Below, one piece after another: positions 1 to 64,000 of a DNA stretch of 64,000 nt. Numbering within the stretch: the first letter of the stretch is position 1; the number at the start of each line of letters is the position of its first letter. A program made the translations under genes and the position numbers. The DNA is from Lentzea aerocolonigenes. Lineage in GTDB: Bacteria > Actinomycetota > Actinomycetes > Mycobacteriales > Pseudonocardiaceae. A model generated the notes under the pieces. It was not told the origin of the DNA. It did no database searches and was given only the letters and a program-made list of their open reading frames with translations. Location of the stretch: NCBI RefSeq assembly GCF_000974445.1, contig NZ_BBOJ01000039.1, positions 1 through 64,000 of the forward strand. Reading direction: 5' to 3'.

Positions 1-2
1 CC

Positions 3-314
3 GGGCTCACCCCGAAACACTACGAGTCCGACCGCACGGTGCGCCGTGGTCACATCACCAAGCAGGGCTCGCGTCTATTGCGGTGGGCGCTGGTCGAGGC
101 GGCGCAGAAGATCCCCGCCAGCGCGGGCTGGCTGGTCGCTACCCGTGACGGCATCCGGGACCGCCGCGGCAAGGGCATCGCCACCGTCGCGGTCGCCCGC
201 CGGCTGTGCACCCTGGTCTACTTCGGCCTGCGCGACGGGCACATCCGTGCCCTGGACCCCCAGACCACCACCACTGGTTCACCGGACACCACATCACCGG
301 ACGCCGCGGCATGA
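3..314 (+). CDS. IS110-family transposase, C-terminal part (cut by window edge)
   Basis: The frame is open from the first bases of the window to the stop at 312-314, so only the last ~103 residues are present. They contain the hallmark of the C-terminal Transposase_20 domain of IS110-type enzymes: a GHITKQGSRLLRWALVEAA stretch, followed by a basic RDRRGKGIATVAVARRL segment. IS110 enzymes pair a DEDD RuvC-like N-terminal domain, outside this window, with this serine-containing C-terminal domain. Whether the gene is intact to the left cannot be judged. A GTG at 39 is an internal codon, not a real start. Confidence 0.85.
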   Translation, partial: GLTPKHYESDRTVRRGHITKQGSRLLRWALVEAAQKIPASAGWLVATRDGIRDRRGKGIATVAVARRLCTLVYFGLRDGHIRALDPQTTTTGSPDTTSPDAAA

Positions 315-708
315 GCCGCGGGCCTGGTCGTGACCGGGGCGCGGATCGCCCGAAGTCTGACCCCCACCCTCTGGTGGCGTGGTCGTGGTCTTGATTGACC
401 CCGCCCGGTCACGGTCGCACCCCACCACGCACACACCTGCGAATAGATGACCGGCAACCAGGCAACTGGTCTGCCACCGGGAACAGACCCGGCACGGTGA
501 ACGCGACCCCACACAAAGAGCCCTCCGGCAATTTCCGGCTCGAATAGCGTGACGCGTCCAGCGACGGCGTCAAGACCCTCCGGCCCCCTCCGGGGGCGGC
601 CTACGGCCGATCTTGACCCCGCCCGCCGGACACGCCTGCCCGCACAGAGCCGAAAACCCCGAAAACCAGCCTCAGCACGGCACTTGACCGGCCCCGCTCC
701 TTCATAGA
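315..708. other. Non-coding DNA after the IS110 transposase, with nested palindromes
   Basis: No convincing gene is present. A nested inverted repeat lies at 569-617: an outer 7-bp arm pair (569-575 with 611-617) encloses two smaller hairpins (583-588 with 592-597, and 598-601 with 605-608). The 12-mer TGACCCCGCCCG occurs twice in direct orientation, at 396-407 and 614-625. Some of this may be the non-coding end of the IS110-type element; its boundary cannot be fixed because this family often lacks terminal inverted repeats. Confidence 0.45.
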
Positions 709-925
709 TGACTTCGGGGCCCTTGCGAGGCGCTGTGTCGGGCGGAAAAGGTCGGATGCTTCGCACCCGCCCGATCCGAAAAGGCTAGCACCTCGCTCCC
801 AAAGTCAAGCCCCAATCGCAGTCGTGCGTGGTTGCGTTGGGTCGTTCGGCCCACCTCATTACCGCTTGCCTGCGTTCGCATTGCCCGATTCGGCTCGCTT
901 CGCATCGCCGCTTGCCTTCGGCTTC
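709..925 (+). repeat. Structured repeat, copy A (5' side of the HNH gene)
   Basis: This stretch is a diverged copy of the repeat seen at 63121-63340, in the same orientation, and of its inverted partner downstream of the HNH gene. The outer segments GACTTCGGGGCCCTTGCGAGG and CCAAAGTCAAGCCCCAATCG are nearly identical between copies. The inner hairpin differs in sequence but still pairs (GTCGGGCGG with CCGCCCGAT). The left arm lacks the GCGATTGGGGCTT half present in the other copies, so this copy is truncated there. Downstream of the hairpin the similarity continues through GTGCGTGGTTGCGTT and CCTGCGTTCGCATTGCCC. Confidence 0.8.
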
Positions 926-994
926 GCGGGGTCCCATTGACTAGTTCACCCTATCGTGCGCGGCTTTTCCTGTTATTTGTTCGTGATCTTGCGG

Positions 995-1008
995 TAGGGT
1001 AGAACACG
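995..1008 (+). promoter_or_regulatory. Putative -10 box of a leaderless transcript for the HNH gene
   Basis: TAGGGT at 995-1000 fits the actinobacterial TANNNT -10 pattern and ends seven bases before the GTG start codon. No Shine-Dalgarno sequence precedes that codon. This spacing would put the transcription start at the GTG itself, as in leaderless mRNAs. No clear -35 box is visible. Confidence 0.4.
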
Positions 1009-2201
1009 TGATCGAAACCCGCCTCCTCTCCACAGACGAGCTGCTCCGCAGTCTCGTCGACGAGGTGACGGAAATCCGGGTTCGTGAGAATGCCGCGTTG
1101 CAGATCGTCGCCGAATTGGATCGGCGCGGAGCCGCGAGCGAGCTCGGCTACAAGGATTTGCCGAAGGTGTTGCGGCACGTCGTCCGCTGGGACATTCACG
1201 TCGCCAAGCGGTGGATCGACAACGCCGCGCTGCTGACGAATGAGATCACCCCGACCGGTAGTGAGCTCGCCCCGGTGCTGCCGCTGACGGCGCAGGCGGT
1301 GGCCGAGGGCGCGTTGTCGATCGACCACGTCGCGGCAATCGCTGCGATCATGAAGACCGTGCCTGCCGAACACGAGACCACCGTGGTCGGCTACGCGCGA
1401 GACTTCGAGCCCGTCACAGTCCGCAAGCTCGGCAAGACACTCGCCTACAGCCTCTACCAGAACGACCCGGAGCCTCGTGACGCCGAGCCCGCGCCGCCGA
1501 CCAACCAGCACTTGATGCAGTGGAAGAACGGGCGGCTGGAGATCCGGGCCAAGCTGGACAAGGTCACCGGTGCGAAGTACGAGGCACTGCTGGATCCGCT
1601 GGCCAAGCCCCGCCCCGACACCGGGCAAGGCCCAGACGAGCGCAGCCGCTCCGAACGCGAAGGCGACGCCCTCGCCGACCTGGTCGACCTGATGCTGCGC
1701 GCCGACCAGCTGCCCGAACACGGCGGCGAGCCGGTCACGCTGACCGTGACGATGCGGCACGAGGACCTCGTCGAGCAGGTCGGGCAGGGCATGCTCGACA
1801 ACGGCGATCACATCCCGGCCGACCAGGTCCGCCAGCTGGCCTGCAATGCGGGCATCATCCCGCTGCTGCTGGGCAGCCAGGGCCAGCCGATGGACATCGG
1901 CCGCAAGACCCGCACCTTCCCAGCAGGAATCCGCCGGACCTTGGTCGCGAGGGACCGGGGCTGCGCGTTCCCGGGCTGCGGTAGACCGCCAAGACACTGC
2001 GACGCCCACCACATCCGACACTGGGCCAACGGCGGCAACACCTCCGTCGACAACGCCGTCCTGCTCTGCCGCCACCACCACACGCTCATCCACCAGAGCA
2101 AGTGGGAAGTCAGGCTGGTCAACGGGATGCCGACCTTCTACGCACCCGACTGGCTCGACCCACAGCAAAAGCCGAGACGCAACCCGATCAACATCGCCTG
2201 A
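1008..2201 (+). CDS. DUF222 / HNH endonuclease domain protein (13E12-repeat type)
   Basis: The 397-residue protein has the usual layout of actinobacterial DUF222-HNH proteins: a helical DUF222 domain over roughly residues 20-250 and a C-terminal HNH nuclease. The nuclease shows a zinc-binding CAFPGC (C319, C324), the catalytic DAHHIRHW (H334/H335), then an Asn and the LCRHHH...IH segment (C354, H356-358, H362). Such genes are multicopy in many actinobacteria (REP13E12 in mycobacteria is the known example), and their substrate and role are unsettled. This copy is complete and lies between inverted structured repeats. A second copy's 3' end is at the right edge of the window, which supports a mobile or recombining unit. 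The GTG start at 1008 is chosen because the DUF222 start and a -10 box both fit it. Confidence 0.9.
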   Translation: MIETRLLSTDELLRSLVDEVTEIRVRENAALQIVAELDRRGAASELGYKDLPKVLRHVVRWDIHVAKRWIDNAALLTNEITPTGSELAPVLPLTAQAVAEGALSIDHVAAIAAIMKTVPAEHETTVVGYARDFEPVTVRKLGKTLAYSLYQNDPEPRDAEPAPPTNQHLMQWKNGRLEIRAKLDKVTGAKYEALLDPLAKPRPDTGQGPDERSRSEREGDALADLVDLMLRADQLPEHGGEPVTLTVTMRHEDLVEQVGQGMLDNGDHIPADQVRQLACNAGIIPLLLGSQGQPMDIGRKTRTFPAGIRRTLVARDRGCAFPGCGRPPRHCDAHHIRHWANGGNTSVDNAVLLCRHHHTLIHQSKWEVRLVNGMPTFYAPDWLDPQQKPRRNPINIA

Positions 2202-2740
2202 CCGCCGCCAGCCAGGCCCGGCGATGCTGCCTGGCCGAAGAGGAAAAGTATCCGATGGCGAATGGGCTACGACTTTCCCCTCGCCGCGTGGCCCATTCGT
2301 CGCGCGTCGAAAATCCGCAATGGCGAAGCCGAGCCGAACCTCCCACTACAACGCAGGCAATGGCGAAGCCGAGCACCCCCAACAACCGCGATGGCGAAGC
2401 CGAGCCGGACAGGGCAATGCGAACGCAGGAAACCGGTAATGACGGAAGCCGAACAACAAACGCAACCACGCACGCTTGCGATTGGGGCTTGACTTTGGGT
2501 GCGAGGTGCTATGCTGGTTGGATCGGCCGGGCTCCTTATGCCCGGCTTTTTAAGGCCGATGTGCGCCTCGCAAGGGCCCCGAAGTCAAGCCCCAATCGCA
2601 ATCGTCGCGAAGCGGCGATGACGCAACCAAAGCTCGTCATATGGCCCGCTCAACCACCAACGCAAGGCGACCAGGCCTACAAAAGGCAACCAACCCCGCT
2701 GGAACCCGCGCCGACCCACCCAAACGCAACCCCAGAAACG
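2154..2740 (-). repeat. Long inverted repeat, copy B (inverted match to 62975-63557)
   Basis: About 585 bp match the reverse complement of 62975-63557 at roughly 94% identity by eye. The match starts inside the last 16 codons of the HNH gene, runs through the hairpin core at 2476-2601, and fades near 2740. It includes three copies of the 18-mer GCRATGGCGAAGCCGAGC at 2317-2334, 2357-2374 and 2388-2405. Several frames stay open through this region in both copies, but the frames conflict and I do not call a gene here. Confidence 0.9.
2476..2601. repeat. Nested hairpin core of the structured repeat (copy B)
   Basis: Two perfectly complementary 20-bp arms, 2476-2495 and 2582-2601, enclose 86 bp. 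Inside, TGCGAGG pairs with CCTCGCA, ATCGGCC with GGCCGAT, and GCCGGGC with the GCCCGGC five bases further on. The whole segment could fold into one long rod, as RNA or as a cruciform. The same fold is found at 63106-63231, and a partial one at 709-820. Confidence 0.85.
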
Positions 2741-2778
2741 CAAAACGGCCCCCAGCTCCCACAGGGAACCAGGGGCCG
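2741..2778 (-). terminator. Intrinsic terminator of the glutamyl-tRNA synthetase gene
   Basis: Read on the minus strand, CGGCCCC and GGGGGCCG form a stem with an 18-base loop, followed directly by TTTTGCGTTT. The stem ends about 15 bases beyond the stop codon of the synthetase gene. It lies just outside the end of the long repeat. Confidence 0.65.
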
Positions 2779-2792
2779 CCGCAAACACAAGG

Positions 2793-4439
2793 TCAGCCGA
2801 CCAACGCACGCACCCGGCGCAGCACCTCGTCCTTGCCCAACGTCCGAGCCACGGCGTGCAGATCCGGGCTACGGGTAGAGCCAGTCAACGAGACGCGAAT
2901 CAGCTGCGCCGCCTCCTTGATGGAGCCGGGGTAGGCGTCCGGGTTCTTCTTGTACTCCTTGGCGTTCGGCGCGAAGCCGTGCTTGCCCGCGAGTTCGCGG
3001 ATCTGGCCGAACCACTCCTGGCCGTCTTCCAGGTCCGCGTAGCCGTCGGCGAAGTCCGCGGCGAACGCGGAGATCAGGTCTGGGGACAGGCCGCCCAGGC
3101 GCTCGTCGGTGCGGTCGGAGACCAGGGGGAAGAGCGACGGGAAGAAGAAGCCGTAGGCGGTGCGGAAGTCGGACCACTTGCGGAGGTCCTTGCGGGGGTT
3201 GGCCACTTCCGGGCCGCGCTCCACTTCCAGGGCTGCCAGGGCCGCGTCGCGCTCGTCGGACAGCACGGTGACCAGCTCCGGGTCGTACGAAGCCGCCCAG
3301 GCCGAGATGCGATCAATGATCTCGGAGCCGGACAGGGTGGCCACGTAGTCGGCGGCGATGTCTTCGAGCTTCACGAGGTCGACCAAGGGGCCGGCCACGC
3401 CGCACTCCGCCAGGGAGATCGGCGACGACAAGGCATCCGCGAGAGGAAGCTCGGCCAGGCGGGCGTTCACCAGGCCCCGCATGTAGTACTGGACTGCCTC
3501 GGCCGGGAAGCCCGCCTCGATGAAGAACTCGACGGAGGCCTCGGGGTCCTTGCGCTTCGAGAGCTTGCGGCGGGAACCGCCCTGCTGCTTCATCAGCGGG
3601 GCGATGTGGGCGTACTCGACGCGCTCGAAGCCCAGGGCGTCGAACAGCTGGAGGTGGGTCGGGACCGAGGAGATCCACTCCTCGCCGCGGATCACCAGGT
3701 TCACGCGCATCAGGTGGTCGTCCACGGCGTGCGCGAAGTGGTACGTGGGCAGGCGCGGGGACTGGTCGGAGGCCTTGAGGATCACCACGTCGTTGCGGTT
3801 GGCGTCGTGCTCCAGCGGGCCCCGGATCGCGTCCACGAACGAAGTGCGCTCCCCCGCCTTGCCCGGCGAGCGGAAGCGGACGACGTACGGGCGGCCCGCG
3901 GCCAGAGCCTCGGCGACGTCCTCGGCGGTCTTGTCGCGCCAGATCGCCCAACGGCCGTAGTAGCCGGTGGGGAGCTTGGTGGCCTGCTGGCGCGCGGTGA
4001 TGTCCGCCAGCTCCTCCTTCGTGGCGAAGCAGAGGTAGGCCGCGCCGGAACGCAGGAGCTCGCGCACGTAGGTCAGGTAGATCTGCTCGCGCTGCGACTG
4101 GTGGTACGGGCCGTACGCGCCGACCGCGTCCGCCTCGTCGGGCTCGATGCCGAAGTACGCGAAGGCGCGGTTGAACTGGTCGACGGCGCCCTCGACCTCA
4201 CGCGCCTGGTCGGTGTCCTCGACGCGCACGATGTACGAGCCGCCGGAGTGGGAGGCGATGTCGCGGTCGATCATGCCCACGTACAGGCCGCCGATGTGCA
4301 GGTACCCGGTCGGCGACGGGCCGAGGCGGGTGACCTTCGCGCCCTCCGGCAGTCCCCGAGGCGGGTACTGCTCCTCCCAGAACGACGGCTCGGGCAGGTC
4401 CGAGGGGAACAGGGCGTCGACGACGGCACGGTCGAGCAT
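2793..4439 (-). CDS. gltX: Glutamate--tRNA ligase (GluRS family)
   Basis: This 548-residue class I aminoacyl-tRNA synthetase should charge tRNA-Glu with glutamate in the cytoplasm. The ATP-binding signature PSPTGYLHIGG is at residues 41-51 and the KLSKRK loop at 292-297; between them are the expected VVILKASDQSPRLPTYHFA and RGEEWISSVP segments. It is longer than typical bacterial GluRS (about 480-500 residues), mainly in the C-terminal anticodon-binding part and a ~35-residue N-terminal lead. The open frame runs far upstream, but similarity begins at the ATG at 4439, next to the divergent dehydrogenase gene. Whether it is the only GluRS or a second copy cannot be told from this window. Confidence 0.9.
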   Translation of the reverse strand: MLDRAVVDALFPSDLPEPSFWEEQYPPRGLPEGAKVTRLGPSPTGYLHIGGLYVGMIDRDIASHSGGSYIVRVEDTDQAREVEGAVDQFNRAFAYFGIEPDEADAVGAYGPYHQSQREQIYLTYVRELLRSGAAYLCFATKEELADITARQQATKLPTGYYGRWAIWRDKTAEDVAEALAAGRPYVVRFRSPGKAGERTSFVDAIRGPLEHDANRNDVVILKASDQSPRLPTYHFAHAVDDHLMRVNLVIRGEEWISSVPTHLQLFDALGFERVEYAHIAPLMKQQGGSRRKLSKRKDPEASVEFFIEAGFPAEAVQYYMRGLVNARLAELPLADALSSPISLAECGVAGPLVDLVKLEDIAADYVATLSGSEIIDRISAWAASYDPELVTVLSDERDAALAALEVERGPEVANPRKDLRKWSDFRTAYGFFFPSLFPLVSDRTDERLGGLSPDLISAFAADFADGYADLEDGQEWFGQIRELAGKHGFAPNAKEYKKNPDAYPGSIKEAAQLIRVSLTGSTRSPDLHAVARTLGKDEVLRRVRALVG

Positions 4440-4514
4440 CGCTGAGGGTCTCCAAACCGGGGAAAGAAGTTCTCCCAGGTTATCAATGCTGGACGGCGGG
4501 GAACGCCACTGGGC

Positions 4515-5696
4515 ATGAAGGCAGTCACTTGGCACGGCAAACGCGACGTCCGGGTCGACAGCGTGCCGGACCCGGTCCTCAAGGAGCCGGAGGACGTCAT
4601 CGTCAAGATCACGTCCAGCGGCATCTGCGGGTCGGATCTGCACCTCTACGAGGTCCTCGGGCCGTTCCTCACCGAAGGCGACGTCCTCGGGCACGAGCCC
4701 ATGGGGGTCGTCGAGGAGGTCGGCTCCCAGGTCACCGAACTCAAACCCGGTGATCGTGTGGTCATCCCGTTCAACGTCTCCTGCAACCACTGCTTCATGT
4801 GCTCGCAGGGCCTGCAGAGCCAGTGCGAGACCACCCAGGTCCGCGAGCACAACTCCGGCGCCGCGCTCTTCGGGTACACCAAGCTCTACGGCCAGGTCCC
4901 CGGCGGGCAGGCCGAGTACCTGAGGGTCCCGTTCGGCAACTCGCTCCCGATCAAGGTGCCGGACGGCCCGCCGGACGACAGGTTCGTGTACCTGAGCGAC
5001 GTGCTGCCCACCGCGTGGCAGGCCGTCGAGTACGCGAACGTCAGGGAAGGAAACGTCGTCGCTGTCCTGGGGCTCGGGCCGATCGGCGACATGGCCTGCC
5101 GCGTCGCCCTGAACCGGGGCGCCAGGGCCATCGGCATCGACCTCGTGCCGGAACGTCTCGCGCGCGCCAAGGCCCGCGGGGTCGAGACCATCGACCTGCG
5201 CGGAGCCGGCAAGCACCTCACCGACGTCGTCAAGGACCTCACCGCCGGTCGCGGTCCGGACGCGGTGATCGACGCGGTCGGCATGGAGGCTCACGGCGCG
5301 CCAGTCGGCAAGATCGCCCAGCAGCTCACCGGGCTCCTGCCGGACACGATGGCGCAGAAGCTCATGAAGGAGGCGGGCGTCGACCGCCTCAAGGCCCTCT
5401 ACAGCGCGATCGACCTCGTCCGCCGCGGCGGCACGGTCTCCATAGTCGGCGTCTACGGCGGCATGGCGGACCCGATGCCGATGCTGACGATGTTCGACAA
5501 GCAGATCCAGCTGCGGATGGGTCAGGCCAACGTGTGGCGCTGGGTGCCGGAGATCCTTCCGCTGCTCACGGACGACGATCCGCTCGGCGTCGACGACTTC
5601 GCCACGCACCGCCTGCCGCTCGAGGACGCGCCCAAGGCGTACGAGACGTTCCAGAAGAAGAACGACGGCATGGTCAAAGTGCTGCTCAAACCTTGA
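4515..5696 (+). CDS. Zinc-dependent medium-chain alcohol dehydrogenase
   Basis: The 393-residue protein is a zinc-dependent MDR oxidoreductase. Catalytic zinc ligands are visible as C38 in GICGSDLH and H60-E61 in GHEP. The structural zinc site is C90, C93, C96 and C104. A Rossmann motif GLGPIG follows near residue 197, and an acidic residue in IGIDLVPER suggests NAD(H) rather than NADP(H). The pattern resembles the glutathione-independent formaldehyde dehydrogenase-like and threonine dehydrogenase-like subgroup; the substrate is not defined by sequence. It is transcribed divergently from gltX and followed 19 bp later by the YciO gene on the same strand, so the two may be cotranscribed. Confidence 0.85.
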   Translation: MKAVTWHGKRDVRVDSVPDPVLKEPEDVIVKITSSGICGSDLHLYEVLGPFLTEGDVLGHEPMGVVEEVGSQVTELKPGDRVVIPFNVSCNHCFMCSQGLQSQCETTQVREHNSGAALFGYTKLYGQVPGGQAEYLRVPFGNSLPIKVPDGPPDDRFVYLSDVLPTAWQAVEYANVREGNVVAVLGLGPIGDMACRVALNRGARAIGIDLVPERLARAKARGVETIDLRGAGKHLTDVVKDLTAGRGPDAVIDAVGMEAHGAPVGKIAQQLTGLLPDTMAQKLMKEAGVDRLKALYSAIDLVRRGGTVSIVGVYGGMADPMPMLTMFDKQIQLRMGQANVWRWVPEILPLLTDDDPLGVDDFATHRLPLEDAPKAYETFQKKNDGMVKVLLKP

Positions 5697-5715
5697 TCGG
5701 CATATCCTGCCCCGC

Positions 5716-6336
5716 ATGGCCAAGTACATGGACGTCCACCCGGTCAACCCGCAGAAGCGCGCCATCGACCAGGCCGTGCGGATCCTGCAGGAGGACGGCC
5801 TGATCGCGTACCCGACGGACTCCTGCTACGCGCTCGGCTGCCGCCTGGGCAACAAGGACGGCATCGACCGCATCCGCGAGATCCGCAAACTCGACGACAA
5901 GCACCACTTCACGCTGATGTGCGAGAACTTCGCGCAGCTCGGCCAGTTCGTGGTGGTGGACAACGCCGTGTTCCGCGCGATCAAGGCCTCCACGCCGGGC
6001 AACTACACGTTCATCCTGCCCGCGACGAAGGAGGTGCCGCGCCGCATGATGCATCCGAAGAAGAAGACGGTGGGCGCGCGCATCCCCGACCACGTCGTCA
6101 CGCAGGCGCTGCTGGAGGCCATGGGCGAGCCGCTGCTCACGTCCACGCTGCTGCTGCCGGACGAGGCGGAGCCGCTCGTGCAGGGCTGGGAGATCAAGGA
6201 ACGGCTGGACCACGTGGTGGACGCGGTGATCGACTCCGGGGAGTGCGGCACCACGCCCACCACGGTGGTGGACTTCTCCAGCGGCGAGGCCGAGATCATC
6301 CGCTACGGCGCGGGCGACCCGACCCGGTTCGAGTAA
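5716..6336 (+). CDS. YciO/Sua5 family (threonylcarbamoyl-AMP synthase-like) protein
   Basis: This 206-residue protein has the single YrdC/Sua5 fold. The nucleotide-binding signatures are AYPTDSCYALGC near residue 34 and, later, the basic MMHPKKKTVGARIPDH segment. The family includes TsaC/Sua5, which makes threonylcarbamoyl-AMP for tRNA t6A. The YciO branch is related but its physiological role is less certain, and the YPTDSCYALGC form is typical of that branch. It has no C-terminal Sua5 domain. It follows the alcohol dehydrogenase by 19 bp. Confidence 0.8.
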   Translation: MAKYMDVHPVNPQKRAIDQAVRILQEDGLIAYPTDSCYALGCRLGNKDGIDRIREIRKLDDKHHFTLMCENFAQLGQFVVVDNAVFRAIKASTPGNYTFILPATKEVPRRMMHPKKKTVGARIPDHVVTQALLEAMGEPLLTSTLLLPDEAEPLVQGWEIKERLDHVVDAVIDSGECGTTPTTVVDFSSGEAEIIRYGAGDPTRFE

Positions 6337-6344
6337 CTCGCTCG

Positions 6345-6370
6345 GGTTCTCCGGGTCATCGCGGAGAACC
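6345..6370. terminator. Hairpin between convergent YciO and subtilase genes
   Basis: GGTTCTCCG (6345-6353) and CGGAGAACC (6362-6370) form a perfect 9-bp stem with an 8-base loop. It starts eight bases after the YciO stop codon. No long T-run follows, which is common in high-GC actinobacteria. Confidence 0.55.
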
Positions 6371-6510
6371 GGCACCCCGATCTGGTGATTTCCGGTTGCG
6401 CGGCCGGCGTCAGGTCGACTCCTGGCTGAGCGGTCCGTTCGCCCGCGCTCTCGCCGCGGCGCGGCCGTGAGGTGCGGCGACGGCCGGAGCCACCGCCGCA
6501 CCACCAGGAC

Positions 6511-8337
6511 CTACGACACGACCAGCGCGTAGTCGGCGTCGGTCGCGGCCGTCTCGACGTGACCGTCCACGTTGACGTCGGTCGCGATCACCTCGATCGT
6601 CCAGGTGCCCGCCGCGGTCGACGAGAGCAGCACGTTCTCCACGGTGTCGACGGTGTTCGCGGTGCCGCCCGACGTGGAGAAGTTGCCGGCCAGCAGACCG
6701 TTGTTGCCCCAGTACACGGTGCCGTCCGGGGCGGTGACCTTCAACGTCAGGTCGTTGACCGCAGCCTTGGTCGCGGTCGGCGAACCGGCCGGGTCCGTGT
6801 ACGCCAGCGTCGCGCGCAGCGGCTGGCCGGTGGACGTGAAGGTGTACTTGCGCGACTGACCGGTCGTGAGGAGATCGGTCTCGTTCACCAGCACTGGCAG
6901 CTTCCAGCCACCTGCCTTCGCCCGGTCGTACAGGTTGCGGACCGACGCGGTGCCCCAGCCCTGGTGCGTGCGCGTCTGGTCGTGCGTGGTGCCGACGAAC
7001 GTGTACTGGTTGGCGGTGTTGATCAGCAACGCCTTCGCGGTCGCGGCGTGCGGGCGCGACGCGAACACGTCACGGCCCTTGCCGGGGCCGCCGTCGAACA
7101 CGCCGTCGGCCCACATCTGGAACATCAGACCGGCGTTGCCGCAGGTGATCGGCGTGGCGCCGGACGTGCCGCCGAACGACGTGGTGTAGGCCGTGTCGCT
7201 GCCGGAGGTCGTGGTGTCGATGCGGTCGTAGTAGTTGGAGATCTCGGGCTTGATGCGGCCGTCGGCGGCGGGGCCGATCGACGCGCCGCCGTTCCACTTG
7301 TCGTCCGCGCGGTCGAGGGTGTTGTAGTGGTAGTGACCGCCGACCGACAGCACGTTCTTCGCCCACGCCTGGGGACGCGAGCGGGTGCTGCCGGCGTTGC
7401 TCTGCGACTGGCAGATCAGGATGTCGTGGTCGAACACGATGCGGTCCATCTGCGCCGAGATCGAGTTGTAGCCCGTGGTGAGCGAGTCGCCCCAGCTGTT
7501 CGACTGGAACACCGCGCGGTACCGCCCGGCAGGGTCGACGAGCTGTTTGGTGTGCGCGTACCGGTCGGGGACGGTGGTGGTGCCGTAGACGGCCATGATT
7601 CCCTGGCCCTCGGGCAGTACGCCGCGGTGCGCGGACGAGACGCCGGACGCGAAGATCTGCCCGTACGTCGACGTGCCGTGGGAGTTCTCGGTGATGGCCG
7701 TGTGCTGCACCGGCGGAAGGGCGCGGAACTCCTGGTGCGTCAGGCGGAATCCAGCGTCCATCACCTCGCCGCGCACGCCCTGGCCGCGGTAGCCGCCCGC
7801 GGTCTCGACGTAGTTGGCACCGGAGGACTCCCGTGAGATCGCCATGTCCGTCTCGGGCGCCGACACGGGGTCGATGGCGATCACGGCGGGCAGCTTCGCG
7901 ACCTGCGCGACCTGACCGGCGTCCAAGGTGGCCATGATGTGCTCGCGACTGTCGGACACGACGTTGACCTTGCCGCCCAAGGACCTCACCTTGTCGGCGA
8001 CGACCTTCTGGTCGCGGGTGTCCTGCTCGGCCAGCGTGATCAGGTAGTCGGACGAGCCGCCCAGCGCCGCGATCTGCGGTTGCGCCTGGAACGGGCGCAC
8101 CTCGCGCACGTAGTTCAGCCGCGCGACGCGCGAGGTGCTCGTCATGCGTGCGATGTAGGTGCCGTCTTGGACGAACGCGCCGAGCCGCACGCCGAGCCCC
8201 TTGAGCTGGTGGCGGTGGGCGTCGGACAGCGTGGTGCGGAACTGCAGCAGGTAAGCGCTCTCAGCCGGAGCAGCGACGGCAGGAACGCCGCTGATCAGCG
8301 CGAACGCCGATAAGACTGACAATGTTGTGCGCAGCAC
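6511..8337 (-). CDS. Secreted subtilisin-like serine protease (S8 family)
   Basis: The protein has a Sec signal peptide (about residues 1-24, ending near AVAAPA), a ~150-residue propeptide-like region, and an S8 catalytic domain. The triad is D194 (in VMDAGFRL), H220 (in NSHGTS) and S392 (in FGGTSGATP). The C-terminal ~150 residues look like a beta-sandwich P/jelly-roll domain (LVNETDLLTTGQ to the end), as in many secreted actinobacterial proteases. The wide open frame starts at 8388, but GTG at 8337 is preferred. It has GGAGGT at the right distance (8345-8350) and places the signal peptide at the N-terminus. It probably acts outside the cell on proteins. Confidence 0.85.
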   Translation of the reverse strand: MLRTTLSVLSAFALISGVPAVAAPAESAYLLQFRTTLSDAHRHQLKGLGVRLGAFVQDGTYIARMTSTSRVARLNYVREVRPFQAQPQIAALGGSSDYLITLAEQDTRDQKVVADKVRSLGGKVNVVSDSREHIMATLDAGQVAQVAKLPAVIAIDPVSAPETDMAISRESSGANYVETAGGYRGQGVRGEVMDAGFRLTHQEFRALPPVQHTAITENSHGTSTYGQIFASGVSSAHRGVLPEGQGIMAVYGTTTVPDRYAHTKQLVDPAGRYRAVFQSNSWGDSLTTGYNSISAQMDRIVFDHDILICQSQSNAGSTRSRPQAWAKNVLSVGGHYHYNTLDRADDKWNGGASIGPAADGRIKPEISNYYDRIDTTTSGSDTAYTTSFGGTSGATPITCGNAGLMFQMWADGVFDGGPGKGRDVFASRPHAATAKALLINTANQYTFVGTTHDQTRTHQGWGTASVRNLYDRAKAGGWKLPVLVNETDLLTTGQSRKYTFTSTGQPLRATLAYTDPAGSPTATKAAVNDLTLKVTAPDGTVYWGNNGLLAGNFSTSGGTANTVDTVENVLLSSTAAGTWTIEVIATDVNVDGHVETAATDADYALVVS

Positions 8338-8581
8338 GAATAGAACCTCCACATCGGCAGGGGATGGAGGCGACCGGAGGTCAGTCACCGCCCGTGATCA
8401 GGACGTTACCGTGAAACACCAGGTCAGGACATCAGTCGATCGGCGGTGATCATCTTGACGGGCGGTGTAGAACAATCCCTTTGGCGGCCGATATTCACAT
8501 TCACCCGAATGGTGCATCCGGGGTAACGTCCGGTCAGGTATGCCCGACATGCCCGGCAAAGCATTTCCGCGCGGAGGACGG

Positions 8582-9544
8582 ATGTCTGTCTCACCTGAGC
8601 AGCTGATGGAAGAACTGCGCACGTTGTGCCGGGGGCGCGGTGTGCAGACTCCGGGAATCGACTTGCACGTCGGCCCGGCGCTGCGCCAGGTGTGCGGCAT
8701 CGTGGAGACCGACGGCGCGGAAGCCGTCAGAACGAAACTGAAGGACTGGGTGACGAACGCGGTGCGCGGTTTCCCGGTGGAGGTCCGCAACGCCGTTCTG
8801 GCACCGCTCGGACTGCACGAGGAAGCGCAGTTCCGGTTCCTCAACGAACGCATCGAGTGGCTCGCGAAGCAACAGGACCGCGGCGCGCGCACGGTGCGCA
8901 GGAGGATGGACGCCGGACTGCAGCGCCTCGTCGAGGTGGCACTGCAGCCGGTACCTTCGACGACGCACGCGGCGCCGTCGGAACTCTGGCACGTCAAGGA
9001 GTTCGACGCGCTGCTGAAGCTGGACGGCCCGACGCCCGCCTGCACGGAACGCCGGACCGTCGTGGCTGACACCGACGGTGTCAACGAGATCATCTGGTCG
9101 ATCACGATCCCCGCCCCCACGCCCGACGGTGCACCGGGGGATCTGGACGTGGAGGTGTTGCACGGGGTGGAGCTCATCGGCCACGAGCGTCCGTCCCCGC
9201 GGCGCTTCCTGATGAAGCTGCGGTTGCCCCGACCCCTCAACGCAGGGCAAACACACCAGTTCGCACTGGAGGTGCGGGTACCGCGGGGACAATCGATGCG
9301 TCCGACCTACGTGTTCTGGCCGGAGCGGATGTGCGAGTCGTTCCGGTTGCGGGTGCGCTTCGACCGGGACGACCTGCCCGAATCGGTGTGGCGCGTCGAG
9401 GAGGCCCTGGCTCGCGACACCGACGACCTGACACCTTGGCCGAGAAAGCTGCCCGTCGACGAGATCGGCGAGATCGACGTGTCGTTCCCGCATCCTCGTC
9501 AGGGCCGCGGCTACGGCGTGCAGTGGATGCCACGCGGTGCCTAG
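8582..9544 (+). CDS. Conserved-looking hypothetical protein, 320 residues
   Basis: I do not recognise this protein. An ATG at 8582 is chosen because GGAGGACGG sits directly upstream; an ATG 42 bp earlier has none. The first ~140 residues are predicted helical and begin EQLMEELRTLCRGRGVQ, a short element also found at the start of other actinobacterial regulators. The last ~180 residues look like beta strands and end in a PRQGRGYGVQW segment. It has no signal peptide or membrane segment. It is a single gene between the divergent protease gene and the 33-residue reading frame at 9635-9736. Confidence 0.75.
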   Translation: MSVSPEQLMEELRTLCRGRGVQTPGIDLHVGPALRQVCGIVETDGAEAVRTKLKDWVTNAVRGFPVEVRNAVLAPLGLHEEAQFRFLNERIEWLAKQQDRGARTVRRRMDAGLQRLVEVALQPVPSTTHAAPSELWHVKEFDALLKLDGPTPACTERRTVVADTDGVNEIIWSITIPAPTPDGAPGDLDVEVLHGVELIGHERPSPRRFLMKLRLPRPLNAGQTHQFALEVRVPRGQSMRPTYVFWPERMCESFRLRVRFDRDDLPESVWRVEEALARDTDDLTPWPRKLPVDEIGEIDVSFPHPRQGRGYGVQWMPRGA

Positions 9545-9634
9545 TCGGGGTGGATCAGATGTTCATGCAGAAGTGCGGTTCCACGGCTGACACCTCCCTC
9601 TCGTGGTCAGGGAGAACCGCAGTCCGAAGTCGGG

Positions 9635-9736
9635 TCAGAACACCGATACCGTGAAGAAACTGCCGACCACGAATCCCAGGAAAAGGCAGATCGCGGCAAC
9701 CTTCACAACGGTGGCGAGTGAGCAGATCATTCTCAT
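9635..9736 (-). CDS. Putative 33-residue single-pass membrane protein
   Basis: This small frame (ATG at 9736, TGA at 9635-9637) encodes a short basic start, MRMICSLATVVK, followed by one uninterrupted hydrophobic helix of about 18 residues (VAAICLFLGFVVGSFF). GAAGGTG lies upstream of the start at a plausible distance. It fills most of a 327-bp stretch otherwise without genes. It is too short to assign a function; small membrane proteins of this form can modulate a partner. Rated as probable, not certain. Confidence 0.5.
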   Translation of the reverse strand: MRMICSLATVVKVAAICLFLGFVVGSFFTVSVF

Positions 9737-9871
9737 CGAGAAATTCACCTTCTCATTCTGACTGGCGCTTCGGGCTGATGTTCTCGCCGATGCACCAAGA
9801 GTGACTTTTCGCCAGTCGAATGAGAACGGGTTTCCTGTTTCCTCTGAAAGGATGAAACTCTGGCCCCGCTG

Positions 9872-10450
9872 TTACTGGGCCGTGCGACGCAGGGCCATCA
9901 CGAGCAACGCGTGGGAACTGCCGGCGTGCGGGAGCATGCCCTGACGGACGAGGTCGAGCGCGCGGCAGAACGGCATGGTGCGCACGCGCAGGTCGGACTC
10001 ACCGGGCCCGAGATCGGGTTCGCCCTGGGTGAGGCCGGTGGCGAGGAAGATGTGGTCGACGTGGTTGCTCAGGCTGTCCGCGCCGTGGATCTGCCCCAGC
10101 CGCTCCCACTTCTCGGCGCGCAGCCCGGTCTCCTCCGCGAGCTCACGACGTGCCGCGGCCAGCGGATCGGCGTCCGTGTCGTCGACGGCACCACCGGGCA
10201 ACCGCCACTCGGTGCCGCCGTGGGTGTAGATCCACTGCCTGGTCAGCACGACGTGGTCGTCGTCCTGGATCGCGAGGACCGTCACCGATCCCGGCGCCAC
10301 CACGTGGGTGTAGGTGCCGTGTCCGCCATCCGGTCTTACGACGTCGTCCGCGCGCACCTCGAACCACGGGGACCGGTGCACCACGTTGGTCGCCAAGCGC
10401 TGCCAGACCATCACCACACCAGCCGCCTCGTCGGAGCGCGTCATCACCAT
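9872..10450 (-). CDS. NUDIX hydrolase
   Basis: The 192-residue protein has a NUDIX fold of the ADP-ribose pyrophosphatase type. The box core RELAEETGL is present with its two metal-binding glutamates, and is preceded by WRLPGG. The first acidic position of the canonical box is less clear, because an Asp-rich DDTDAD insertion lies between GG and the helix. The family hydrolyses nucleoside diphosphates linked to another moiety, and the specific substrate is unknown. Start codon choice is uncertain (ATG at 10450 or in-frame ATGs at 10444 and further in). It is divergent from the XRE regulator gene. Confidence 0.85.
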   Translation of the reverse strand: MVMTRSDEAAGVVMVWQRLATNVVHRSPWFEVRADDVVRPDGGHGTYTHVVAPGSVTVLAIQDDDHVVLTRQWIYTHGGTEWRLPGGAVDDTDADPLAAARRELAEETGLRAEKWERLGQIHGADSLSNHVDHIFLATGLTQGEPDLGPGESDLRVRTMPFCRALDLVRQGMLPHAGSSHALLVMALRRTAQ

Positions 10451-10570
10451 GACTCACATGGAACCATCGCCGACCGCTTCAATCAGACCCAGTTGATCGT
10501 CAATCTCCGGCCAATTAATGGACATTCGGTATCCAGGAGTTTCAACGCGTAGACACTCCCCGAAGAGGGG

Positions 10571-11677
10571 GTGAAGCCGTTGTCGCCCACGTTCGCACAG
10601 GAGGTACGCCGCCTGCGCACGGAGCGCGGGCTCTCACTAAGCCAGATGGCCGGTCTCGTACCGTACAGCAAGGGGCACCTCAGCAAGATCGAGAACGGAC
10701 AGGTGCACCCGAACCCCGAAATGGCCAGGATCTTCGACAGCGTGTTGCACGCGGACGGCCATCTGATCGAACTGGCGGACGCTCCGGTCCGGCCGATTCC
10801 GAGCGATCACACCGCACTGCTCACCTACGACTCGATGTTCGACAACCACCGCGCACTCGGCCACCGGCTCAGCCCGGAGGTGGTGCTCGTCAGCCTGCGT
10901 CCGCAGGTGGACGTCCTGAGTTCCATGGCCCGCTCCGCCGACGACCCCGGCCTCGGCCGCGGCCTGTGGCTGCTCGCCGCCCGGTACGCCGAGTACGCGG
11001 GCTGGATGGAGCAGGAACGCGGCGACGACGCGTCCGCCGCGGAGCTCACCAAACGCGCCGTCCAGTACGCGGCCAAGGGCGGTGACCTGGAGCTCGAGGC
11101 CTGGGCCCTGGTCCGCGCCGCGGAGTTCGCCCTGTACCGGGGAGACGCGCACCAGACGGTCCGGCTGGCCCGCAAGGCGGGCAAGTCCCGTTCGCCGGCG
11201 GTGAAAGCCGGTGCGGCACAACGGGAAGCGCAGGGCTACGCGCTGGCCGGCGCCGCGGGCCTCTGCCAGGAGGCACTGGACCGCGCGGACGAGCTCCAGC
11301 GGACTGTCGGCGAATCCCCTTACGGCTCAACGAGTCTGGTCGACCAGGTGGCCATCGCGCGCGCCTGGTCGTTCCACGACCTGGGCCGCCACGCCGAGGC
11401 CGCCGCGATCCTCGACACCCAGATGCCGCTGATCGCCCCGACCGCCCTGCGCGCCCGCACCCGCTTCGGCCTGCGCCGCGCACTGGCCCACGCGGAGGCG
11501 GGCGATGTCGACCACGCGTGCGAGCTGGTCACCGCGCTGGTGGACGACATCCGCCAGGTGCAGTCCGCGACGGTGCACATCGACCTGACCGCGTTCAGCA
11601 GGTTGCTGACCCGCCTGCGGCCGGCGGCGGGCCGCGAGGTGATGCGCGAGATCAACGAGATCCTGTTCGCGGGCTAA
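10571..11677 (+). CDS. XRE-family regulator with TPR-like C-terminal domain
   Basis: The 368-residue protein starts with a lambda-repressor-type helix-turn-helix (about residues 7-60), containing RGLSLSQMAGLVPYSKGHLS and KIENG. The rest is all-helical with Ala/Leu/Arg-rich repeats of about 35-40 residues, as in the TPR-containing XRE regulators common in Streptomyces and Pseudonocardiales. These often bind peptides or small signalling molecules; no ligand can be named here. The GTG at 10571 sits next to a purine-rich GAAGAGGGGG. The gene ends by overlapping the convergent ParB-like gene by 4 bp. Confidence 0.85.
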   Translation: MKPLSPTFAQEVRRLRTERGLSLSQMAGLVPYSKGHLSKIENGQVHPNPEMARIFDSVLHADGHLIELADAPVRPIPSDHTALLTYDSMFDNHRALGHRLSPEVVLVSLRPQVDVLSSMARSADDPGLGRGLWLLAARYAEYAGWMEQERGDDASAAELTKRAVQYAAKGGDLELEAWALVRAAEFALYRGDAHQTVRLARKAGKSRSPAVKAGAAQREAQGYALAGAAGLCQEALDRADELQRTVGESPYGSTSLVDQVAIARAWSFHDLGRHAEAAAILDTQMPLIAPTALRARTRFGLRRALAHAEAGDVDHACELVTALVDDIRQVQSATVHIDLTAFSRLLTRLRPAAGREVMREINEILFAG

Positions 11678-12561
11678 CCCGCGGCACGGTTCTCGTTCTC
11701 CAGCGCCTCCGCCATCTGCGCCCACGCCTCGGCACAGCCGCGCGCCATCTCCGCCACCAGTTCACGGCAGTGCGAGGGCACCCCGGACGCGACCGCGGAC
11801 CACTCCCCCGACGACACCGCGTGCGCCTCCAGCCACCGCAGCACCAGGCGGCCGTGCTCGGTGAACCGCAACGACGGGTCGCGCCGCAGGATCGGCAGGG
11901 TGGCGCCCGGCGCCCTGACGTCGGCACGGACCACCGGCACGGTCGTCCGCTCGGCGGTCCGCATCCGTTCCGGCACCGGATCCATCCCCGCGTTCAACCG
12001 CCGCCGCACGTCCCTGACCGTTCCCGGGGAGACCCCGGCGGCCCGTGCGATGTCGCGCAGGGAGGCGTCGGGCCGTTGCGAGATCAGCTGCCCTGCCAGG
12101 CGGCGCCCCGCGGCCGAGTTGACCGGGCGGACCTTGCCGTCCCGCCCCACCCGCACGGCCGCCTGCCCGCCCACGGCGCGGCGCAGCACACCGACGGACT
12201 TCGCGGCGAGCCCGGTCGACGCCGCGATGGCGCGGTCGGACCACTGCGGGTGCGACCGCAGCAACCTCCTGGCCGCCGCCTCGCGGTCGGCGGTCGAGAG
12301 CGTCGAGACGTTCAGCGACACGGACAGGCCGAAGACGTCCTCGGCGGGACCGTCGACGTACTCGACCTCGACGGAACGGCAGCCGCGCAGCACCGCGGCT
12401 TTCAGCCGGTGGTTGCCGTCCACGACCCTCATCGTGGCGCGGTGCACCACGATCGGTGACAGATGAGCGCCTGAAGACGCCAGCGAACGAACGAAGTCCT
12501 CGCTGCAGCCGGCCAGCCGCGGTGAATCCGCCGGCCGCAGCGTGGCGATGTCGACGAGCAT
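11674..12561 (-). CDS. ParB N-terminal-domain transcriptional regulator (StrR-like architecture)
   Basis: The 295-residue protein has a ParB/Spo0J N-terminal domain with the DGNHRLKAA motif near residue 48. Two helix-turn-helix stretches follow, one around SDRAIAASTGLAAKSVG (~106-125) and one around SLRDIARAAGVSPGTV (~168-185). It lacks a ParB C-terminal dimerisation domain and there is no parA or parS nearby. It is therefore a regulator rather than a partition protein. The same arrangement occurs in pathway-specific activators such as StrR, but no biosynthetic cluster is adjacent. Its 3' end overlaps the XRE gene tail by 4 bp. Confidence 0.75.
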   Translation of the reverse strand: MLVDIATLRPADSPRLAGCSEDFVRSLASSGAHLSPIVVHRATMRVVDGNHRLKAAVLRGCRSVEVEYVDGPAEDVFGLSVSLNVSTLSTADREAAARRLLRSHPQWSDRAIAASTGLAAKSVGVLRRAVGGQAAVRVGRDGKVRPVNSAAGRRLAGQLISQRPDASLRDIARAAGVSPGTVRDVRRRLNAGMDPVPERMRTAERTTVPVVRADVRAPGATLPILRRDPSLRFTEHGRLVLRWLEAHAVSSGEWSAVASGVPSHCRELVAEMARGCAEAWAQMAEALENENRAAG

Positions 12562-12630
12562 GCGAAACCCAGCCCCCCAGGCCGTTTTGTCCGCGGAACC
12601 CCCAAAGTGTCCTCGGACGATCTGGGCAGG

Positions 12631-13023
12631 TTACCGCGAACGCCACTCGATCGCGGGACACACGTCCATCACCATGCGCAGTCCGGCGTCCTTCGCCCGC
12701 CGGTAGGCCTCGTCGTCCACCACTCCGAGCTGGAACCAGACCGCCTTCGCGCCGACGGAGATCGCCTCGTCCACGAACCGACCGGCCTCCTCCGAGCGGC
12801 GGAACACGTCGACCGCGTCGACCGCGAACGGGATGTCCGCGAGCGTGGCGTAGCCCTGCTCACCGTGCACGGTCTGCGCCGACGGGTGCACCGGCACGAT
12901 CTTCTTGCCGCGCTGCTGGAGGAACCTGGCCACGCCGTGGGCCGCGCGGGACGGGTTGTCCGAGAGCCCGACGATGGCCCAGACCTGGCAGTTCTCGAGG
13001 ATCCAGTCGACGTCTTCGCGCAT
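12631..13023 (-). CDS. CoA-binding domain protein (YccU type)
   Basis: The 130-residue protein is a stand-alone CoA_binding (Rossmann-like) domain. It has WAIVGLSDNPSR at the nucleotide-binding loop, a KKIVPVHPS strand-turn, and ends in the family's characteristic MDVCPAIEW. Small proteins of this family are widespread, and their biochemical role is not established beyond presumed CoA or acyl-CoA binding. The length matches the family. Confidence 0.85.
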   Translation of the reverse strand: MREDVDWILENCQVWAIVGLSDNPSRAAHGVARFLQQRGKKIVPVHPSAQTVHGEQGYATLADIPFAVDAVDVFRRSEEAGRFVDEAISVGAKAVWFQLGVVDDEAYRRAKDAGLRMVMDVCPAIEWRSR

Positions 13024-13152
13024 GTCACCAGCCTAACCGCGCCCCACGTGATGTGATGGCGGTCACAATCCGGTCGAGCTCGTCGAAAGGTGGCGCCCCC
13101 GATCGACGCCTGGATAGAACGAACCGGACACACCACAGCTGAGGAGATCGAG

Positions 13153-13575
13153 ATGCGGTTCATGGTCATCGTCAAGGCCACCCCGGAGACCGAGAACGGC
13201 GCGATGCCGACGACCGAGGAGCTCGCCGCCATGGGCAACTACAACGAGGAGCTGGTGAAGGCCGGTGTGATGCTCGCGGGCGACGGGCTCTACCCGAGTG
13301 CCAAGGGCGCGCGGGTCGCGTTCGACGCCAAGGGCGCCACGACGGTCATCGACGGCCCGTTCACCGAGGCGAAGGAACTGATCGCGGGGTTCTGGATCTG
13401 GGAGCTGCCGTCGCTGCAGGACGCCGTGGAGTGGCTGAAGAAGGCGCCGTTCCAGAGCGGTGAGGTGGAGATCCGGCAGGTCCACGGCCCCGAGGCGTTC
13501 GAGAGCATCGTCACGCCCGAGATCCAGGCGCAGGAGGACCGTCTCCGCGAGCAGATCTCCGCGCAGTCCCAGTGA
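13153..13575 (+). CDS. YciI/DGPF-domain protein
   Basis: The 140-residue protein begins MRFMVIVKATPETE and carries the VIDGPFTEAKELIAGFWIWE core of the YCII-related (DGPF) family. This is a ferredoxin-like alpha+beta barrel, often encoded next to ECF sigma factors. No sigma factor is present here. The ATG at 13153 is preferred over a GTG at 13090, since GAGGAGATCGAG precedes it at ribosome-binding distance and the family starts with this strand. The function is unknown; members have been proposed to be small enzymes or binding proteins. Confidence 0.85.
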   Translation: MRFMVIVKATPETENGAMPTTEELAAMGNYNEELVKAGVMLAGDGLYPSAKGARVAFDAKGATTVIDGPFTEAKELIAGFWIWELPSLQDAVEWLKKAPFQSGEVEIRQVHGPEAFESIVTPEIQAQEDRLREQISAQSQ

Positions 13576-13595
13576 CGCGGGCCCGGTGACGCGGC

Positions 13596-14315
13596 TCAGC
13601 GGCCGCGGCGGGGCTTCGCGCGCTTGGCGGCCTGCTTCGGCTGCCGGGCCTTGGCGGCGCCCTGCCTCGGTTGCTGCTTGCGCGGTGACTGCGGCTTCTT
13701 CGCGGCCGGCTCCGGCGCCGGGCCGCGGGTGCTGTTGACCGTGCGGCCGCGGACCACACCGATCATGTGCTCGACCAGCTCGGGGTTCTCGTCCCGGATC
13801 GGGAACGAGAACGCCACGCGGGACTGGGGCGCGTCGGTCAGCGGCACGTACTTGAGGTCCTTGCGGTGGTGCAGCCGGGCCAGCGACTGCGGCACGACCA
13901 GCAGGCCGACGCCGGCGGCGACGAGCTCGATCGCGTCCGCCGTCGTCTCCGGACGTTCGACGGGCGCCTGACCGGGCCGGGCGTCCCACGCGAGCGGGTC
14001 GTCCAGAGGCTGCCACAGGACGTGGTCCTTCAAGTCCTCAAGGGACAGTTCCCCGGCCGCCGCGAACTCGTGGTCCTTCGGGAACACCACGACGGTGGTC
14101 TCGGTGTAGAGCGGGATCGCGTGCAGGTCCTCGCGGTCTCCCGGCAGCCGCAGCAACGCGGCGTCGGCCTCACCGGACCGCACCTTCCCGGCCGCTTCGG
14201 CCGCGGTCACCTGGAGGAGGTGCAGCGGGGTCTCGGGCAGGCGGTCCTGCCAGACTCGTGCCCACTTGGCCGGCGTCACACCTGGCACGTACGCGAGCGT
14301 GAACGATCCGGTCAC
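13596..14315 (-). CDS. LysR-type effector-binding domain protein without a DNA-binding domain
   Basis: The 239-residue protein aligns in layout with the periplasmic-binding-like effector domain of LysR regulators (about residues 4-190). Typical segments include SGEADAALLRLP, ETTVVVFPKDHEFA and AAGVGLLVVPQSLARL. The usual N-terminal winged helix-turn-helix is absent, and the start codon sits where the effector domain begins. A C-terminal tail of about 50 residues, rich in Lys, Arg, Pro and Gln, could bind nucleic acid. It is divergent from a DUF5997 gene, with 38 bp between the starts. The two are likely a functional pair. Confidence 0.8.
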   Translation of the reverse strand: MTGSFTLAYVPGVTPAKWARVWQDRLPETPLHLLQVTAAEAAGKVRSGEADAALLRLPGDREDLHAIPLYTETTVVVFPKDHEFAAAGELSLEDLKDHVLWQPLDDPLAWDARPGQAPVERPETTADAIELVAAGVGLLVVPQSLARLHHRKDLKYVPLTDAPQSRVAFSFPIRDENPELVEHMIGVVRGRTVNSTRGPAPEPAAKKPQSPRKQQPRQGAAKARQPKQAAKRAKPRRGR

Positions 14316-14353
14316 GTGCTGAGGCTACCGGACGCTGCCGTTACTCTTTGCGC

Positions 14354-14728
14354 ATGAAGTCGCAGCAGACCATGAAGCCCGCCACCGCCGCCAAGAAGCT
14401 CGGCGTGTACCTCGAGGCCACGCCCGAGGAGTTCCAGGCGGGTGTCGTGTCGCGCGACGAGCTGAACGAGCTGCAGGCGAACCCGCCGGAGTGGCTGCGG
14501 GACCTGCGCCGCAACGGCCCGCACCCCAAGCAGCTCATCGCGCAGAAGCTGGGCATCTCGACGTCGGGCCTGGTTCGCGCGGGCATCACCGAGGCGCTGA
14601 CCACGGACCAGATCAACGCCATCAAGGACGAGAACCCGGACTGGCTGGTGCGCGAGCGCGCGACCTACAAGGAGTTCAAGGCCGAAGAGGCGCGGCTCGC
14701 GGAGAAGGCCAAGCTCGAAGAGGAGTGA
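14354..14728 (+). CDS. DUF5997 family protein
   Basis: The 124-residue protein matches the actinobacterial DUF5997 pattern: a lysine-rich start (MKPATAAKKLGVYLEATPEE) followed by NPPEWLRDLRRNGPHPK. A helix-turn-helix-like segment (IAQKLGISTSGLVRAGI) comes next, and the tail is acidic and helical. No enzymatic motif is visible. The helix-turn-helix-like element suggests nucleic-acid binding, which is inference. The start is taken at ATG 14354; a TTG two codons earlier is in frame. Its divergent neighbour is the LysR-effector-domain protein. Confidence 0.8.
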   Translation: MKSQQTMKPATAAKKLGVYLEATPEEFQAGVVSRDELNELQANPPEWLRDLRRNGPHPKQLIAQKLGISTSGLVRAGITEALTTDQINAIKDENPDWLVRERATYKEFKAEEARLAEKAKLEEE

Positions 14729-14775
14729 TCCGCGTTCGGGCTGAGGAAAGGCCCCGGAGCGGTTAGGTTGGCTCC

Positions 14776-15720
14776 ATGGGCAAGTCCCCGGCTGTGGAGC
14801 TCGAGGTGGAGGACCGCGTCGTGCGGATCTCCAACCCCGACCGCGTCTACTTCCCCGCGCGCGGCGAGACGAAGCTGGATCTCGCGAACTACTACCTGTC
14901 CGTCGGTGACGGAATCGTCCGCGCGCTGCGGGACCGGCCGTGCATGCTGCACCGCTTCCCCGAGGGCGTGACCGGCGAGAAGGTGCACCAGAAAAGGCTT
15001 CCGCACGGCGCACCGCCGTGGGTGCGGACCGTGCGGGTGCACTTCCCGCGCTACAACCGTCACGCGGACGAGTTGCGCGTCACGCACGTCGCCGACGTGA
15101 TCTGGGCCGTGCAGATGTCCACTGTGGAGTTCCACCCGTGGAACTCCCGTGCGGCGGACACCGAGAAGCCCGACGAGTGGCGCATCGACCTCGATCCCGG
15201 CCCGGACTGCACGTTCGACCGCGTGCGGCGGGTGGCCCTGGTGGCGCAGGAGGTGCTGGCCGAGCTCGGCGCGACCGGGTTCCCGAAGACGTCCGGCAGC
15301 AAGGGCCTGCACATCTACGTGCGGATCAAGCCGGACCACGGGTTCGCGGACGTGCGCAAGGCGGCGCTGGCGTTCGCGCACGAGGTCGAACGGCGCGCGC
15401 CCGACGACGTCGAGACCACGTGGTGGCGCAAGGACCGCGATCCGTCACTGGTCTTCGTGGACTACAACCAGAACGCGCGGGACCACACGATCGCGAGCGC
15501 CTACTCGGTGCGGGGTTTTCCCGAGGCCACGGTGTCGACGCCGATCCGGTGGGACGAGATTGCCGACGTGGACCCGCGCGAGTTCACCATCGCCACCGTG
15601 CCGAAGCGCTTCGCCGAGCTGGGCGACCTGCACGCCGGCATCGACGACGCCGTGTGGTCGATCGAGCCGCTGCTGGAGTGGGCCGCCCGAGACGAACTCG
15701 AGGTTCCCGGTGAACAGTGA
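14776..15720 (+). CDS. LigD-type DNA polymerase/primase domain protein (first of two)
   Basis: The 314-residue protein is a stand-alone LigD polymerase domain of the archaeo-eukaryotic primase superfamily. In bacteria this domain extends DNA ends during non-homologous end joining. The metal-binding motif appears as RIDLDPGP near residue 137, and the nucleotide-binding TSGSKGLHIYV near residue 176. The family's distal acidic residue is probably in SLVFVDYNQNARD. No ligase or nuclease domain is fused. It overlaps the next gene, a paralogue, by 11 bp, so the two are probably translated together. Confidence 0.88.
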   Translation: MGKSPAVELEVEDRVVRISNPDRVYFPARGETKLDLANYYLSVGDGIVRALRDRPCMLHRFPEGVTGEKVHQKRLPHGAPPWVRTVRVHFPRYNRHADELRVTHVADVIWAVQMSTVEFHPWNSRAADTEKPDEWRIDLDPGPDCTFDRVRRVALVAQEVLAELGATGFPKTSGSKGLHIYVRIKPDHGFADVRKAALAFAHEVERRAPDDVETTWWRKDRDPSLVFVDYNQNARDHTIASAYSVRGFPEATVSTPIRWDEIADVDPREFTIATVPKRFAELGDLHAGIDDAVWSIEPLLEWAARDELEVPGEQ

Positions 15721-16630
15721 GCAGATGAAGTTCTCGAGCCTCGACCAGCCGTTGTTCGGGGGCGCGGTCAAGGGCGATCTGGTGGAGTACCTGGACTTCG
15801 TCGCCGACCGGTTCGTGCCGGTGCTCGCGGGGCGGCCGCTGTCGGTGTGGAGGATCCTGCGCGGCCAGGACCCGTTCATGCAGAAGAACGTTCCCAAGTA
15901 CACACCGGACTACGTGAAGACGGTCGAGGTCTGGGCGGAGGCGTCGCACCGGCAGATCAGGTACGCGTTGTGCGACGACAAGCAGACGCTGATGTGGTTC
16001 GCGAACCAGCGGGCCGTCGAGTACCACGTGCCGCTGTTCGTCAGTGATCATTCTGGGGACGGCCACCAGACCCACATGGTCCTGGACGTCGATCCGCCGG
16101 AGGGCGCGGAGTTCGACGTCGTCGTGAAGTCGGCGTTCCTGATCCGCGAGGCACTCGGTCAGGCCGGGCTGGAAGGCGCGGTGAAGACCAGCGGGGCCAA
16201 GGGTGTGCACATCTTCGTGCCGCTCGAGCGGCACGACCCCGACGACGTGGCCGCGGCGACGCGGGCCGTGGCGGCACGGGCGGAGCAGCTCGATCCCGAC
16301 CTCGCCACGACCGCCTACATCAAGGCAGAACGCGGCGGGAAGGTGTTCCTCGACTCGACACGGGCCTGGGGCGCCACGGTCGTGGCCGCGTACAGCCCGC
16401 GGCTGCGGGAGGGTCTGCCGATCTCGTTCCCCGTGCCGTGGGAGTCGCTGAAGGACGTCACCCCGGCCGACTTCACGGTGCGGAGCAGGTTCGACGACGA
16501 CCCGTGGACGTCGCTGATGCCGGCGCCTCAGCGGCTGCCGGAGGACCTGATCACGCAGGGGCACGGCATCCCGGTCGCCCGCGTCGTCGCCATGCACGAG
16601 GGCAAGCGGCGCAAACGCGAGAAGTCATGA
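15710..16630 (+). CDS. LigD-type DNA polymerase/primase domain protein (second of two)
   Basis: The 306-residue protein is a diverged paralogue of the preceding gene. The corresponding motifs are VLDVDPPEG (metal site, near residue 126), KTSGAKGVHIFVP, and KVFLDSTRAWGATVVAAYSPR. The middle metal position reads DVDPP instead of DLDPGP, so activity may differ. The N-terminus FSSLDQPLFGG resembles the start of polymerase domains in multi-domain LigD. GTG at 15710 has a GAGG six bases upstream; ATG at 15725 is an alternative. The gene overlaps the 3' end of the convergent membrane protein gene by 6 bp. No Ku gene or ligase is nearby. Confidence 0.85.
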   Translation: MNSEQMKFSSLDQPLFGGAVKGDLVEYLDFVADRFVPVLAGRPLSVWRILRGQDPFMQKNVPKYTPDYVKTVEVWAEASHRQIRYALCDDKQTLMWFANQRAVEYHVPLFVSDHSGDGHQTHMVLDVDPPEGAEFDVVVKSAFLIREALGQAGLEGAVKTSGAKGVHIFVPLERHDPDDVAAATRAVAARAEQLDPDLATTAYIKAERGGKVFLDSTRAWGATVVAAYSPRLREGLPISFPVPWESLKDVTPADFTVRSRFDDDPWTSLMPAPQRLPEDLITQGHGIPVARVVAMHEGKRRKREKS

Positions 16631-17515
16631 CGGGTCGGAACCGCGCAGCGCGGCCCACCACAGTCCCAGCGCGGCGGCGACCACCGACGCCGTGGCCCAG
16701 CCCGTGAAACCGGTGCCGTCGACGTAGGCCCAGAACAGGCCGACGAACGGCGCGGGCACCAGGAGCACCGCGTCGGTCCGCAGCTGGGTGAGCAGGCCGC
16801 GAGGCGCCCGCGTCTCGGGATCGGGCCGCGCGGGGTTGTCCAGCCGCCGACCGCGCGGGTGTCTGGTCACCGGCCGCCCGGACGGGTACACGGTCACGCC
16901 GTCGATCACGGCGACCCGCCCGCCCCGCAGCTCCACCTCCGCCGGCGACGGCAGCGTCACGAGCACCGGGTCGTAGTAGACGGGCAGCCAGTGCTCGACC
17001 GGTCCCTCGATCTCCAGCCACGACCGCACCATCAGGCCCGACTGCACCCGGATCCGCCGCACCGACGCGGTGACCGGCTCGGCCCGCGCCGCGCGCACCG
17101 ACAGCAGCAGGCGCACCAGACCGGCGAAGAGCACGAGGAGCACCACCGCGACGGCGAACGTCACGCCGCCCAGCGCGCGATCGGTCTCCAGCACCAGGTC
17201 CGCGCCGCCGATCGCCGCACGGTCGGGATGCGCGGGATCGAACGCCACCTGCGCCTGCTTGCCCACGACCCGGTCGCCGTCCTGGTACGGGATGCGGGCG
17301 GTACCCGACGGGAAGCGCACCTCGACCGCGCCGTCGGCGTACGAGACCACGGACCCGATCTCGCGCCCGGTCAGGGAGGACAGCTGAGCACGGCCGTCCG
17401 AATAGGACAGCCAGCAGAACAGGCCCACGACGAAGCACACGAACACCACGACCGCCGTGGCGAAGACGCCGTGGCGCAGTGCACGAACCCGGGAACGCAA
17501 CACGGAAAGCTCCAA
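16625..17515 (-). CDS. DUF3592-like membrane protein
   Basis: The 296-residue protein has four predicted membrane segments, near residues 17-37, 112-135, 247-265 and 270-290. The first extracytoplasmic region reads VVSYADGAVEVRFPSGTARI, like DUF3592 proteins, with a PYQDGDRVVGKQAQVAFDP element. A second soluble beta-rich loop lies between segments two and three. The function is unknown. A strong terminator at 17524-17556 separates it from the upstream peptide-transport operon, so it probably has its own promoter. Confidence 0.75.
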   Translation of the reverse strand: MELSVLRSRVRALRHGVFATAVVVFVCFVVGLFCWLSYSDGRAQLSSLTGREIGSVVSYADGAVEVRFPSGTARIPYQDGDRVVGKQAQVAFDPAHPDRAAIGGADLVLETDRALGGVTFAVAVVLLVLFAGLVRLLLSVRAARAEPVTASVRRIRVQSGLMVRSWLEIEGPVEHWLPVYYDPVLVTLPSPAEVELRGGRVAVIDGVTVYPSGRPVTRHPRGRRLDNPARPDPETRAPRGLLTQLRTDAVLLVPAPFVGLFWAYVDGTGFTGWATASVVAAALGLWWAALRGSDPS

Positions 17516-17523
17516 GCAGAAGC

Positions 17524-17556
17524 GAACGGCCCGGCGGAGGACCCGCCGGGCCGTTC
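17524..17556 (-). terminator. Terminator of the oligopeptide ABC operon
   Basis: GAACGGCCCGGCGG (17524-17537) and CCGCCGGGCCGTTC (17543-17556) form a perfect 14-bp stem with a 5-base loop. It lies 17 bp past the stop codon of the substrate-binding protein gene and just before the next minus-strand start. Confidence 0.8.
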
Positions 17557-17572
17557 GGCACCTGACCGCACA

Positions 17573-19261
17573 TCAGCTGGTGAAGCCCATGTGGATGTAG
17601 TCGTACGGACGGTTCGCGTACGCGACCGCGCCGAAGTTGGCCACGGTGTTGCGCACGCAGACGGCGCCAGGGGCCTGGTACAGCGGCAGCTGGTGGCCCA
17701 GCTCCCAGATCTTCTTGTCGGCCTCGTTCGCGAGCGCGATGCGCTTGGTCTTGTCCAGCTCACCGTTCGCCTGGTCGAGCAGCTTGTTGACCTCTTCGCT
17801 GCCGATGTGGCCGTAGTTCTGGTTGGTGCTGGCCGGATCGAGGTAGTAGATGCCCTTGCTGTCCGAGATCGGCGTCGCGGAGGACGTCCAGCGGAAGGCG
17901 GTCATGTCGAAGTTGCCGACGTTGATGTACTGCTTGAAGAAGTCGGCGACCGGCACGGCCTGGATGTCGATCTTGACGCCGATGTCCTTCAGCTGCGACT
18001 GCGTCAGCTTGGAGATCTGGTCCGAGACCGGGTTCGGCGTCGGGATGACGAGGCGGACGACGAGGTCCTTGCCGTCCTTCTTGCGGACGTCGCCCTCGAG
18101 CTTCCAGCCCAGTTCGTCGAGCTGCTTCTTCGCCGCTTCCTTGTCGAACGCCGCGATGGCCGAGTTGTCCTGGTAGCCCTCGGTGCCGATCAGGAAGTAG
18201 TGGTTGCCGACGACCTGCGGCGCGCCCTTGAGCATCTGGCCCAGCAGCGCCGTCGCGATCGCCTTGGTGTCGATGCCCTTCATCAGGGCGACGCGGACCT
18301 TCGGGTCCTTGAGGATCGAGGTGTCCGCACCGTTGAAGGTCAGGTGCGTGTAGTCCGCCGTGGCGGCCTGACGGATCACGGCGCCCGGCGTGGTCTTCGC
18401 GCGCTGGAAGTTGTCGACGCTGGAACCGATGTCGTACCAGTCGATCTGGCCGTTGGCGAACGCGTCCGCGGTCGCGGTGCGGTCGACCTGGCGGAACGTG
18501 ATCGAGTCGAGCTTCGGCTTGTCACCCCACCAGTTGGAGTCGCGCACGACGGTCACGATCTTCGCGGTGCGGTCGATCGAGCCGATCTTGAACGGGCCGG
18601 CGGTGACCTTCGGCGCGTCCACCCAGCCCTTGTTGAACTCCTCGGGCGAGTCGAACATCGACTTCGGGTAGAGGGGCGAGAAGATGCCCTCCCACTCGGC
18701 GAACTTCTTCTTGAACGTCACCTTGACGTCCAGGTCGGTCGCGCCCTTCTCGACCTTCTCGATGTCCTCGTACCCGGTGGTCGTGGAGACCTCGTAGGCC
18801 TTGTTGGTGCCGTTGAGGGCCTTCCACATGGACTCGAAGTCCTGCCACGTGATCGGCTTGCCGTCCGACCACTTGGCCTTGGGGTTGATCTTGAACTCCA
18901 GGACCTGGGGGTCGGTCGAGGCTAGCTTCGCCTCTTCCAGGTAGTCCTTGTTGGGCTCGATCTTGGCGTCCGCCGACTGCTTGAACAGGCTCGGCATGAA
19001 CGTGCGCATCATGTCGGCGCCATCACCGACCGTGCCGTCGAGCTGCCAGTTGTTCCAGTTGTCCGCCATCGTGGTGATCGGCCAGTTGAAGTTGCCGCCG
19101 TCCTTCACCTTGGACGCGTCCTGCGGATTGATGTCCGCCTGACCGACAGCCTGATCCGCTCCCTTGAGCCCGGTGTCGTTCTTGGCGGGCCCCCCACACG
19201 CGGTAAGCGTGAGGGCGACCGCGACCAGCGCGGCCGCTCCCACCTTGGTACGTCGACTCAC
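17573..19261 (-). CDS. Oligopeptide ABC transporter substrate-binding lipoprotein (family 5)
   Basis: The 562-residue protein is an extracytoplasmic solute-binding protein of family 5 (DppA/OppA type). It has a lipoprotein signal with lipobox LTAC and a GGNFNWPITTMADNWN start. The family regions DFESMWKALNGTNKAYE and FEAPLT-like KVTAGPFKIGSIDR follow, then repeated DPKVRVALMKGI-type segments. GTG at 19261 is chosen over 19339, because GGGAGG precedes it and it places the signal peptide at the N-terminus. It should deliver di- or oligopeptides to the permeases encoded upstream. It is the last gene of the operon, after the fused ATPase. Confidence 0.88.
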   Translation of the reverse strand: MSRRTKVGAAALVAVALTLTACGGPAKNDTGLKGADQAVGQADINPQDASKVKDGGNFNWPITTMADNWNNWQLDGTVGDGADMMRTFMPSLFKQSADAKIEPNKDYLEEAKLASTDPQVLEFKINPKAKWSDGKPITWQDFESMWKALNGTNKAYEVSTTTGYEDIEKVEKGATDLDVKVTFKKKFAEWEGIFSPLYPKSMFDSPEEFNKGWVDAPKVTAGPFKIGSIDRTAKIVTVVRDSNWWGDKPKLDSITFRQVDRTATADAFANGQIDWYDIGSSVDNFQRAKTTPGAVIRQAATADYTHLTFNGADTSILKDPKVRVALMKGIDTKAIATALLGQMLKGAPQVVGNHYFLIGTEGYQDNSAIAAFDKEAAKKQLDELGWKLEGDVRKKDGKDLVVRLVIPTPNPVSDQISKLTQSQLKDIGVKIDIQAVPVADFFKQYINVGNFDMTAFRWTSSATPISDSKGIYYLDPASTNQNYGHIGSEEVNKLLDQANGELDKTKRIALANEADKKIWELGHQLPLYQAPGAVCVRNTVANFGAVAYANRPYDYIHMGFTS

Positions 19262-19349
19262 TGCCGTGAACCTCCCTCGTGCCCGGACACCATGGCCGGG
19301 GACAACTGTCTGTTCGTGCTCGCAGGTCATCTCTGCCACTCCTGGCGAC

Positions 19350-21479
19350 TCAGAGGACCTGACGGATCTGGGCGAAGTGGCAGGCGGCCTCGTGGTCGAG
19401 GGCCTGCACCTCGCGCGGCGGTTCGAGCTCGATGCACGTGCGCTGCTTCTCGGGAGGCAGCGAGGCGTGCAGGAAGCACCGGGTGCGGAACCGGCAGCCG
19501 GACGGCGGGTTCGCCGGGCTCGGCAGGTCGCCGGTGAGCAGGATCCGCTCCCGCTGACGTTCCTTCGCGGGGTCGGGAATCGGGATCGCCGACAGCAGCG
19601 CCTGCGTGTACGGGTGGCGCGGCGCCTCGAACACCGAGTCCACGTCGCCGATCTCGACGATCTTCCCGAGGTACATCACGGCCACCCGGTCCGCGATGTG
19701 GCGGACGACCGAGAGGTCGTGCGCCACGAACAGGTAGGCCAGTCCGAGGCTCGACTTCAGTTCCTCCAGCAGGTTGATGACACCGGCCTGGATGGAGACG
19801 TCGAGCGCGGACACCGGTTCGTCGAGCACGACGAGCTTCGGTTCCAGCGCGAGCGCCCGCGCGATGCCGATGCGCTGGCGCTGACCACCGGAGAACTCGC
19901 CGGGATACCGCGACAGCTGCTCGGGGCGCAGCCCGACGAGCCGCATCAGCTCGGGCACCCGCCGGTTGATCTCGTCCTTGCCGTAGCCGTGCACCTGCAT
20001 CGGCTCCGCGATCACGTCGTGGATCGTCAGCCGCGGGTCCAGCGACGCCATCGGGTCCTGGAACACCACCGACATGTCGCGGCGGATCGCCTTGCGGCGC
20101 TTGGCGTCCAGCTCGGACACGTTCGTGCCGAGGACGGAGATCTCGCCGCCCATCGGCTTCTCCAGGCCGAGGATCTCCATCAGCGTCGTGGTCTTGCCGC
20201 AGCCCGACTCGCCGACGAGGCCGAGGGTCTCGCCCTCGCGGATGTCGAACGTGATGCCGTCCACGGCGTGCACGGTGCCGACGCGGCGCTTGAACACCAC
20301 GCCCTTGTTGACCGGGTACTCCTTGACCAGCGCGTCGAGCCCGAGCACGACCCGGCGCTCCTCGCGCGGCACCTTGGCGATCTCGGCGGCCTCGACGACC
20401 TCGGCGCCGAAGATCTCCGCGGCCGCCTCGGCGCCCTCGGTGTCGGTCGCCGCGATCTCACCGGTGCGGATGCACGCGGCGTGGTGCTCGGCCGAGCCGT
20501 CCACGTTGATCAGCGGCGGTTCCGCGGTGTGGCACGCGTCGACGACCATCGGGCACCGCGGCGCGAACGGGCAGCCGGGCGGCAGGTCGGTCAGCGACGG
20601 CGGCTGGCCGGTGATCGGCACCAGCGCCTGCTTCTCGCCCACGTCGAGGCGCGGGATCGACCCGAGCAGGCCGAGCGTGTACGGCATGCGGGGCTGCGAG
20701 TAGATGTCGTCGACCTTGCCGGTCTCGACCGCGCGGCCCGCGTACATGACCATCAGCCGGTCCGCGAACCCGGCGACGACGCCGAGGTCGTGGGTGATGA
20801 TCACGATGCCGGCGCCGGTGACCTCCTGCGCGGTCTCCAGCAACTGCAGCACCTGGGCCTGCACCGTCACGTCGAGCGCCGTGGTGGGCTCGTCGGCGAT
20901 GATCAGGTCCGGGTCGTTGGCGATCGCCATCGCGATCACCGCGCGCTGCCGCATGCCGCCGGAGAACTCGTGCGGGAACGCCTTGGCGCGTTCGGCGGCG
21001 TTCGGGATGCCGACGAGGTCGAGCAGCTCGGCCGCGCGCTTGGCGGCGGCGGCCTTGGACACGGAGCCCTTGCGGTGCACCAGGATCGCCTCGGCGATCT
21101 GGTCGCCGACGGTGTAGACGGGCGTGAGCGCGGACAGCGGGTCCTGGAACACCATCGAGATGCGCCGGCCGCGGATCTTCGACAGCTCCGCGTCGCTGCG
21201 TCCGATGAGCTCACGGCCCTGGAACTTGATGGAACCGCTGATGCGCGCCGACGGCGGCAGCAGGCCCATGACGGCGAGCGACGACACGGACTTGCCGGAG
21301 CCGGACTCGCCGACGATGCCGAGCACCTCGCCGGGCGAGACCTCGTAGCTCAGCCCGCGCACGGCGTGCACGCGGCCCGCCTCGCTCGGGAACGACACCT
21401 GGAGGTCTTCGACCTGCAGAACCGGCCCTTCGACCACCGGGTCGGCCGGCGAGTCGAACAGGATCTCCGAACTGGTCAT
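19350..21479 (-). CDS. Fused oligopeptide ABC transporter ATPase (DppD-DppF in one chain)
   Basis: The 709-residue protein contains two complete ABC ATPase domains. The first has Walker A GESGSGKS (about residue 57) and signature FSGGMRQR; the second has GESGCGKT (about 425) and FSGGQRQR. Each is followed by the oligopeptide-type C-terminal segment with a cysteine cluster ([12 protein letters not shown] and [13 protein letters not shown]). Dpp/Opp systems usually encode these as two proteins, and the fusion ensures one of each. Its ATG overlaps the stop of the upstream permease gene by one base, so translation is coupled. Confidence 0.9.
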
Positions 21480-22456
21480 CAGGCGGCCTTCTCCTCGGTG
21501 TCCTTCTTCTCCCGCTTGCGCACGCGCGTGGAGGTGGGGTCGAGCGCGTCGCGGAGCCCGTCACCGACCCAGTTGACCGCCAGCACGAACACGACGAGGA
21601 AGCCCGCCGGGAACAGGAACAGCCACGGGAAGGTGGTCGCGGACTCGGCGGCCGTGCCGATCAGGGTGCCGAGCGAGACGTCGGGTTGCTGGACGCCGAA
21701 CCCGAAGTAGCTCAACCCCGTCTCGGCGAGCACGGCCGACCCGACGTTGATGGTGGCGTCGATGATCAGCAGTGACGCCATGTTGGGCACGATGTGCTTG
21801 GCGATGATGGTGCGTGCGGGCTGGCCCATGAACTTGGCCGCCTTCACGAACTCGCGTTCCTTGAGCGTCAGCGTCATGCCGCGCACGATGCGGGCGGTGA
21901 TCATCCACTGGAACGCGGCCAGCATGAAGACCAGCAGCCACCACGACTCGCCGCGGAACAGCGGGCTCAGGATGGCGATGATCAGGAACGACGGCAGCAC
22001 GAGCAGCAGGTCGACGATCCACATGAGCGCGCGGTCGGCGGCGCCCAGGAAGTAGCCGGCGGTCGCACCGACGACGGCGGCCACCAGGGTCGAGATCAGC
22101 GCCACGAGCAGGCCGATGATCAGCGACTTCTGCAGTCCGCGCATGACCAGCGCGAACATGTCGGTACCGATCTTGTCGGTGCCGAAGACGTGGTCGGCGT
22201 AGGGCGGCTGCAGAAACGCGGTGTAGTCCTGCTGGTCGTAGCTCCACGGGCTGAGCAGCGGCCCGACGAACGCCATCAGGTACAGCACCACGATCACGCT
22301 CAGGCCGACCAGGGCGAGGCGGTTGCGCACGAAGCGGATCAGCACCAGGCGGCCGCGCGTCATCGCCTTGTCCGGTTCGGGCGCGGCGTCGACAGGGCTT
22401 CCGGAGGCGGCGCCGGAGGTTCCCGCGGAGTCGCCCTCGTTGAGGATCACGGTCAC
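21479..22456 (-). CDS. Oligopeptide ABC transporter permease (DppC type)
   Basis: The 325-residue inner-membrane permease has the OppC/DppC layout: a cytoplasmic N-terminus, a first membrane helix ([20 protein letters not shown]), a periplasmic segment containing [11 protein letters not shown], and then five more helices. The EAA loop reads [18 protein letters not shown] with the conserved glycine. It should form the channel with the DppB-type protein encoded 16 bp upstream. Confidence 0.9.
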
Positions 22457-22472
22457 GTCGTCGTCACCTTGC

Positions 22473-23450
22473 CTAGTTCACACGGATTCGGGGGTCGAGC
22501 GCGGCGTACAGCACGTCGGCCAGCCAGCCGGAGAACAGCACGCACACCGCCACGAAGAGGGTCACCGTCGCGGTCACGTTCGTGTCCTGCGTCGAGATGC
22601 CCTCGATCAGCCAGTGCCCCATGCCGAACCAGTTGAAGATCCGTTCCGTGAACGTGCCGCCGACGACGAGCAGGCCGAAGCCGAACGCGAACAGCGTCGC
22701 CATCGGGATCAGCGCCGTGCGCAGACCGTGCTTGAACAACGCCTGGCGGCGGGTGAGGCCCTTGGCCTGCGCGGTGCGCAGGAAGTCGCTGCCGAGCACG
22801 TCGAGCATCGACGAGCGCTGGTAGCGGCTGTAGTAGGCGATCTGCCCGAGCGCGATCGTCAGCGTCGGCACGATCAGGTGCTGCAGGCGGTCCCAGAGGT
22901 GCTCGAACCAGGTGCCCTGGAAGTTCGGCGTCGTCTCACCGACGAACAGCAGCACGTTCGTGCCGACCGCGTCGTTGATGTCCTGCGCGCCGATCTTCAG
23001 CAGGTTGCCCAGCACGAAAACGGGCGTGGACAACAACACGAAGCTGAACAGGGTCGCGAAGTAGTCGCTGAACTTGTACTGCCTGATCGCGCTCACCACG
23101 CCGAGCAGCACGCCGAAACCGATGCCGAGGGTGATACCGAGCAGGAACAGCCGCAGGCTCACGCCGACGCGGCGGCCGAGCTCGTCGGTGATCGGGCGTT
23201 CGGTGATCGTGTGGCCGAAGTCGCCGCGCACCACACCGCTCATCCACGTCACGAACCGCTGCGGGATCGGCTGGTCGAGGTGCAGGTCTTTCCGTTTCGC
23301 CTCGATCGTGGCGGCCGGAGGGGGTGGTTTGCGTTGTTCCAGCACCCCGATCGGGTCAAAAGTGACGGAGGCCAACGTGAACGCCAGGAACGTCGCCACA
23401 AGGGCGAGCACCACGTAGTTGACCAACCGTCGCAACAGAAATCCGGCCAC
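22473..23450 (-). CDS. Oligopeptide ABC transporter permease (DppB type), first gene of operon
   Basis: The 325-residue protein is an OppB/DppB-type permease. It has an N-terminal membrane helix (LVNYVVLALVATFLAFTLAS), a large external loop, and five further helices. The EAA motif is in SDFLRTAQAKGLTRRQALFK. The loop contains WMSGVVRGDFGHTI, typical of this subunit. Translation appears to start at GTG 23450. It is the first gene of a four-gene minus-strand operon (permease, permease, fused ATPase, binding protein) with gaps of 16, -1 and 88 bp. Confidence 0.9.
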   Translation of the reverse strand: MAGFLLRRLVNYVVLALVATFLAFTLASVTFDPIGVLEQRKPPPPAATIEAKRKDLHLDQPIPQRFVTWMSGVVRGDFGHTITERPITDELGRRVGVSLRLFLLGITLGIGFGVLLGVVSAIRQYKFSDYFATLFSFVLLSTPVFVLGNLLKIGAQDINDAVGTNVLLFVGETTPNFQGTWFEHLWDRLQHLIVPTLTIALGQIAYYSRYQRSSMLDVLGSDFLRTAQAKGLTRRQALFKHGLRTALIPMATLFAFGFGLLVVGGTFTERIFNWFGMGHWLIEGISTQDTNVTATVTLFVAVCVLFSGWLADVLYAALDPRIRVN

Positions 23451-23852
23451 CCGTGTTCAGTCCTCTCCCCGGTGGTTGCGATGTCGGCGCACTGGATTGC
23501 AGTGGACGAGGTGCAAGAGATTAACCGCCGTTCCGGCGGACCGCCGCCCACCCCTGGCAATGTGCAGGGGACCGCAGACCTGGCCATAGTCACCCAGACG
23601 TGACAAAAAGGCCGGGCGAACTGCCACTTCAACAGTTGACGCTAATCCAATTGTGTGTCCAAGCGTGACCATTGTGCGGCCAGATCGCCGTATTAACCGT
23701 GAAGTTCTGTTGCGTCTCGGATGGATGTGACGCATACGGGTGAATGCAATCACCGGAAGATGTGGGACAAGCAGCGCAATGTGATCCAAAAACGGGCATC
23801 ACGCTGCGGAGCGCCTTGTGCGTGCGCTGTTACTGCATCGATCAGGTGCAGG
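23451..23852. other. 402-bp intergenic region: leader of the peptide-transport operon and 3' flank of a P450 gene
   Basis: No gene is supported here. The part next to 23450 must hold the promoter and a long leader for the minus-strand transport operon. It is locally AT-richer around 23640-23720, which fits a promoter zone, but I cannot assign -35 and -10 boxes with confidence. Confidence 0.5.
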
Positions 23853-24974
23853 TCAGGCCTCCGTCCAGCGGACCGGCAGCTGGGCCACTCCACCGACCAG
23901 CTGTTCCGCCCGGAGGGTGAGCTGCGCCACTTCGACGGCCAGCCCGAACATTTCGAACCGCGTCACGAGAGCCGTGAAGATCTCCGTCAGTTCGACCCGC
24001 GCGAGTGGTGCACCGATGCAGAACCGCGGACCGTGACCGAAAGTCAGGTGCGGGTTCTGCTCGCGGGGCGTGAACGCCGCCGGGTCGGGGAAACGGGTCT
24101 CGTCGCGGTTGGCCTGCTCGACGCCGAGCAGGACCAGGTCGCCGGACGGGATGTGCACGCCGTCGATGTCGATGTCGGCCATGGCGTAGCGGGGCATGCC
24201 GATGTCGTCGCTGCGCCGCGAGGCCGGCGAGCGGTGCCGGAGGATCTCCTCGACGACGTCCCCGACGCTGTCCGGGTTCTTCCTGAGCGCGTCCCACTGG
24301 CCGGGGTGCAGGCTCAGCAGCATGACGCCGCGGTCGATCACCGCGACCGTCGTCTCGTGGCCCGCGAACAGCAGACCGGCGCTGAGCTGCGCGATCGTGT
24401 CCTCCTGTCCGGGCGGGGTGCCTTCGACGAGACGGGTGATGACGTCGTCGCCCGGCTCCTTCTTCTTCCGTTCGACGAGCTCACCGGTGTAGGCCCAGAG
24501 GTTCGCGAAGCCCTCCTGGGACTTCTTCGGGTTGTTGAGCGTGCTCATCGCCTCCGACCAGAGCCGGAACGTCTCGCGGTCGGAGAAGGGGACGCCGAGC
24601 AGCTCGCAGATCACGAGCACGGGCAGCTTGAACGACACGGCCTCGTGGAAGTCGGCCGGCTGGGGCTGCGCGACGAGCTCGTCGAGGAGGGTCTCGGCGA
24701 GGTGCCGCACGCGAGGGCGCAACCGTTCCATGTTCCTGGCGGAGAACGACGGCGCGAGCATCCTGCGCATCCACGTGTGGCGCTCGTTCTCCTCCTGCGC
24801 GGTGCCCTGGCGCGGGCGGCCGAGCACCGCCGAGTCGATGAACTTCGGCGCGTTGTCCGGGTCGACGTGGCTGCGGCCCAGCCTGCGGTCGGCGAGCAGC
24901 GTCCTGATCTGGTCGTAGTCCGTGACCAGCCAGGCCTGGTCACCCGCGGGTGTTGGTACGCGCTTGATCGTCAT
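23853..24974 (-). CDS. Cytochrome P450 (first of two in the window)
   Basis: The 373-residue protein is a soluble bacterial P450. It shows the I-helix oxygen-binding AGHETT, the K-helix EEILR (ExxR) and the heme loop FGHGPRFCIG with the thiolate ligand at C319. The sequence style, including HTWMRRMLAPSFS and RSDDIGMPRYA, is like CYP105/CYP107-type enzymes that hydroxylate secondary metabolites or xenobiotics. No ferredoxin or ferredoxin reductase gene is adjacent. It is divergent from a MarR regulator with a perfect palindrome between the two starts, so MarR control is likely. The protein is slightly shorter than average at the N-terminus. Confidence 0.92.
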   Translation of the reverse strand: MTIKRVPTPAGDQAWLVTDYDQIRTLLADRRLGRSHVDPDNAPKFIDSAVLGRPRQGTAQEENERHTWMRRMLAPSFSARNMERLRPRVRHLAETLLDELVAQPQPADFHEAVSFKLPVLVICELLGVPFSDRETFRLWSEAMSTLNNPKKSQEGFANLWAYTGELVERKKKEPGDDVITRLVEGTPPGQEDTIAQLSAGLLFAGHETTVAVIDRGVMLLSLHPGQWDALRKNPDSVGDVVEEILRHRSPASRRSDDIGMPRYAMADIDIDGVHIPSGDLVLLGVEQANRDETRFPDPAAFTPREQNPHLTFGHGPRFCIGAPLARVELTEIFTALVTRFEMFGLAVEVAQLTLRAEQLVGGVAQLPVRWTEA

Positions 24975-24996
24975 CGGTCCCCCCTAGATCCGTCGT

Positions 24997-25012
24997 ATGC
25001 GACGCGTCGCAT
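24997..25012. promoter_or_regulatory. Perfect 16-bp palindrome, putative MarR operator
   Basis: ATGCGACGCGTCGCAT is its own reverse complement. It lies near the middle of the 69-bp gap between the P450 and marR start codons. MarR proteins usually bind palindromes of 16-20 bp in such divergent promoters and repress both genes until a small ligand binds. Confidence 0.65.
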
Positions 25013-25043
25013 CCAACGTACCTTCTCGCCTAAACTTCGCGCC

Positions 25044-25487
25044 ATGGTCGATGCCTTCCACGACGCGGAAACCGTGATGGCGCACTTGCGCGCGTTGCGA
25101 CAGGAGTTGCTGACGACGTCGATGGAACCGGCGGGAGACCAGGCCCGCAGCGGGTTGACCGCGCCCCAGATCGGGCTGATCCGCTCGCTGGTGGTCGAGG
25201 GGTCGGCGACGGTGACGGAGCTGGCGCGGCGGCTGAGCCTGTCGCACTCCACCACGTCCGGGATCGTGGACCGGCTGCAGGCGCGCGGGCTCGTGACGCG
25301 GGAGGTCGACCCGTCCGACCGCCGTTACACGCGGGTGCAGGTCACCGAGCCGGTGCAGAACTACACGCGGGAGATCTCGGAGGGTCCGTACGCACGGCTG
25401 ACGTGCGTGCTGGCCGAGGCCTCCCCCGCGGAACGCAAGGCCGTGCTGGACGGACTGGAGACGTTGCGGGCGTTGCTGGCTAGGTGA
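25044..25487 (+). CDS. MarR-family transcriptional regulator
   Basis: The 147-residue protein is a typical MarR repressor. A winged helix-turn-helix occupies about residues 50-105, with ATVTELARRLSLSHSTTSGI as the recognition region. The wing is REVDPSDRRYTRVQVTE, with the family's DxRxxxxxLT-like pattern. Flanking helices form the dimerisation domain. The open frame extends far upstream, but the ATG at 25044 gives the family length and leaves room for the divergent promoter. It probably regulates the divergent P450 and itself. Confidence 0.88.
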   Translation: MVDAFHDAETVMAHLRALRQELLTTSMEPAGDQARSGLTAPQIGLIRSLVVEGSATVTELARRLSLSHSTTSGIVDRLQARGLVTREVDPSDRRYTRVQVTEPVQNYTREISEGPYARLTCVLAEASPAERKAVLDGLETLRALLAR

Positions 25488-26502
25488 CCTGCCACAGCCG
25501 GCCACCCGCGATCAGGAAGACCTGGTCGCCGGCCTTCTCCGCTGCCGTCACCTCGCCCTTCGGGCCGTTCGCCGGACGCTCTTCCTTCTCGGACACCGCC
25601 TTGACGCCGTCGTGGTCGACGAAGAGCGTCGGAACCCCGTTGACGGGAACGGGCGCGGCGAGCTTCGCGTCGTCGCCGACCGGGACCTCCGGGGTGGTCA
25701 GCTTCTTCCACTCCGGACCCGACCACCAGGCGAGCTTTCCCTTGCTGCGGCCGACGACGTGGCACGTGCCGTCCCAGCAGCGGGCGGCCAGCGCGGCGTC
25801 GCCGTCCGGGAGGGTCGCGGTGGTCCAGGTCGTGCCGTCGAACTGCCAGACGGCCGCGCTGACCGCGCCCTTCGCGATCTGCCAGCCGACGACGAGCGCG
25901 CCGTCGCCGTTCGGCGTGACCGCGAGCGGGAAGCGCAGGAGCTCCTGCGAGCTCTCCAGGACGGTGCCGGCCGACGGCTGACGGGTCCACGTCTCGGCGG
26001 CGTAGGTCCACACCGCGATGTCGAGCCCCGCCTTGTCGCTCTGCCAGGTACCGATGATCAACGGCCCCTGCTTCGTGCGGACCGGGCCGATCAGCTCGCC
26101 CGCGCCGTAGCCGCCGAACGTGCTGAACGCCTGCGTCTTCTCGGTGATCTGGCGGGTGTCACCGGTCCAGGCGCTCCACCGGACGTTGCCGTGCGCGCCG
26201 CCGCGTTCGCCACCGACACCGGTGATCGTGGTGCCGTCGGAGGTGATCCCGTACCAGTGCGCTTCCTTGCCGTACGGGGTGGTCGGGATCAGCTTGGAGT
26301 TGGCGAGGGCGCCGTTCTCGCCGCGCACGACCAGCTCCGGGTGATCGACCGGGCGGGTGCCGACCAGGAGCTGGTTGCCGTGGGTGGCGAGCGTTTCCGG
26401 AGTCGCCGAGAGGTCGACCGCGGCGAAGGTGGGCGAGTCGCCCCCGCCGGTCGGCGCGCAACCGGTGAGGACCAGCAAAACCGCGAGCGTCAGCCTCCGC
26501 AT
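25480..26502 (-). CDS. Putative lipoprotein, 340 residues, beta-rich
   Basis: The protein begins with a short lipoprotein signal, MRRLTLAVLLVLTGC, with lipobox LTGC near residue 15. The rest is beta-rich and shows loose repeats around Trp-containing strands (VRWSAWTGDTRQ, AVWTYAAETWTR, AVWQFDGTTWTT, LAWWSGPEWKKL), suggesting a beta-propeller. It has two cysteines in CWDGTC. I do not recognise a specific family or function. It is divergent from the DUF6886 gene with 18 bp between starts, and its 3' end overlaps the marR gene by 8 bp. Confidence 0.75.
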   Translation of the reverse strand: MRRLTLAVLLVLTGCAPTGGGDSPTFAAVDLSATPETLATHGNQLLVGTRPVDHPELVVRGENGALANSKLIPTTPYGKEAHWYGITSDGTTITGVGGERGGAHGNVRWSAWTGDTRQITEKTQAFSTFGGYGAGELIGPVRTKQGPLIIGTWQSDKAGLDIAVWTYAAETWTRQPSAGTVLESSQELLRFPLAVTPNGDGALVVGWQIAKGAVSAAVWQFDGTTWTTATLPDGDAALAARCWDGTCHVVGRSKGKLAWWSGPEWKKLTTPEVPVGDDAKLAAPVPVNGVPTLFVDHDGVKAVSEKEERPANGPKGEVTAAEKAGDQVFLIAGGRLWQVT

Positions 26503-26520
26503 GCGGGAAAGTATGACCAC

Positions 26521-27063
26521 ATGCGCCCCGAGCCCGGTCAGGTTCTGCACTTCTCCGAAGATCCTTCGATCACCCGGTTCGTCCCGCACCTCGCGGCGAC
26601 CGCGCAACAGCCCGGCGAGTACGTGTGGGCGGTGGACGCGAGCCGCTCCCCCGACTACTGGTTCCCCCGCCAGTGCCCGCGGGTGATGGCGTGGACGATC
26701 TCCGGTTCGTCCGACGGAGATCGCGACCGGATCATCGGTCCCGGCTGCGGGACTCGGGTGCACGCGGTCGAGTACGGGTGGCTGGAGCGCATGCGGACCG
26801 TGGAGCTCTACGCCTACCGGTTCGACGCGGCACCGTTCCGGCCGTTCGGCGAGGACGGGGACGGGCGCGGGGTGGCGATGGTGGCGACCGAACCGGTCGT
26901 GCCGCTCGGACCGGCGGAACGGGTCGGTGATCTCTTCGCGCTGCACGAGCAGGCGGGGATCGCGCTGCGGGTGCTGCCGACCCTGTGGCCGTTCTGGGAC
27001 GAGGTCACCGGCAGCACTCTCGAGTGGAGCGGCATCAGGCTGAGGAACGCTCAGCCTCGCTGA
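26521..27063 (+). CDS. DUF6886 family protein
   Basis: The 180-residue protein carries the pattern of DUF6886: a VLHFSEDPSITRFVPH start, then VWAVDASRSPDYWFPRQCPRV. A later Trp-rich region includes LPTLWPFWDEVTGSTLEWS and the terminal RLRNAQPR. Members are small cytoplasmic proteins of unknown function found in Gram-positive bacteria. The start at ATG 26521 aligns the family N-terminus. Confidence 0.8.
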   Translation: MRPEPGQVLHFSEDPSITRFVPHLAATAQQPGEYVWAVDASRSPDYWFPRQCPRVMAWTISGSSDGDRDRIIGPGCGTRVHAVEYGWLERMRTVELYAYRFDAAPFRPFGEDGDGRGVAMVATEPVVPLGPAERVGDLFALHEQAGIALRVLPTLWPFWDEVTGSTLEWSGIRLRNAQPR

Positions 27064-27081
27064 CTGGAATGATCAGCCGCC

Positions 27082-27738
27082 ATGCGGGTGCTGCTGGTGG
27101 AGGACGACGAGCCGATCGCGGAATCGCTCACGCGCGGGCTGTCCCGGTACGGGTTCGAGGTCCGGTGGGTGCGCACGGGCGCGGAGGCGCTCGCCGACGA
27201 CGACGAGGCCGCCATCGTGCTGGTCGACCTCGGGCTGCCCGACATGGACGGCCTGGACGTCTGCCGCGAACTGCGGGCCCGCGGTGACGTGCCGATCATC
27301 GTGATCAGCGCGCGGTCCGACGAGGTCGACCGGGTGGTCGGGCTGGAGATCGGCGCCGACGACTACGTCACCAAACCGTTCGGCGTGCGGGAGGTCGTCG
27401 CCCGGATGCGCGCGGTGCTGCGGCGCGTGCAGCCGGCCAGGTCCGAACCGGCGCAGGAGCGCGGGCGGGTGCTCATCGACCGGCGCGGGCGGCGCGTGCA
27501 CCTCGACGGCGCCGAGCTGGAGCTGACGCCGAAGGAGTTCGACCTGCTCTCGTTCCTGGCCGAGGAGCCGGGCGCGGTGTTCACCCGCGAGCAGATCATG
27601 GAGGCCGTGTGGGACGAGAACTGGTTCGGTCCCACCAAGACGCTGGACGTGCACGTGGGGGTGCTGCGCCGCAAGCTCGGTGACGCGGCGTCCCTGGAGA
27701 CCGTGCGGGGCGTGGGATTCCGGCTGGTGCTCACGTGA
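27082..27738 (+). CDS. OmpR/PhoB-type response regulator
   Basis: The 218-residue protein has a receiver domain (residues 1-115) with the acidic pocket VEDDEP, phospho-acceptor D49 in LVDLGLPDMDG, a conserved T/S region (IVISARSD) and K101 in YVTKPFG. A winged-helix DNA-binding domain follows (about 125-218). Its 3' end overlaps the sensor kinase start by 4 bp (GTGA), so the two form a coupled two-component pair. The regulon is unknown. Confidence 0.92.
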   Translation: MRVLLVEDDEPIAESLTRGLSRYGFEVRWVRTGAEALADDDEAAIVLVDLGLPDMDGLDVCRELRARGDVPIIVISARSDEVDRVVGLEIGADDYVTKPFGVREVVARMRAVLRRVQPARSEPAQERGRVLIDRRGRRVHLDGAELELTPKEFDLLSFLAEEPGAVFTREQIMEAVWDENWFGPTKTLDVHVGVLRRKLGDAASLETVRGVGFRLVLT

Positions 27739-28982
27739 TCCGCCAACTCGTCTGGAGCTACGTGCTGCTGGTCGCGGTGGCGATCGCGGCGTTCACCGTG
27801 CCGGTGGCGTTCACGCTGAACAACCAGCTCTACGGCGACGCCGAGAACACCGCGCGCCGCGAGGCCGACACCGCCGCGCTGCTGCTCGCCTCCGGTGACA
27901 CCCGGTCGTTGAACGCGCTCGTCGACGCCTACGAACAGCAGACGCCCGGCAAGATCGACGTGCTCGGGCCGGAGGTGCCGCCCGGCAAGGTCTGGGACTC
28001 CGAGGGCCTGAAGCTCACCGTGCGGGCCGCACGGCCGGACGGCACGATCGCCGGCGCGATCCGGCTGTCCTATCCGGACGACCCGATCATCGACCGGCTC
28101 TGGTACATCTGGGGGTTCCGCGCCGCGCTGGCGGTCGGCGTACTGGTCGTGGCGGCGTTCCTCGGGCTGTGGCTCGCGCGGAGGGTCACCCGGCCGTTGC
28201 GCGAGCTGAACGCGATGGCGGGACGGCTGCGCGACGGCGACCTGACCGCGCGGGCCGAGGAGACCGGGCCGCCGGAGACCCGCACGCTCGCGCGGACGCT
28301 GAACACCGCCACCGAGACGATCGGCACGCTGGTCGGCTCGCAGCGGGCGTTCATCGGCGACGCCTCGCACCAGCTGCGCACGCCGCTGACCGCGTTGCGG
28401 CTCTCGCTCGACAACGTGGCCGACGGCGTCGACGACCCGCACGTGCGTGAGGACGTCGAGATGGCGACGGCCGAGGTCGTGCGGATGTCCCGGCTGGTCA
28501 ACGGCCTGCTCGCGCTGGCACGGGCCGAGGCGAACGTCGCCCACCCCGAACCGGTGCAGGTGCTCGACGTCGTCGCCGAGCGGTTCACCGCCTGGCGCGC
28601 CGCCGCCGACGAACGCTCGATCTCGCTGGTCAGCGAGGGGTTCGACATCCGCGTGCTCGCGACGCCGGGGCACCTGGAGCAGGTGCTGGACAACGTGCTG
28701 TCCAACGCGCTCGAGGTGTCCCCCGACGGCGGCACGATCCTGGTCCGCACCACCCGGCCCGGCCTGCTGGAGATCATCGACTCCGGGCCGGGCCTGCCCG
28801 ACGCGGACCGCGCGCGGGCGTTCGACCGGTTCTGGCGCGGTCAGGGCCTGACCGGCAAGGGCGGGTCCGGCCTGGGCCTCGCGATCGTGAAGCAGCTCGT
28901 CACCGACGACGGCGGTTCGGTCGGCCTGGCCGCCGCGCCGGGTGGCGGGCTGTGCGTGCGGATCAGGCTTTCTCCGGCATAG
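27735..28982 (+). CDS. Sensor histidine kinase
   Basis: The 415-residue membrane kinase has a first helix at residues 9-28, a short external domain (~30-125), and a second helix near 128-148. A HAMP-like linker follows (LARRVTRPLRELNAMAGRLR). The HisKA motif DASHQLRTPLTAL has the phospho-acceptor H212. The HATPase domain shows N (VLSNALEV), G1 (DSGPGL) and G2 (GGSGLGLAI) boxes. The sensor domain is small and gives no clue to the signal. Its 3' end overlaps the convergent lipoprotein gene by 20 bp. Confidence 0.9.
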   Translation: MIRQLVWSYVLLVAVAIAAFTVPVAFTLNNQLYGDAENTARREADTAALLLASGDTRSLNALVDAYEQQTPGKIDVLGPEVPPGKVWDSEGLKLTVRAARPDGTIAGAIRLSYPDDPIIDRLWYIWGFRAALAVGVLVVAAFLGLWLARRVTRPLRELNAMAGRLRDGDLTARAEETGPPETRTLARTLNTATETIGTLVGSQRAFIGDASHQLRTPLTALRLSLDNVADGVDDPHVREDVEMATAEVVRMSRLVNGLLALARAEANVAHPEPVQVLDVVAERFTAWRAAADERSISLVSEGFDIRVLATPGHLEQVLDNVLSNALEVSPDGGTILVRTTRPGLLEIIDSGPGLPDADRARAFDRFWRGQGLTGKGGSGLGLAIVKQLVTDDGGSVGLAAAPGGGLCVRIRLSPA

Positions 28983-29457
28983 CCGACGAGTGGTGGTTCA
29001 CGATGAGCCACTTCCCGTCGATCTTCTCGTAGACGAACGTGTAGCGAGCGTCCACGGTGGTCGGCTTGCCGTCCTGGGTGAGCGCGAACCGGTACGTGCC
29101 CGCGTCGATCGCGTCGTCGGCGTCGAGGACGGCGACGTGCGAGTCGAGGATGGTGCCGCTCGGCTTGCTCTTCAGGAACTTCACGAAGTAGTCGACGATC
29201 TCGGCGCGGGTGGACCGCACCTGGTTGGACACCGTGGGCAGCAGGACCGCGTTCGGAGCGTAACGGTCGGCCACCTTCTCGGGGTCACCCGTCGCGAGGG
29301 CCGCGTTCCAGTCGGCGAACAACGCCTGGATCTGGGCGGCGGCCGGCTTCTCGTCGGTCTTGGGGGCCGTCTGCGCCGGGGCGCTGGAGCAACCGACAAC
29401 GAGAGCGGCAACTCCTGCCAGGCCGGCGGCTCCCAGGATGCTCTTACGCAATGTCAT
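28963..29457 (-). CDS. Secreted NTF2-like (SgcJ/EcaC) lipoprotein
   Basis: The 164-residue protein has a lipoprotein signal (MTLRKSILGAAGLAGVAALVVGC) and then an NTF2-like cone domain of the SgcJ/EcaC type. Recognisable features are FADWNAALATGDPEKVADRYAPNAVLLPT and a C-terminal YTFVYEKIDGKWLIVNHHSS strand pair. Such domains bind small ligands or serve as scaffold; no catalytic residue stands out. The ATG at 29457 is favoured because the signal peptide then starts with two basic residues. Confidence 0.82.
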   Translation of the reverse strand: MTLRKSILGAAGLAGVAALVVGCSSAPAQTAPKTDEKPAAAQIQALFADWNAALATGDPEKVADRYAPNAVLLPTVSNQVRSTRAEIVDYFVKFLKSKPSGTILDSHVAVLDADDAIDAGTYRFALTQDGKPTTVDARYTFVYEKIDGKWLIVNHHSSAMPEKA

Positions 29458-29573
29458 CACCCATCCGTTCGTGTGGCTGTTGACCTCCACTTTCGGGTTA
29501 GGCGAGGAAGCGTTCGGACAGCTGATCTCCAGCGTTCGGACAAGCTTTCGGAAAGCCTGGTAAATGTGGACGT

Positions 29574-29951
29574 ATGGGACTTCTCAGCGGAATGATGGGG
29601 AACGCGTCGAAACTCGACCCGAGGGCGGCCGCGAGCGAGTTCGGACGGCTTTTGGCGCAGGGGGAACAGATCCACGCGGCGTACCAGTTGGTGCGCGACT
29701 CGTTCCTGTTCACCGACCGGCGGTTGATCCTGGTCGACAAACAGGGCATGACCGGCAAGAAGGTCGAATACCACTCGGTGCCGTACAAGGCGATCACCCA
29801 GTTCTCGGTGGAGACGGCCGGTCACTTCGACCTGGACGCGGAACTGAAGATCTGGGTCTCGAGCAGCGACGTGCCGATCTCCAAGCAGTTCGGCAAGGGC
29901 GTCGACGTCTACGAGGTGCAGGCGCTGCTGGCGGCGTTCGTGGCGCGGTAG
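29574..29951 (+). CDS. Bacterial PH-domain protein
   Basis: The 125-residue protein is a single bacterial PH (bPH) domain. It has a helical start (MGLLSGMMGNASKLD), the family's QLVRDSFLFTDRRLILVDKQGMTGKKVEY strands, and a final amphipathic helix (VYEVQALLAAFVAR). These proteins are widespread and of uncertain role. Its 3' end overlaps the opposite-strand small membrane gene by 43 bp. Confidence 0.85.
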   Translation: MGLLSGMMGNASKLDPRAAASEFGRLLAQGEQIHAAYQLVRDSFLFTDRRLILVDKQGMTGKKVEYHSVPYKAITQFSVETAGHFDLDAELKIWVSSSDVPISKQFGKGVDVYEVQALLAAFVAR

Positions 29952-30154
29952 TCGTCGACGACGACCGGCGTGTGCGCGGTGGTGAGCCGGGGCTGCGAGG
30001 CCAGCACGACGACGATCTCGGCCAGCCCGAGGAGCAGCGCGGTGACGACGGTGCTGGTGTCCAGCAGGATGTTCAGCACGGTCAGGACGGCGGGCGCGAC
30101 CCGGCTGCGGACCAGCACTCGCATGATGACGGTGGCGCAGCGGGTGGTGGACAT
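29909..30154 (-). CDS. Putative small membrane protein, 81 residues
   Basis: A frame with a good ribosome-binding site (GGAAGGGAACGGAA before the ATG at 30154) encodes a protein with two hydrophobic stretches: VAPAVLTVLNILLDTSTVV and ALLLGLAEIVVVLASQ. The final 15 residues overlap the end of the PH-domain gene on the other strand, which lowers confidence in the exact 3' end. No family is recognised. Confidence 0.45.
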   Translation of the reverse strand: MSTTRCATVIMRVLVRSRVAPAVLTVLNILLDTSTVVTALLLGLAEIVVVLASQPRLTTAHTPVVVDDYRATNAASSACTS

Positions 30155-30250
30155 TTCCGTTCCCTTCCAACGATTTCGCTCTCACAGATACGTCGAACCA
30201 GCACCCGCGGTTTCGACGTCCGAGCGCGAAAATCTGGGCTGCGCAACGAA

Positions 30251-30285
30251 AAATCCCCCGCAGGCACGTGGCCTGCGGGGGATTT
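30251..30285. terminator. Strong intrinsic terminator after the DoxX gene
   Basis: AAATCCCCCGCAGGC and GCCTGCGGGGGATTT form a perfect 15-bp stem with a 5-base loop. On the minus strand it is followed by a short T-rich tract, 12 bp beyond the DoxX stop codon. Confidence 0.85.
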
Positions 30286-30297
30286 CGCTTGCGGGGT

Positions 30298-30723
30298 CTA
30301 GCGAACCTGCAGCATCGGGCGGAACCGGTCGCGGTAGGCCCACGCCAGCCCGATCTCGGCGGCGACCACCACGACGGCGATGCCGATGCCCGACGGCTCC
30401 AGGAAGACGTGGAACAGCAGGATGTTCACGAGCATCGGTGCCAGCAACGCGAGCGCCAGCGGCACGAACCGGCCGGCGACAAGGAGGACACCGGCGACGA
30501 GCTGGACACCGGACGCCAGCTGCAGCATGTAGCCGGTGGCGTAGAGCGCGGCGCTGAACGCGACACCCGCGGGCGCGAGCGTGCTCGGGTCCGGCGCGGG
30601 CATGAAGTTCAGGAACCCGTTCAGGCCGGTCGTGGCGAAGAGCAGGCCGACGAGCACGCGGGTCACGATCGTGGCGTAGCGGCCGACAGCGATCTTGCGG
30701 GCGGCGGTGGCGGTGGCGGTCAT
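30298..30723 (-). CDS. DoxX-family membrane protein
   Basis: The 141-residue protein has four predicted membrane helices. Typical DoxX segments are VTRVLVGLLFATTGLNGFLNF, near the start, and LASGVQLVAGVLLVAGRFVP. DoxX proteins are small integral membrane proteins linked to redox or thiol chemistry, and the exact role of this branch is unknown. The ATG at 30723 has AGGAGG seven bases upstream. A strong terminator follows the gene. The upstream neighbour, 107 bp away on the same strand, is the HxlR regulator. Confidence 0.85.
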   Translation of the reverse strand: MTATATAARKIAVGRYATIVTRVLVGLLFATTGLNGFLNFMPAPDPSTLAPAGVAFSAALYATGYMLQLASGVQLVAGVLLVAGRFVPLALALLAPMLVNILLFHVFLEPSGIGIAVVVVAAEIGLAWAYRDRFRPMLQVR

Positions 30724-30830
30724 GTCGTGTTCCTCCTGGGCTCTCGTGTCCTTCCACTGATGCGTCGAACGGCCACCGCACCGGATCGACACAACGCCCG
30801 GAAAAATCTTGAAAAACTTGTCCGCGCTGG

Positions 30831-31490
30831 TCAGGCGCGCGCCGCGCGGACGTACTCCGCGACCGGGCTGAGCTTGAGCCAGTCCGGCAGGCCGCGCACC
30901 ACCCAGCGCGGGCCGGTCAGCTCGATCGTGCCCGCGCGCACGGCGTCGAGCAGCTCGAACTCCCCCTCCCACATCCGGTACAGCGTGGCGATGTCGGACG
31001 CCAGCACCGCGTCGACCTCCAGGCCGGGGTCGGTGTAGCAGATCGAGGCGTCACCGGGCTCGAGGACGAGCCAGAACGTGCGGCGCCGGTCGTTGATGCG
31101 GAACTCGATGTTCGCGCGGCGGCTCAGGGTGCCGGTGTCGATGCGGCCGTGCATCCACCACATGAGGACCTCGGGGTCGAGCTCGTCCGCGCGCGGGTCG
31201 CCGAACGCGTACCGGGCGCCCCAGTCGGCGAGGCCGAACACCAACGGGCGCAACGCCTGTCCCGCCGGCGTCAGGGTGTAGCCGTCGCCGGTGCGCTGGA
31301 CGAGACCGGCGCCGGCGAGCTGCCGCAACCGCCGGGACAGCAGGGCGCGCGAGAGTCCGGGCAGGCCGCGGGAGATCTCGTTGAAGCGCGAGGCACCGAC
31401 GAGCATGTCCCGCACGATCAGCAACGTCCACCGGTCGCCCAGCACCTCGACGGCGCGGACGATCGGGCAGTACTGCGCATACGTCCTCAC
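30831..31490 (-). CDS. HxlR-family regulator with SCP2-like C-terminal domain
   Basis: The 219-residue protein begins with an HxlR winged helix: CPIVRAVEVLGDRWTLLIVR, then RFNEISRGLPGLSRALLSRR. After about residue 110 it has a sterol-carrier-like domain (ANIEFRINDRRRTFWLVLEPGDASICY), an arrangement common in actinobacteria. It is divergent from an acyl-CoA dehydrogenase gene, with 94 bp between starts, and is likely to regulate it. HxlR proteins often sense electrophiles or redox state. Confidence 0.87.
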   Translation of the reverse strand: MRTYAQYCPIVRAVEVLGDRWTLLIVRDMLVGASRFNEISRGLPGLSRALLSRRLRQLAGAGLVQRTGDGYTLTPAGQALRPLVFGLADWGARYAFGDPRADELDPEVLMWWMHGRIDTGTLSRRANIEFRINDRRRTFWLVLEPGDASICYTDPGLEVDAVLASDIATLYRMWEGEFELLDAVRAGTIELTGPRWVVRGLPDWLKLSPVAEYVRAARA

Positions 31491-31584
31491 AGGGGAAGTT
31501 TCCGCCGCCGCGGGGCTTTCGTTACCGCCGCCCGGTTCACTTTCAGAACTACCTGCGGGGCTTGCGCGTTCTTACGTTCATCGC

Positions 31585-32730
31585 ATGACAACTCTTGAAA
31601 CACCCCGAGTGACCAGCACGTTCCCGACCGTCACCAGAGACGACGACGCCAGGTTCGTGGACCTGGCCGCCCGCATCGGCGCGATCGCCGCGGCCCACGC
31701 CCCCGAACACGACCGCGACGCCACGTTCGTGAGCGAGGCTTACGAGGCCATGCGCGAGGAGGGCTACCTGGCGTTGGCCGTACCCGAGGAGCTGGGCGGT
31801 CTCGGCGCCACGATGCGCCAGGTCTGTTACGCGCAGGCAGAGCTCGCCCGGCACGACGGCGCGACCGCGCTGGCCGTCACCATGCACCTGTACCTGACGC
31901 TGATGCAGGGCTACCGGCGCCGCAAGGGCGCACCGGACGCGGAGGGCATCCTGCGGCGCGTGGCCGCGGAAGGCCTGGTCATCGCCACCAGCGGCGGGTC
32001 GGACTGGCTGTGGCCGACGACGACCGCGACGCCGGTGGACGGCGGGTTCCTGGTGTCGGGGCGCAAGACGTTCTGCAGCCAGTCGCCGCGGGCGAACGTC
32101 GTGGCCACGTCGGCCGTGCTGGGCGAGGAGGTCCTGCACTTCAGCGCACCGTTGAACGCCGACGGCGTGCGCATCGAGGAAACGTGGGACACGCTCGGCA
32201 TGCGCGGCACCGCGAGCCACGACGTCGTGCTGGAGGACGTGTTCATCCCGGCCGAGAAGATCGCGGCACGCCGGCCGTACGGGGAGTTCGGCGCGCCCCT
32301 GTTCGCGGCGGTCGTCCACTTCGCGCCGGTGTGCGGCGCGACGTACTTCGGCATCGCGGCCGGTGCGCGGGACGTGGCGGTGCGGTCGACGTCGAAGAAC
32401 GCCGTGCGGCAGATCGGGTTGATGGACTACAAGCTGCGCACCGCGTGGTGGTCGCTGATGGGATCGATCGAGGAGCTCGGCGAGGACTACACGGCGGGCG
32501 CCGAGGCGACCACCACGGTGATGCTCGCGAAGCGCCAGGCCGTCGTGGAGGCCGTCGAGGTCGTGAACATCGCGATGGAGGTCCTGGGTGGACGGTCGTT
32601 CTTCAAGCGGTCACCGCTGGAACGCGCCTACCGCGACGTGCGCGCCGGAACGTTCCACCCGCTCACGCCGGAAGCCACACTCGTGTACGCGGGCAAGGTG
32701 GCGCAGGGTGATCCGGGAGTAACGGAATAG
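31585..32730 (+). CDS. Acyl-CoA dehydrogenase
   Basis: The 381-residue flavoprotein has the acyl-CoA dehydrogenase fold. Features are an N-terminal helical domain (SEAYEAMREEGYLALAVPEE), a beta domain with LVIATSGGSD and SGRKTFCSQSP for FAD, and GMRGTASHDVVLEDVFIP. The C-terminal helices carry EVLGGRSFFKRSPLERAYRD. It should oxidise an acyl-CoA or related thioester at the alpha-beta bond, with electrons going to ETF. Some close homologues oxidise other compounds. ATG 31585 is chosen from family alignment. It is divergent from the HxlR regulator. Confidence 0.88.
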   Translation: MTTLETPRVTSTFPTVTRDDDARFVDLAARIGAIAAAHAPEHDRDATFVSEAYEAMREEGYLALAVPEELGGLGATMRQVCYAQAELARHDGATALAVTMHLYLTLMQGYRRRKGAPDAEGILRRVAAEGLVIATSGGSDWLWPTTTATPVDGGFLVSGRKTFCSQSPRANVVATSAVLGEEVLHFSAPLNADGVRIEETWDTLGMRGTASHDVVLEDVFIPAEKIAARRPYGEFGAPLFAAVVHFAPVCGATYFGIAAGARDVAVRSTSKNAVRQIGLMDYKLRTAWWSLMGSIEELGEDYTAGAEATTTVMLAKRQAVVEAVEVVNIAMEVLGGRSFFKRSPLERAYRDVRAGTFHPLTPEATLVYAGKVAQGDPGVTE

Positions 32731-32797
32731 CTTCAAGTTGTAGGCCTGCCAAGGCTTTGCGAGGATTGCGGCCCGCTACTTCGAAGGAGCGATTCCG

Positions 32798-33205
32798 GTG
32801 GCCACTCGCCTCAACCCGTACCTGCGCTTCAACGGTGACGCTCGGCAAGCGATGGAGTTCTACCAGAGCGTTCTCGGCGGCACCCTCAACATGAACACGT
32901 TCGCCGAGTTCGGCATGCAGGACTCGCCTCAGGCGGACCAGATCATGCACGCCCAGCTGGAGACCGACCAGGGCTACACGATCATGGCCTCCGACACGCC
33001 GCCCGGCATGTCCTACAACCCCGGCGACACCATGACCATCTCCCTGTCGGGTGACGACGAGGTGCTCAGGACGTACTTCGAGGCGCTCGCCGACGGCGGC
33101 AAGATCGGTACCCCGCTGGAGAAGCAGATGTGGGGCGACGAGTACGGCGATCTCACCGACAAGTACGGCATCAACTGGATGGTGAACATCGGCGCGCCGC
33201 GCTGA
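32798..33205 (+). CDS. VOC-family (PhnB-like) protein
   Basis: The 135-residue protein is of the glyoxalase/bleomycin-resistance superfamily, PhnB/YjdN subgroup. It starts LNPYLRFNGDARQAMEFYQSV and contains QIMHAQLETDQGYTIMASD and a final WGDEYGDLTDKYGINWMVN. These proteins bind metal and small ligands, and the actual reaction is unknown. The GTG at 32798 has GAAGGAG eleven bases upstream. A terminator-like hairpin follows. Confidence 0.88.
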   Translation: MATRLNPYLRFNGDARQAMEFYQSVLGGTLNMNTFAEFGMQDSPQADQIMHAQLETDQGYTIMASDTPPGMSYNPGDTMTISLSGDDEVLRTYFEALADGGKIGTPLEKQMWGDEYGDLTDKYGINWMVNIGAPR

Positions 33206-33215
33206 CGACGCTCCG

Positions 33216-33239
33216 GCGGGGCCGCTGTGGTGGCCCCGC
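33216..33239 (+). terminator. Hairpin terminator after the PhnB-like gene
   Basis: GCGGGGCC (33216-33223) and GGCCCCGC (33232-33239) form a perfect 8-bp stem with an 8-base loop, ten bases after the stop codon. Confidence 0.6.
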
Positions 33240-33266
33240 CCGCCGCGTTGTCGCATCATGTGGACC

Positions 33267-33647
33267 ATGAGCGAGCGTCTGCGCGGCGTGGTCGACCAAC
33301 TCGCGATCCGCTCGGACGAGCGGGTGCTGGAGATCGGCTGCGGGCAGGGCGTGGCCGCCACGATGGTGTGCCAGCTGCTGTCCACCGGCACGCTCACCGC
33401 GATCGACCGCTCGACGAAGATGGTCGAGGCCGCGACCCGCCGCAACGCCCCGTACGTGGCCACCGGCAAGGCAGAGTTCCTCATCGCGTCGCTGGAGGAC
33501 ATGAACCTCGGCGACCGCAGGTTCGACCTGGTCTTCGCGGTGCGCGTCGGGCTGTTCCACCGCGAACCCGAACGGGCTCACGCGCTGTTGCGCCCGTGGC
33601 TGGCACCGGGCGCACGCGTGCTGTCGTTCTTCGACGTGCCCGTTTAG
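33267..33647 (+). CDS. Class I SAM-dependent methyltransferase (small)
   Basis: The ~126-residue protein is a minimal class I methyltransferase. SAM-binding motif I is VLEIGCGQGVA near residue 21, and an acidic residue follows strand 2 (TAIDRSTKMV). Motif II/III is RFDLVFAVRVGLFHREPE. It ends soon after strand 5, shorter than the usual ~200 residues, so the substrate-binding part is reduced or it works with a partner. The start may be ATG 33258 or 33267; neither has a good ribosome-binding site. Confidence 0.8.
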   Translation: MSERLRGVVDQLAIRSDERVLEIGCGQGVAATMVCQLLSTGTLTAIDRSTKMVEAATRRNAPYVATGKAEFLIASLEDMNLGDRRFDLVFAVRVGLFHREPERAHALLRPWLAPGARVLSFFDVPV

Positions 33648-33654
33648 GGACGCG

Positions 33655-34005
33655 TCACCAGCTCACCAGGCAGAACGGGTGGCCGGCGGGATCCGCGTAG
33701 ACGTGGAACCGCTCGCCGCCTCCTTCGAGCCGTCGCGCTCCGAGCGCCAGCACCTGCTCGTCCGCCGCCGCGAGGTCCTCAACCCGCACGTCGAAGTGCA
33801 GACGCGCGGATTCCTGCGGCCACCGCGGCGGTTGCAGGCTTTCGACCCGTGCGAACGCCACCCCTGGACGGTCCGGGGCGTCGCCGATGACGACGAAACC
33901 GGGGTCGTCCTGGACCCGGACCATGCCGAGCAGCGTCGCGTAGAAGTCCGCGAGGGACCGCGGATCAGGGCAGTCGATCACCAGGCCGTGCCATCGTCCG
34001 ATCAT
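33655..34005 (-). CDS. VOC-family protein (glyoxalase-like)
   Basis: The 116-residue protein is a single VOC module pair: GLVIDCPDPRSLADFYATLLGM at the N-terminus and RLHFDVRVEDLAAADEQVLALGA, then VYADPAGHPFCLV at the end. This is the 'Glyoxalase_6' style common in actinobacteria. Its role is unknown. It is convergent with the methyltransferase, with 7 bp between stops. Confidence 0.88.
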   Translation of the reverse strand: MIGRWHGLVIDCPDPRSLADFYATLLGMVRVQDDPGFVVIGDAPDRPGVAFARVESLQPPRWPQESARLHFDVRVEDLAAADEQVLALGARRLEGGGERFHVYADPAGHPFCLVSW

Positions 34006-34051
34006 GCGAGGGATCGTGACACCGCATGCGGACAGCGACTGTCCTGGATCA

Positions 34052-34534
34052 TCAGATCCGCTTGAGCAGGTCCTCGATCAGCTTCTTCGACGGCTCCACC
34101 CCGGCCGGCGAGACGACCTCGATCTGGGTCTTGCCCTTGCGCGCGGCGACCGTGTGCTGGGTCGTCTCCGCTCCGCCGGCCGTGGCCTCGTAGGCCTCGT
34201 CCTGGAAGCCCTCGATCGCCTTGGCCTTCTCCGGCTTGCCCTTGGCGAACGACGCGGCCGTCGCGTTCGTCGTGAACCGCACTTCGACCGGCATGCCCGA
34301 GCCCACGTACCTGCACGTGGTGACGGACTTCTCGACGGTCTGCTGCTGGCCCTGCAACCGCAGCCCGAGCGCCTTGCCCACGACGGACGAGTTGGCGTTG
34401 GCGCAGTTCGGGCCGTTGCCCGCGGGCTGCTCGACGGTGGTCGGGGTCGTCGGCGTCTGCGTCGGGGCGGCCTCCGGGGTGGAGGTGCAGGCGGCGAGCA
34501 GGAACGCGGCGGCGGCGAGGAGGGGGATGCGCAC
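34052..34534 (-). CDS. Putative lipoprotein, 160 residues
   Basis: It has a lipoprotein signal, MRIPLLAAAAFLLAAC, with lipobox LAAC at residues 13-16. A Thr/Pro-rich linker follows (TPEAAPTQTPTTPTTVEQP), then a ~110-residue domain. That domain has two cysteines (NCAN and TTCRY) likely to pair. The layout resembles the DUF3558-type or related secreted domains of actinobacteria, but I cannot name a family with confidence. Confidence 0.75.
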   Translation of the reverse strand: MRIPLLAAAAFLLAACTSTPEAAPTQTPTTPTTVEQPAGNGPNCANANSSVVGKALGLRLQGQQQTVEKSVTTCRYVGSGMPVEVRFTTNATAASFAKGKPEKAKAIEGFQDEAYEATAGGAETTQHTVAARKGKTQIEVVSPAGVEPSKKLIEDLLKRI

Positions 34535-34611
34535 ATCCCTACATCGACCGCGCCGCCTCCGCGTTACCCCGATCAGGTGCCGCCGATCAGTCTGCCTGCC
34601 GAGGTCGTTGA

Positions 34612-34797
34612 TCCGTCGAGAGTCAGCCTGGGCACTTCGTCAACGCGGGCCTGCCGGTCGGCCTCCTGGAAAGTGACACCGAGTTGCTGCCCAGGAGCCG
34701 GCCGGTGGTTCCCGGCAGGCTCGCGGAGGCCGGGCTCGAGTTCCACTTCCCGAACTCGCGGGAGGCGGCGCAGAATCTGGCTGAGCGCAGGAGGTGA
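34612..34797 (+). pseudogene. 3' remnant of an SDR39U1-type (TIGR01777/DUF1731) epimerase gene
   Basis: A frame after the stop at 34609 encodes GLLESDTELLPRSRPVVPGR, then LAEAGLEFHFPNSREAAQNL, and ends at 34797. This matches the C-terminal DUF1731 segment of TIGR01777 epimerases, where a leucine/serine-rich helix precedes VVPGRLLEAGFEF. Upstream there is no Rossmann domain in any frame, only the divergent lipoprotein gene. It is probably the leftover of a deleted gene. Its stop lies one base before the start codon of the nitrile hydratase-like beta gene. Confidence 0.55.
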
Positions 34798-34798
34798 G

Positions 34799-35050
34799 AT
34801 GCCGAGGATCAACGACGTCGGCGGGGTGGACGGGTTCGGGCCGGTCGAGCAGGAGCTGGACGAGCCCGGTTTTCACGCTGACTGGGAGGCGCACGTGTTC
34901 GCCATGAACCGGGCGCTGATCGGACGCGGCCTCTACAACCTGGACGAGTTCCGGGACGCGGTCGAGCGGACGATGTCGCACGAGTCGTCGTACTACGAGA
35001 ACTGGTTCCGGGCCATTCAGACGTTGCTCAGGGAGAAGGGCCATGTCTGA
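34799..35050 (+). CDS. Nitrile hydratase / thiocyanate hydrolase-like beta subunit, N-terminal half
   Basis: The 83-residue protein corresponds to the N-terminal half of nitrile hydratase beta: MPRINDVGGVDGFGPVEQE, then the helical WEAHVFAMNRALIGRGLYNLD and SYYENWFRAI. A full-length beta chain is about 220 residues, and the rest is encoded by the next gene. This split matches the subunit arrangement of thiocyanate hydrolase and of toyocamycin nitrile hydratase. GAGGTGAG precedes the ATG. The gene overlaps the next by 8 bp. Confidence 0.88.
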   Translation: MPRINDVGGVDGFGPVEQELDEPGFHADWEAHVFAMNRALIGRGLYNLDEFRDAVERTMSHESSYYENWFRAIQTLLREKGHV

Positions 35051-35306
35051 GCACCGGAGAGGCGACCGGGTTCGGACGTCCACTGTGGACCCGGACCACC
35101 ACACGCGGCTGCCCGCCTACGCGCGCGGGAAGACCGGTGTGGTCATCGGTACCGATGGCGTGCATCCGCTCGCGGATCTGAGAGCGCGGGGAATCGAGCA
35201 CCCGCAGCAGGTTTACCTGGTGCGGTTCACCGCGCAGGAGCTGTTCGGGCAGGGCGACCACAGCGTGACGCTGTCCCTTTGGGAGGAATACCTCAGCGAT
35301 GAGTGA
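35043..35306 (+). CDS. Nitrile hydratase / thiocyanate hydrolase-like beta subunit, C-terminal (SH3-like) half
   Basis: The 87-residue protein is the SH3-like C-terminal domain of nitrile hydratase beta. It has GDRVRTSTVDPDHHTRLPAY, ARGKTGVVIGTDGVHPLAD, then VYLVRFTAQELFG and SLWEEYL. In ordinary nitrile hydratases these features follow directly in the same chain; here they form a separate protein translated from overlapping codons. It should complete the heteromeric enzyme with its neighbours. Confidence 0.88.
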   Translation: MSEHRRGDRVRTSTVDPDHHTRLPAYARGKTGVVIGTDGVHPLADLRARGIEHPQQVYLVRFTAQELFGQGDHSVTLSLWEEYLSDE

Positions 35307-35889
35307 CGACCACGACGACTCCCCGATCGCCGCGCGGGTGCGGGAGCTGGAAGCGATCCTCGAGGAGAAGGGGTTGCTCGACGCGGCCGAACTGGACCGC
35401 GCGCTGGAAGCCTTCGCGCACAAGGCGAGCCCTGCCAACGGGTTCCGCGTGGTCGCGCGGGCGTGGGTCGACGACGACTTCAAGGCGAAGCTGCTGGAGA
35501 ACGCGAACGAGGCGTTGCCCGCGGTCGGGTTGTCGATGGGCGGCGGGCTTCAGGTGCAACGGCTGCACGTCGTCGAGAACACGGAAAACGTGCACAACGT
35601 CGTCGTGTGCACGCTCTGCAGCTGCTACCCGATCGCCCTGCTCGGGCCGTCTCCCACCTGGTACAAGAGCACGGCCTACCGGTCGAAGGTGGTGAGCCAC
35701 CCGCGTGAGGTGCTGGAGCAGTTCGGGCTGGAGTTGCCCGCCGGCACGGAGATCAGGGTGTGGGACGCGAACGCCGAGTCGCGGTACATGGTGCTGCCGC
35801 GCAGGCCCGAGGGCACCGAGCACCTGAGCGAGGACGAACTCGCGAGAAGGGTGACGCGCAACGGGTTGATCGGCACCGCGGCCGTGTAG
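35299..35889 (+). CDS. Nitrile hydratase alpha / thiocyanate hydrolase gamma-like catalytic subunit (cobalt type)
   Basis: The 196-residue protein carries the metal-binding claw VCTLCSCY, with C104, C107 and C109 and the Ser between them. Two of these cysteines are normally oxidised to sulfinic and sulfenic acids. Thr after the first Cys (CTLCSC) indicates a cobalt rather than iron enzyme. The flanking segments AWVDDDFKAKLL and YPIALLGPSPTWYKS...REVL also fit the family. It is the last gene of the three-gene operon. No cobalt-inserting activator gene is seen nearby. The natural substrate (nitrile, thiocyanate or another) cannot be read from sequence. Confidence 0.9.
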   Translation: MSDDHDDSPIAARVRELEAILEEKGLLDAAELDRALEAFAHKASPANGFRVVARAWVDDDFKAKLLENANEALPAVGLSMGGGLQVQRLHVVENTENVHNVVVCTLCSCYPIALLGPSPTWYKSTAYRSKVVSHPREVLEQFGLELPAGTEIRVWDANAESRYMVLPRRPEGTEHLSEDELARRVTRNGLIGTAAV

Positions 35890-35915
35890 CACGACCGCGG
35901 TGCCGCGAACCCGAA

Positions 35916-37322
35916 CTAGATGTTCTTCATGATGTCGTCGATCGCCTTGCCGAGCTGCGCGTACTTCTGCGTGTACAGCACGGGGTAGACGCCGGGCGGG
36001 TCGGCCGGGCGGTTCGCGTCGACGTAGTCGGTGCCGAGGTTGCAGAACACCACGACGATGTAGTTGCGCTTGTCCTTGCCGCGGAACGACTTCACGATGC
36101 CCGCGTCGGAACCCGTGGTGTCGACCCAGCCGGTCTTGTGCGCGAAGGTCACCTCGGCGGCCGCGTTGCACGGGCGGACGTCGCGGTCGTAGACGGCGTC
36201 ACCGACGGTCACGGTGCCGTCCGGCTTGATCCAGCGCGCCGGCACCTGCTGCGGGAGGCCCTGCACCGGGTAGTCGCGGCCGCACCAGTTCGGCGTGGAC
36301 AGCATCTCGTTGTGGCCCTGGCCCGCGAGCGTCTCCTGGAAGAACTTCCGCGACGAGTACGAGAGCTCGTTGCGCGTGACCTGCTTGCCGCCGTCGGTCG
36401 TCCACAGCACGCCCGCGCCGCCGTTGACCAGCAGCAGGAGCTTCGCGGTGTCGAGACCGCTCATGTTCGAGCCGATCCAGCGGCCGCCGTTGCCCGGAAT
36501 GGTGCCGGTGACCATGAGGGTGGGCATGCCGAGGTCGACGAACGTCTTGTTGACCTGGTCCCACGCGTTGAGGTCGTGGATCATCTTGATCAGCGCGCAG
36601 GTGGACTCGTTCTGCGACTTCGTGATCATCTCGTCGAAGTGCTGCCGGATCTTCTTCACCGACGGCCCGCCGCACGCCTCGCGCACGGGGTTCGGCTGGT
36701 AGACGTAGTCGGCGTCGAGGTCGACCTTGCCCTCGTCCGCGAGGCGCAGCACACCGAAGCCCACCATCAGCTTCAGCACGGACGCCGGGTACGGCGAGGA
36801 GAAGTCGATCGCGGCGTTCTCGCGGCCGGCGAGCACGTCACGCGTGCCCTTGCCGCCGTTGGCGTCCCACTCGTCGTCGTCCCACCAGCGGTAACGCACC
36901 TGGTCGGTGGACAGGCCCTTGTGCTTGACCGGCACCACCACGCCGTTCGGGTACTGCGGGCTGAGCAGCACGTTCGCCACGGTCTTGGGCCTGCCGACCG
37001 GGTCGAGCTCGATGATCGCCGCGTCCATGTTCGGCGTCTGGTGCAACGGCTTGCCCGCCGCCAGCGCCACCCGCGCGCGAGTCCGGTTCATCAGCTCGGC
37101 GGGCGACGCGTCGTACTTCTCCCGCGGACCCGCCGACCGCAGAGCGGCACCGCTCGCGGGCGGCGTCAGGTCGATCACGTCCTTGAAGTTCTGCGCGACG
37201 ATCGCTTCGCGCAGGCTTTCGGCCAGCCGGTGAGTGCCCTCTTCCGAGGCCACGGCCGGCGCCACTGCGGCACCCGTCAACGCGAGCGCCGTGCACAGCA
37301 CGGTGAAACGCTTGAGTTTCAT
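35916..37322 (-). CDS. Secreted beta-lactamase-fold serine hydrolase
   Basis: The 468-residue protein has a Sec signal peptide (ending about APAVAS) and a penicillin-binding/class-A-like fold. The nucleophile motif is SVLK (S181), the second motif SQNES, and the third HKTG followed by a TTGSDAG segment. A ~150-residue N-terminal region precedes the catalytic domain. It could be a peptidoglycan-acting DD-peptidase-like enzyme, an esterase or a lactamase; the motifs do not decide. It is convergent with the nitrile hydratase operon. Confidence 0.82.
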   Translation of the reverse strand: MKLKRFTVLCTALALTGAAVAPAVASEEGTHRLAESLREAIVAQNFKDVIDLTPPASGAALRSAGPREKYDASPAELMNRTRARVALAAGKPLHQTPNMDAAIIELDPVGRPKTVANVLLSPQYPNGVVVPVKHKGLSTDQVRYRWWDDDEWDANGGKGTRDVLAGRENAAIDFSSPYPASVLKLMVGFGVLRLADEGKVDLDADYVYQPNPVREACGGPSVKKIRQHFDEMITKSQNESTCALIKMIHDLNAWDQVNKTFVDLGMPTLMVTGTIPGNGGRWIGSNMSGLDTAKLLLLVNGGAGVLWTTDGGKQVTRNELSYSSRKFFQETLAGQGHNEMLSTPNWCGRDYPVQGLPQQVPARWIKPDGTVTVGDAVYDRDVRPCNAAAEVTFAHKTGWVDTTGSDAGIVKSFRGKDKRNYIVVVFCNLGTDYVDANRPADPPGVYPVLYTQKYAQLGKAIDDIMKNI

Positions 37323-37410
37323 TGACTTCCCCAGTCGAAGTGGATCTGACGAGAAGCTACCAGTGAGCCGTCCAGACCCGAGAAAGCGCTCTCCACCGAC
37401 CGCGCGAAGG

Positions 37411-37445
37411 CGGGAGCCGCCCGACCCCGAGTCGAGCGGCTCCCG
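37411..37445 (-). terminator. Terminator of the peroxidase-DoxX transcript
   Basis: CGGGAGCCGC (37411-37420) and GCGGCTCCCG (37436-37445) form a perfect 10-bp stem with a 15-base loop, directly after the DoxX stop codon on the minus strand. Confidence 0.7.
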
Positions 37446-37446
37446 G

Positions 37447-37908
37447 TCATCGCACCCTCGGGTGCGATGAGGCGATGACCACCGCGGCGGCGACGGTCAC
37501 CAGGTTCTTCAGGATGTACTGGGCTTCGAACGACGCCAGCAGCGGTCCGGACCACATCTCACCGGGGAACAGCACCAGCGGTGTCGACACCAGCACGACG
37601 TGGCCGATCAGCAGGACCGCGCACAACCGGGGTGCGCGAAAGCTCAGCAGAACCAGCGCGATCCCGATTTCGGTGATCGCGGCACTCAGTCTCGCCAAAT
37701 CCCCGTGGACGATCCCGAACGTCAGCGCGGAAACCGTGCGTTCGACGAGATCCTGGGCAGGGCTGCCACCGGGAAAGAGCTTCAACACGCCGAACCAGAG
37801 GTACACGACCCCCAGTCCGATGCGCAGCAGCGGAATTCCCGCGCCACCCGCGAAACGGGTGAGGCGCTCTTCCGTGCTTTCGCGGCGTGTGGTTTCTGGA
37901 CGCAACAT
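37447..37908 (-). CDS. DoxX-like membrane protein linked to the heme peroxidase
   Basis: The 153-residue protein has four predicted membrane helices with DoxX features: IGLGVVYLWFGVLKLFPGGSP near the start, then ITEIGIALVLLS and a terminal VTVAAAVVIAS. It follows the peroxidase gene by 58 bp on the same strand and is probably cotranscribed. DoxX proteins have been tied to electron transfer or thiol homeostasis, so a redox partnership with the peroxidase is conceivable, as inference. Confidence 0.8.
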   Translation of the reverse strand: MLRPETTRRESTEERLTRFAGGAGIPLLRIGLGVVYLWFGVLKLFPGGSPAQDLVERTVSALTFGIVHGDLARLSAAITEIGIALVLLSFRAPRLCAVLLIGHVVLVSTPLVLFPGEMWSGPLLASFEAQYILKNLVTVAAAVVIASSHPRVR

Positions 37909-37966
37909 CGATCTCCCTCTCCTGTCTGGCTGCCACCACCCAGCCAGACAGGAGGAACGAGAGAGA

Positions 37967-39652
37967 TCAGTTGCCGGTCTGCGGGTCCCCGAGCGGGTTC
38001 AGCAGGTCGGCCTTGCCCTCGAACGCGAACAGCAGCAGGTCGACCATGCGGAACGTGCTGGAGTCCGGGCCGAGCGTCGGCCGCCAGTACGGCGAGCGCA
38101 CGATCGAGATCCGGCTGCCCTCCATCGCGCGGTGGAAGACCTCCGCGGTGATCCGCCCGCCGACCGGGCCCATGCGTCCGTTGCCGATCTCGGCCTCGCG
38201 CAGGATGTAGAACCACAGCGGCGTCGCCTCGACGAGCCGGGCCTTCTGCTCCTGCGACAGGCCGTCGAGGACGGCGCCACCGTTGCCGGTGAGGATCTGC
38301 TCGGCGGTGAGCGGCTCGACGCCGAACAGCTCGGCGATCTGCTGTCCCGACGCGAGCTCCATCATCGAGGCCCTGGTCAGGTTCCGGAACGCGAGGTTGC
38401 GCTGGATCTCCGGGAACTGCGTGCCGCGTCCGCCGAACGTGCCGGCCGGCAGCCTCGTCAGCGGGTCGACCAGCAGCGTGTCGATCCGCTTGGTGACGTT
38501 GCCGCCGTCGAACTCCGCCGGTGCGACCAGGTCGTCCCGGCCGGCCTCGGTGAAGTCGTAGAGCCTGCGGAAGTCCGCGATCCAGTTGCTGGGCAACGTG
38601 AAGAAGTCGCCCCTGGTCACGTCGTCCAGGTCCGCCGGAAGCGCCGACGACGGGTCGAAGTTGCCGCTCACCCCGGTGAAGGTGAAGAGCTGGAACAACG
38701 ACGCCGGCGCCTGGACCGGTCCGCCGCTGCGGAACACGCGGTTCCACTGGTACGCGCCGCGGACCTGGCTGTGCCCGAAGCGGTACGACGCGACCGAGAA
38801 CTCGATCGGCATGGTCGGCGAGTTGTCGCGGCGGTAGCAGCTGCCGGGCTCCTCGAAGAACCTGCGTCCGTTGGTGAAGACGTCGTCCACGATCGCCGGG
38901 TCGATGATCCGCGGCAGGTGGTCGGTCTTCAGCATCCACTGGTAGTGCCGGACCACGAGCTCCTTGGCGGCGCGGAACAACCGCTCACCCGTGAGGCCGG
39001 TGAGCGCGAGCTCGTCGACCACGCGGTTGTGGAAGCGGATGAACGCGAGGTGCGTCTGCGCCACCACGAGGTTCTCGTCGTTGCGCGGGTCCGGGATCAG
39101 CGGGAGCCGCCGATCCGCCGCCGTGCCGGCCGTCCCACCGCGGCGCGGCAGGTCGAAGCCCTCGAACGGGACGTTGGTGCCCTCGTCCGGGAACGGGACC
39201 GGTGTCGTGGTGCCGACCTTGAGCTTCACGCCGTCCTCGGCGTAGAAGGCCTGGTCGTCCTTGTCGCGCGGGCCGCGGCCGTAGACCGAGTCGAGGTCCA
39301 GCGCCGGCGAGCGGCCCTGCATCAGCTCGTCGAGGTTGACGTCCTGGCCCAGCTGCGACTCGGTGCGGTCCATCGTCAGGTCGTGGTCGACGAACTGGCC
39401 GAGGTAGGTGAACCCCGCCGGGACGGCTGGGTCCGCCGAGTCGGGCTGCGCGACGTTCGCGGTGATCGCGGCCGCCAGGGCGACGCGCGTCTCCTCGTCC
39501 GTCCGCGGGCCCTTCGGTCCCAGTCGTGAGAACCGGAACCTGCGCAACTCCTCCGCCGTGGAGGGCTGACGCGTGACGGCTCCACCTTCGCCGTCGAATT
39601 CCAGCACACCTTCGCCCACGACGAAGAAACTGTCGCGCACGTGCCTCTTCAT
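37967..39652 (-). CDS. Animal-type heme peroxidase family protein
   Basis: The 561-residue protein belongs to the animal heme peroxidase (peroxidase-cyclooxygenase) superfamily. The distal histidine motif QFVDHDLT contains H90. The family region DLDSVYGRGP follows, and the proximal histidine region is probably HLAFIRFHNRVVDEL. RFGHSQVRGAYQ matches the conserved Arg/His segment. It has no signal peptide, unlike many homologues. It should oxidise halides or organic substrates with peroxide. DoxX is encoded directly downstream. Confidence 0.88.
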   Translation of the reverse strand: MKRHVRDSFFVVGEGVLEFDGEGGAVTRQPSTAEELRRFRFSRLGPKGPRTDEETRVALAAAITANVAQPDSADPAVPAGFTYLGQFVDHDLTMDRTESQLGQDVNLDELMQGRSPALDLDSVYGRGPRDKDDQAFYAEDGVKLKVGTTTPVPFPDEGTNVPFEGFDLPRRGGTAGTAADRRLPLIPDPRNDENLVVAQTHLAFIRFHNRVVDELALTGLTGERLFRAAKELVVRHYQWMLKTDHLPRIIDPAIVDDVFTNGRRFFEEPGSCYRRDNSPTMPIEFSVASYRFGHSQVRGAYQWNRVFRSGGPVQAPASLFQLFTFTGVSGNFDPSSALPADLDDVTRGDFFTLPSNWIADFRRLYDFTEAGRDDLVAPAEFDGGNVTKRIDTLLVDPLTRLPAGTFGGRGTQFPEIQRNLAFRNLTRASMMELASGQQIAELFGVEPLTAEQILTGNGGAVLDGLSQEQKARLVEATPLWFYILREAEIGNGRMGPVGGRITAEVFHRAMEGSRISIVRSPYWRPTLGPDSSTFRMVDLLLFAFEGKADLLNPLGDPQTGN

Positions 39653-39968
39653 GTGATTCCCCCTGTTTCCCCTCTACCAGGCGACCTGTTCTCCCCAACA
39701 AGCACCTGCCCCGACACCAGTCTCCATACGGTCGAAATTTCCGTCGAAGCTTTTGGCCACGACCAAAACGTCGTCACTCAGCGGATACGAAGTGGTCCGG
39801 AATATTCGGGAAATCCGGGGGAATCACGATCTTCGCCGCACGCCGGCTTTCAGATCTTGAATTCGAGCGGCGTCGTGCCGCCGGCCGGGGCACGGCGGCA
39901 GGCACACCGGTGGTGAACCGCTCAGCGGATCCGGTTTCTGGGCGGCCCGGAGTGGGTACCACTGCGAA
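39653..39968. other. 316-bp intergenic region between peroxidase and STAS genes
   Basis: The two flanking genes are divergent, so both promoters should be here. A palindromic TTTTGGCCACGACCAAAA lies at 39752-39769. Base composition is lower in GC than the neighbours. No gene is supported. Confidence 0.5.
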
Positions 39969-40292
39969 ATGCTCGAAGTCACGGTGACCGAGTCGTCGCC
40001 TGCCTCCACCCTGCTCACCGTCTCCGGTGAACTCTCCGGCTCCGGCTCGGAACGACTCCTGGCCAAACTCGACCGCCTCCTCGACCAGGGCCACCGCTAC
40101 GTGGTGCTGGACCTGTCCGCGGTGAGCTTCTGCGACTCCAGCGGGGTGAGCGCTCTCGTGCGCGGACACGCCCGCGCCTCCGCCGCGGCCGGCGGGCTGC
40201 GGCTCTCCGCGGCTTCCGAACAGGTGACGCGCGTGCTCGAACTGTCGGGGCTCGCCAGAATGCTCGGGCTCAAGTCCACAGTGGAGCTCTAG
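39969..40292 (+). CDS. STAS-domain anti-sigma factor antagonist
   Basis: The 107-residue protein is a single STAS domain of the SpoIIAA/RsbV type: TLLTVSGELSGSGSERLLAKLD, then YVVLDLSAVSFCDSSGVSAL. The serine in CDSSG is the usual phosphorylation site. Such proteins release a sigma factor by binding its anti-sigma kinase when unphosphorylated. No sigma or anti-sigma gene lies next to it, so its partners are elsewhere. Confidence 0.9.
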   Translation: MLEVTVTESSPASTLLTVSGELSGSGSERLLAKLDRLLDQGHRYVVLDLSAVSFCDSSGVSALVRGHARASAAAGGLRLSAASEQVTRVLELSGLARMLGLKSTVEL

Positions 40293-40298
40293 GAAGCC

Positions 40299-40835
40299 CT
40301 ACTCCGCACACACTTCGCGCATCGCCTCGCTCAACGCTTTCTCGTGCAACCGGTCCAGGTGGTGCAGCACGACCGCGGACCGTTCCGCGATCGTCGCGTG
40401 GACCTCGCACCTCAGCGTGGGACGGCGGAGCTGCTCGGTGTCCTTGAGCTCGGCCAGGATGTCCGTCGTCAGCCGGTCGAGGATCGGGCGGACCTCGGTG
40501 CCGAGGTCGGGGCGGTGCTGCGGGACCTCCTCGGGGTGCTCGGTCCAGCGCGCGTAGAGGCCGCGCTGGACGAGCTTGTTCGCCTCGATCTGGGCGCGGA
40601 AGAAGCGTGCCGCGTTCTCGGGGTCGAGGCCGAGCTCCGCGGACCTGGTGCGCACGCCGTCGAGGACCTGCTTCTCGCGGGCGGGGTCGTCGATGGGCTG
40701 GGAGGTGCCGAACTTGGCCGCCGCCACCAGGTCCGCGACCTGGACGCGCTGCACGGCGAGGTCGGTGAGCTCACCGAGCGGGCCGACGGGGTGCAACGAC
40801 GCGGCAAGGGTGAGAGCTACCGCAAGGGTCTTCAT
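40299..40835 (-). CDS. Secreted chorismate mutase (AroQ gamma)
   Basis: The 178-residue protein starts with a signal peptide (MKTLAVALTLAASLHPVG). The mature part has the AroQ-gamma pattern: LTDLAVQRVQVADLVAAAKF, then PIDDPAREKQVLDGV and AARFFRAQIEANKLVQRGL, with catalytic Arg, Lys and Glu candidates. It converts chorismate to prephenate outside the cytoplasm; the best-known relative is mycobacterial Rv1885c. The role of a secreted form is unclear. ATG 40835 is preferred to 40853 for the signal peptide and its GGAG. Confidence 0.88.
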   Translation of the reverse strand: MKTLAVALTLAASLHPVGPLGELTDLAVQRVQVADLVAAAKFGTSQPIDDPAREKQVLDGVRTRSAELGLDPENAARFFRAQIEANKLVQRGLYARWTEHPEEVPQHRPDLGTEVRPILDRLTTDILAELKDTEQLRRPTLRCEVHATIAERSAVVLHHLDRLHEKALSEAMREVCAE

Positions 40836-40862
40836 GATCTCCGAGAGTGCCATGATGGCGGG

Positions 40863-41219
40863 GTGGAGTCCACGCGCATCGACCGTTGGCTGTGGGCGGT
40901 CCGGCTGACCAAGACCCGCCCGGACGCCGCCCAGGCGTGCCGGGGCGGCCACGTGCGCATCAACGACAAGCCCGCGAAACCGTCCACGACTGTGGTTCCC
41001 GGCGACCAGGTCCGTGCCCGCGTCGGCGACAAGACGCGGATCGTCGAGGTGGTCAGGGTGATCCAGAAACGGGTCGGCGCGGCGGACGCGGCCACGTGCT
41101 TCATCGACCGCACTCCCCCGCCACCGCCGGACATCCCGATCGCGCGGCGCGACCGGGGCGCCGGGCGGCCCACGAAGCGCGAGCGGCGAGTGCTGGACCA
41201 GTTCAGGTCACAGAACTAG
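40863..41219 (+). CDS. S4-domain RNA-binding protein (Hsp15 type)
   Basis: The 118-residue protein has an N-terminal S4 RNA-binding domain (RIDRWLWAVRLTKTRPDAAQ, then GGHVRINDKPAKPSTTV) and a short basic tail. This fits the Hsp15/HslR family, which binds stalled 50S subunits with attached tRNA. The GTG start is 27 bp from the divergent chorismate mutase start. The protein is cytoplasmic. Confidence 0.88.
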   Translation: MESTRIDRWLWAVRLTKTRPDAAQACRGGHVRINDKPAKPSTTVVPGDQVRARVGDKTRIVEVVRVIQKRVGAADAATCFIDRTPPPPPDIPIARRDRGAGRPTKRERRVLDQFRSQN

Positions 41220-42074
41220 CTCCGTCAGCTCCGTGAGCGAGGTGCCGAGCGGCAGGTCGACCCTCAGCGAGGCGAACTGGTCGCCGCGGGTCTCACCGCG
41301 GTTGATGATCACGACCGGCAGGCCCGCGGCGGCCGCGCGCCGAACGAACCTGAGGCCGGACATGACCGTCAGCGAGGAACCGAGGACGAGCAGGGACCGT
41401 GCGCCGTCGACGAGGGAGTAGCACTGCTCGACGCGCGGGCGCGGCACGTTCTCGCCGAAGAACACGACGTCCGGTTTGAGCACGCCACCGCACTCCAGGC
41501 AGCCGACGACCTCGAAGCCGCGCACCGCCTCCTCCGGCAGGAACACGTCACCGTCGGGGTTGATCTCGTCGGTGGTCGCGGCGAAGTCCGGGTTCGCCTC
41601 GCGCAGGCGGCGGTCCAGTTCGACGCGCGGCGAGAGCAGCCGGCAGTCCAGGCAGATCACGCGGTCGAGGCCGCCGTGCAGCTCCACGACGTTCCCGGTG
41701 CCCGCGGCCTGGTGCAGGCCGTCGACGTTCTGCGTGATGACGCCGGACAGCTTCGGCGACAGCCGCGTCACCGCGTGGTGGCCCGCGTTCGGACGTGCGC
41801 GGGCGATGGTGCGCCAGCCGACGTGGCTGCGGGCCCAGTAGCGCTGCCGGCCCGCCTGGCTGGTGGTGAACTCCTCGTACGTCATCGGGGTGTGCTTGCG
41901 CAGGGACCCGCCTTCGCCGCGGTAGTCGGGGATGCCGGACTCCGTGGACAGGCCCGCGCCGCTGAGCACCAGCACACCGCCCTGCGCGACGATCGGCACG
42001 ACGTCGGTGAGGGTGGAGGTGCGCGGCAGCGACGGGCCCGACGACGACCAGCTCAGAGTGGGCCTAGTTCGCAC
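41208..42074 (-). CDS. Sir2-family NAD-dependent protein deacylase
   Basis: The 288-residue sirtuin has the NAD-binding GAGLSTESGIPDYRG near residue 39 and ITQNVDGLH, with the catalytic His in VELHGG. A four-cysteine zinc site lies in CLDC and CLECGG. Later motifs are GSSLTV and INRGE. It removes acyl groups from lysines using NAD. The start at GTG 42074 is one base after the stop of the upstream glycosidase gene, suggesting one transcript. A shorter start within the first 25 residues is possible. Confidence 0.88.
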   Translation of the reverse strand: MRTRPTLSWSSSGPSLPRTSTLTDVVPIVAQGGVLVLSGAGLSTESGIPDYRGEGGSLRKHTPMTYEEFTTSQAGRQRYWARSHVGWRTIARARPNAGHHAVTRLSPKLSGVITQNVDGLHQAAGTGNVVELHGGLDRVICLDCRLLSPRVELDRRLREANPDFAATTDEINPDGDVFLPEEAVRGFEVVGCLECGGVLKPDVVFFGENVPRPRVEQCYSLVDGARSLLVLGSSLTVMSGLRFVRRAAAAGLPVVIINRGETRGDQFASLRVDLPLGTSLTELTELVL

Positions 42075-42075
42075 T

Positions 42076-43773
42076 TCACCAGCTTACGTACCAGTTCCGC
42101 AGTTCGGCCTCCGCCGCCGCCACGTTCCCACCCGACGAAGCCGTGACCAGCGCGAACTGACGTCCGGAACCGCCGCGCAGCAGCAGCTTGTCGCCCTGCA
42201 CGGTCGACGACGCCGAGCTCACCACGAGCGGCGAGCGCAACGACTCCGGCAGGTGCACCTCGGTCGGCGCGGCGCCGCCGTTGGAGTCCCACACGAGCAC
42301 GGCGAACGGTGCCGAGCCGACGAGTGCGCGGACGTTCGGCAGCGGGATCTGCTGCCACGTCTGGTAGGCGCGGTCCTCGTAGGTGAACGCGAGCGTGGTG
42401 CCCGCGACGGCCTGCGGGTAGACGCGGTCGACGAGGGCGCGTTCGACGGTGAGCACGGGGTTGCCGGCCGCGTCGAGCTTCACCGCCGAGAAGTGCTCGT
42501 CGTTCATGGCATCGCCCTCGGTCTTGACCTTGTCCGGGTTGTCGTTCATGAGCTCGCGGTGACGGCCGTAGTTGGTGTCCCAGTGCCACTGGCTGCCCGA
42601 GACCACGGTCCCGCGCGGCGCCGACCACCAGCGCGCACCCGGCGAAGTCGAGTCGAGGCCCTGGTAGATCGCCTTGAGCACCGACGAGAGCTTGTCGGAG
42701 GTGTTGCCCGAGACCGGGTGCCCGAACTCGGAGACGATCGCGGCGGTGCCGAGCGTCTTCGCGCGTTCGCGGATCGTGCCGAACGCCTGCGTGTACTGCC
42801 CGTCACCCGCCTTGCCGGGCATCAGCAGGCCGGACTGGGCCTTGCCGTCGTAGAAGTGGGCGTTGAAGACGAACCGCTCCCCCAGCGCCGGCACGAGCGT
42901 GAGGCCGCCGGGTTCGGCGAAGAAGTCGACGTTCTGGTTCCAGAACACGAGCGGCTCGACGAACGCGGGCTTCGAGGTCCAGCCCGCCTGGTCCATCTTC
43001 GCCCGGAAGCGCTGGTAGAACGGCATCAGGAGATCGCGCTCCCACTGCTGGGAGTTCTGGCCGCTGTCGTACTTGCCCGCGTAGGGCTCGTTCAGCGGGT
43101 CGACGCCGACGACGAGCTTGAACTCGTTGGCGGGCAACGCTTCCCTGACGTGCTTGAGCGCCTCGCCCGCCGCGTTCAGGAACGAGTCCTGCACTCCGTT
43201 GCGGTTGTGCCAGAAGTCGTAGGTGGCGGCCGTGACGGCGTTGTTGCTCTTCATGTTCTGCCCCCAGTGGAAGCAGAGACCGCACGACTCCTTGGGATAC
43301 CCGCTCGCGGCCCACGCGGGCGCGCCGTCGCCGGTGTACCAGCTGCCGGAGTTGAACAGGTAGCGGGAGTACAGGTCCTGGTGGAAGTCCAGGTACACGC
43401 GGATTCCCTGGTCGGTGAACGTGCGCAGCTGCTCGGTCACCTTGGCGAGGTAGGCGTGGTCGATCTGGCCGCGCTGCGGTTCGATCCAGGCCCAGGTGAG
43501 CAGGAACCGCACCGCGTTGGCGCCGGTCAGCTGCTTCATCGCCAGCGCCGACTTGCGCGCGTCGGCCGTGGACGCGAACGGCAGGCCGCGGTACTCGGCG
43601 AGCTTCGCCGTGCCGGAGACGTTGAAGCCGCGCAACACGACCTCGCGGCCGTACTCGTCGCGGAACACCCCGCCCGACACGCGCAGCTCGGAGCCGTCGA
43701 ACGACTCCGCGCGCACGGGGGTGATCACCCACGCGAACAGGAACAGGACTGTCAGGAGCACCGCTCGCCGCAT
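42076..43773 (-). CDS. Secreted GH5 glycosidase (endoglycoceramidase-like)
   Basis: The 565-residue protein has a signal peptide (MRRAVLLTVLFLFAWVITPVRA) and a (beta/alpha)8 GH5 domain. The acid/base glutamate is E229 in DPLNEPYAG and the nucleophile is E349 in IVSEFGHP. A C-terminal beta-sandwich follows. The pattern RVYLDFHQDLYSR resembles endoglycoceramidases and related GH5 enzymes rather than cellulases. Activity on glycolipids or related glycosides is plausible, as inference. The sirtuin gene starts one base after its stop. Confidence 0.85.
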   Translation of the reverse strand: MRRAVLLTVLFLFAWVITPVRAESFDGSELRVSGGVFRDEYGREVVLRGFNVSGTAKLAEYRGLPFASTADARKSALAMKQLTGANAVRFLLTWAWIEPQRGQIDHAYLAKVTEQLRTFTDQGIRVYLDFHQDLYSRYLFNSGSWYTGDGAPAWAASGYPKESCGLCFHWGQNMKSNNAVTAATYDFWHNRNGVQDSFLNAAGEALKHVREALPANEFKLVVGVDPLNEPYAGKYDSGQNSQQWERDLLMPFYQRFRAKMDQAGWTSKPAFVEPLVFWNQNVDFFAEPGGLTLVPALGERFVFNAHFYDGKAQSGLLMPGKAGDGQYTQAFGTIRERAKTLGTAAIVSEFGHPVSGNTSDKLSSVLKAIYQGLDSTSPGARWWSAPRGTVVSGSQWHWDTNYGRHRELMNDNPDKVKTEGDAMNDEHFSAVKLDAAGNPVLTVERALVDRVYPQAVAGTTLAFTYEDRAYQTWQQIPLPNVRALVGSAPFAVLVWDSNGGAAPTEVHLPESLRSPLVVSSASSTVQGDKLLLRGGSGRQFALVTASSGGNVAAAEAELRNWYVSW

Positions 43774-43890
43774 CGCCGCCGCCTTCGGGAACGTGAATGA
43801 GATTCGCGTTGCACGCTAGCCGGTGAATTCCTGCCGGGCTAGGGTCGACTGAGCGCGTTCGACGCTGTTCGACGATTTTCCTGGGGAGGC

Positions 43891-44277
43891 ATGGTGGATC
43901 TGATCACCCGTGACGACGTCGAGGTGCTGGAGCACACCGTCGCCGACGAGCTCACCGCGATGAGCGAGGCGTGGGACTGGTTCGAGAACCTGGTGGGCCT
44001 TCGCGGTCGCAAGATGTTCGCCCGCGTCGACGAGACCGCCGGCACCTACACGGTCTGCACGCCGCGCAAGCCCGCGGACTCGTTCGACCTGACCGTTGGC
44101 GTGCTGCCCGGCGGCCGGTACCGGCGCACGGTGCTGGAGGGTGAGCCGCCGGAGCTGTACGAGCGGGTCGGATCAGCCATGGAGGGGCTCAAGGCCTTGG
44201 GGCCCTGGGACTCCTCCCGGCCGCTCGTCGAGTTCTACCGGCGGCACACCGTGATCGAGCTGTGGGTGCCGGTCTAG
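43891..44277 (+). CDS. Unrecognised 128-residue cytoplasmic protein
   Basis: The protein is alpha-beta, with no signal, membrane segment or known catalytic motif. It starts MVDLITRDDVEVLEHTVADE and ends with a REFYRRHTVIELWVP-like strand (actual: LVEFYRRHTVIELWVPV). It vaguely resembles the effector-binding fold of GyrI-like proteins, but I cannot assign it. GGGGAGG precedes the ATG at 43891. Its 3' end overlaps the convergent beta-lactamase gene by 4 bp. Confidence 0.75.
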   Translation: MVDLITRDDVEVLEHTVADELTAMSEAWDWFENLVGLRGRKMFARVDETAGTYTVCTPRKPADSFDLTVGVLPGGRYRRTVLEGEPPELYERVGSAMEGLKALGPWDSSRPLVEFYRRHTVIELWVPV

Positions 44278-45152
44278 AGCGCGCCCGCCACGATCCGGGC
44301 GGCCTCGACCAGCAGCGGTTCGTCGGCCGGCGCGTCCTTGTCCGAGGGCTTCGTCGACAGCACGGCCACCACGATCGGCGAACGTCCTGGCGGGAACGCG
44401 ATGCCGGCGTCGTTGGTGGTGCCGTACTTGCCGGTGCCCGTCTTGTCGCCCCAGCGCCAGTCCGCGGGCAGCCCGGCGCGGATGCGGTGGTCGCCGGTCG
44501 TGTTGGCCAGCAACCACTTCGTGAGCTGGTCGGCGTCGGCACGGTTGAGGGCGTGGCCCAGCGTCAGGCGCGCGTAGCTCTGACCGATGGCGCGCGGCGA
44601 GGTCGTGTCGGTGACGCGACCGGGCTCAGCCGAGTTCAGGTCCGGTTCCCAGCGGTCCAGGCGCGTCACGGGGTCGCCGATCGAGCGGCAGAACCGGGTG
44701 ACGGCGGTGGGCCCGCCGAGCTCGCGCATCAGCAGGTTGGCCGCGCAGTTGTCGCTGAAGGTGATGGTCGCGTCGCACAGGGCCGAGACGGTCATGCCGT
44801 TGGCGAGGTTCTCCTTCTTTTCGGTGATCTTGGCGTAGCCGGACTTGATGCAGTCGTCCTCGGTGTAGTGGATCACCTTGTTCAGCAACGAACCGTCCTG
44901 GTCACGGCGCAGGATCGCCGCGGCCACGAGGGTCTTGAAGGTGGAGACCATCGGGAAGAGCTCGTCCGCCCGGTGCAGCACCGTGCGACCGGTGCCGGTG
45001 TCCGTGGCGAACACGCCCAGGCGTGCGTTGTGCTGCCGTTCGAGTTCGCGCAGCTTGCCGGTGACCGGCGAAGCCTGTGCCTGTGCGGGCACGGCCACGG
45101 CCAGCGCTGCTCCGGCGCCCAGTGCCAGCACCGCACGTCGGTTAACACTCAA
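44274..45152 (-). CDS. Class A beta-lactamase
   Basis: The 292-residue enzyme shows all class A motifs: STFK with nucleophile S70 (local numbering), SDN, the E166-type omega-loop RWEPDLNSA, and the KTGTG triad. It has an N-terminal signal with twin arginines in VNRRAVLALGAGAALAVAV, which could be a Sec or Tat signal. It should hydrolyse penicillins and possibly cephalosporins outside the cytoplasm. No LysR-type regulator (AmpR or BlaA style) lies next to it. Confidence 0.92.
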   Translation of the reverse strand: MSVNRRAVLALGAGAALAVAVPAQAQASPVTGKLRELERQHNARLGVFATDTGTGRTVLHRADELFPMVSTFKTLVAAAILRRDQDGSLLNKVIHYTEDDCIKSGYAKITEKKENLANGMTVSALCDATITFSDNCAANLLMRELGGPTAVTRFCRSIGDPVTRLDRWEPDLNSAEPGRVTDTTSPRAIGQSYARLTLGHALNRADADQLTKWLLANTTGDHRIRAGLPADWRWGDKTGTGKYGTTNDAGIAFPPGRSPIVVAVLSTKPSDKDAPADEPLLVEAARIVAGAL

Positions 45153-45370
45153 CGTCCTGCTCCCCTCTGAGGAAACCTCTCCACAGGACAGGACGCGCGG
45201 GAGATCAACTGGTTGTCAATGAATCCTGCGCCAGCACGCGAGGAACGTGAGCGCGGCGAGCAACCACCCGGCCGACGCGAACGAACCGGCGCGGCCCGTC
45301 ATAGGCTCACGCGTGGGAGTGTGCCGCCGTTCGGCCCAGCGCGCTCCTCGAAGATCAACCGGCCTGCCGG

Positions 45371-45805
45371 TCAGCGGCGCCGGTCGGCCGTGTTCCAGTT
45401 CTGGGGAACCCGCTCGGTGGCCTCGGGGTCGATGGCGTGCCGCGCCACGTGCCGGCCGGGCTTCGGCTTCTGCTGCTTCTTGGCCATGAGCATGAGGACC
45501 ACGGCCACGATCAACCCGACCGTGGCGAGCCCGGCGGCGGCGGTGCGGGCCGCGGGGTGGTCGAGGACCAGTGAGCTGACCGTCAGGGCGAGCACGAGGG
45601 CCGCGAGCGGGCCGATGACGGCGAGGTCCTGGCGTTCCTCACGCGGTTCGGCGGTCTCGGGGGGCGCGACCGGGGCGGCCGGTGTCCGCACTTCGATGGT
45701 CTCGAAGTTCCCGCGCTCGTAGGGCGGGGGACGTAAGCCGGGAGGGACGGTCACACCCAGCATGCTGCCCGAGGAGGGCGCGCCGCCGCAAACCTCGCAT
45801 TTCAC
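45371..45805 (-). CDS. Small membrane protein with N-terminal CxxC
   Basis: The 144-residue protein begins MKCEVCGGAP, a possible half zinc ribbon, then a proline-rich cytoplasmic region. Two adjacent membrane helices follow (LAVIGPLAALVLALTVSSLV and AAAGLATVGLIVAVVLMLMA), with a basic tail. No function is recognised. The start at 45805 has no strong ribosome-binding site, so an alternative start is possible. Confidence 0.6.
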   Translation of the reverse strand: MKCEVCGGAPSSGSMLGVTVPPGLRPPPYERGNFETIEVRTPAAPVAPPETAEPREERQDLAVIGPLAALVLALTVSSLVLDHPAARTAAAGLATVGLIVAVVLMLMAKKQQKPKPGRHVARHAIDPEATERVPQNWNTADRRR

Positions 45806-45852
45806 GTGCGGTACGTGTTCCCATGTAGCGCTGGGTGGAAGAGAGGTCCGTC

Positions 45853-46677
45853 ATGTGCCGGTGGCTAGCTTATTCCGGTTCGCCGGTGCTGTTGGAGGAA
45901 CTGCTCTACGCGCCGGAGAACTCGCTCGTCATGCAGTCCAAGCACGCGCGGCTGGGCGCCACTGCGGTCAACGGTGACGGGTTCGGCATCGGCTGGTACG
46001 GCAGTGCGAGCACGCCCGGGCTGTTCCTGAGCACGGAGCCCGCGTGGAACGACCGCAACCTGCGGGAACTGTCCGCCCAGATCACCGCCGACCGGGTGTT
46101 CGCGCACGTGCGGGCGTCGACCGGCGGCGCGGTGCAGCGGTCGAACTGCCACCCGTTCCGGCACGGCAGCTGGCTGTGGATGCACAACGGGCTCATCGCG
46201 AAGTTCTCGCGGGTGCGGCGCGAGCTGATGCTGGCGGTCGACCCCGAGCTGTTCCCGCTGATCGAGGGCTCGACGGACTCCGAGATCATGTTCTACCTCG
46301 CGATCAGCTTCGGCCTGGAGCAGGACCCGCCCGCCGCCGTCGCACGCATGGTCGGGTTCGTCGAGGACGTCGGCAGGCGCGCGGGCGTCGAGTACCCGGT
46401 CCAGATGACCGTCGCGGTCACGGACGGCTCGACCACCTGGGCGTTCCGCTACTCGAGCCGCGGCAAGTCGCGGACGCTCTTCCACAGCACCGACGTGTCG
46501 ACGTTGCGCCGTCAGTACCCGGACAACCCGGCGCTGCACGACCTCGCCGACGACTCGCGGCTCGTGGTGTCCGAACCGCTGGGTGACCTGGTCGGGGCGT
46601 GGCAGGAGGTGCCGGAGTCGACGTGCGTGATCGTGCGGCCCGGGGTCGAGGAGGAACTGCTGGCGTTCAAGCCGTGA
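45853..46677 (+). CDS. Class II glutamine amidotransferase (EgtC-like)
   Basis: The 274-residue protein begins MCRWLAYSG; after Met removal the cysteine becomes the catalytic N-terminal nucleophile of class II amidotransferases. Supporting motifs are NGDGFGIGWYG, AHVRASTGG and SNCHPFRHGSWLWMHNG. It is a single-domain enzyme, like EgtC of ergothioneine synthesis and other stand-alone family members; no egt genes are near. The substrate is unknown. The ATG at 45853 is required to give Cys2. Confidence 0.9.
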   Translation: MCRWLAYSGSPVLLEELLYAPENSLVMQSKHARLGATAVNGDGFGIGWYGSASTPGLFLSTEPAWNDRNLRELSAQITADRVFAHVRASTGGAVQRSNCHPFRHGSWLWMHNGLIAKFSRVRRELMLAVDPELFPLIEGSTDSEIMFYLAISFGLEQDPPAAVARMVGFVEDVGRRAGVEYPVQMTVAVTDGSTTWAFRYSSRGKSRTLFHSTDVSTLRRQYPDNPALHDLADDSRLVVSEPLGDLVGAWQEVPESTCVIVRPGVEEELLAFKP

Positions 46678-46764
46678 ATCGTCAGGCAACCGTCAGGTAA
46701 GGCCGGGGTTTCGTCACTACCGTCTGGTGCTGCCACCGCCACGGACCCCTCGGAGAGGTTCCTC

Positions 46765-47355
46765 ATGCTGACTACGGCAGCGGCAGCACTCATCGCACTA
46801 TCCGTCCTCGCCCCGGCAGAAGAAGAGCCGGAAGAGCCCGCCCCCGCGCTCGAGGTCGTGACCGTCAACGGCACCGGTTGCCCGGCCGGTGACGCCGACG
46901 TCCGCACCGACGGCAGAACCTTCACCATCGGCTACCACACGTTCCTGGCACGGGCGGGTGGTGGATCGTCACCCGTGGACATGCGGAAGAACTGCCAGAT
47001 CAACCTCCGCGTCAACGTGCCGCAGGGCTACACCTACGGTCTGGCCCGCACCACCTACGAGGGCTACGCACACCTGCAGCCGGGCGCGACCGGCGTGAGC
47101 CGGATCAGCACCTACCTGCAGGGCACCTCGCCCACCGCGGTGGTCAGCCAGACGTTCACCGGGCCGTTCAGCGACAGCTGGGAGACCCAGTACCGCCCGA
47201 GCGCCTCGGAGATCCAGTGGGCGCCGTGCGGCTCGCCCCGCAACATCAACATCAACGGCGAGGTGCGCGTCACGCTCGGCTCGGCGGACCCGGACAGGCT
47301 CAACTTCGTGATCGTGGAGTCCAGCCGCGGAACCGTGCGGGTGCGGCGCTGCTGA
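46765..47355 (+). CDS. Secreted DUF4360 protein
   Basis: The 196-residue protein has a short signal peptide (MLTTAAAALIALSVLAPA) and then the DUF4360 pattern: VVTVNGTGCPAGDADVRTDG, KNCQINLRVNVPQGYTY and, near the end, four cysteines in total (GCPAG, KNCQ, APCG, RRC). This is a small exported beta-rich domain of unknown function, found in actinobacteria and fungi. It is flanked by the amidotransferase gene, 87 bp upstream on the same strand. Confidence 0.85.
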   Translation: MLTTAAAALIALSVLAPAEEEPEEPAPALEVVTVNGTGCPAGDADVRTDGRTFTIGYHTFLARAGGGSSPVDMRKNCQINLRVNVPQGYTYGLARTTYEGYAHLQPGATGVSRISTYLQGTSPTAVVSQTFTGPFSDSWETQYRPSASEIQWAPCGSPRNININGEVRVTLGSADPDRLNFVIVESSRGTVRVRRC

Positions 47356-47367
47356 GCCCCGGCCTGG

Positions 47368-48207
47368 TCAGCCGCGGAACGCCCGGTGCAGCACCACCCA
47401 GATCTCGCCGGGCCGTTCCACCGCGCCGGGGAACCACCCCGGCGCGACGGCGTAGGCCAGTTCCTCGGCACGGTCGAGCAGGGTGCTGACCGCCGGCTCG
47501 CCGACGACGATCACCGCCGACCAGTCGACGTGGGCCATCAGGAAGTCCTGGGTGACGCCGAACCGCTCCTCCAGCACGACCATCAGCTCGTGCCCGGTGT
47601 CCGGGCCCGCGTCGACCTCGCTGACGTCCGGAACCTCCTGTTCCACAACGTCTTGTTCGTCTTCCTCGTCCTCTTCGTCGTCCTCGTCTTCCACGTAGTA
47701 CTCCGACCAGACGTGCTTGCTGATCGAGTAGATGCGCGAGATCAGGTCGTCCGTCTGCTCCTCGGTCATGACCAGCTCGACCGTGTGGCCCTCGGTCAGC
47801 GTGAAGGTCAGCTCGATCTCCGGCACGTCGCCCGAACCTGGGACCGCGTCGACGTTGCCGGCCACCTCGCCGAACACGTGGGAGTCCGCGGTGCTTTCCC
47901 GGCCCATGCGCATCGACGGCAGGTTGGCGGCCATGTCCACGACGAGCCGCGCCGCGGTGAAGAAGTCGCCCTTGCCGCGGAACTCCGTGCGGCTGCTGGT
48001 GAGCGTGCGCCCGATACCGGTGGGGTCGACGCGAGCCTCGACCACGCCGGTGCGCTCCTCGCCGTCCCATCTCGCGAACACCGTGACGCCGTTGGACAAG
48101 CGCTTGCGGTAGTTCTCGTGGTGGCCGTGGCGGGCGAGCTCCCACCCTGCCACGGACTCGGGCCAGTCCTCGTCGAACAACGGGTTTCCTCTCGGTGGGG
48201 AATTCAC
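47368..48207 (-). CDS. Unrecognised protein with a long acidic linker
   Basis: The ~279-residue protein has a ~180-residue N-terminal beta-rich domain (TVFARWDGEERTGVVEARVD and similar). An acidic linker follows (about 25 residues, nearly all Asp and Glu, with EDEDDEEDEEDEQ). A ~90-residue C-terminal domain ends in WFPGAVERPGEIWVVLHRAF. No family is recognised. The GTG at 48207 is chosen because the upstream part of the open frame has no family-like features and would cover the divergent cupin promoter. The start is uncertain. Confidence 0.65.
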   Translation of the reverse strand: MNSPPRGNPLFDEDWPESVAGWELARHGHHENYRKRLSNGVTVFARWDGEERTGVVEARVDPTGIGRTLTSSRTEFRGKGDFFTAARLVVDMAANLPSMRMGRESTADSHVFGEVAGNVDAVPGSGDVPEIELTFTLTEGHTVELVMTEEQTDDLISRIYSISKHVWSEYYVEDEDDEEDEEDEQDVVEQEVPDVSEVDAGPDTGHELMVVLEERFGVTQDFLMAHVDWSAVIVVGEPAVSTLLDRAEELAYAVAPGWFPGAVERPGEIWVVLHRAFRG

Positions 48208-48244
48208 GTTGTCACAGAACGGCTCGCTGCGTGGTCCTTTTGGC

Positions 48245-48625
48245 ATGAGCGAACTGAAAGTCGAGATCCTCGCCGAGTCACCGGGCGTCGCACCGGTCCC
48301 GTCCGGCCTGGTGGCGCGCACGATCCTGGTCACCCTGCCGCCGGGCAGCCCCGGCGCGCCGCCGCACCGCCACCCCGGCCCGATCTACGCCTACGTGCTG
48401 AAGGGCGCCATCACGTTCGAGCTCGAAGGCTCGCCGGAACGCGTGATCCGGGCCGGTGAGGCGTTCTTCGAGCCCGGTGGAGACGTGATCCACTACAAGG
48501 GCGCGAACCACCTCGACGACGAGGAGTCCGCACTCGTCGCGACGATGATCTGCGAGCCGGGGCTGCCGGTGCTCACCGTGGTGAGCCAGGAAGAACTGGA
48601 GGCGCGCAAGCACCTGCGGGCGTGA
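48245..48625 (+). CDS. Cupin-domain protein
   Basis: The 126-residue protein is a single cupin barrel. The first motif is HRHPGPIYAYVLKGAITFE and the second is GGDVIHYKGANHLDDEES. The usual metal ligands are partly present (H-x-H in motif 1, His in motif 2). Small cupins act as dioxygenases, isomerases or sensors; the function here is unknown. ATG 48245 is preferred over GTG 48209 on family grounds. A strong terminator follows. Confidence 0.85.
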   Translation: MSELKVEILAESPGVAPVPSGLVARTILVTLPPGSPGAPPHRHPGPIYAYVLKGAITFELEGSPERVIRAGEAFFEPGGDVIHYKGANHLDDEESALVATMICEPGLPVLTVVSQEELEARKHLRA

Positions 48626-48627
48626 CG

Positions 48628-48656
48628 GGTGAGGGGCGGGAACCCCGCCCCTCACC
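48628..48656. terminator. Bidirectional terminator between the cupin and flavoprotein genes
   Basis: GGTGAGGGGCGGG (48628-48640) and CCCGCCCCTCACC (48644-48656) form a perfect 13-bp stem with a 3-base loop. It sits in the 33-bp gap between two convergent stop codons. Confidence 0.85.
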
Positions 48657-48658
48657 GA

Positions 48659-50383
48659 TCACTCGACCAGCTTGCCCGCCGTGTCGACCTCCCTCATCAG
48701 CGACGCGATCTCCTGCGGCACCGGCGGAATCTCCTCCCGCTCGACCTGCCCCGGCCCCGCCCAGACGAGGTTCACCTGCTGCGCGGGATCCAGATCCGGG
48801 TAGTCCGACCGGTTGTGACAGCCGCGCGTTTCGCGACGTTCGAGCGCGCACTCCAGGGTCGCGCGGGCGGACATCGCCGACGCCAGCAGGTCGAACGCGT
48901 GCGCGAGGTCGTGGTGGCCGGCGAGGTCCGGGTGCACGCCGACGTCGCGGATGCGGGCCTCCAGCTCGTCGAGCTCGGCGAGGCCCTTGCGCAGGCTCGC
49001 CTCGTCGCGGACGACGCCCGCGTGCTCGGTCATCGTGTTGCGCAGGGATCGTTGCAGGGCACGGACGTTCTCCGGGCCGTCGGCGCCCAGCAGCCCGTCG
49101 ACCTCGGACCGCGCCTCGGCGAGCGCTGCCTGCGAACGTCGTTGCGCGGTCAGGGAAGCCGAGTACTCCGCCGCCGCCTCGCCGACGATCCGGCCGTACA
49201 CCAGCAGCTCGATCAGCGAGTTGCCGCCGAGCCGGTTCGCCCCGTGCAGGCCGCTGGACGCCTCACCGATGGCGTACAGACCTTCCACGCCCGTGGAGTG
49301 GTCGGCGGGCGACACCCACACGCCGCCCATCGAGTAGTGCGCGGTCGGCGCGATCTCCATCGGCTCGCGGGTGATGTCCTTCATCTGCAGTTCGAGCAAC
49401 GTCTGGTAGACCCTGGGCAAGCGGCGCATGATCTGTTCGCGCGGCAGGTGCGACACGTCCAGCCACACACCGCCGTTCGGAGTGCCGCGGCCCTCCTTGA
49501 TCTCGGTGTACGCGGCCAGCGCCACTCTGTCGCGTGTGGACAGTTCCATCCGCTGCGGGTCGTAACGCGTCATGAACCGCTCCCCCAGCGCGTTGGTGAG
49601 GACGCCGCCCTCCCCGCGTGCCGCCTCCGACACCAGGGTTCCGGCCGCGTTCTCCGGTTCGAGCAGGCCGGACGGGTGGAACTGCACCAGCTCGGGGTCG
49701 CGGATCCGGCCGCCCGCGAGCACGGCCAGCCGGAACGAGTCGCCGGTGTTCTCGTCGCGGCGGCTCGACGTGCGGCGCCAGATCCGGGTGTGGCCTCCTG
49801 CGGCGAGGATCACCGCGTCCGCGTGGAAGACGTGCCGGGTACCGGTGTCGAGGTCGAACCCGTACGCGCCGAAGACCACGTTGTCCCGCACCAGGATCCG
49901 CGTGATGTAGCACGAGTCGTGGATCGGGATGTTCAGCTGCGCGGCCCGGTTGACGAGCGTGCGCTGGATCTCCAGACCCGTGTAGTCGCCGGCGAACGAC
50001 GTGCGGCGGTAGGTGTGCGCGCCGAAGAACCGTTGCGAGATGCGGCCGTCGGTCTCGCGGGCGAACGGCATGCCCCAGCGTTCGAGGTCGGCGATGCCGC
50101 GCGGCGCCTGCTCGGCGACGATCCGCACGACGTCCGGGTTCGCGAGGAGGTAGCTCTCCTTGATGGTGTCGGCGGCGTGCTGCTGCCACGTGTCGGCGGG
50201 GTCCATCGTCGCGAGCGCGGCGTTGATCCCACCGGCGGCGAGGGCGGTGTGCGCGTCGGACTTGGGGCGCTTGCCGACGACCAGCACGTCGACCCCGCGT
50301 TCGGCGAGTTCGACGGCGGCGCGCAGCCCGGCACCGCCGGTGCCGATCACGAGTACCGAGGTGGCTGTCTGGTGTTCCGTCAT
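48659..50383 (-). CDS. SdhA/FrdA/NadB-type FAD-dependent flavoprotein
   Basis: The 574-residue protein has the FAD-binding VIGTGGAGLRAAVELAE at the start, the substrate-loop histidine region FHPSG, and SMGGVWVSPADHST. The catalytic-arginine region is ANRLGGNSLIELLVYGRIVG, and a C-terminal helical domain contains RRETRGCHNRSDYPD. It belongs to the succinate dehydrogenase / fumarate reductase flavoprotein and L-aspartate oxidase superfamily. No iron-sulfur or membrane subunit and no nadA or nadC genes are adjacent, so which of these it is remains open. The ATG at 50383 leaves a 64-bp divergent gap to trpF. Confidence 0.82.
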   Translation of the reverse strand: MTEHQTATSVLVIGTGGAGLRAAVELAERGVDVLVVGKRPKSDAHTALAAGGINAALATMDPADTWQQHAADTIKESYLLANPDVVRIVAEQAPRGIADLERWGMPFARETDGRISQRFFGAHTYRRTSFAGDYTGLEIQRTLVNRAAQLNIPIHDSCYITRILVRDNVVFGAYGFDLDTGTRHVFHADAVILAAGGHTRIWRRTSSRRDENTGDSFRLAVLAGGRIRDPELVQFHPSGLLEPENAAGTLVSEAARGEGGVLTNALGERFMTRYDPQRMELSTRDRVALAAYTEIKEGRGTPNGGVWLDVSHLPREQIMRRLPRVYQTLLELQMKDITREPMEIAPTAHYSMGGVWVSPADHSTGVEGLYAIGEASSGLHGANRLGGNSLIELLVYGRIVGEAAAEYSASLTAQRRSQAALAEARSEVDGLLGADGPENVRALQRSLRNTMTEHAGVVRDEASLRKGLAELDELEARIRDVGVHPDLAGHHDLAHAFDLLASAMSARATLECALERRETRGCHNRSDYPDLDPAQQVNLVWAGPGQVEREEIPPVPQEIASLMREVDTAGKLVE

Positions 50384-50447
50384 ACCTGTAGGACCACGCA
50401 GCGCCGCGGGATGTGACTGTTGGCCCGGCAACACTAGGATCAGTGGC

Positions 50448-51050
50448 GTGTTCGTGAAGCTCTGTGGTCTGCGCACCGAGTCCGATGTCGCCGTCGCCGT
50501 CGAAACCGGTGCTGACGCCGTCGGTTTCGTGCTGACCGCCAGCCCCCGCCAGATCGATCTCGACCTGGCTGGGAGGCTCGTCGCGGACGTGCCGGCGGAC
50601 GTGCTCACCGTCGCCGTGGTGCGCGGCATCACAGCCGCCGAAGCCGGTGAGATGGCGCTGAAGACGGGCGTGCGCGCGTTGCAGCTGCACGGCGACTACC
50701 CGAAGGACGCGTTCGACGAGCTCGCGGACCTGCCGTTCCAGCTCGTCCGTGCCACCGCGCTCGGGCCGGACACGGACGTGCGGACCGGCGCGTTCGGCGA
50801 GGAGCTGCTGCTGATCGACTCCCCCGTCGCCGGGTCGGGCGAGCAGTGGGACATCACGCGGCTCGACGAGAACCGCCCGTCGGGCAAGTGGGTGCTCGCG
50901 GGCGGACTGTCGCCCGAGACGGTCGCCGGGGCGATCAGCGCGGCCCGGCCGTGGGGCGTCGACGTGTCCAGCGGCATCGAGTCGAGCCGCGGCGTGAAGG
51001 ACCACGGCCGGATGCGCGAGTTCGTCGCCGCCGCACGTCAGGCGGCGTAA
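50448..51050 (+). CDS. trpF: Phosphoribosylanthranilate isomerase
   Basis: The 200-residue TIM-barrel enzyme catalyses the Amadori rearrangement in tryptophan synthesis. It starts FVKLCGLRTESDVAVAVETGADAVGFVL, with the catalytic Cys region KLCGLR and the aspartate in LLLIDSPVAGSG. It ends with WVLAGGLSPETVA and VDVSSGIESSRGVKDH. The gene is isolated; no other trp gene is in the window. GTG at 50448 is the start that gives the family N-terminus. Confidence 0.9.
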   Translation: MFVKLCGLRTESDVAVAVETGADAVGFVLTASPRQIDLDLAGRLVADVPADVLTVAVVRGITAAEAGEMALKTGVRALQLHGDYPKDAFDELADLPFQLVRATALGPDTDVRTGAFGEELLLIDSPVAGSGEQWDITRLDENRPSGKWVLAGGLSPETVAGAISAARPWGVDVSSGIESSRGVKDHGRMREFVAAARQAA

Positions 51051-51397
51051 CCCGGGATGTCCTCCACCCGCTCGTAGACCGGCAGGCCGCGTTCACGGGC
51101 GATCCGCACGTCCTCGTCCGCGCCGGTCGACTCGCCGGGCAGCCGCAGCACCGCGTCGCAGTGCCTGAGCAGGCGTTCCGCGGTCGGATACATGATCTCC
51201 GAGGCGATGGGATCCGCCGGAGAGCTGCCGCCGGCGCCGCGCAGCACCGGCAGCGCGACCCATTCGCCGATCATCGGCACGTGACCGCTGCGGAAGATCG
51301 GCCACGCCGCCTCCTCCAGCCGTTCGAGGTTGCGCGCCATCAGTGCGGGGTCGTCCCCGGTGCCGGAGCGGTAGGGGCCCGCGATGAGAATCAGCAT
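51038..51397 (-). CDS. DUF4406/nucleoside 2-deoxyribosyltransferase-like protein
   Basis: The ~119-residue protein begins LILIAGPYRSGTGDDPALMARN, with the GPY motif near the start seen in nucleoside deoxyribosyltransferase-like folds and DUF4406. Later parts are HCDAVLRLPGESTGADEDVR and RGLPVYERVEDIP, matching the family's active-site helix and final strand. A nucleoside-modifying or nucleotide-binding role is plausible; none is proven. An in-frame ATG at 51409 is an alternative. It is divergent from a DeoR regulator and overlaps the convergent trpF end by 13 bp. Confidence 0.78.
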   Translation of the reverse strand: MLILIAGPYRSGTGDDPALMARNLERLEEAAWPIFRSGHVPMIGEWVALPVLRGAGGSSPADPIASEIMYPTAERLLRHCDAVLRLPGESTGADEDVRIARERGLPVYERVEDIPGYAA

Positions 51398-51446
51398 GCG
51401 ATCGACCATAATGTGCAAGACTCGGCAAAAACAAGGAGAAACGTGC

Positions 51447-52187
51447 ATGCTGGCTGCCCAACGCCGTGACCTGCTGCTCGAACGCCTGCGCACCGACGGC
51501 CGGATCGTCGCCAAGGACCTCGCTGCCGAAGTCGGCATCTCTGAGGACACGATCCGTCGTGACCTGCGCGATCTCGCGGCGGCGGGACTGTGCCAACGCG
51601 TGTACGGCGGCGCACTGCCCGTTTCCCCCGCCATCGCCGACTACGCCACGCGTCAGGGCGTGCAGGTCGATGGCAAGCAACGGGTCGCACGAGCAGCAGC
51701 GGCGTTGATCGAGCCCGGCAGCACGGTGATCCTCGACGGCGGGACGACCACCCTCGCGCTCGTGCGCGCGCTACCGCTCGATCTGCACGCAACGGTCGTC
51801 ACGCACAGTCCGACGATCGCGAGCGCGTTGGAAGAGCATCGGGACGTAGAGGTCTATGTGATCGGTGGACGACTCTTCAAGCACTCGATGGTCGCGTGTG
51901 GTGCCGCCGCCGTGGAGGCCGCACGGGGCGTGCACGCGGACCTCTTCTTTCTCGGCGTCACGGGCGTGCACCCCGAAGCAGGCCTCACGACCGGCGACGC
52001 GGACGAGGCCGCGATGAAACGCGCGCTCGCGCATCAGGCCGCCGACACCTACGTCCTGGCCAGCTCGGAGAAGATCGGCACGGCGTCGAGGTTCTCGGTG
52101 CTGCCGTTCGCCGAGGTCGCCGGCGTGATCACGGACGCGGACAACGCGATCGTGCGGGCGTTGGAGGCGCCGGTCATCCCCGCCTAG
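51447..52187 (+). CDS. DeoR/GlpR-family transcriptional regulator
   Basis: The 246-residue protein has the DeoR helix-turn-helix near residues 20-45 (AKDLAAEVGISEDTIRRDL). The phosphosugar-binding DeoR sensor domain follows: ILDGGTTTLALVRAL, then HSPTIASALEEH and LFFLGVTGVHPEAGLTTGDADEA. It should repress sugar or nucleoside genes and be released by a phosphorylated intermediate. AAGGAGAAAC precedes the ATG at 51447. It is divergent from the DUF4406-like gene, its most likely target. Confidence 0.9.
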   Translation: MLAAQRRDLLLERLRTDGRIVAKDLAAEVGISEDTIRRDLRDLAAAGLCQRVYGGALPVSPAIADYATRQGVQVDGKQRVARAAAALIEPGSTVILDGGTTTLALVRALPLDLHATVVTHSPTIASALEEHRDVEVYVIGGRLFKHSMVACGAAAVEAARGVHADLFFLGVTGVHPEAGLTTGDADEAAMKRALAHQAADTYVLASSEKIGTASRFSVLPFAEVAGVITDADNAIVRALEAPVIPA

Positions 52188-53320
52188 ATCTGCAGGAGAC
52201 CCTTGGGAGAGCCGTAGGTCCGGCCGCACTGCGTCAACGCGAGCACGCCGTGCCCCTCCACGTCGCCCTCGAAGTACGTGGGGTCGACCGACAGCTCCTC
52301 CGCGACCTCGGTCGCCCAGATGTCCTCCAGGTCGTCGTTCTCGTCGCTCCAGTCGTGCGGCAGGCCCCTGCCGTCCTCCACGTCGAGCTCGCCGATCTGC
52401 TCCTCCGCCTTGAACGCGTCGTAGTAGCGGACGATCTCGCCGTCCTCCGCGATGCACCACGCCGTCCAGCCGTCGCCGCAGCTCATGCCGTAGTAGTGCG
52501 CCTCGCCGAACACCGCGCTCAGCACCGCGCAGATCTCCGTGACGCTGCGGGTTCCGTGCGCGAACGGCTCACCGAACACGAGCGTCCAGCCGTCCCACGC
52601 GCCCGTCACGTAGACCCTGGCGCACTGGACGTGCTCGTCGTCCTTCGCGAACACGTGCTGGTCGTTGTTCCAGGCGGACGCGCCGAGAACCTTGGTGACA
52701 GGTACCGGATCGTGGAGTCCGCAGACGCCGAGCACGGCCTTCTGGTTGTCGGTCCTGATCGCGTACCAGCCGCCGCAGAGGTGCATCTCCTCGGTGCCGT
52801 ACTGCTCGTCTTCGATCTTGACGCCGATGAACCGTTCGATCATCTTCCGGTCCTGCGGCGACACCGCGTCCGACCCGGCGACCTCGACGATGCCCGCCAG
52901 CGCGGCCCTGCGCACGGCGCCCTTGGCCGTTCTCCGCGTCTCGTGCAGCAACGGCAGGACGTCCGGTCCCATGGTCCCGAACGCCCACAACGCTTCCCGT
53001 TGCGCGTGGTGGTCCTCGTCCGCCAGCAGCGGCAGGAGTTCCCTGGCGTGCTTCAACGCGTGCTCGCCCCGGAACATGCTCGCGGCTTCCCTGCGCACGG
53101 CGTGGTGCGGGTGCCGCAGCGCCGCGAGGTAGACCTCGTCACCGGCCCGCAGCAAGGAGAACGCCCGGCACGCCTGCCGCACGACCTGACCGTCCTCTGA
53201 GGTCGCGATCAGCTCCACCACTTCGTCAAAGGCCGTTACGCCCTGCTCCCGCACGAAGTCCTCGACCTCGCGTCTGAAGTCGTCGAGGTCCATGCGGTCG
53301 AGCAGCGCCCGGATCTCCAT
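52184..53320 (-). CDS. HEAT-repeat protein with a C-terminal domain of unknown type
   Basis: The 378-residue protein begins with alpha-alpha HEAT-like repeats (about residues 30-165; examples are GQVVRQACRAFSLLRAGDE and HHAVRREAASMFRGE). The C-terminal ~200 residues are a beta-rich domain with a cysteine/tryptophan-rich centre (GEAHYYGMSCGDGWTAWC and ARVYVTGAWDGWTLVFGE). No family is recognised for that part. HEAT repeats mediate protein-protein contact. Convergent overlap of 4 bp with deoR occurs at the 3' end. Confidence 0.75.
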   Translation of the reverse strand: MEIRALLDRMDLDDFRREVEDFVREQGVTAFDEVVELIATSEDGQVVRQACRAFSLLRAGDEVYLAALRHPHHAVRREAASMFRGEHALKHARELLPLLADEDHHAQREALWAFGTMGPDVLPLLHETRRTAKGAVRRAALAGIVEVAGSDAVSPQDRKMIERFIGVKIEDEQYGTEEMHLCGGWYAIRTDNQKAVLGVCGLHDPVPVTKVLGASAWNNDQHVFAKDDEHVQCARVYVTGAWDGWTLVFGEPFAHGTRSVTEICAVLSAVFGEAHYYGMSCGDGWTAWCIAEDGEIVRYYDAFKAEEQIGELDVEDGRGLPHDWSDENDDLEDIWATEVAEELSVDPTYFEGDVEGHGVLALTQCGRTYGSPKGLLQI

Positions 53321-53361
53321 GGCGCGGCAGGATACGCGTGCCTTGACTCGCCGCCCCGCAG

Positions 53362-53378
53362 TTCGGCAGTCTGCCAAA
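53362..53378. promoter_or_regulatory. Near-perfect palindrome upstream of the second P450 gene
   Basis: TTCGGCAG-T-CTGCCAAA has 8-base arms with one mismatch, ending four bases before the P450 start codon. This size and centre resemble TetR-type operators. No TetR regulator gene is adjacent. Confidence 0.5.
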
Positions 53379-53381
53379 CTG

Positions 53382-54689
53382 ATGAGTACGTCAAGCCTGG
53401 CAGAGGAGCACGTCAAACCGGCGGTGCGCTGGGGAATCGGCCACGCGCTGCCACGGGCGGTGCTGCGCCTCGCCGCGCGCCGCGGCGACCTCCAGGGTCG
53501 CATCACCGTCGAGGCCTCCACGGGCGCCGACCTGACCGGCCTGTTCGACGAGATCCGCGCCCGCGGCCCGCTAGCCGCCACGAAGGTCGGCCACACCACC
53601 ACCCGACACGAGGTCGTCAAGGCCGTGCTGGGCGACGACGCGTTCATCACCGCCCGCCCGCGGTTCGGCGCCGGCGTGCTCGGCAAGCTGGCCGCGTGGT
53701 CCGCCACGAACGTGATGCACCCGGTCCAGCCACCGTCGCTGCTGGCCGTCGAACCGCCGTCGCACACCCGCTACCGCAAGCTCGTCACGCGGGTCTTCAC
53801 CGCCCGCGCGGTCGAGCAGCTGCGCGGGCGCACCCAGCAGATCACCGACGAGCTGCTCGACGACCTCGATCCGGCGAACCCGGTCGACCTGATCGAGGCC
53901 TACTGCGGCCTCCTGCCGGTCACGGTGATCAGCGAGATCCTCGGCGTGCCACCGGAGGAACGCGCCACCGTACTGGCCCTGGGCGGAGCCGCCGCCCCGA
54001 GCCTCGACCTGGGCCTGTCGTGGCGCGTCTTCCGCGACGTCGAAGCCGGCCTGACGACGTTCGACGCCTGGCTCACCCGCCACCTCGACGCCCTGCGCGC
54101 CAACCCCGGCGACAACCTGTTCAGCCGCCTGATCACCGCCCGCGAGGACGGCGTCGGCCTCACCGAACGCGAGCTCAAGGCCACCGCGGGCTTGGTGCTG
54201 GCGGCGGGTTTCGAGACCACGGTCAACCTGCTGGGCAACGGCATCGCGTTGCTGACCAGGCACCCCGAGCAGCTGGAACTGCTGCGCTCGAAGCCGGAAC
54301 TGTGGGCCAACGCCGTCGACGAGGTGCTCCGGTTCGACCCGCCGGTCCTGCTGACCGGCCGCATGTGCGCGCAGGACACCACGGTCGCGGGCATTCCCGT
54401 GCGGCGCGGCCAGATCGTCACGACCGTGCTCGCGGGCGCCAACCGCGACCCGTCCGTGTTCTCCGACCCCGGCACGTTCGACGTGACCCGCCCGAACGCC
54501 CGAGACCACGTGTCGTTCGGCGCCGGCCGCCACTACTGCCTCGGCGCGCAGCTCGCACGGATGGAGGGCGAGATCGGTCTGCGCACGATCTTCGACCGCT
54601 TTCCCGGCCTGCGTCTGGTGCCAGGTGCGCGACGCCGTCCCACCCGCATCCTGCGCGGCTTCGAGCACCTGCCCGCCGTGCTCTCGTGA
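53382..54689 (+). CDS. Cytochrome P450 (second of two)
   Basis: The 435-residue P450 has the I-helix AAGFETT, the ExxR as EVLR and the heme loop FGAGRHYCLG with C386. Phe in the AGFETT variant replaces the usual His/Asp before the acid-alcohol pair. Its N-terminal 50 residues precede the usual first helix and contain LPRAVLRLAARRGDLQGR, as in CYP families that associate with membranes or unusual substrates. No redox partner gene is adjacent. It is separate from the peptide operon, which begins beyond its 3' end on the other strand. Confidence 0.9.
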   Translation: MSTSSLAEEHVKPAVRWGIGHALPRAVLRLAARRGDLQGRITVEASTGADLTGLFDEIRARGPLAATKVGHTTTRHEVVKAVLGDDAFITARPRFGAGVLGKLAAWSATNVMHPVQPPSLLAVEPPSHTRYRKLVTRVFTARAVEQLRGRTQQITDELLDDLDPANPVDLIEAYCGLLPVTVISEILGVPPEERATVLALGGAAAPSLDLGLSWRVFRDVEAGLTTFDAWLTRHLDALRANPGDNLFSRLITAREDGVGLTERELKATAGLVLAAGFETTVNLLGNGIALLTRHPEQLELLRSKPELWANAVDEVLRFDPPVLLTGRMCAQDTTVAGIPVRRGQIVTTVLAGANRDPSVFSDPGTFDVTRPNARDHVSFGAGRHYCLGAQLARMEGEIGLRTIFDRFPGLRLVPGARRRPTRILRGFEHLPAVLS

Positions 54690-54695
54690 CGGCGG

Positions 54696-55229
54696 CTAGG
54701 CCGGGCCCGCGACGAGGTCGGCGAGGTCGTCGAACCGCACCACCAGCACCGCGCCGATCGCGCCGACGACCACCGCGAGCGCCAGGGCGGCCGTGGTGAC
54801 CTCGGCGTTCACGAAGAACGAGCCGAGCCCGAGCACGGCGATGCCCAGCAACGCGGCGTTGCGCACGACGTGGCGGTGCGTGAGCTTGGTGCTGGTCCGG
54901 CCGAAGCACCGGCACACCGCGCCGGACCGTTGTGCCACCGCGCGCCACACCGCCGCGGTCAGCACACCGAACAGGCCCGTCGCCAGCACCAGACCAGCGA
55001 CGGCGGACCACGTACCGACGATCGCGGACGCGAGCAGCAGCACGGCGATCACGAACTCCGCCACCACGGTCGCCACGGCGAACAGGCGCGTCCAGCGCGC
55101 CGGGATGCCGAAGGCCGGCACCGACGCGACGAACTCCGCGTAGTCGGTGCGGCTGCGCACCTTGCTGACGGCGGACACCACCAGAACGAGTCCACAAAGG
55201 ACTGTAGACGCCACGCTCAACACCACCAC
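54696..55229 (-). CDS. MauE-like (DoxX-related) membrane protein
   Basis: The 177-residue protein has four membrane segments and matches methylamine-utilisation MauE: VSAVSKVRSRTDYAEFVASV, then LFAVATVVAEFVIAVLLL. A CxC pair (C106, C108) sits in VCRCFGRTS, where MauE proteins carry redox cysteines. MauE and MauD are needed for disulfide formation in the methylamine dehydrogenase small subunit. Here no dehydrogenase is encoded. The triple GTG at 55229, with AGAGGTGAC upstream, is the start. It is the last gene of the peptide operon, one base after the signal-peptidase stop. Confidence 0.82.
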   Translation of the reverse strand: MVVLSVASTVLCGLVLVVSAVSKVRSRTDYAEFVASVPAFGIPARWTRLFAVATVVAEFVIAVLLLASAIVGTWSAVAGLVLATGLFGVLTAAVWRAVAQRSGAVCRCFGRTSTKLTHRHVVRNAALLGIAVLGLGSFFVNAEVTTAALALAVVVGAIGAVLVVRFDDLADLVAGPA

Positions 55230-55230
55230 G

Positions 55231-55650
55231 TCACCTCTGACCGATCGGGCGGACCACGATGCCGATGAGCGCGTCCGCGCGGAGGTAGCCCAGCCGCCGG
55301 GAGTCGTTGCTGCGCTGAGGGTTGTCACCGAGCACGAGCAGGCTGTCGACCGGCACGCGCGGGCCGGGCACCGGAATCTGCGGCGGCACGGGATCACCGG
55401 GCACCGCCACCGCGCGTTTCACCAGGCGACCGCCCGTCGGGTCGCTCGGCGCGGCGCCGTCGATCTGCACCACGACGACCTGGCCGGCACGGACGCGGCG
55501 GAGTTTCGCCTTCCGCACCAGCAGCCGGTCGCCGGAGTGGTAGGTCGGTTCCATGCTGACGCCGTGCACCGTCACCACCAGCAAACGGCTGCGCAGCACG
55601 AGCAACCAGGCCACCAGGGCCAACGCGAGCACGACCACTACCCAGATCAC
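55231..55650 (-). CDS. S26-family signal peptidase
   Basis: The 139-residue enzyme has one N-terminal membrane anchor (WVVVVLALALVAWLLVL). Catalytic S32 lies in VHGVSMEPT, and K78 is in RLVKRAVAVPGD. The family's GDNPQRSNDSR box lies near the C-terminus. This is a compact type I signal peptidase, smaller than housekeeping LepB. Its placement in the operon suggests cleavage of the cysteine-rich peptide; that peptide has an A-K-A sequence at residues 18-20. The start overlaps the ABC gene's stop by 4 bp. Confidence 0.9.
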   Translation of the reverse strand: MIWVVVVLALALVAWLLVLRSRLLVVTVHGVSMEPTYHSGDRLLVRKAKLRRVRAGQVVVVQIDGAAPSDPTGGRLVKRAVAVPGDPVPPQIPVPGPRVPVDSLLVLGDNPQRSNDSRRLGYLRADALIGIVVRPIGQR

Positions 55651-57479
55651 CCGGTCACCACCTCGTCATAACCTGAAGCCTGCAGGCGGAAGAGCCTCGC
55701 GTACTCCCCGCCGCCGGCCATCAACTCTTCGTGCGTTCCCCGCTCGGAGACCTGGCCGCCGGCGAGCACGGCGATCACGTCCGCGTCCCGGACCGTCCCG
55801 AGGCGGTGCGAGATCAGCACGCTCGTCGCCCCCTCGCGGTGCCGCCGAAGACTGCTGTGCACCTCGTGCTCCGCCTGGGCGTCCAGCCCGGAGCTCGGCT
55901 CGTCCAGGATCATCAGGTCCCTGCGGTCGCGCAGGAACGCCCGCGCCAGGGCGAGCCGTTGCCACTGGCCGCCGGACAGCAGCACCCCGGTCTCCGGGTC
56001 CTCGCGGTCCGCCTCGTCGAAGTACAGGCGCGACAGCAACGTGTCGTAGCCGCGCGGCAACGCGGTCACCACGTCGTGCGCTCCCGCCCGGTGCGCCGCC
56101 GCGACGACCCGTTCCCGATCGTCCATTGAGGACACATCGCCCAGGCCGATGTTCTCGGCCGCACTGAGGTCGTACCGCATGTAGTCCTGGAACACCGCGC
56201 CGATGTGGGCGCGCAGGTCCTCGACAGGGAGCGAACGCAGATCGGCGCCGTCCCACAGGATCGCGCCGCGGCACGGGTCGTAGAACCGGCACAGCAGCTT
56301 GACGATCGTCGACTTCCCGGCGCCGTTCAGCCCGACCAGGGCGAGCGAGGTGCCGTGCGGGATCGTCAGGTTCACGCCGCGCAGCACCCACGGCTGGTCG
56401 TCGGCGTAGCGGAACCAGACGTCGCGCAGCTCGATGCCGGACCGCAACGCCGGAACCTCCGCGGGAGCGACGGCGACCGGCAGGTCCGGCTGTTGCTCCT
56501 CGATCTCCCGGTAGTGGTGGAACAACAGCACCGAGTGGTGCGCGGAGGCGAGGCTGTGCACGAGGCTCTGCGACGCGCTCTGCACCCCGGCGACCGCGGC
56601 CACGAACATCGCCACGTCACCGATCGACAGCGATCCCTCGGCCGCGAGCCACACCGACCAGACGAGGCCGGCCGCCGACACCAGCGCGGTCAGCCCGGCG
56701 AGCAGGCCCTGCACCCGCGCGTCACGCCGGTCCTGGCCCTCCACCACGGCGTGCGCCGCGGTGAGCTCGACGAGCATCCGGCGCCGGAAGAGGTCGCCGA
56801 GCCCGAGCAGGCGCAGTTCCTTCGCCGCGTCCAGGCTCGACAGCAGCTCGGCGTAGAAGGCCTCCCGCCGCTCGGCCGGGGTGATCGACCACATGACCTC
56901 GGCCCTGGCCCTGCTGAGGCGGAGGTGCGCGAACAGCGCGGGGACGGCCGCGAGCAGCACGATCACCGCCATGCCGGCGTTGAGCACCAGCAACGTGGCG
57001 AGGAACCCGCCCGTGGTGATGGTCGCCTGCACCGCGCCCAGTCCGTTGTCGACGAGCCTGCCGGGACCGTTGCGGCCGGTCTGCTGCGCGAGCTGGAGCT
57101 TGTCGCGGAACCGCGGGTCCTCCATGCGCGCCAGCCCGGTGAGCCGGTCCATCGCCCGGTACAGGCGGTCCATGGTCAGCACCGCGACGGAGCGGTCGAG
57201 GCGTTCCCGCAGGTACTGCGACGCCACCGGGAGCAGGCCGCTGACCAGGCCCGTTGCCGCCAGTGCGACCGCCCACGGCACCAGCGCCGCCCAGGCCGTG
57301 CCCGCGGCCAGGCCGTCCAGCAGGATCTTGGTGCACCACGCCGCCGCGAGCGGCGCAACGCCGCCGAGCAGGTTGAGCACCACGTACGCAGGGGTGCCCG
57401 CGGGTGCCGCCGTCCTGGTCAGCCCGAACGCGCTGACGAGGAGCGACAGCACCCTGCGGGCGCCGAGATCGGTGGTCAC
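55647..57479 (-). CDS. ABC exporter (fused membrane and ATPase domains)
   Basis: The 610-residue half-transporter has a six-helix membrane domain (about residues 30-320) and an ABC ATPase. Walker A is GLNGAGKS (K389), the signature LLSGGQWQRLALARAF, Walker B DLMILDEPSSGLD, and the switch His is in LISHRLG. It has no N-terminal C39 peptidase domain, so processing must be done by another enzyme, probably the S26 protease encoded next. GTG at 57479 overlaps the upstream stop (GTGA). It should export the operon's peptide. Confidence 0.9.
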   Translation of the reverse strand: MTTDLGARRVLSLLVSAFGLTRTAAPAGTPAYVVLNLLGGVAPLAAAWCTKILLDGLAAGTAWAALVPWAVALAATGLVSGLLPVASQYLRERLDRSVAVLTMDRLYRAMDRLTGLARMEDPRFRDKLQLAQQTGRNGPGRLVDNGLGAVQATITTGGFLATLLVLNAGMAVIVLLAAVPALFAHLRLSRARAEVMWSITPAERREAFYAELLSSLDAAKELRLLGLGDLFRRRMLVELTAAHAVVEGQDRRDARVQGLLAGLTALVSAAGLVWSVWLAAEGSLSIGDVAMFVAAVAGVQSASQSLVHSLASAHHSVLLFHHYREIEEQQPDLPVAVAPAEVPALRSGIELRDVWFRYADDQPWVLRGVNLTIPHGTSLALVGLNGAGKSTIVKLLCRFYDPCRGAILWDGADLRSLPVEDLRAHIGAVFQDYMRYDLSAAENIGLGDVSSMDDRERVVAAAHRAGAHDVVTALPRGYDTLLSRLYFDEADREDPETGVLLSGGQWQRLALARAFLRDRRDLMILDEPSSGLDAQAEHEVHSSLRRHREGATSVLISHRLGTVRDADVIAVLAGGQVSERGTHEELMAGGGEYARLFRLQASGYDEVVTG

Positions 57480-57982
57480 CGGGTCGCGCGAGCAGGAAGC
57501 GCGGACATCTCCCAGCCGCTCCCGACGACGGTCGAGTCGTCGTCGACCACGCACATCGCCGGGTAACCCTCCGTGCCGAACGCGGTGTGCAGTGGACCGC
57601 CCATCTCCTCGACGACGACCTCGGCCACCTCACCGAGCCGCACGACCAGGTCGGCGATCTCGTCGGCGTCTCCCGCGGCGACGGCGATCACCTTGCCGTG
57701 GTGGCCGGTCGCGTACTCGATGAACTCGGGCAGGCGTTCCTTGCAGGCCTCGCAGTTCGGGGAGAAGAAGCCGACCAGCGCACCGTTGACGTCCACATCG
57801 GACAGTTCGATGCGGGTGCCCGCGGGGAACATGATGGGCGGCTGGGCCGCCGACTGCCTCTCGCGAAGGTTGCGCAGCGTCTCGTTCTGCTCACGCAACC
57901 GCCGGATGATGCCGAAGCTCAGCAACAGGTCCAGCACGCACAGGATTCCGACGACCACGACCGCGGCGGTCAGCACTGACAT
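57476..57982 (-). CDS. Membrane-anchored MauD/TlpA-like thioredoxin-fold protein
   Basis: The 168-residue protein has an N-terminal membrane helix (LTAAVVVVGILCVLDLLLSFG) and an exported thioredoxin-like domain. The active-site CEAC (C77, C80) is in FFSPNCEACKERLPEF, the MauD form of the motif. GYPAMCVVDDD is the cis-proline region, with a further Cys. It is the likely disulfide catalyst for the cysteine-rich peptide, with MauE as its membrane partner. It follows the peptide gene by 70 bp and overlaps the ABC gene by 4 bp. Confidence 0.88.
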   Translation of the reverse strand: MSVLTAAVVVVGILCVLDLLLSFGIIRRLREQNETLRNLRERQSAAQPPIMFPAGTRIELSDVDVNGALVGFFSPNCEACKERLPEFIEYATGHHGKVIAVAAGDADEIADLVVRLGEVAEVVVEEMGGPLHTAFGTEGYPAMCVVDDDSTVVGSGWEMSALPARATR

Positions 57983-58015
57983 GGGAAGGCTCCGAAGCTA
58001 GTGGGGAACGGGAGA

Positions 58016-58046
58016 GCCGTGAGCGGCGGGACACGCCGCTCACGGC
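58016..58046 (-). terminator. Perfect hairpin between the peptide gene and its operon
   Basis: GCCGTGAGCGGC (58016-58027) and GCCGCTCACGGC (58035-58046) form a 12-bp stem with a 7-base loop. It begins six bases after the peptide stop codon, reading on the minus strand. It probably works as a partial terminator or RNA stabiliser, giving more peptide mRNA than downstream enzyme mRNA. Confidence 0.7.
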
Positions 58047-58052
58047 GTCTGG

Positions 58053-58259
58053 TCACGGGCCGCAGGTCCGGAAGACCCGGCACTCGCCGCAGGTGGTCAC
58101 GCAGCCCATGTTGGTGGAGCAGTACCGCCGGAAGTCACTGCGCTCACGGCAGTAGCAGTGCTTGTAGAACGGGTCCGGCGGGCAGCCCGCGCCCACGTCG
58201 GCCTTGGCCACGAACATGCCGAGCAGCTTGTCGCTCAGCGTCTCCAACGTCTTGCGCAT
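58053..58259 (-). CDS. Cysteine-rich precursor peptide, 68 residues
   Basis: The protein has a charged amphipathic N-terminus (MRKTLETLSDKLLGMFVAKA) and a C-terminal part with eight cysteines (residues 26, 35, 37, 47, 53, 57, 60, 66), Gly, Pro and Arg. An A-K-A at 18-20 fits a signal-peptidase I site and would give a 48-residue mature peptide starting at Asp21. Eight cysteines suggest four disulfides. GGGAG precedes the ATG at 58259. It heads the operon of thioredoxin-like, ABC, S26 and MauE-like genes, so it is the probable product. I do not recognise the family. The biological target is unknown. Confidence 0.75.
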   Translation of the reverse strand: MRKTLETLSDKLLGMFVAKADVGAGCPPDPFYKHCYCRERSDFRRYCSTNMGCVTTCGECRVFRTCGP

Positions 58260-58324
58260 GTGTCGCGCTCCCTCACTTCCTCGGCGCCGGGTGGCGTCGG
58301 TGGCGCAAACGTAGGAAAAGCGGG

Positions 58325-58415
58325 TACACAGCCACGCCCAGCGCGGATACACGGGCGCGTGTAGGCCGTGTCGGCGGTGTGTCAGCGGCCACAGCCAAGA
58401 TCGCCGGTGTGTCAG
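58325..58415. promoter_or_regulatory. Direct repeats in the peptide/SARP divergent promoter
   Basis: Two TACAC boxes, each after GGG or GGA (58325-58329 and 58348-58352), lie 23 bp apart in direct orientation. An 11-mer CGGTGTGTCAG occurs at 58375-58385 and again at 58405-58415, 30 bp apart; the second copy includes the SARP start codon. SARP activators bind direct heptamer repeats spaced by about one or two helical turns, so these are candidate sites. Confidence 0.4.
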
Positions 58416-60163
58416 TCGAGTTCAGGGTCCTGGGGAGGATCGAGGTGCGAGCCTGCGGCACGAGCGTGGCGCTCGGCTCGCTCAAGCAACGCCTCCTGCT
58501 CGCCGCACTGCTGCTCAACCCCGGCCGGACCGTGCCGATCCGCAGGCTGGTCCGCGTGCTGTGGGGAGACGAGCCACCCATGTCCGCGGTCGCGAACCTG
58601 CGCACCTACGCCAACCGCCTGCGCCAGGTGCTGCCGGACGGCGCACGACGCCTCGCCGGCAGGCAGGCCGGGTACGAACTCGTGCTCCAGCCAGGAGAGC
58701 TGGACCTGCACCTGTTCACCGAACGCGCCGACGCGGGCAGGACGGCGCTGGCCTGCGGTGATCACGCCACAGCCGTGCGGCACCTCGGCGAGGCGCTCTC
58801 GGCGTGCCGGGGCGCTGTGCTCGAGGACCTGGCCGACTGCGACGCCCTCGCCGCGTCGATCGCCCAGGTCGAGGAGCTGCGGCTCACGGTCGTCGAGGAC
58901 CACCTCGACGCGCGGTTGGGGCTGGGCGAGCACCGCGAGGTGATCACACCGCTGCGCGAGTTCGCCGCCGAACACCCGTTGCGGGAACGCCCGCGAGCCC
59001 ACCTGATGACCGCGCTGTACCGGTCGGGCGACCTGGCGGGAGCGCTGTCCGTCTACGCCGACTACCGCAGGGTGATCGCGGACCGGCTCGGCCTCGAACC
59101 CTCGCCGGATCTGGTGAAGCTCCACCAGTCCGTGCTCGACCGCGATCCGGGGCTGACGGCGGTCGTCACCGCGCGCACTTCCCTGCACGCGCCCAGGGAG
59201 CTCCCGGCGCGCTGCCGGTCGTTCACCGGCCGCGACGCCGAGGTGGCGCGGTTGCAGGCGATGCTGGCCCGCAACGAACCCGCGGTCGCCGTGGTGCACG
59301 GGCCGTGCGGTGCCGGCAAGAGCGCGCTGGCGCTGGAGGTCGCGCACCGGGCCGCTCCGGTGTTCCCCGACGGCCAGCTCTACATCGACCTCCGTCACGA
59401 AACCCGTGTCGCACACCGGTTGCTGCGGCACCTGGGCGCTGCCGACGTGCCGCACGCGGTGGACGAGACGGCCACGCTGCTGCGGTCCAGGCTCGCCGAC
59501 CGGGCGGTGCTCGTGGTGCTCGACGGCGCGACCGATCCGGCACCGTTGCGCGACCTGCTGCCCGCGACCGGCCCGTGCGCGGTGCTGATCACCAGCCGGT
59601 CGCCGTTGCTGCTGGACGGCGCTCAGCACGTCCGGGTCGGACCTCTGTCCGATGTGGACGGGCTGGAGCTGCTGACGCGGCTCGCACCGGGCGCCGCGTC
59701 CGAACCCGCCGCCGCGACCAGGATCGCGCGGTACTGCCACGGAATTCCGCTGGCGCTGCACATCGCGGGAGCGATCCTCGCCCACCGCCCCGGACGCTCC
59801 GCGTCGTGGCTCGCGGACCGCCTGGCGTCCGACCGGCGCAGGTTGTCCGAGCTGAGCTTCGGCGGCGAGTCGGTCCGCGCCGCCTGCGCCACCGCGTTCG
59901 GTGCCGTCACCGACCCGCTGGCCGCGACCGCGTTCCGGTTCCTCGGACGCAGCGACACGTGCGACGCCGCCACCGCCGCCCTCGCGCTGGGCACGGGCCT
60001 GCTGGAGACCGAGGCCGCGCTGGACCAGCTCGTCGACCTGGGCCTCGCCGAGTGGGGCGACGGCGACACCTACCGCCTGCCCGGCCTGATGCGGCTCTTC
60101 GCCGCCGAACTGGGTCCGCCGCGGTGCCGCACTACCGCGTCAAGCCTTCGGCAGCATCCCTGA
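58409..60163 (+). CDS. SARP-family transcriptional activator with truncated NB-ARC domain
   Basis: The 584-residue protein begins with an OmpR-like winged DNA-binding domain (about residues 1-95, FRVLGRIEVRACG and LVRVLWGDEPP). The bacterial transcriptional activation domain follows (100-245), together the SARP signature. A nucleotide-binding NB-ARC region comes next with P-loop VHGPCGAGKSALA near residue 296. The usual C-terminal TPR region is missing, so it is a shortened AfsR-type protein. It is divergent from the peptide operon and is its likely activator. The GTG start has no strong ribosome-binding site. Its 3' end overlaps the amidohydrolase gene by 32 bp. Confidence 0.88.
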   Translation: MSVEFRVLGRIEVRACGTSVALGSLKQRLLLAALLLNPGRTVPIRRLVRVLWGDEPPMSAVANLRTYANRLRQVLPDGARRLAGRQAGYELVLQPGELDLHLFTERADAGRTALACGDHATAVRHLGEALSACRGAVLEDLADCDALAASIAQVEELRLTVVEDHLDARLGLGEHREVITPLREFAAEHPLRERPRAHLMTALYRSGDLAGALSVYADYRRVIADRLGLEPSPDLVKLHQSVLDRDPGLTAVVTARTSLHAPRELPARCRSFTGRDAEVARLQAMLARNEPAVAVVHGPCGAGKSALALEVAHRAAPVFPDGQLYIDLRHETRVAHRLLRHLGAADVPHAVDETATLLRSRLADRAVLVVLDGATDPAPLRDLLPATGPCAVLITSRSPLLLDGAQHVRVGPLSDVDGLELLTRLAPGAASEPAAATRIARYCHGIPLALHIAGAILAHRPGRSASWLADRLASDRRRLSELSFGGESVRAACATAFGAVTDPLAATAFRFLGRSDTCDAATAALALGTGLLETEAALDQLVDLGLAEWGDGDTYRLPGLMRLFAAELGPPRCRTTASSLRQHP

Positions 60164-61331
60164 CAGCACTCGACACGTCCTGGTGTGCGACCTCGACTCC
60201 GCCCACGAACACCCGCTCGACGTTGCCGGGGTGGGCCGCCGTGACGACCGCGGCGATCGGGTCGCGGGCGCCGAGCAGGTTGAGGTCGGAGGCACGCAGC
60301 ACCACCAGGTCCGCGTGCTTGCCCGGGGTGAGCGACCCGACGCGGTCGGCCAGGCCGAGGGCAGCGGCGCCCTCGACGGTCGCCATCCGCAGCACATCGG
60401 CGGGTGTGACGTGCACACCCTCGCTCAGGTGCGCGGACAGCAGGGTGGCGCGCATCAGCGAGAACATGTCCCCCGCCACGCCCGTCACCGAGTCGACGCC
60501 GAGACCGGTCGGCACGCCGAACGCACGGGTGCGGCGGACCATAGGCGTGCCGTGGCCCATGCTCGCCTCCACCGCCGGTGCGATCGACACGCTCGCGCCG
60601 GCGTCGGCGATCAGCTTCAGCTCGTCGTCGGGAAGACCGTTGCCGTGCACGAACGTCGTGTTCTCGTGGAGCAGGCCGCGGTCGTGCAGCAACGAGATCG
60701 GGTTCCCGTGACCGGCGACGTGCGTGACCACGCGCAGGCCGAGCGATTCGGCCAGCCGCCAGTCGTGCTCGACGGCCGTGACGTCCGAAAAGGACGGTCC
60801 GAGCGGTGCCAGTGCGATGTCGACCAGCCCGCCGCCCAGTTCGGCGCCACGCTCGACATCGCCGGGGTCGCAGGCAGGGCCGAACACCGGCTGGCCGTAA
60901 CCGAACACTGCGCGGACGCCTGACTCTCTGAGGGCCTGCACTGCGGCCTCGGCGTGCGCGAACGTCGGTGCGAACGAGAAGTCCTGCACCGTCGTGACGC
61001 CGGACGCGAGGCACTCCAGCGCACCCGCCAGCGTCCCGACCGCCAGTTGCTCCGGCGTGAGCACCGCCTGGACCGGGCGCAGCATCTTCTCCAGGTACTC
61101 GCCCAGCGACATGTCGGCGCAGAACGACCGCACCAGCACCTGCCACAGGTGCCGATGGGTGTCGACGAACCCCGGCAGCACGATCCGGTCGGTGCAGTCG
61201 ATCACGGTCTCGGCTTCCAGTTTCTCGCCTGTTGCGGCGATGCGGCCGTTGTGCACGAGCACGTCGGTGCCGGGTTTCGCCACGACCGGGTCCGTGTCGA
61301 TCACGACGGCGTTGCGCAGCACGAAGTCCAT
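60132..61331 (-). CDS. Amidohydrolase (SAH deaminase / chlorohydrolase-like)
   Basis: The 399-residue metal-dependent enzyme of the TRZ/ATZ (cytosine deaminase-like) branch has metal-binding H-x-H in VDTHRHLW, histidines in VTHVAGHG and FVHGNGL, and an aspartate in GVDSVTGVAGD. The N-terminal beta-strand module is VLRNAVVIDTDPVVAKPG. It hydrolyses an amine or halide from a ring substrate such as an adenosine derivative; the substrate is not defined. It is divergent from a MarR regulator, with 62 bp between starts that contain a clear palindrome. Confidence 0.87.
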   Translation of the reverse strand: MDFVLRNAVVIDTDPVVAKPGTDVLVHNGRIAATGEKLEAETVIDCTDRIVLPGFVDTHRHLWQVLVRSFCADMSLGEYLEKMLRPVQAVLTPEQLAVGTLAGALECLASGVTTVQDFSFAPTFAHAEAAVQALRESGVRAVFGYGQPVFGPACDPGDVERGAELGGGLVDIALAPLGPSFSDVTAVEHDWRLAESLGLRVVTHVAGHGNPISLLHDRGLLHENTTFVHGNGLPDDELKLIADAGASVSIAPAVEASMGHGTPMVRRTRAFGVPTGLGVDSVTGVAGDMFSLMRATLLSAHLSEGVHVTPADVLRMATVEGAAALGLADRVGSLTPGKHADLVVLRASDLNLLGARDPIAAVVTAAHPGNVERVFVGGVEVAHQDVSSAVRDAAEGLTR

Positions 61332-61350
61332 CAGATTCCCCTCAGTCGAA

Positions 61351-61366
61351 AGCTTTCCTAAAAGCT
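61351..61366. promoter_or_regulatory. Palindrome between amidohydrolase and marR genes
   Basis: AGCTTT-CCTA-AAAGCT has perfect 6-base arms with a 4-base spacer, centred in the 62-bp divergent gap. It is a good candidate for the MarR binding site. The gap is much richer in A and T than its surroundings. Confidence 0.6.
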
Positions 61367-61393
61367 ATCACGATGTGCAATAGGCTCTGACCT

Positions 61394-61882
61394 GTGACGG
61401 ATCGCGTGGAAGAACTGCTGGGCAGGTGGCGGGCGGAGCTCCCAGAGGCCCTCGTCGCGAGCTCGGAGCTCAGCAAGCGCGTGATGGTCATCTCGGGCCT
61501 GCTGGGCGAGGTCACCCGCGCCACCGTGACGCGGTTCGACCTGACCGGCGCCGACTTCGACGTGCTGGCCACGTTGCGCCGCAGCGGAAAGCCCTACCGC
61601 CTCAAGGCCAACGAGCTGAGCCGATCACTGCTCCTGTCGACCGGCGGCACGAGCAACGTGGTGAACCGCCTGGTGAGCCGCGGCCTGGTCGAGCGCGAAC
61701 CGGACCAGTCCGACGGCCGCAGCACCTTCGTGCGCCTCACACCGGACGGCCGGACGCTGGCAGAGGAGGTCGTGATCGCGAACAGCAAGGCCCACGACGA
61801 GGCTTTGTCCGCGATCCCCGCGGACGTGCTCGACCGCGCCACGACCGCGCTCCGCGAGCTGTTTTCGCACCTTCCAGGCTGA
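61394..61882 (+). CDS. MarR-family transcriptional regulator
   Basis: The 162-residue protein has the MarR winged helix near residues 55-115: FDVLATLRRSGKPYRLKANE, then LSTGGTSNVVNRLVSRGLVE and the wing REPDQSDGRSTFVRLT. It should repress the divergent amidohydrolase gene, and itself, through the palindrome between them. A small-molecule ligand, perhaps the enzyme's substrate, would release it; this is inference. Confidence 0.88.
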   Translation: MTDRVEELLGRWRAELPEALVASSELSKRVMVISGLLGEVTRATVTRFDLTGADFDVLATLRRSGKPYRLKANELSRSLLLSTGGTSNVVNRLVSRGLVEREPDQSDGRSTFVRLTPDGRTLAEEVVIANSKAHDEALSAIPADVLDRATTALRELFSHLPG

Positions 61883-61945
61883 TCAGGCCACAGATGGCCG
61901 GTCGCTGGCCTGTCCTGCCTGCTCGGCGGACCCCATGATCGAGCC

Positions 61946-62965
61946 ATGATCCGTTTCCTGGCCGCGGTGATCGCCACCACCGCGTTGTCCGCCCCCGCCC
62001 CCGCACCTCCCGTGTTCACCGACGGGTTCGGCCTCGTCGTGACGAGCCAGCCTCGTTGGGTGGACGACAACCACCGCACGTTCGTCTTCAACGTCTCCAC
62101 CGACCAGGTGCCGACCCCGACCCTGCTGCCGGGCCAGGAACCGGGCAGGCACGCAATCGTCGTGACGCTGCCCGCGGGATACGACCCCGCGACCCGCTAC
62201 CCGGTGCAGTACTACCTGCACGGCCACCCCGACCGCCCGGACGCGGCGTGGAACCAGAGGGTCGTGGAGAACGCGACCCGCGACGTCCCGCTGATCACCG
62301 TGCAGCCCAACGGAAGCGGCCGCGGCTGGTACTCGAACTGGGTCAACCCCGGCGCCTTGGGCCCGCAGAACTGGGAGACCTTCCACCTGGAGCAGGTGAT
62401 CCCGTTCGTCGATGCCAACCTCAGCACGATCGCATCGCGGTCCGGCCGGGCAATCGTCGGACACTCGATGGGAGGCTTCGGCGCGTTCCACTACGCCGAG
62501 CACCGCCCCGATCTGTTCCGCTACGCCGGCAGCTTCTCCGGGGCCCTCGACCTGCAGAACTCCGAGGTCCGCGCCGCCGTGGTGGCCAGCTCGGTGAACC
62601 CAGGCTCCGGCTCCCCTGTTGCCGGCGCGGACGCGATCTTCGGACCGCCGGTGTGGCCGTTCGACGGGGTTTGGAACGCTCAGAGCCCTGCCCAGCACGC
62701 GGCGTCGTTGCGGGGGATGGGGGTGGCGCTGTACTCCGGCAACGGGGGCGACTTGGCCGTTAACCCGATCCAGGCGGTGCTGGAGAACCGGGCTCGGGAG
62801 ACTGCGCTGGTGACCGCTGCGCACCTTCGTGCTGCTGGGATTCCTTTTCACTTCTCCGACTACGGCGATGGGAGTGGGTGGGCTGTGGGGTGTAGTGGGA
62901 AGCATGCTGAGGAGGCTTGCGTGCAGGCCGACATGAACCATTTCGTTGGGCTGTTCATGCGGTGA
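61946..62965 (+). CDS. Secreted alpha/beta-hydrolase (esterase D / Ag85-like)
   Basis: The 339-residue protein has a short signal peptide (MIRFLAAVIATTALSAPAPA) and an alpha/beta-hydrolase domain. The nucleophile elbow is VGHSMGGFGAF (serine near residue 175), with an oxyanion WYSNW-like segment before it. The final histidine is probably in DMNHFVGLF. Two cysteines (CSGKHAEEAC) near the end likely pair. The layout resembles the esterase/mycolyltransferase (Ag85) and feruloyl-esterase families. Its stop lies ten bases before the right-hand long repeat. Confidence 0.82.
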   Translation: MIRFLAAVIATTALSAPAPAPPVFTDGFGLVVTSQPRWVDDNHRTFVFNVSTDQVPTPTLLPGQEPGRHAIVVTLPAGYDPATRYPVQYYLHGHPDRPDAAWNQRVVENATRDVPLITVQPNGSGRGWYSNWVNPGALGPQNWETFHLEQVIPFVDANLSTIASRSGRAIVGHSMGGFGAFHYAEHRPDLFRYAGSFSGALDLQNSEVRAAVVASSVNPGSGSPVAGADAIFGPPVWPFDGVWNAQSPAQHAASLRGMGVALYSGNGGDLAVNPIQAVLENRARETALVTAAHLRAAGIPFHFSDYGDGSGWAVGCSGKHAEEACVQADMNHFVGLFMR

Positions 62966-62974
62966 TGTTGGGGT

Positions 62975-63557
62975 GCGGGTCGGCTTGGGGTGGTTCGGCG
63001 CGGGTTCCAGCGGGGTGGTCGCCTTTTGTTGGCCTGGTCGCCTTGTGTTGGTGGTTGCGTGGGTCGTATGACGAGCCGGGTCATTTCATCGCCGCTTCGC
63101 GACGATTGCGATTGGGGCTTGACTTCGGGGCCCTTGCGAGGCGCACATCGGCCTTAAAAAGCCGGGCATAAGGAGCCCGGCCGATCCAACCAGCATAGCA
63201 CCTCGCACCCAAAGTCAAGCCCCAATCGCAAGCGTGCGTGGTTGCGTTTGTTGTTCGGCTCACTTTATTACCGGTTTCCTGCGTTCGCATTGCCCTGTCC
63301 GGCTCGGCTTCGCCATCGCGGTTGTTGAGGGTGCTCGGCTTCGCCATTGCCTGCGTTGTAGTCGGAGGTTCGGCTCGGCTTCGCCATTGCGGATTTTCGA
63401 CGCGCGACGAATGGGCCACGCGGCGAGGAGAAAGTCGTAGCCCATTCGTCATCTGATCCGTTTTCTCGCCGTGGCTAGGCAGCATCGCCGGGCCTGGCTG
63501 GCGGCGGTCAGGCGATGTTGATCGGGTTGCGTCTCGGCTTTTGCTGTGGGTCGAGCC
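62975..63557 (+). repeat. Long inverted repeat, copy C (inverted match to 2154-2740)
   Basis: This copy matches copy B in the opposite orientation at about 94% identity by eye. It includes the hairpin core at 63106-63231 (20-bp arms 63106-63125 and 63212-63231) and three GCRATGGCGAAGCCGAGC units read on the minus strand. The match stops sharply at 63557, where the IS4-family element begins. On the other side it fades just after the esterase stop codon. Confidence 0.9.
63508..63557 (-). pseudogene. 3' remnant of a second DUF222-HNH gene
   Basis: Reading on the minus strand, LDPQQKPRRNPINIA and a TGA stop match the last 15 residues of the intact HNH protein at the left edge. The gene is cut at 63557 by the IS4-family element. 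The rest may lie beyond the right edge of the window. Confidence 0.8.
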
Positions 63558-64000
63558 CAATGCCGCTAAGTTAAGCGACCCTGCCGAATATGTGCAGCTC
63601 GGGCGGCATATTGTGGCGAGTTCCCGTGTGGGTGGCCCGCTTGATCACCTTGTCTCCTGACCGGACTCGTTTAACCACGCGGGGATAGGAGCGGTGCCGG
63701 CGTCCACGACTGCGACGGTGCCGAATCTCCTCAATCGTCTCGGCTGTCGCTTTCTTCAACCGGTGAGGGGGAAAAACCCGCCTGGTTGGTGACCTGGCGG
63801 CGCACGGCGTTGAGACTGCGGACGAACGACAACTCGTCGACGTCCAGGCCGTCATCGGCATCCATGTCCTCGGCGGCCTCGAGCATCAGGTCACGGACCG
63901 CGTAGTGGGTCAGCAGCAGCGCCCAGATCTCCTGCCGCACCAGCTCCGGTGTCTTCGACCGCAGCAGCCGATGGTGCGGCATCTGATGGGTCTCGACCTC
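63558..64000 (-). mobile_element. IS4-family insertion sequence, right-hand end (cut by window edge)
   Basis: The element appears to begin at 63558 with CAATGCCGCTAAGTTAAG, where similarity to the other HNH copy stops abruptly. It contains the 3' part of an IS4-type transposase on the minus strand. The other end and any target-site duplication lie outside the window. Confidence 0.7.
63571..64000 (-). pseudogene. IS4-family transposase, C-terminal part, frameshifted
   Basis: From the right edge the frame reads HHRLLRSKTPELVRQEIWAL and THYAVRDLM, typical of the C-terminal region of IS4 DDE transposases, then stops early at 63731. The next frame continues it as PPHRLKKATAETIEEIRH and RSYPRVVKRVRSGDK, the normal family end, to the stop at 63571. 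A one-base shift in the run of five G and five A at 63767-63776 explains this. It could be a real mutation or a sequencing error in a homopolymer. The 5' part of the gene is outside the window. Confidence 0.82.

What the first reader, a model, noticed from the sequence alone, without database searches (positions are those of the whole stretch)
54696..60163. Possible new disulfide-rich peptide system: Cys-rich precursor, MauD-like, ABC exporter, S26 peptidase, MauE-like, divergent SARP
Seen directly: a 68-residue peptide with eight cysteines heads a five-gene minus-strand operon. The other four genes overlap or are one base apart, and encode a MauD/TlpA-like membrane redoxin (C77/C80), an ABC exporter without a C39 domain, an S26 signal peptidase (S32/K78) and a MauE-like membrane protein (C106/C108). 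A SARP activator is divergent. Known: MauD and MauE fold the cysteine-rich MauA subunit in methylamine users; SARPs activate specialised-metabolite operons. Inference: oxidative folding, leader removal (A-K-A site at residues 18-20) and export of one dedicated peptide, perhaps a bacteriocin or signal. No methylamine dehydrogenase genes are present, so the Mau pair has probably been reused.
Basis: partly seen in the sequence, partly recalled or inferred. Interest (0 to 1): 0.87.

Follow-up and report, generated by a model that had tools for sequence, protein, structure and literature searches.

The report
Shared-leader disulfide-rich peptide secretion system
Soil actinomycetes carry a four-gene kit that appears to fold, export and trim small cysteine-rich peptides which share one leader but have very different payloads, so the operon in this window looks like one member of a large, little-studied arsenal of venom-like bacterial peptides.

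Summary
In detail: an 8-Cys, 68-residue precursor heads an operon for a ResA/TlpA-like redoxin, a C39-less ABC exporter, an S26 peptidase and a MauE protein, divergent from a SARP. Relatives show one system. In held-out loci found by the redoxin alone, a leader-type Cys precursor is present in 10 of 10 plasmid loci and 51 of 60 genomic loci (six more by eye; three none). The leader is conserved (D-R-L-L...V-P..A-x-A); across 79 core clusters the cores are, outside Cys, no more alike than shuffled sequence, yet Cys number is even in 77. So this is most likely a leader-guided folding and export system for fully oxidised disulfide peptides with hypervariable payloads, found also on Streptomyces plasmids. 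Corrections: cleavage probably after A24 (44 aa), not A20; the redoxin is not a MauD equivalog. Surprise: charges and a natural MauE-redoxin fusion place both redox motifs on one face, by the positive-inside rule the cytoplasmic one. Prior art: decRiPPter (2020) predicted mauE/8-Cys candidates in Streptomyces. Disulfides, step order and biological role are inferred; nothing is shown by experiment.

The parts
58053..58259 (-). precursor peptide, 68 aa, 8 Cys; leader 1-24, predicted 44-aa disulfide-rich core 25-68
   Evidence: no Pfam/NCBIfam match, no PDB sequence match of its subfamily profile
58188..58259 (-). leader (residues 1-24), cleavage predicted after V22-G23-A24
   Evidence: leader consensus over 79 core clusters; A24 invariant among 16 and among 23 homologues
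57476..57982 (-). membrane-anchored ResA/TlpA-like redoxin, CEAC motif C77/C80
55647..57479 (-). ABC exporter, fused permease-ATPase, no C39 domain; likely GTG start overlapping redoxin stop (open frame runs to 57554)
55231..55650 (-). S26 signal-peptidase-type protease, S32/K78
54696..55229 (-). MauE family membrane protein with CRCFG motif (start at 55229 or 55223)
58412..60163 (+). SARP-type regulator (BTAD + NB-ARC), divergent
   Evidence: SARP model within 6 kb in 76 of 128 precursor loci
58324..58363 (-). operator-like element TACACG-N6-TGTAT-N18-TGTAC, just upstream of TTCCTACGTT, in the SARP/peptide intergenic region
   Evidence: present in the window and in L031-L041 (12 of 12); otherwise only in re-fetched copies of the window, in 2.16 Mb of fetched loci scanned

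Best explanation
A secretion and oxidative-folding module for ribosomally made disulfide-rich peptides. The 24-residue leader (predicted helix, D-R/K-L-L, V-P/A, A/V-x-A) is the common address label. The precursor is oxidised by the redoxin, which MauE re-oxidises; the ABC exporter carries it out; the S26 protease cuts after the A/V-x-A site and releases a 44-residue peptide with four disulfides. The SARP switches the operon on through the shared intergenic region. The leader stays constant while the core diversifies, as in venom-peptide superfamilies. The most likely role is antagonism (bacteriocin-like). Shown by sequence: gene set, leader, core hypervariability, Cys parity, co-occurrence, redox and protease motifs, MauE-redoxin fusion. 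Inferred: disulfides, order of steps, protease assignment, SARP control, role.
For: Co-occurrence: 103 of 139 loci hold all four machinery genes plus a precursor (these loci were fetched because of the peptide or the redoxin); held-out tests 10/10 and 51/60 (two of the ten plasmid loci carry the same precursor). Leader HMM: 161 hits at E<0.05 in the 139 loci against 1 in the same DNA reversed; 160 of 161 lie within 4 kb of redoxin or ABC. Even core Cys in 155 of 157 unique precursors (2 without A-x-A dropped), 77 of 79 core clusters, and in 76 of 76 precursors from loci not used to build the leader HMM; no Cys in 156 of 157 leaders. Leader identity between clusters 0.35 (shuffled 0.16), core outside Cys 0.13 (shuffled 0.12). 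Redoxin CxxC 79 of 81, MauE CxC[FL]G 67 of 70, S26 SMxP 78 of 79. In the same genome a second locus fuses MauE and redoxin in one frame. Among neighbours of at least 90 aa only the SARP recurs. AlphaFold core: three beta strands, pLDDT 75-85 in the best model.
Against: No experiment. No recurrent immunity gene was seen, which is odd for a bacteriocin, but neighbours under 90 aa were not clustered. Within the window's subfamily the core motif HCYCRERSD is nearly invariant from Lentzea to Nonomuraea, more like a fixed target or signal than an arms race. Two precursors in L053 have 7 Cys; two of those found by eye are also odd (L223, 7; L231, 9). 3 of 60 redoxin loci show no precursor. MauE is not detected in 23 of 139 loci, so it is not strictly required at the locus. 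Fold matches of the core are not significant, and the five core models range from mean pLDDT 69 to 39.5.
Confidence: 0.8

Rival explanations
1. Same module, but the product is a developmental or quorum-type signal or a structural surface peptide of the producer, not an antagonist.
For: SARP near the locus in 76 of 128, no recurrent immunity gene of 90 aa or more, near-invariant core motif HCYCRERSD across two families within the window's subfamily.
Against: Across the whole family the cores are hypervariable and 20 loci hold several non-identical precursors, up to 7 in L186, with several places per genome, which fits arsenals better than one signal.
Confidence: 0.3
2. Cys-rich metal-binding peptide (metallothionein- or copper-chelator-like) exported by the ABC protein; the redoxin keeps thiols reduced.
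For: High Cys content (17% of core residues); the redoxin scores best with ResA-type thiol-disulfide oxidoreductases, which can reduce (recalled).
Against: Even Cys number in 77 of 79 clusters is not needed for metal clusters; MauE with CxCFG suggests an oxidase partner; no metal-homeostasis gene was seen to recur nearby.
Confidence: 0.07
3. Thioether RiPP (lanthipeptide-like): the cysteines are cross-linked by an enzyme.
For: Leader plus Cys/Ser/Thr-containing core; A-x-A processing sites are also known in some lanthipeptides (recalled).
Against: None of the six window proteins matches a lanthionine synthetase (the SARP's NB-ARC part resembles TPR proteins of some RiPP clusters in NCBIfam, below cut-off); no modifying enzyme of 90 aa or more recurs among neighbours; the even-Cys rule has no reason under Cys-Ser/Thr linkage.
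Confidence: 0.03
4. A MauA-like small subunit of an unrecognised secreted redox enzyme, matured by its own Mau pair.
For: MauE domain; Mau proteins mature a disulfide-rich small subunit (stated in PMC7794033, section 7).
Against: No large subunit recurs nearby; precursor cores are outside Cys no more alike than shuffled sequence, which makes a common cofactor site unlikely.
Confidence: 0.03

Closest known systems
decRiPPter mauE candidate families in Streptomyces (PMC7794033; section 7 read in full, other parts as passages)
   Same: Candidate RiPP clusters with mauE, one also with mauD, each with a predicted precursor of at least 8 Cys; the authors too propose reuse of Mau proteins for peptide modification.
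   Different: Three Streptomyces families, prediction only; what I read names no shared leader, no Cys parity and no spread beyond Streptomyces. Their sequences (S2 Table) were not held, so identity is not tested.
Actifensins of Actinomyces (PMC6989792; abstract and passages read)
   Same: Leader-bearing, degenerate, disulfide-rich peptides of actinobacteria, up to seven copies in an operon, ABC genes, low identity between family members.
   Different: One six-Cys defensin framework, mean identity 52%, subtilisin-like protease, LuxR regulator, several ABC genes; the passages read name no redoxin. Here 24 Cys frameworks among 79 clusters, S26 protease, redoxin and MauE.
Pediocin-type and sublancin-type bacteriocins with a dedicated thiol oxidoreductase (recalled)
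   Same: Leader peptide, ABC exporter and a cognate disulfide-forming protein in one operon.
   Different: Double-glycine leader cut by a C39 domain of the exporter; here A-x-A leader, no C39 domain, separate S26 protease, and MauE.
Mau maturation genes of methylamine dehydrogenase (recalled; summarised in PMC7794033)
   Same: MauE together with a membrane redoxin, serving a Cys-rich small protein.
   Different: No MauD equivalog match, tiny hypervariable peptide substrates, ABC and S26 genes in the set.
Laterosporulins (PDB 4ozk, 6lwy, 6lwz)
   Same: Small bacterial disulfide-stabilised bacteriocins; they appear among the rows of the fold searches with the predicted core.

Membership tests
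decRiPPter mauE candidate RiPP families | mauE in a cluster with a precursor of at least 8 Cys | tested here: met
   PF07291 at 2.5e-20 and an 8-Cys precursor; definition from PMC7794033 section 7
decRiPPter mauE candidate RiPP families | sequence relation of precursor to the published candidates | not testable with these tools
Methylamine dehydrogenase maturation (Mau) | MauE family protein | tested here: met
Methylamine dehydrogenase maturation (Mau) | MauD equivalog (TIGR02661) | tested here: not met
   window redoxin 11.8 bits against cut-off 188.6
Methylamine dehydrogenase maturation (Mau) | structural genes mauA/mauB nearby | not tested
   no mauA/mauB model was searched; the neighbour clustering shows no recurrent large subunit
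Double-glycine bacteriocin with C39 exporter | C39 peptidase domain in the ABC exporter | tested here: not met
   no C39 family in the Pfam scan of the ABC protein
Double-glycine bacteriocin with C39 exporter | GG-type cleavage site in the leader | tested here: not met
   conserved site is A-x-A; A at the last leader column in 78 of 78 rows with a residue there (rows had been required to hold [AV]-x-A, 2 of 159 dropped)
Lanthipeptide | lanthionine synthetase in the operon | tested here: not met
   none among the six window proteins
Actifensin-type defensin | six-Cys framework C-X5-12-C-X3-C-X9-10-C-X4-5-C-X-C (from PMC6989792) | tested here: not met
   window core has eight Cys with spacings 8-1-9-5-3-2-5 (counted on the sequence)
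Laterosporulin-like defensin fold | structural match | tested here: inconclusive
   [not shown]
SARP-regulated specialised-metabolite operon | BTAD regulator adjacent | tested here: met
   PF03704 at 5e-39
SARP-regulated specialised-metabolite operon | SARP activates the promoter | not testable with these tools
   only a conserved operator-like element was found

The most novel reading that the evidence does not exclude
A Mau-type redoxin-MauE pair works as an inward-facing oxidative folding machine: it forms the disulfides of a leader-tagged peptide at the cytoplasmic face of the membrane, before export by the ABC protein, and one machine type serves dozens of unrelated cystine frameworks. 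That would be the bacterial counterpart of a venom-peptide superfamily, with disulfides made on the 'wrong' side. Basis: 138 of 142 redoxins have no net charge before the membrane helix (4 have -1) and a mean of +1.94 in the 12 residues after it; the MauE CxC loop carries a mean of +4.7 in 114 proteins; a natural fusion puts MauE CKCFG and the redoxin CGPC on the same side if its five predicted helices are right, with loops of +3 and +4 against +1 and -2. Of the other redoxins of this genome, two membrane- or lipid-anchored ones could be read and have positive N-termini.
Probability: 0.35. Interest if true: 0.88.

Novelty: new variant of a known kind. Interest (0 to 1): 0.76.

Why it matters
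It turns a one-paragraph prediction about three Streptomyces families into a defined system with a leader signature, a fixed four-gene machinery and a chemical prediction (all cysteines paired) that one mass spectrum can test. If right, actinomycetes hold a large genetically encoded library of disulfide-rich peptides: 58 of 150 genomes surveyed in one family have a redoxin match at E<=1e-12, six of them with 4-8 places. Because the leader is shared and payloads are not, the machinery may be general for disulfide-rich cargo. The topology question (which face makes the disulfides) bears also on the roles of MauD and MauE, which PMC7794033 describes as unclear and speculated upon.

Tried and rejected
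Thresholds: the first leader regex was too strict and found nothing; a looser regex and then an HMM replaced it. A phylum-wide redoxin search at E<=1e-20 gave only 2 of 396 genomes, with few candidates scored per genome and an even draw over the phylum; replaced by a survey of one family. One of its 58 genomes (G539, E 4.5e-15, in a 998-aa frame) is probably not of this kind.

Plasmid search with the peptide itself gave only a spurious Rhizobium hit; the redoxin query worked (10 of 12 records fetched, the two further Streptomyces atratus records H8 and H9 left out as likely duplicates; L132 and L135 of the ten carry the same precursor).

A second operator test (shorter TGTA repeats with 15-17 bp spacing upstream of precursors) found 0 of 159 and 0 of 5000 background; that spacing window misses even the window's own element (18 bp), so it says nothing.

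Search for MauD in the own genome rang nowhere, controls included, so it proves no absence. PF07291 in the own genome: 3 places, two of them in systems of this kind, the third weak and not examined.

Splitting rule takes the first [AV]-x-A, which for some precursors (also the window's) is four residues too early; Cys counts are unaffected, but the position table is blurred and is superseded.

Circularity: the leader HMM was built on loci L031-L129 with a filter of at least 2 Cys; the 10 plasmid and 60 genomic loci were not used for it and were scanned without a Cys filter. mixes both sets; the held-out part alone is 76 of 76 even. Machinery HMMs were grown from the window proteins on the loci themselves. 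Neighbour clustering used ORFs of at least 90 aa only, and the identity of its main cluster as SARP is inferred.

Literature: ten searches of the held PMC library; the one for MauE with RiPP found only PMC7794033. Most subscription papers are missing, so 'not in print' is not claimed.
Full report
WHAT IS THERE. The operon is as described. On the minus strand: precursor 58053-58259, redoxin 57476-57982, ABC exporter ending at 55647, S26 protease 55231-55650, MauE from 55229 or 55223 to 54696; a SARP runs the other way from about 58412. Pfam gives MauE at 2.5e-20, Peptidase_S26 at 1.7e-21, ABC transporter domains without a C39 peptidase, and BTAD plus NB-ARC in the SARP. The redoxin is only weakly typed by libraries (ResA subfamily 2.7e-6; MauD equivalog 11.8 bits against a cut-off of 188.6), and a profile of its family matches ResA structures. 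The precursor matches nothing in Pfam or NCBIfam, and its subfamily profile nothing in PDB sequences.

IT IS CONSERVED AS A UNIT. A search of 199 relatives gave ten peptides at E <= 6.4e-32, the own genome included; a scan of named genomes gave 21 loci in Lentzea, Amycolatopsis, one record titled Nocardia, Kibdelosporangium, Nonomuraea, Planomonospora and Rhizohabitans. In all 11 loci of the first group (L031-L041) the SARP, precursor, redoxin, ABC, S26 and MauE are together; in the 10 of the second group (L042-L051) all have precursor, redoxin, S26 and SARP, 8 of 10 the ABC gene and 5 of 10 a MauE found by tblastn at 1e-4, in another order. Seven stretches around weak peptide hits from distant genomes (L052-L058) hold the redoxin with S26 and ABC, six of them MauE too; an eighth (L059) holds none. 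Each of the seven holds one or more unrelated-looking Cys-rich peptides with the same kind of leader.

A LARGE FAMILY WITH ONE LEADER. A profile search of 394 genomes of the class found 32 with a hit at E <= 0.05, at 61 places. 40 stretches covering 46 places were fetched first: 38 of 40 hold the redoxin plus at least two of ABC, S26 and MauE; L129 holds ABC and S26; L117 none. Two further places are the window itself and the second locus of its genome. The 13 weakest were fetched last: 2 hold the whole system with a leader-type precursor, 11 hold neither leader nor system and are taken as chance. A leader HMM was built and frozen for two tests on loci found by the redoxin and not by the peptide. 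Test 1, plasmids: 12 records matched, 10 were fetched, and 10 of 10 hold a leader-type precursor with 4, 6 or 8 Cys (two loci carry the same one); 9 of 10 hold MauE. Test 2, one family of genomes: 58 of 150 genomes match the redoxin; of the first 60 loci by E-value from genomes new in that call, 51 hold a precursor at E < 0.05 (in L196 it is 5.7 kb from the redoxin). Of the other nine, five hold Cys-rich A-x-A precursors with a diverged leader (L212, L218, L220, L223, L229), one a 9-Cys candidate (L231), and three none; in those three the machinery is incomplete (L181 S26 fragment, L191 no ABC or S26, L210 no S26).

THE NUMBERS. Over 139 loci, 161 leader hits at E < 0.05 stand against 1 in the same DNA reversed, and 160 lie within 4 kb of a redoxin or ABC gene. 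Of 159 unique precursors near machinery, 2 had no A-x-A by my rule and were dropped; one of these (from L058) looks like a false hit. Of the 157 left, 155 have an even number of Cys after the leader (4: 5, 6: 71, 8: 58, 10: 20, 12: 1); the two odd ones (7 each) are neighbours in L053. In the held-out loci alone it is 76 of 76; two of the diverged precursors found by eye are odd (L223, L231). 156 of 157 have no Cys in the leader; the exception (L110) has 7 in all but 6 in the core. Because relatives are not independent, I clustered cores at 35% identity with Cys pairs ignored: 79 clusters, 77 even in the representative. Leaders are 0.35 identical between clusters (shuffled 0.16), cores outside Cys 0.13 (shuffled 0.12), and there are 24 orders of Cys and CC, ten representatives having the knottin-like C-C-CC-C-C order ('knottin-like' is recalled). 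Leader columns: D 0.85, R 0.83, L 0.84, V 0.62, P 0.96, A 0.96, x, A 1.00. 20 loci hold several precursors, seven in L186.

MACHINERY. Motifs are kept: CxxC in 79 of 81 redoxins, CxC[FL]G in 67 of 70 MauE, SMxP in 78 of 79 S26 (before the last 60 loci were fetched). 103 of 139 loci hold all four genes plus precursor; MauE is not found in 23. The commonest orders are P-MauE-redoxin-ABC-S26 (26) and P-redoxin-ABC-S26-MauE (15), the window's order. Clustering of neighbouring ORFs of at least 90 aa in 112 loci found one other widespread neighbour (61 loci; taken to be the SARP, since the SARP model hits within 6 kb in 76 of 128 precursor loci), the next in only 9. So no immunity gene and no modifying enzyme of that size recurs; smaller immunity proteins are not excluded. 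In the SARP-peptide intergenic region of the window and L031-L041 (12 of 12) an element TACACG-N6-TGTAT-N18-TGTA[C/G] precedes TTCCTACGTT-like sequence; in 2.16 Mb of fetched loci it occurs nowhere else except in re-fetched copies of the window. That it is the SARP operator is inference.

WHICH SIDE OF THE MEMBRANE. Common knowledge would place disulfide formation outside. The sequences point the other way. 138 of 142 redoxins have no net charge before the membrane helix and on average +1.94 just after it; in MauE the CxC loop averages +4.7 and lies, with five helices, on the same side as the first loop (+2.3). The own genome's second locus (L174) encodes MauE and redoxin as one protein: five predicted helices, CKCFG loop and CGPC domain on the same side, loops +3 and +4 against +1 and -2. 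Of the genome's other redoxins only some could be read; the two with an N-terminal anchor have positive N-termini, as outward-facing ones should. Against it: the rule is statistical, the S26 examples printed also have arginines after their helix although S26 enzymes usually face outward (recalled), and no experiment exists. I give the inward model 0.35.

HOW IT MOST LIKELY WORKS. Leader recognition by the membrane machinery, oxidation by the redoxin with MauE as its oxidant, ABC export, S26 cleavage at A/V-x-A. The assignments rest on family knowledge and on the constancy of the set. The role is unknown; hypervariable cores, tandem copies and plasmid carriage favour antagonism, while the lack of a visible immunity gene and the frozen core of the window's subfamily favour a signal or a self-safe target.

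PRIOR ART. decRiPPter (PMC7794033, section 7 read) reported three Streptomyces candidate families with mauE, one with mauD, each with a precursor of at least 8 Cys, and drew the same conclusion of reuse. My ten literature searches found nothing later on it in the held library (listed under Tried and rejected). Not in what I read there: the common leader, the S26/ABC/redoxin/MauE set across families, the even-Cys rule, the hypervariable cores, the fusion and the topology pattern. I rate it a new variant of a known kind (leader-borne, disulfide-rich secreted peptides with their own oxidoreductase).

Noticed in passing
L174:8284-9216 (own genome, contig C35): Second system of the same kind in the window's genome, with MauE and redoxin fused in one frame and a 53-aa, 6-Cys precursor (L174:9281-9442, minus). 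Only such fusion found in the 139 loci.
   Followed up: partly
L094 and L096: Two redoxin paralogues per locus; in one of them the second Cys of CxxC is replaced (CGPT), suggesting a division of labour.
   Followed up: no
L212, L220, L223, L231: A second leader subfamily with ASLxPN-like sequence before A-x-A, missed by the leader HMM.
   Followed up: no
L186:3779-9665: Seven non-identical precursors around one machinery set.
   Followed up: no
L053:8377-8766: Two neighbouring precursors with seven Cys each, the only odd ones found by the HMM; a covalent dimer is a possibility.
   Followed up: no
L130-L138: The system lies on Streptomyces and Embleya replicons listed as plasmids, including a 111-kb circular plasmid of S. 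atratus, in the annotated cases near integrase or transposase genes.
   Followed up: partly
[not shown]
   Followed up: no
window 53292-54689, 60132-61882: Flanking P450, amidohydrolase and MarR-type genes lie beside the operon in some Lentzea loci (L031, L035) but not in others such as L032 and L033 (gene names from sequence reading, not from a family scan).
   Followed up: no
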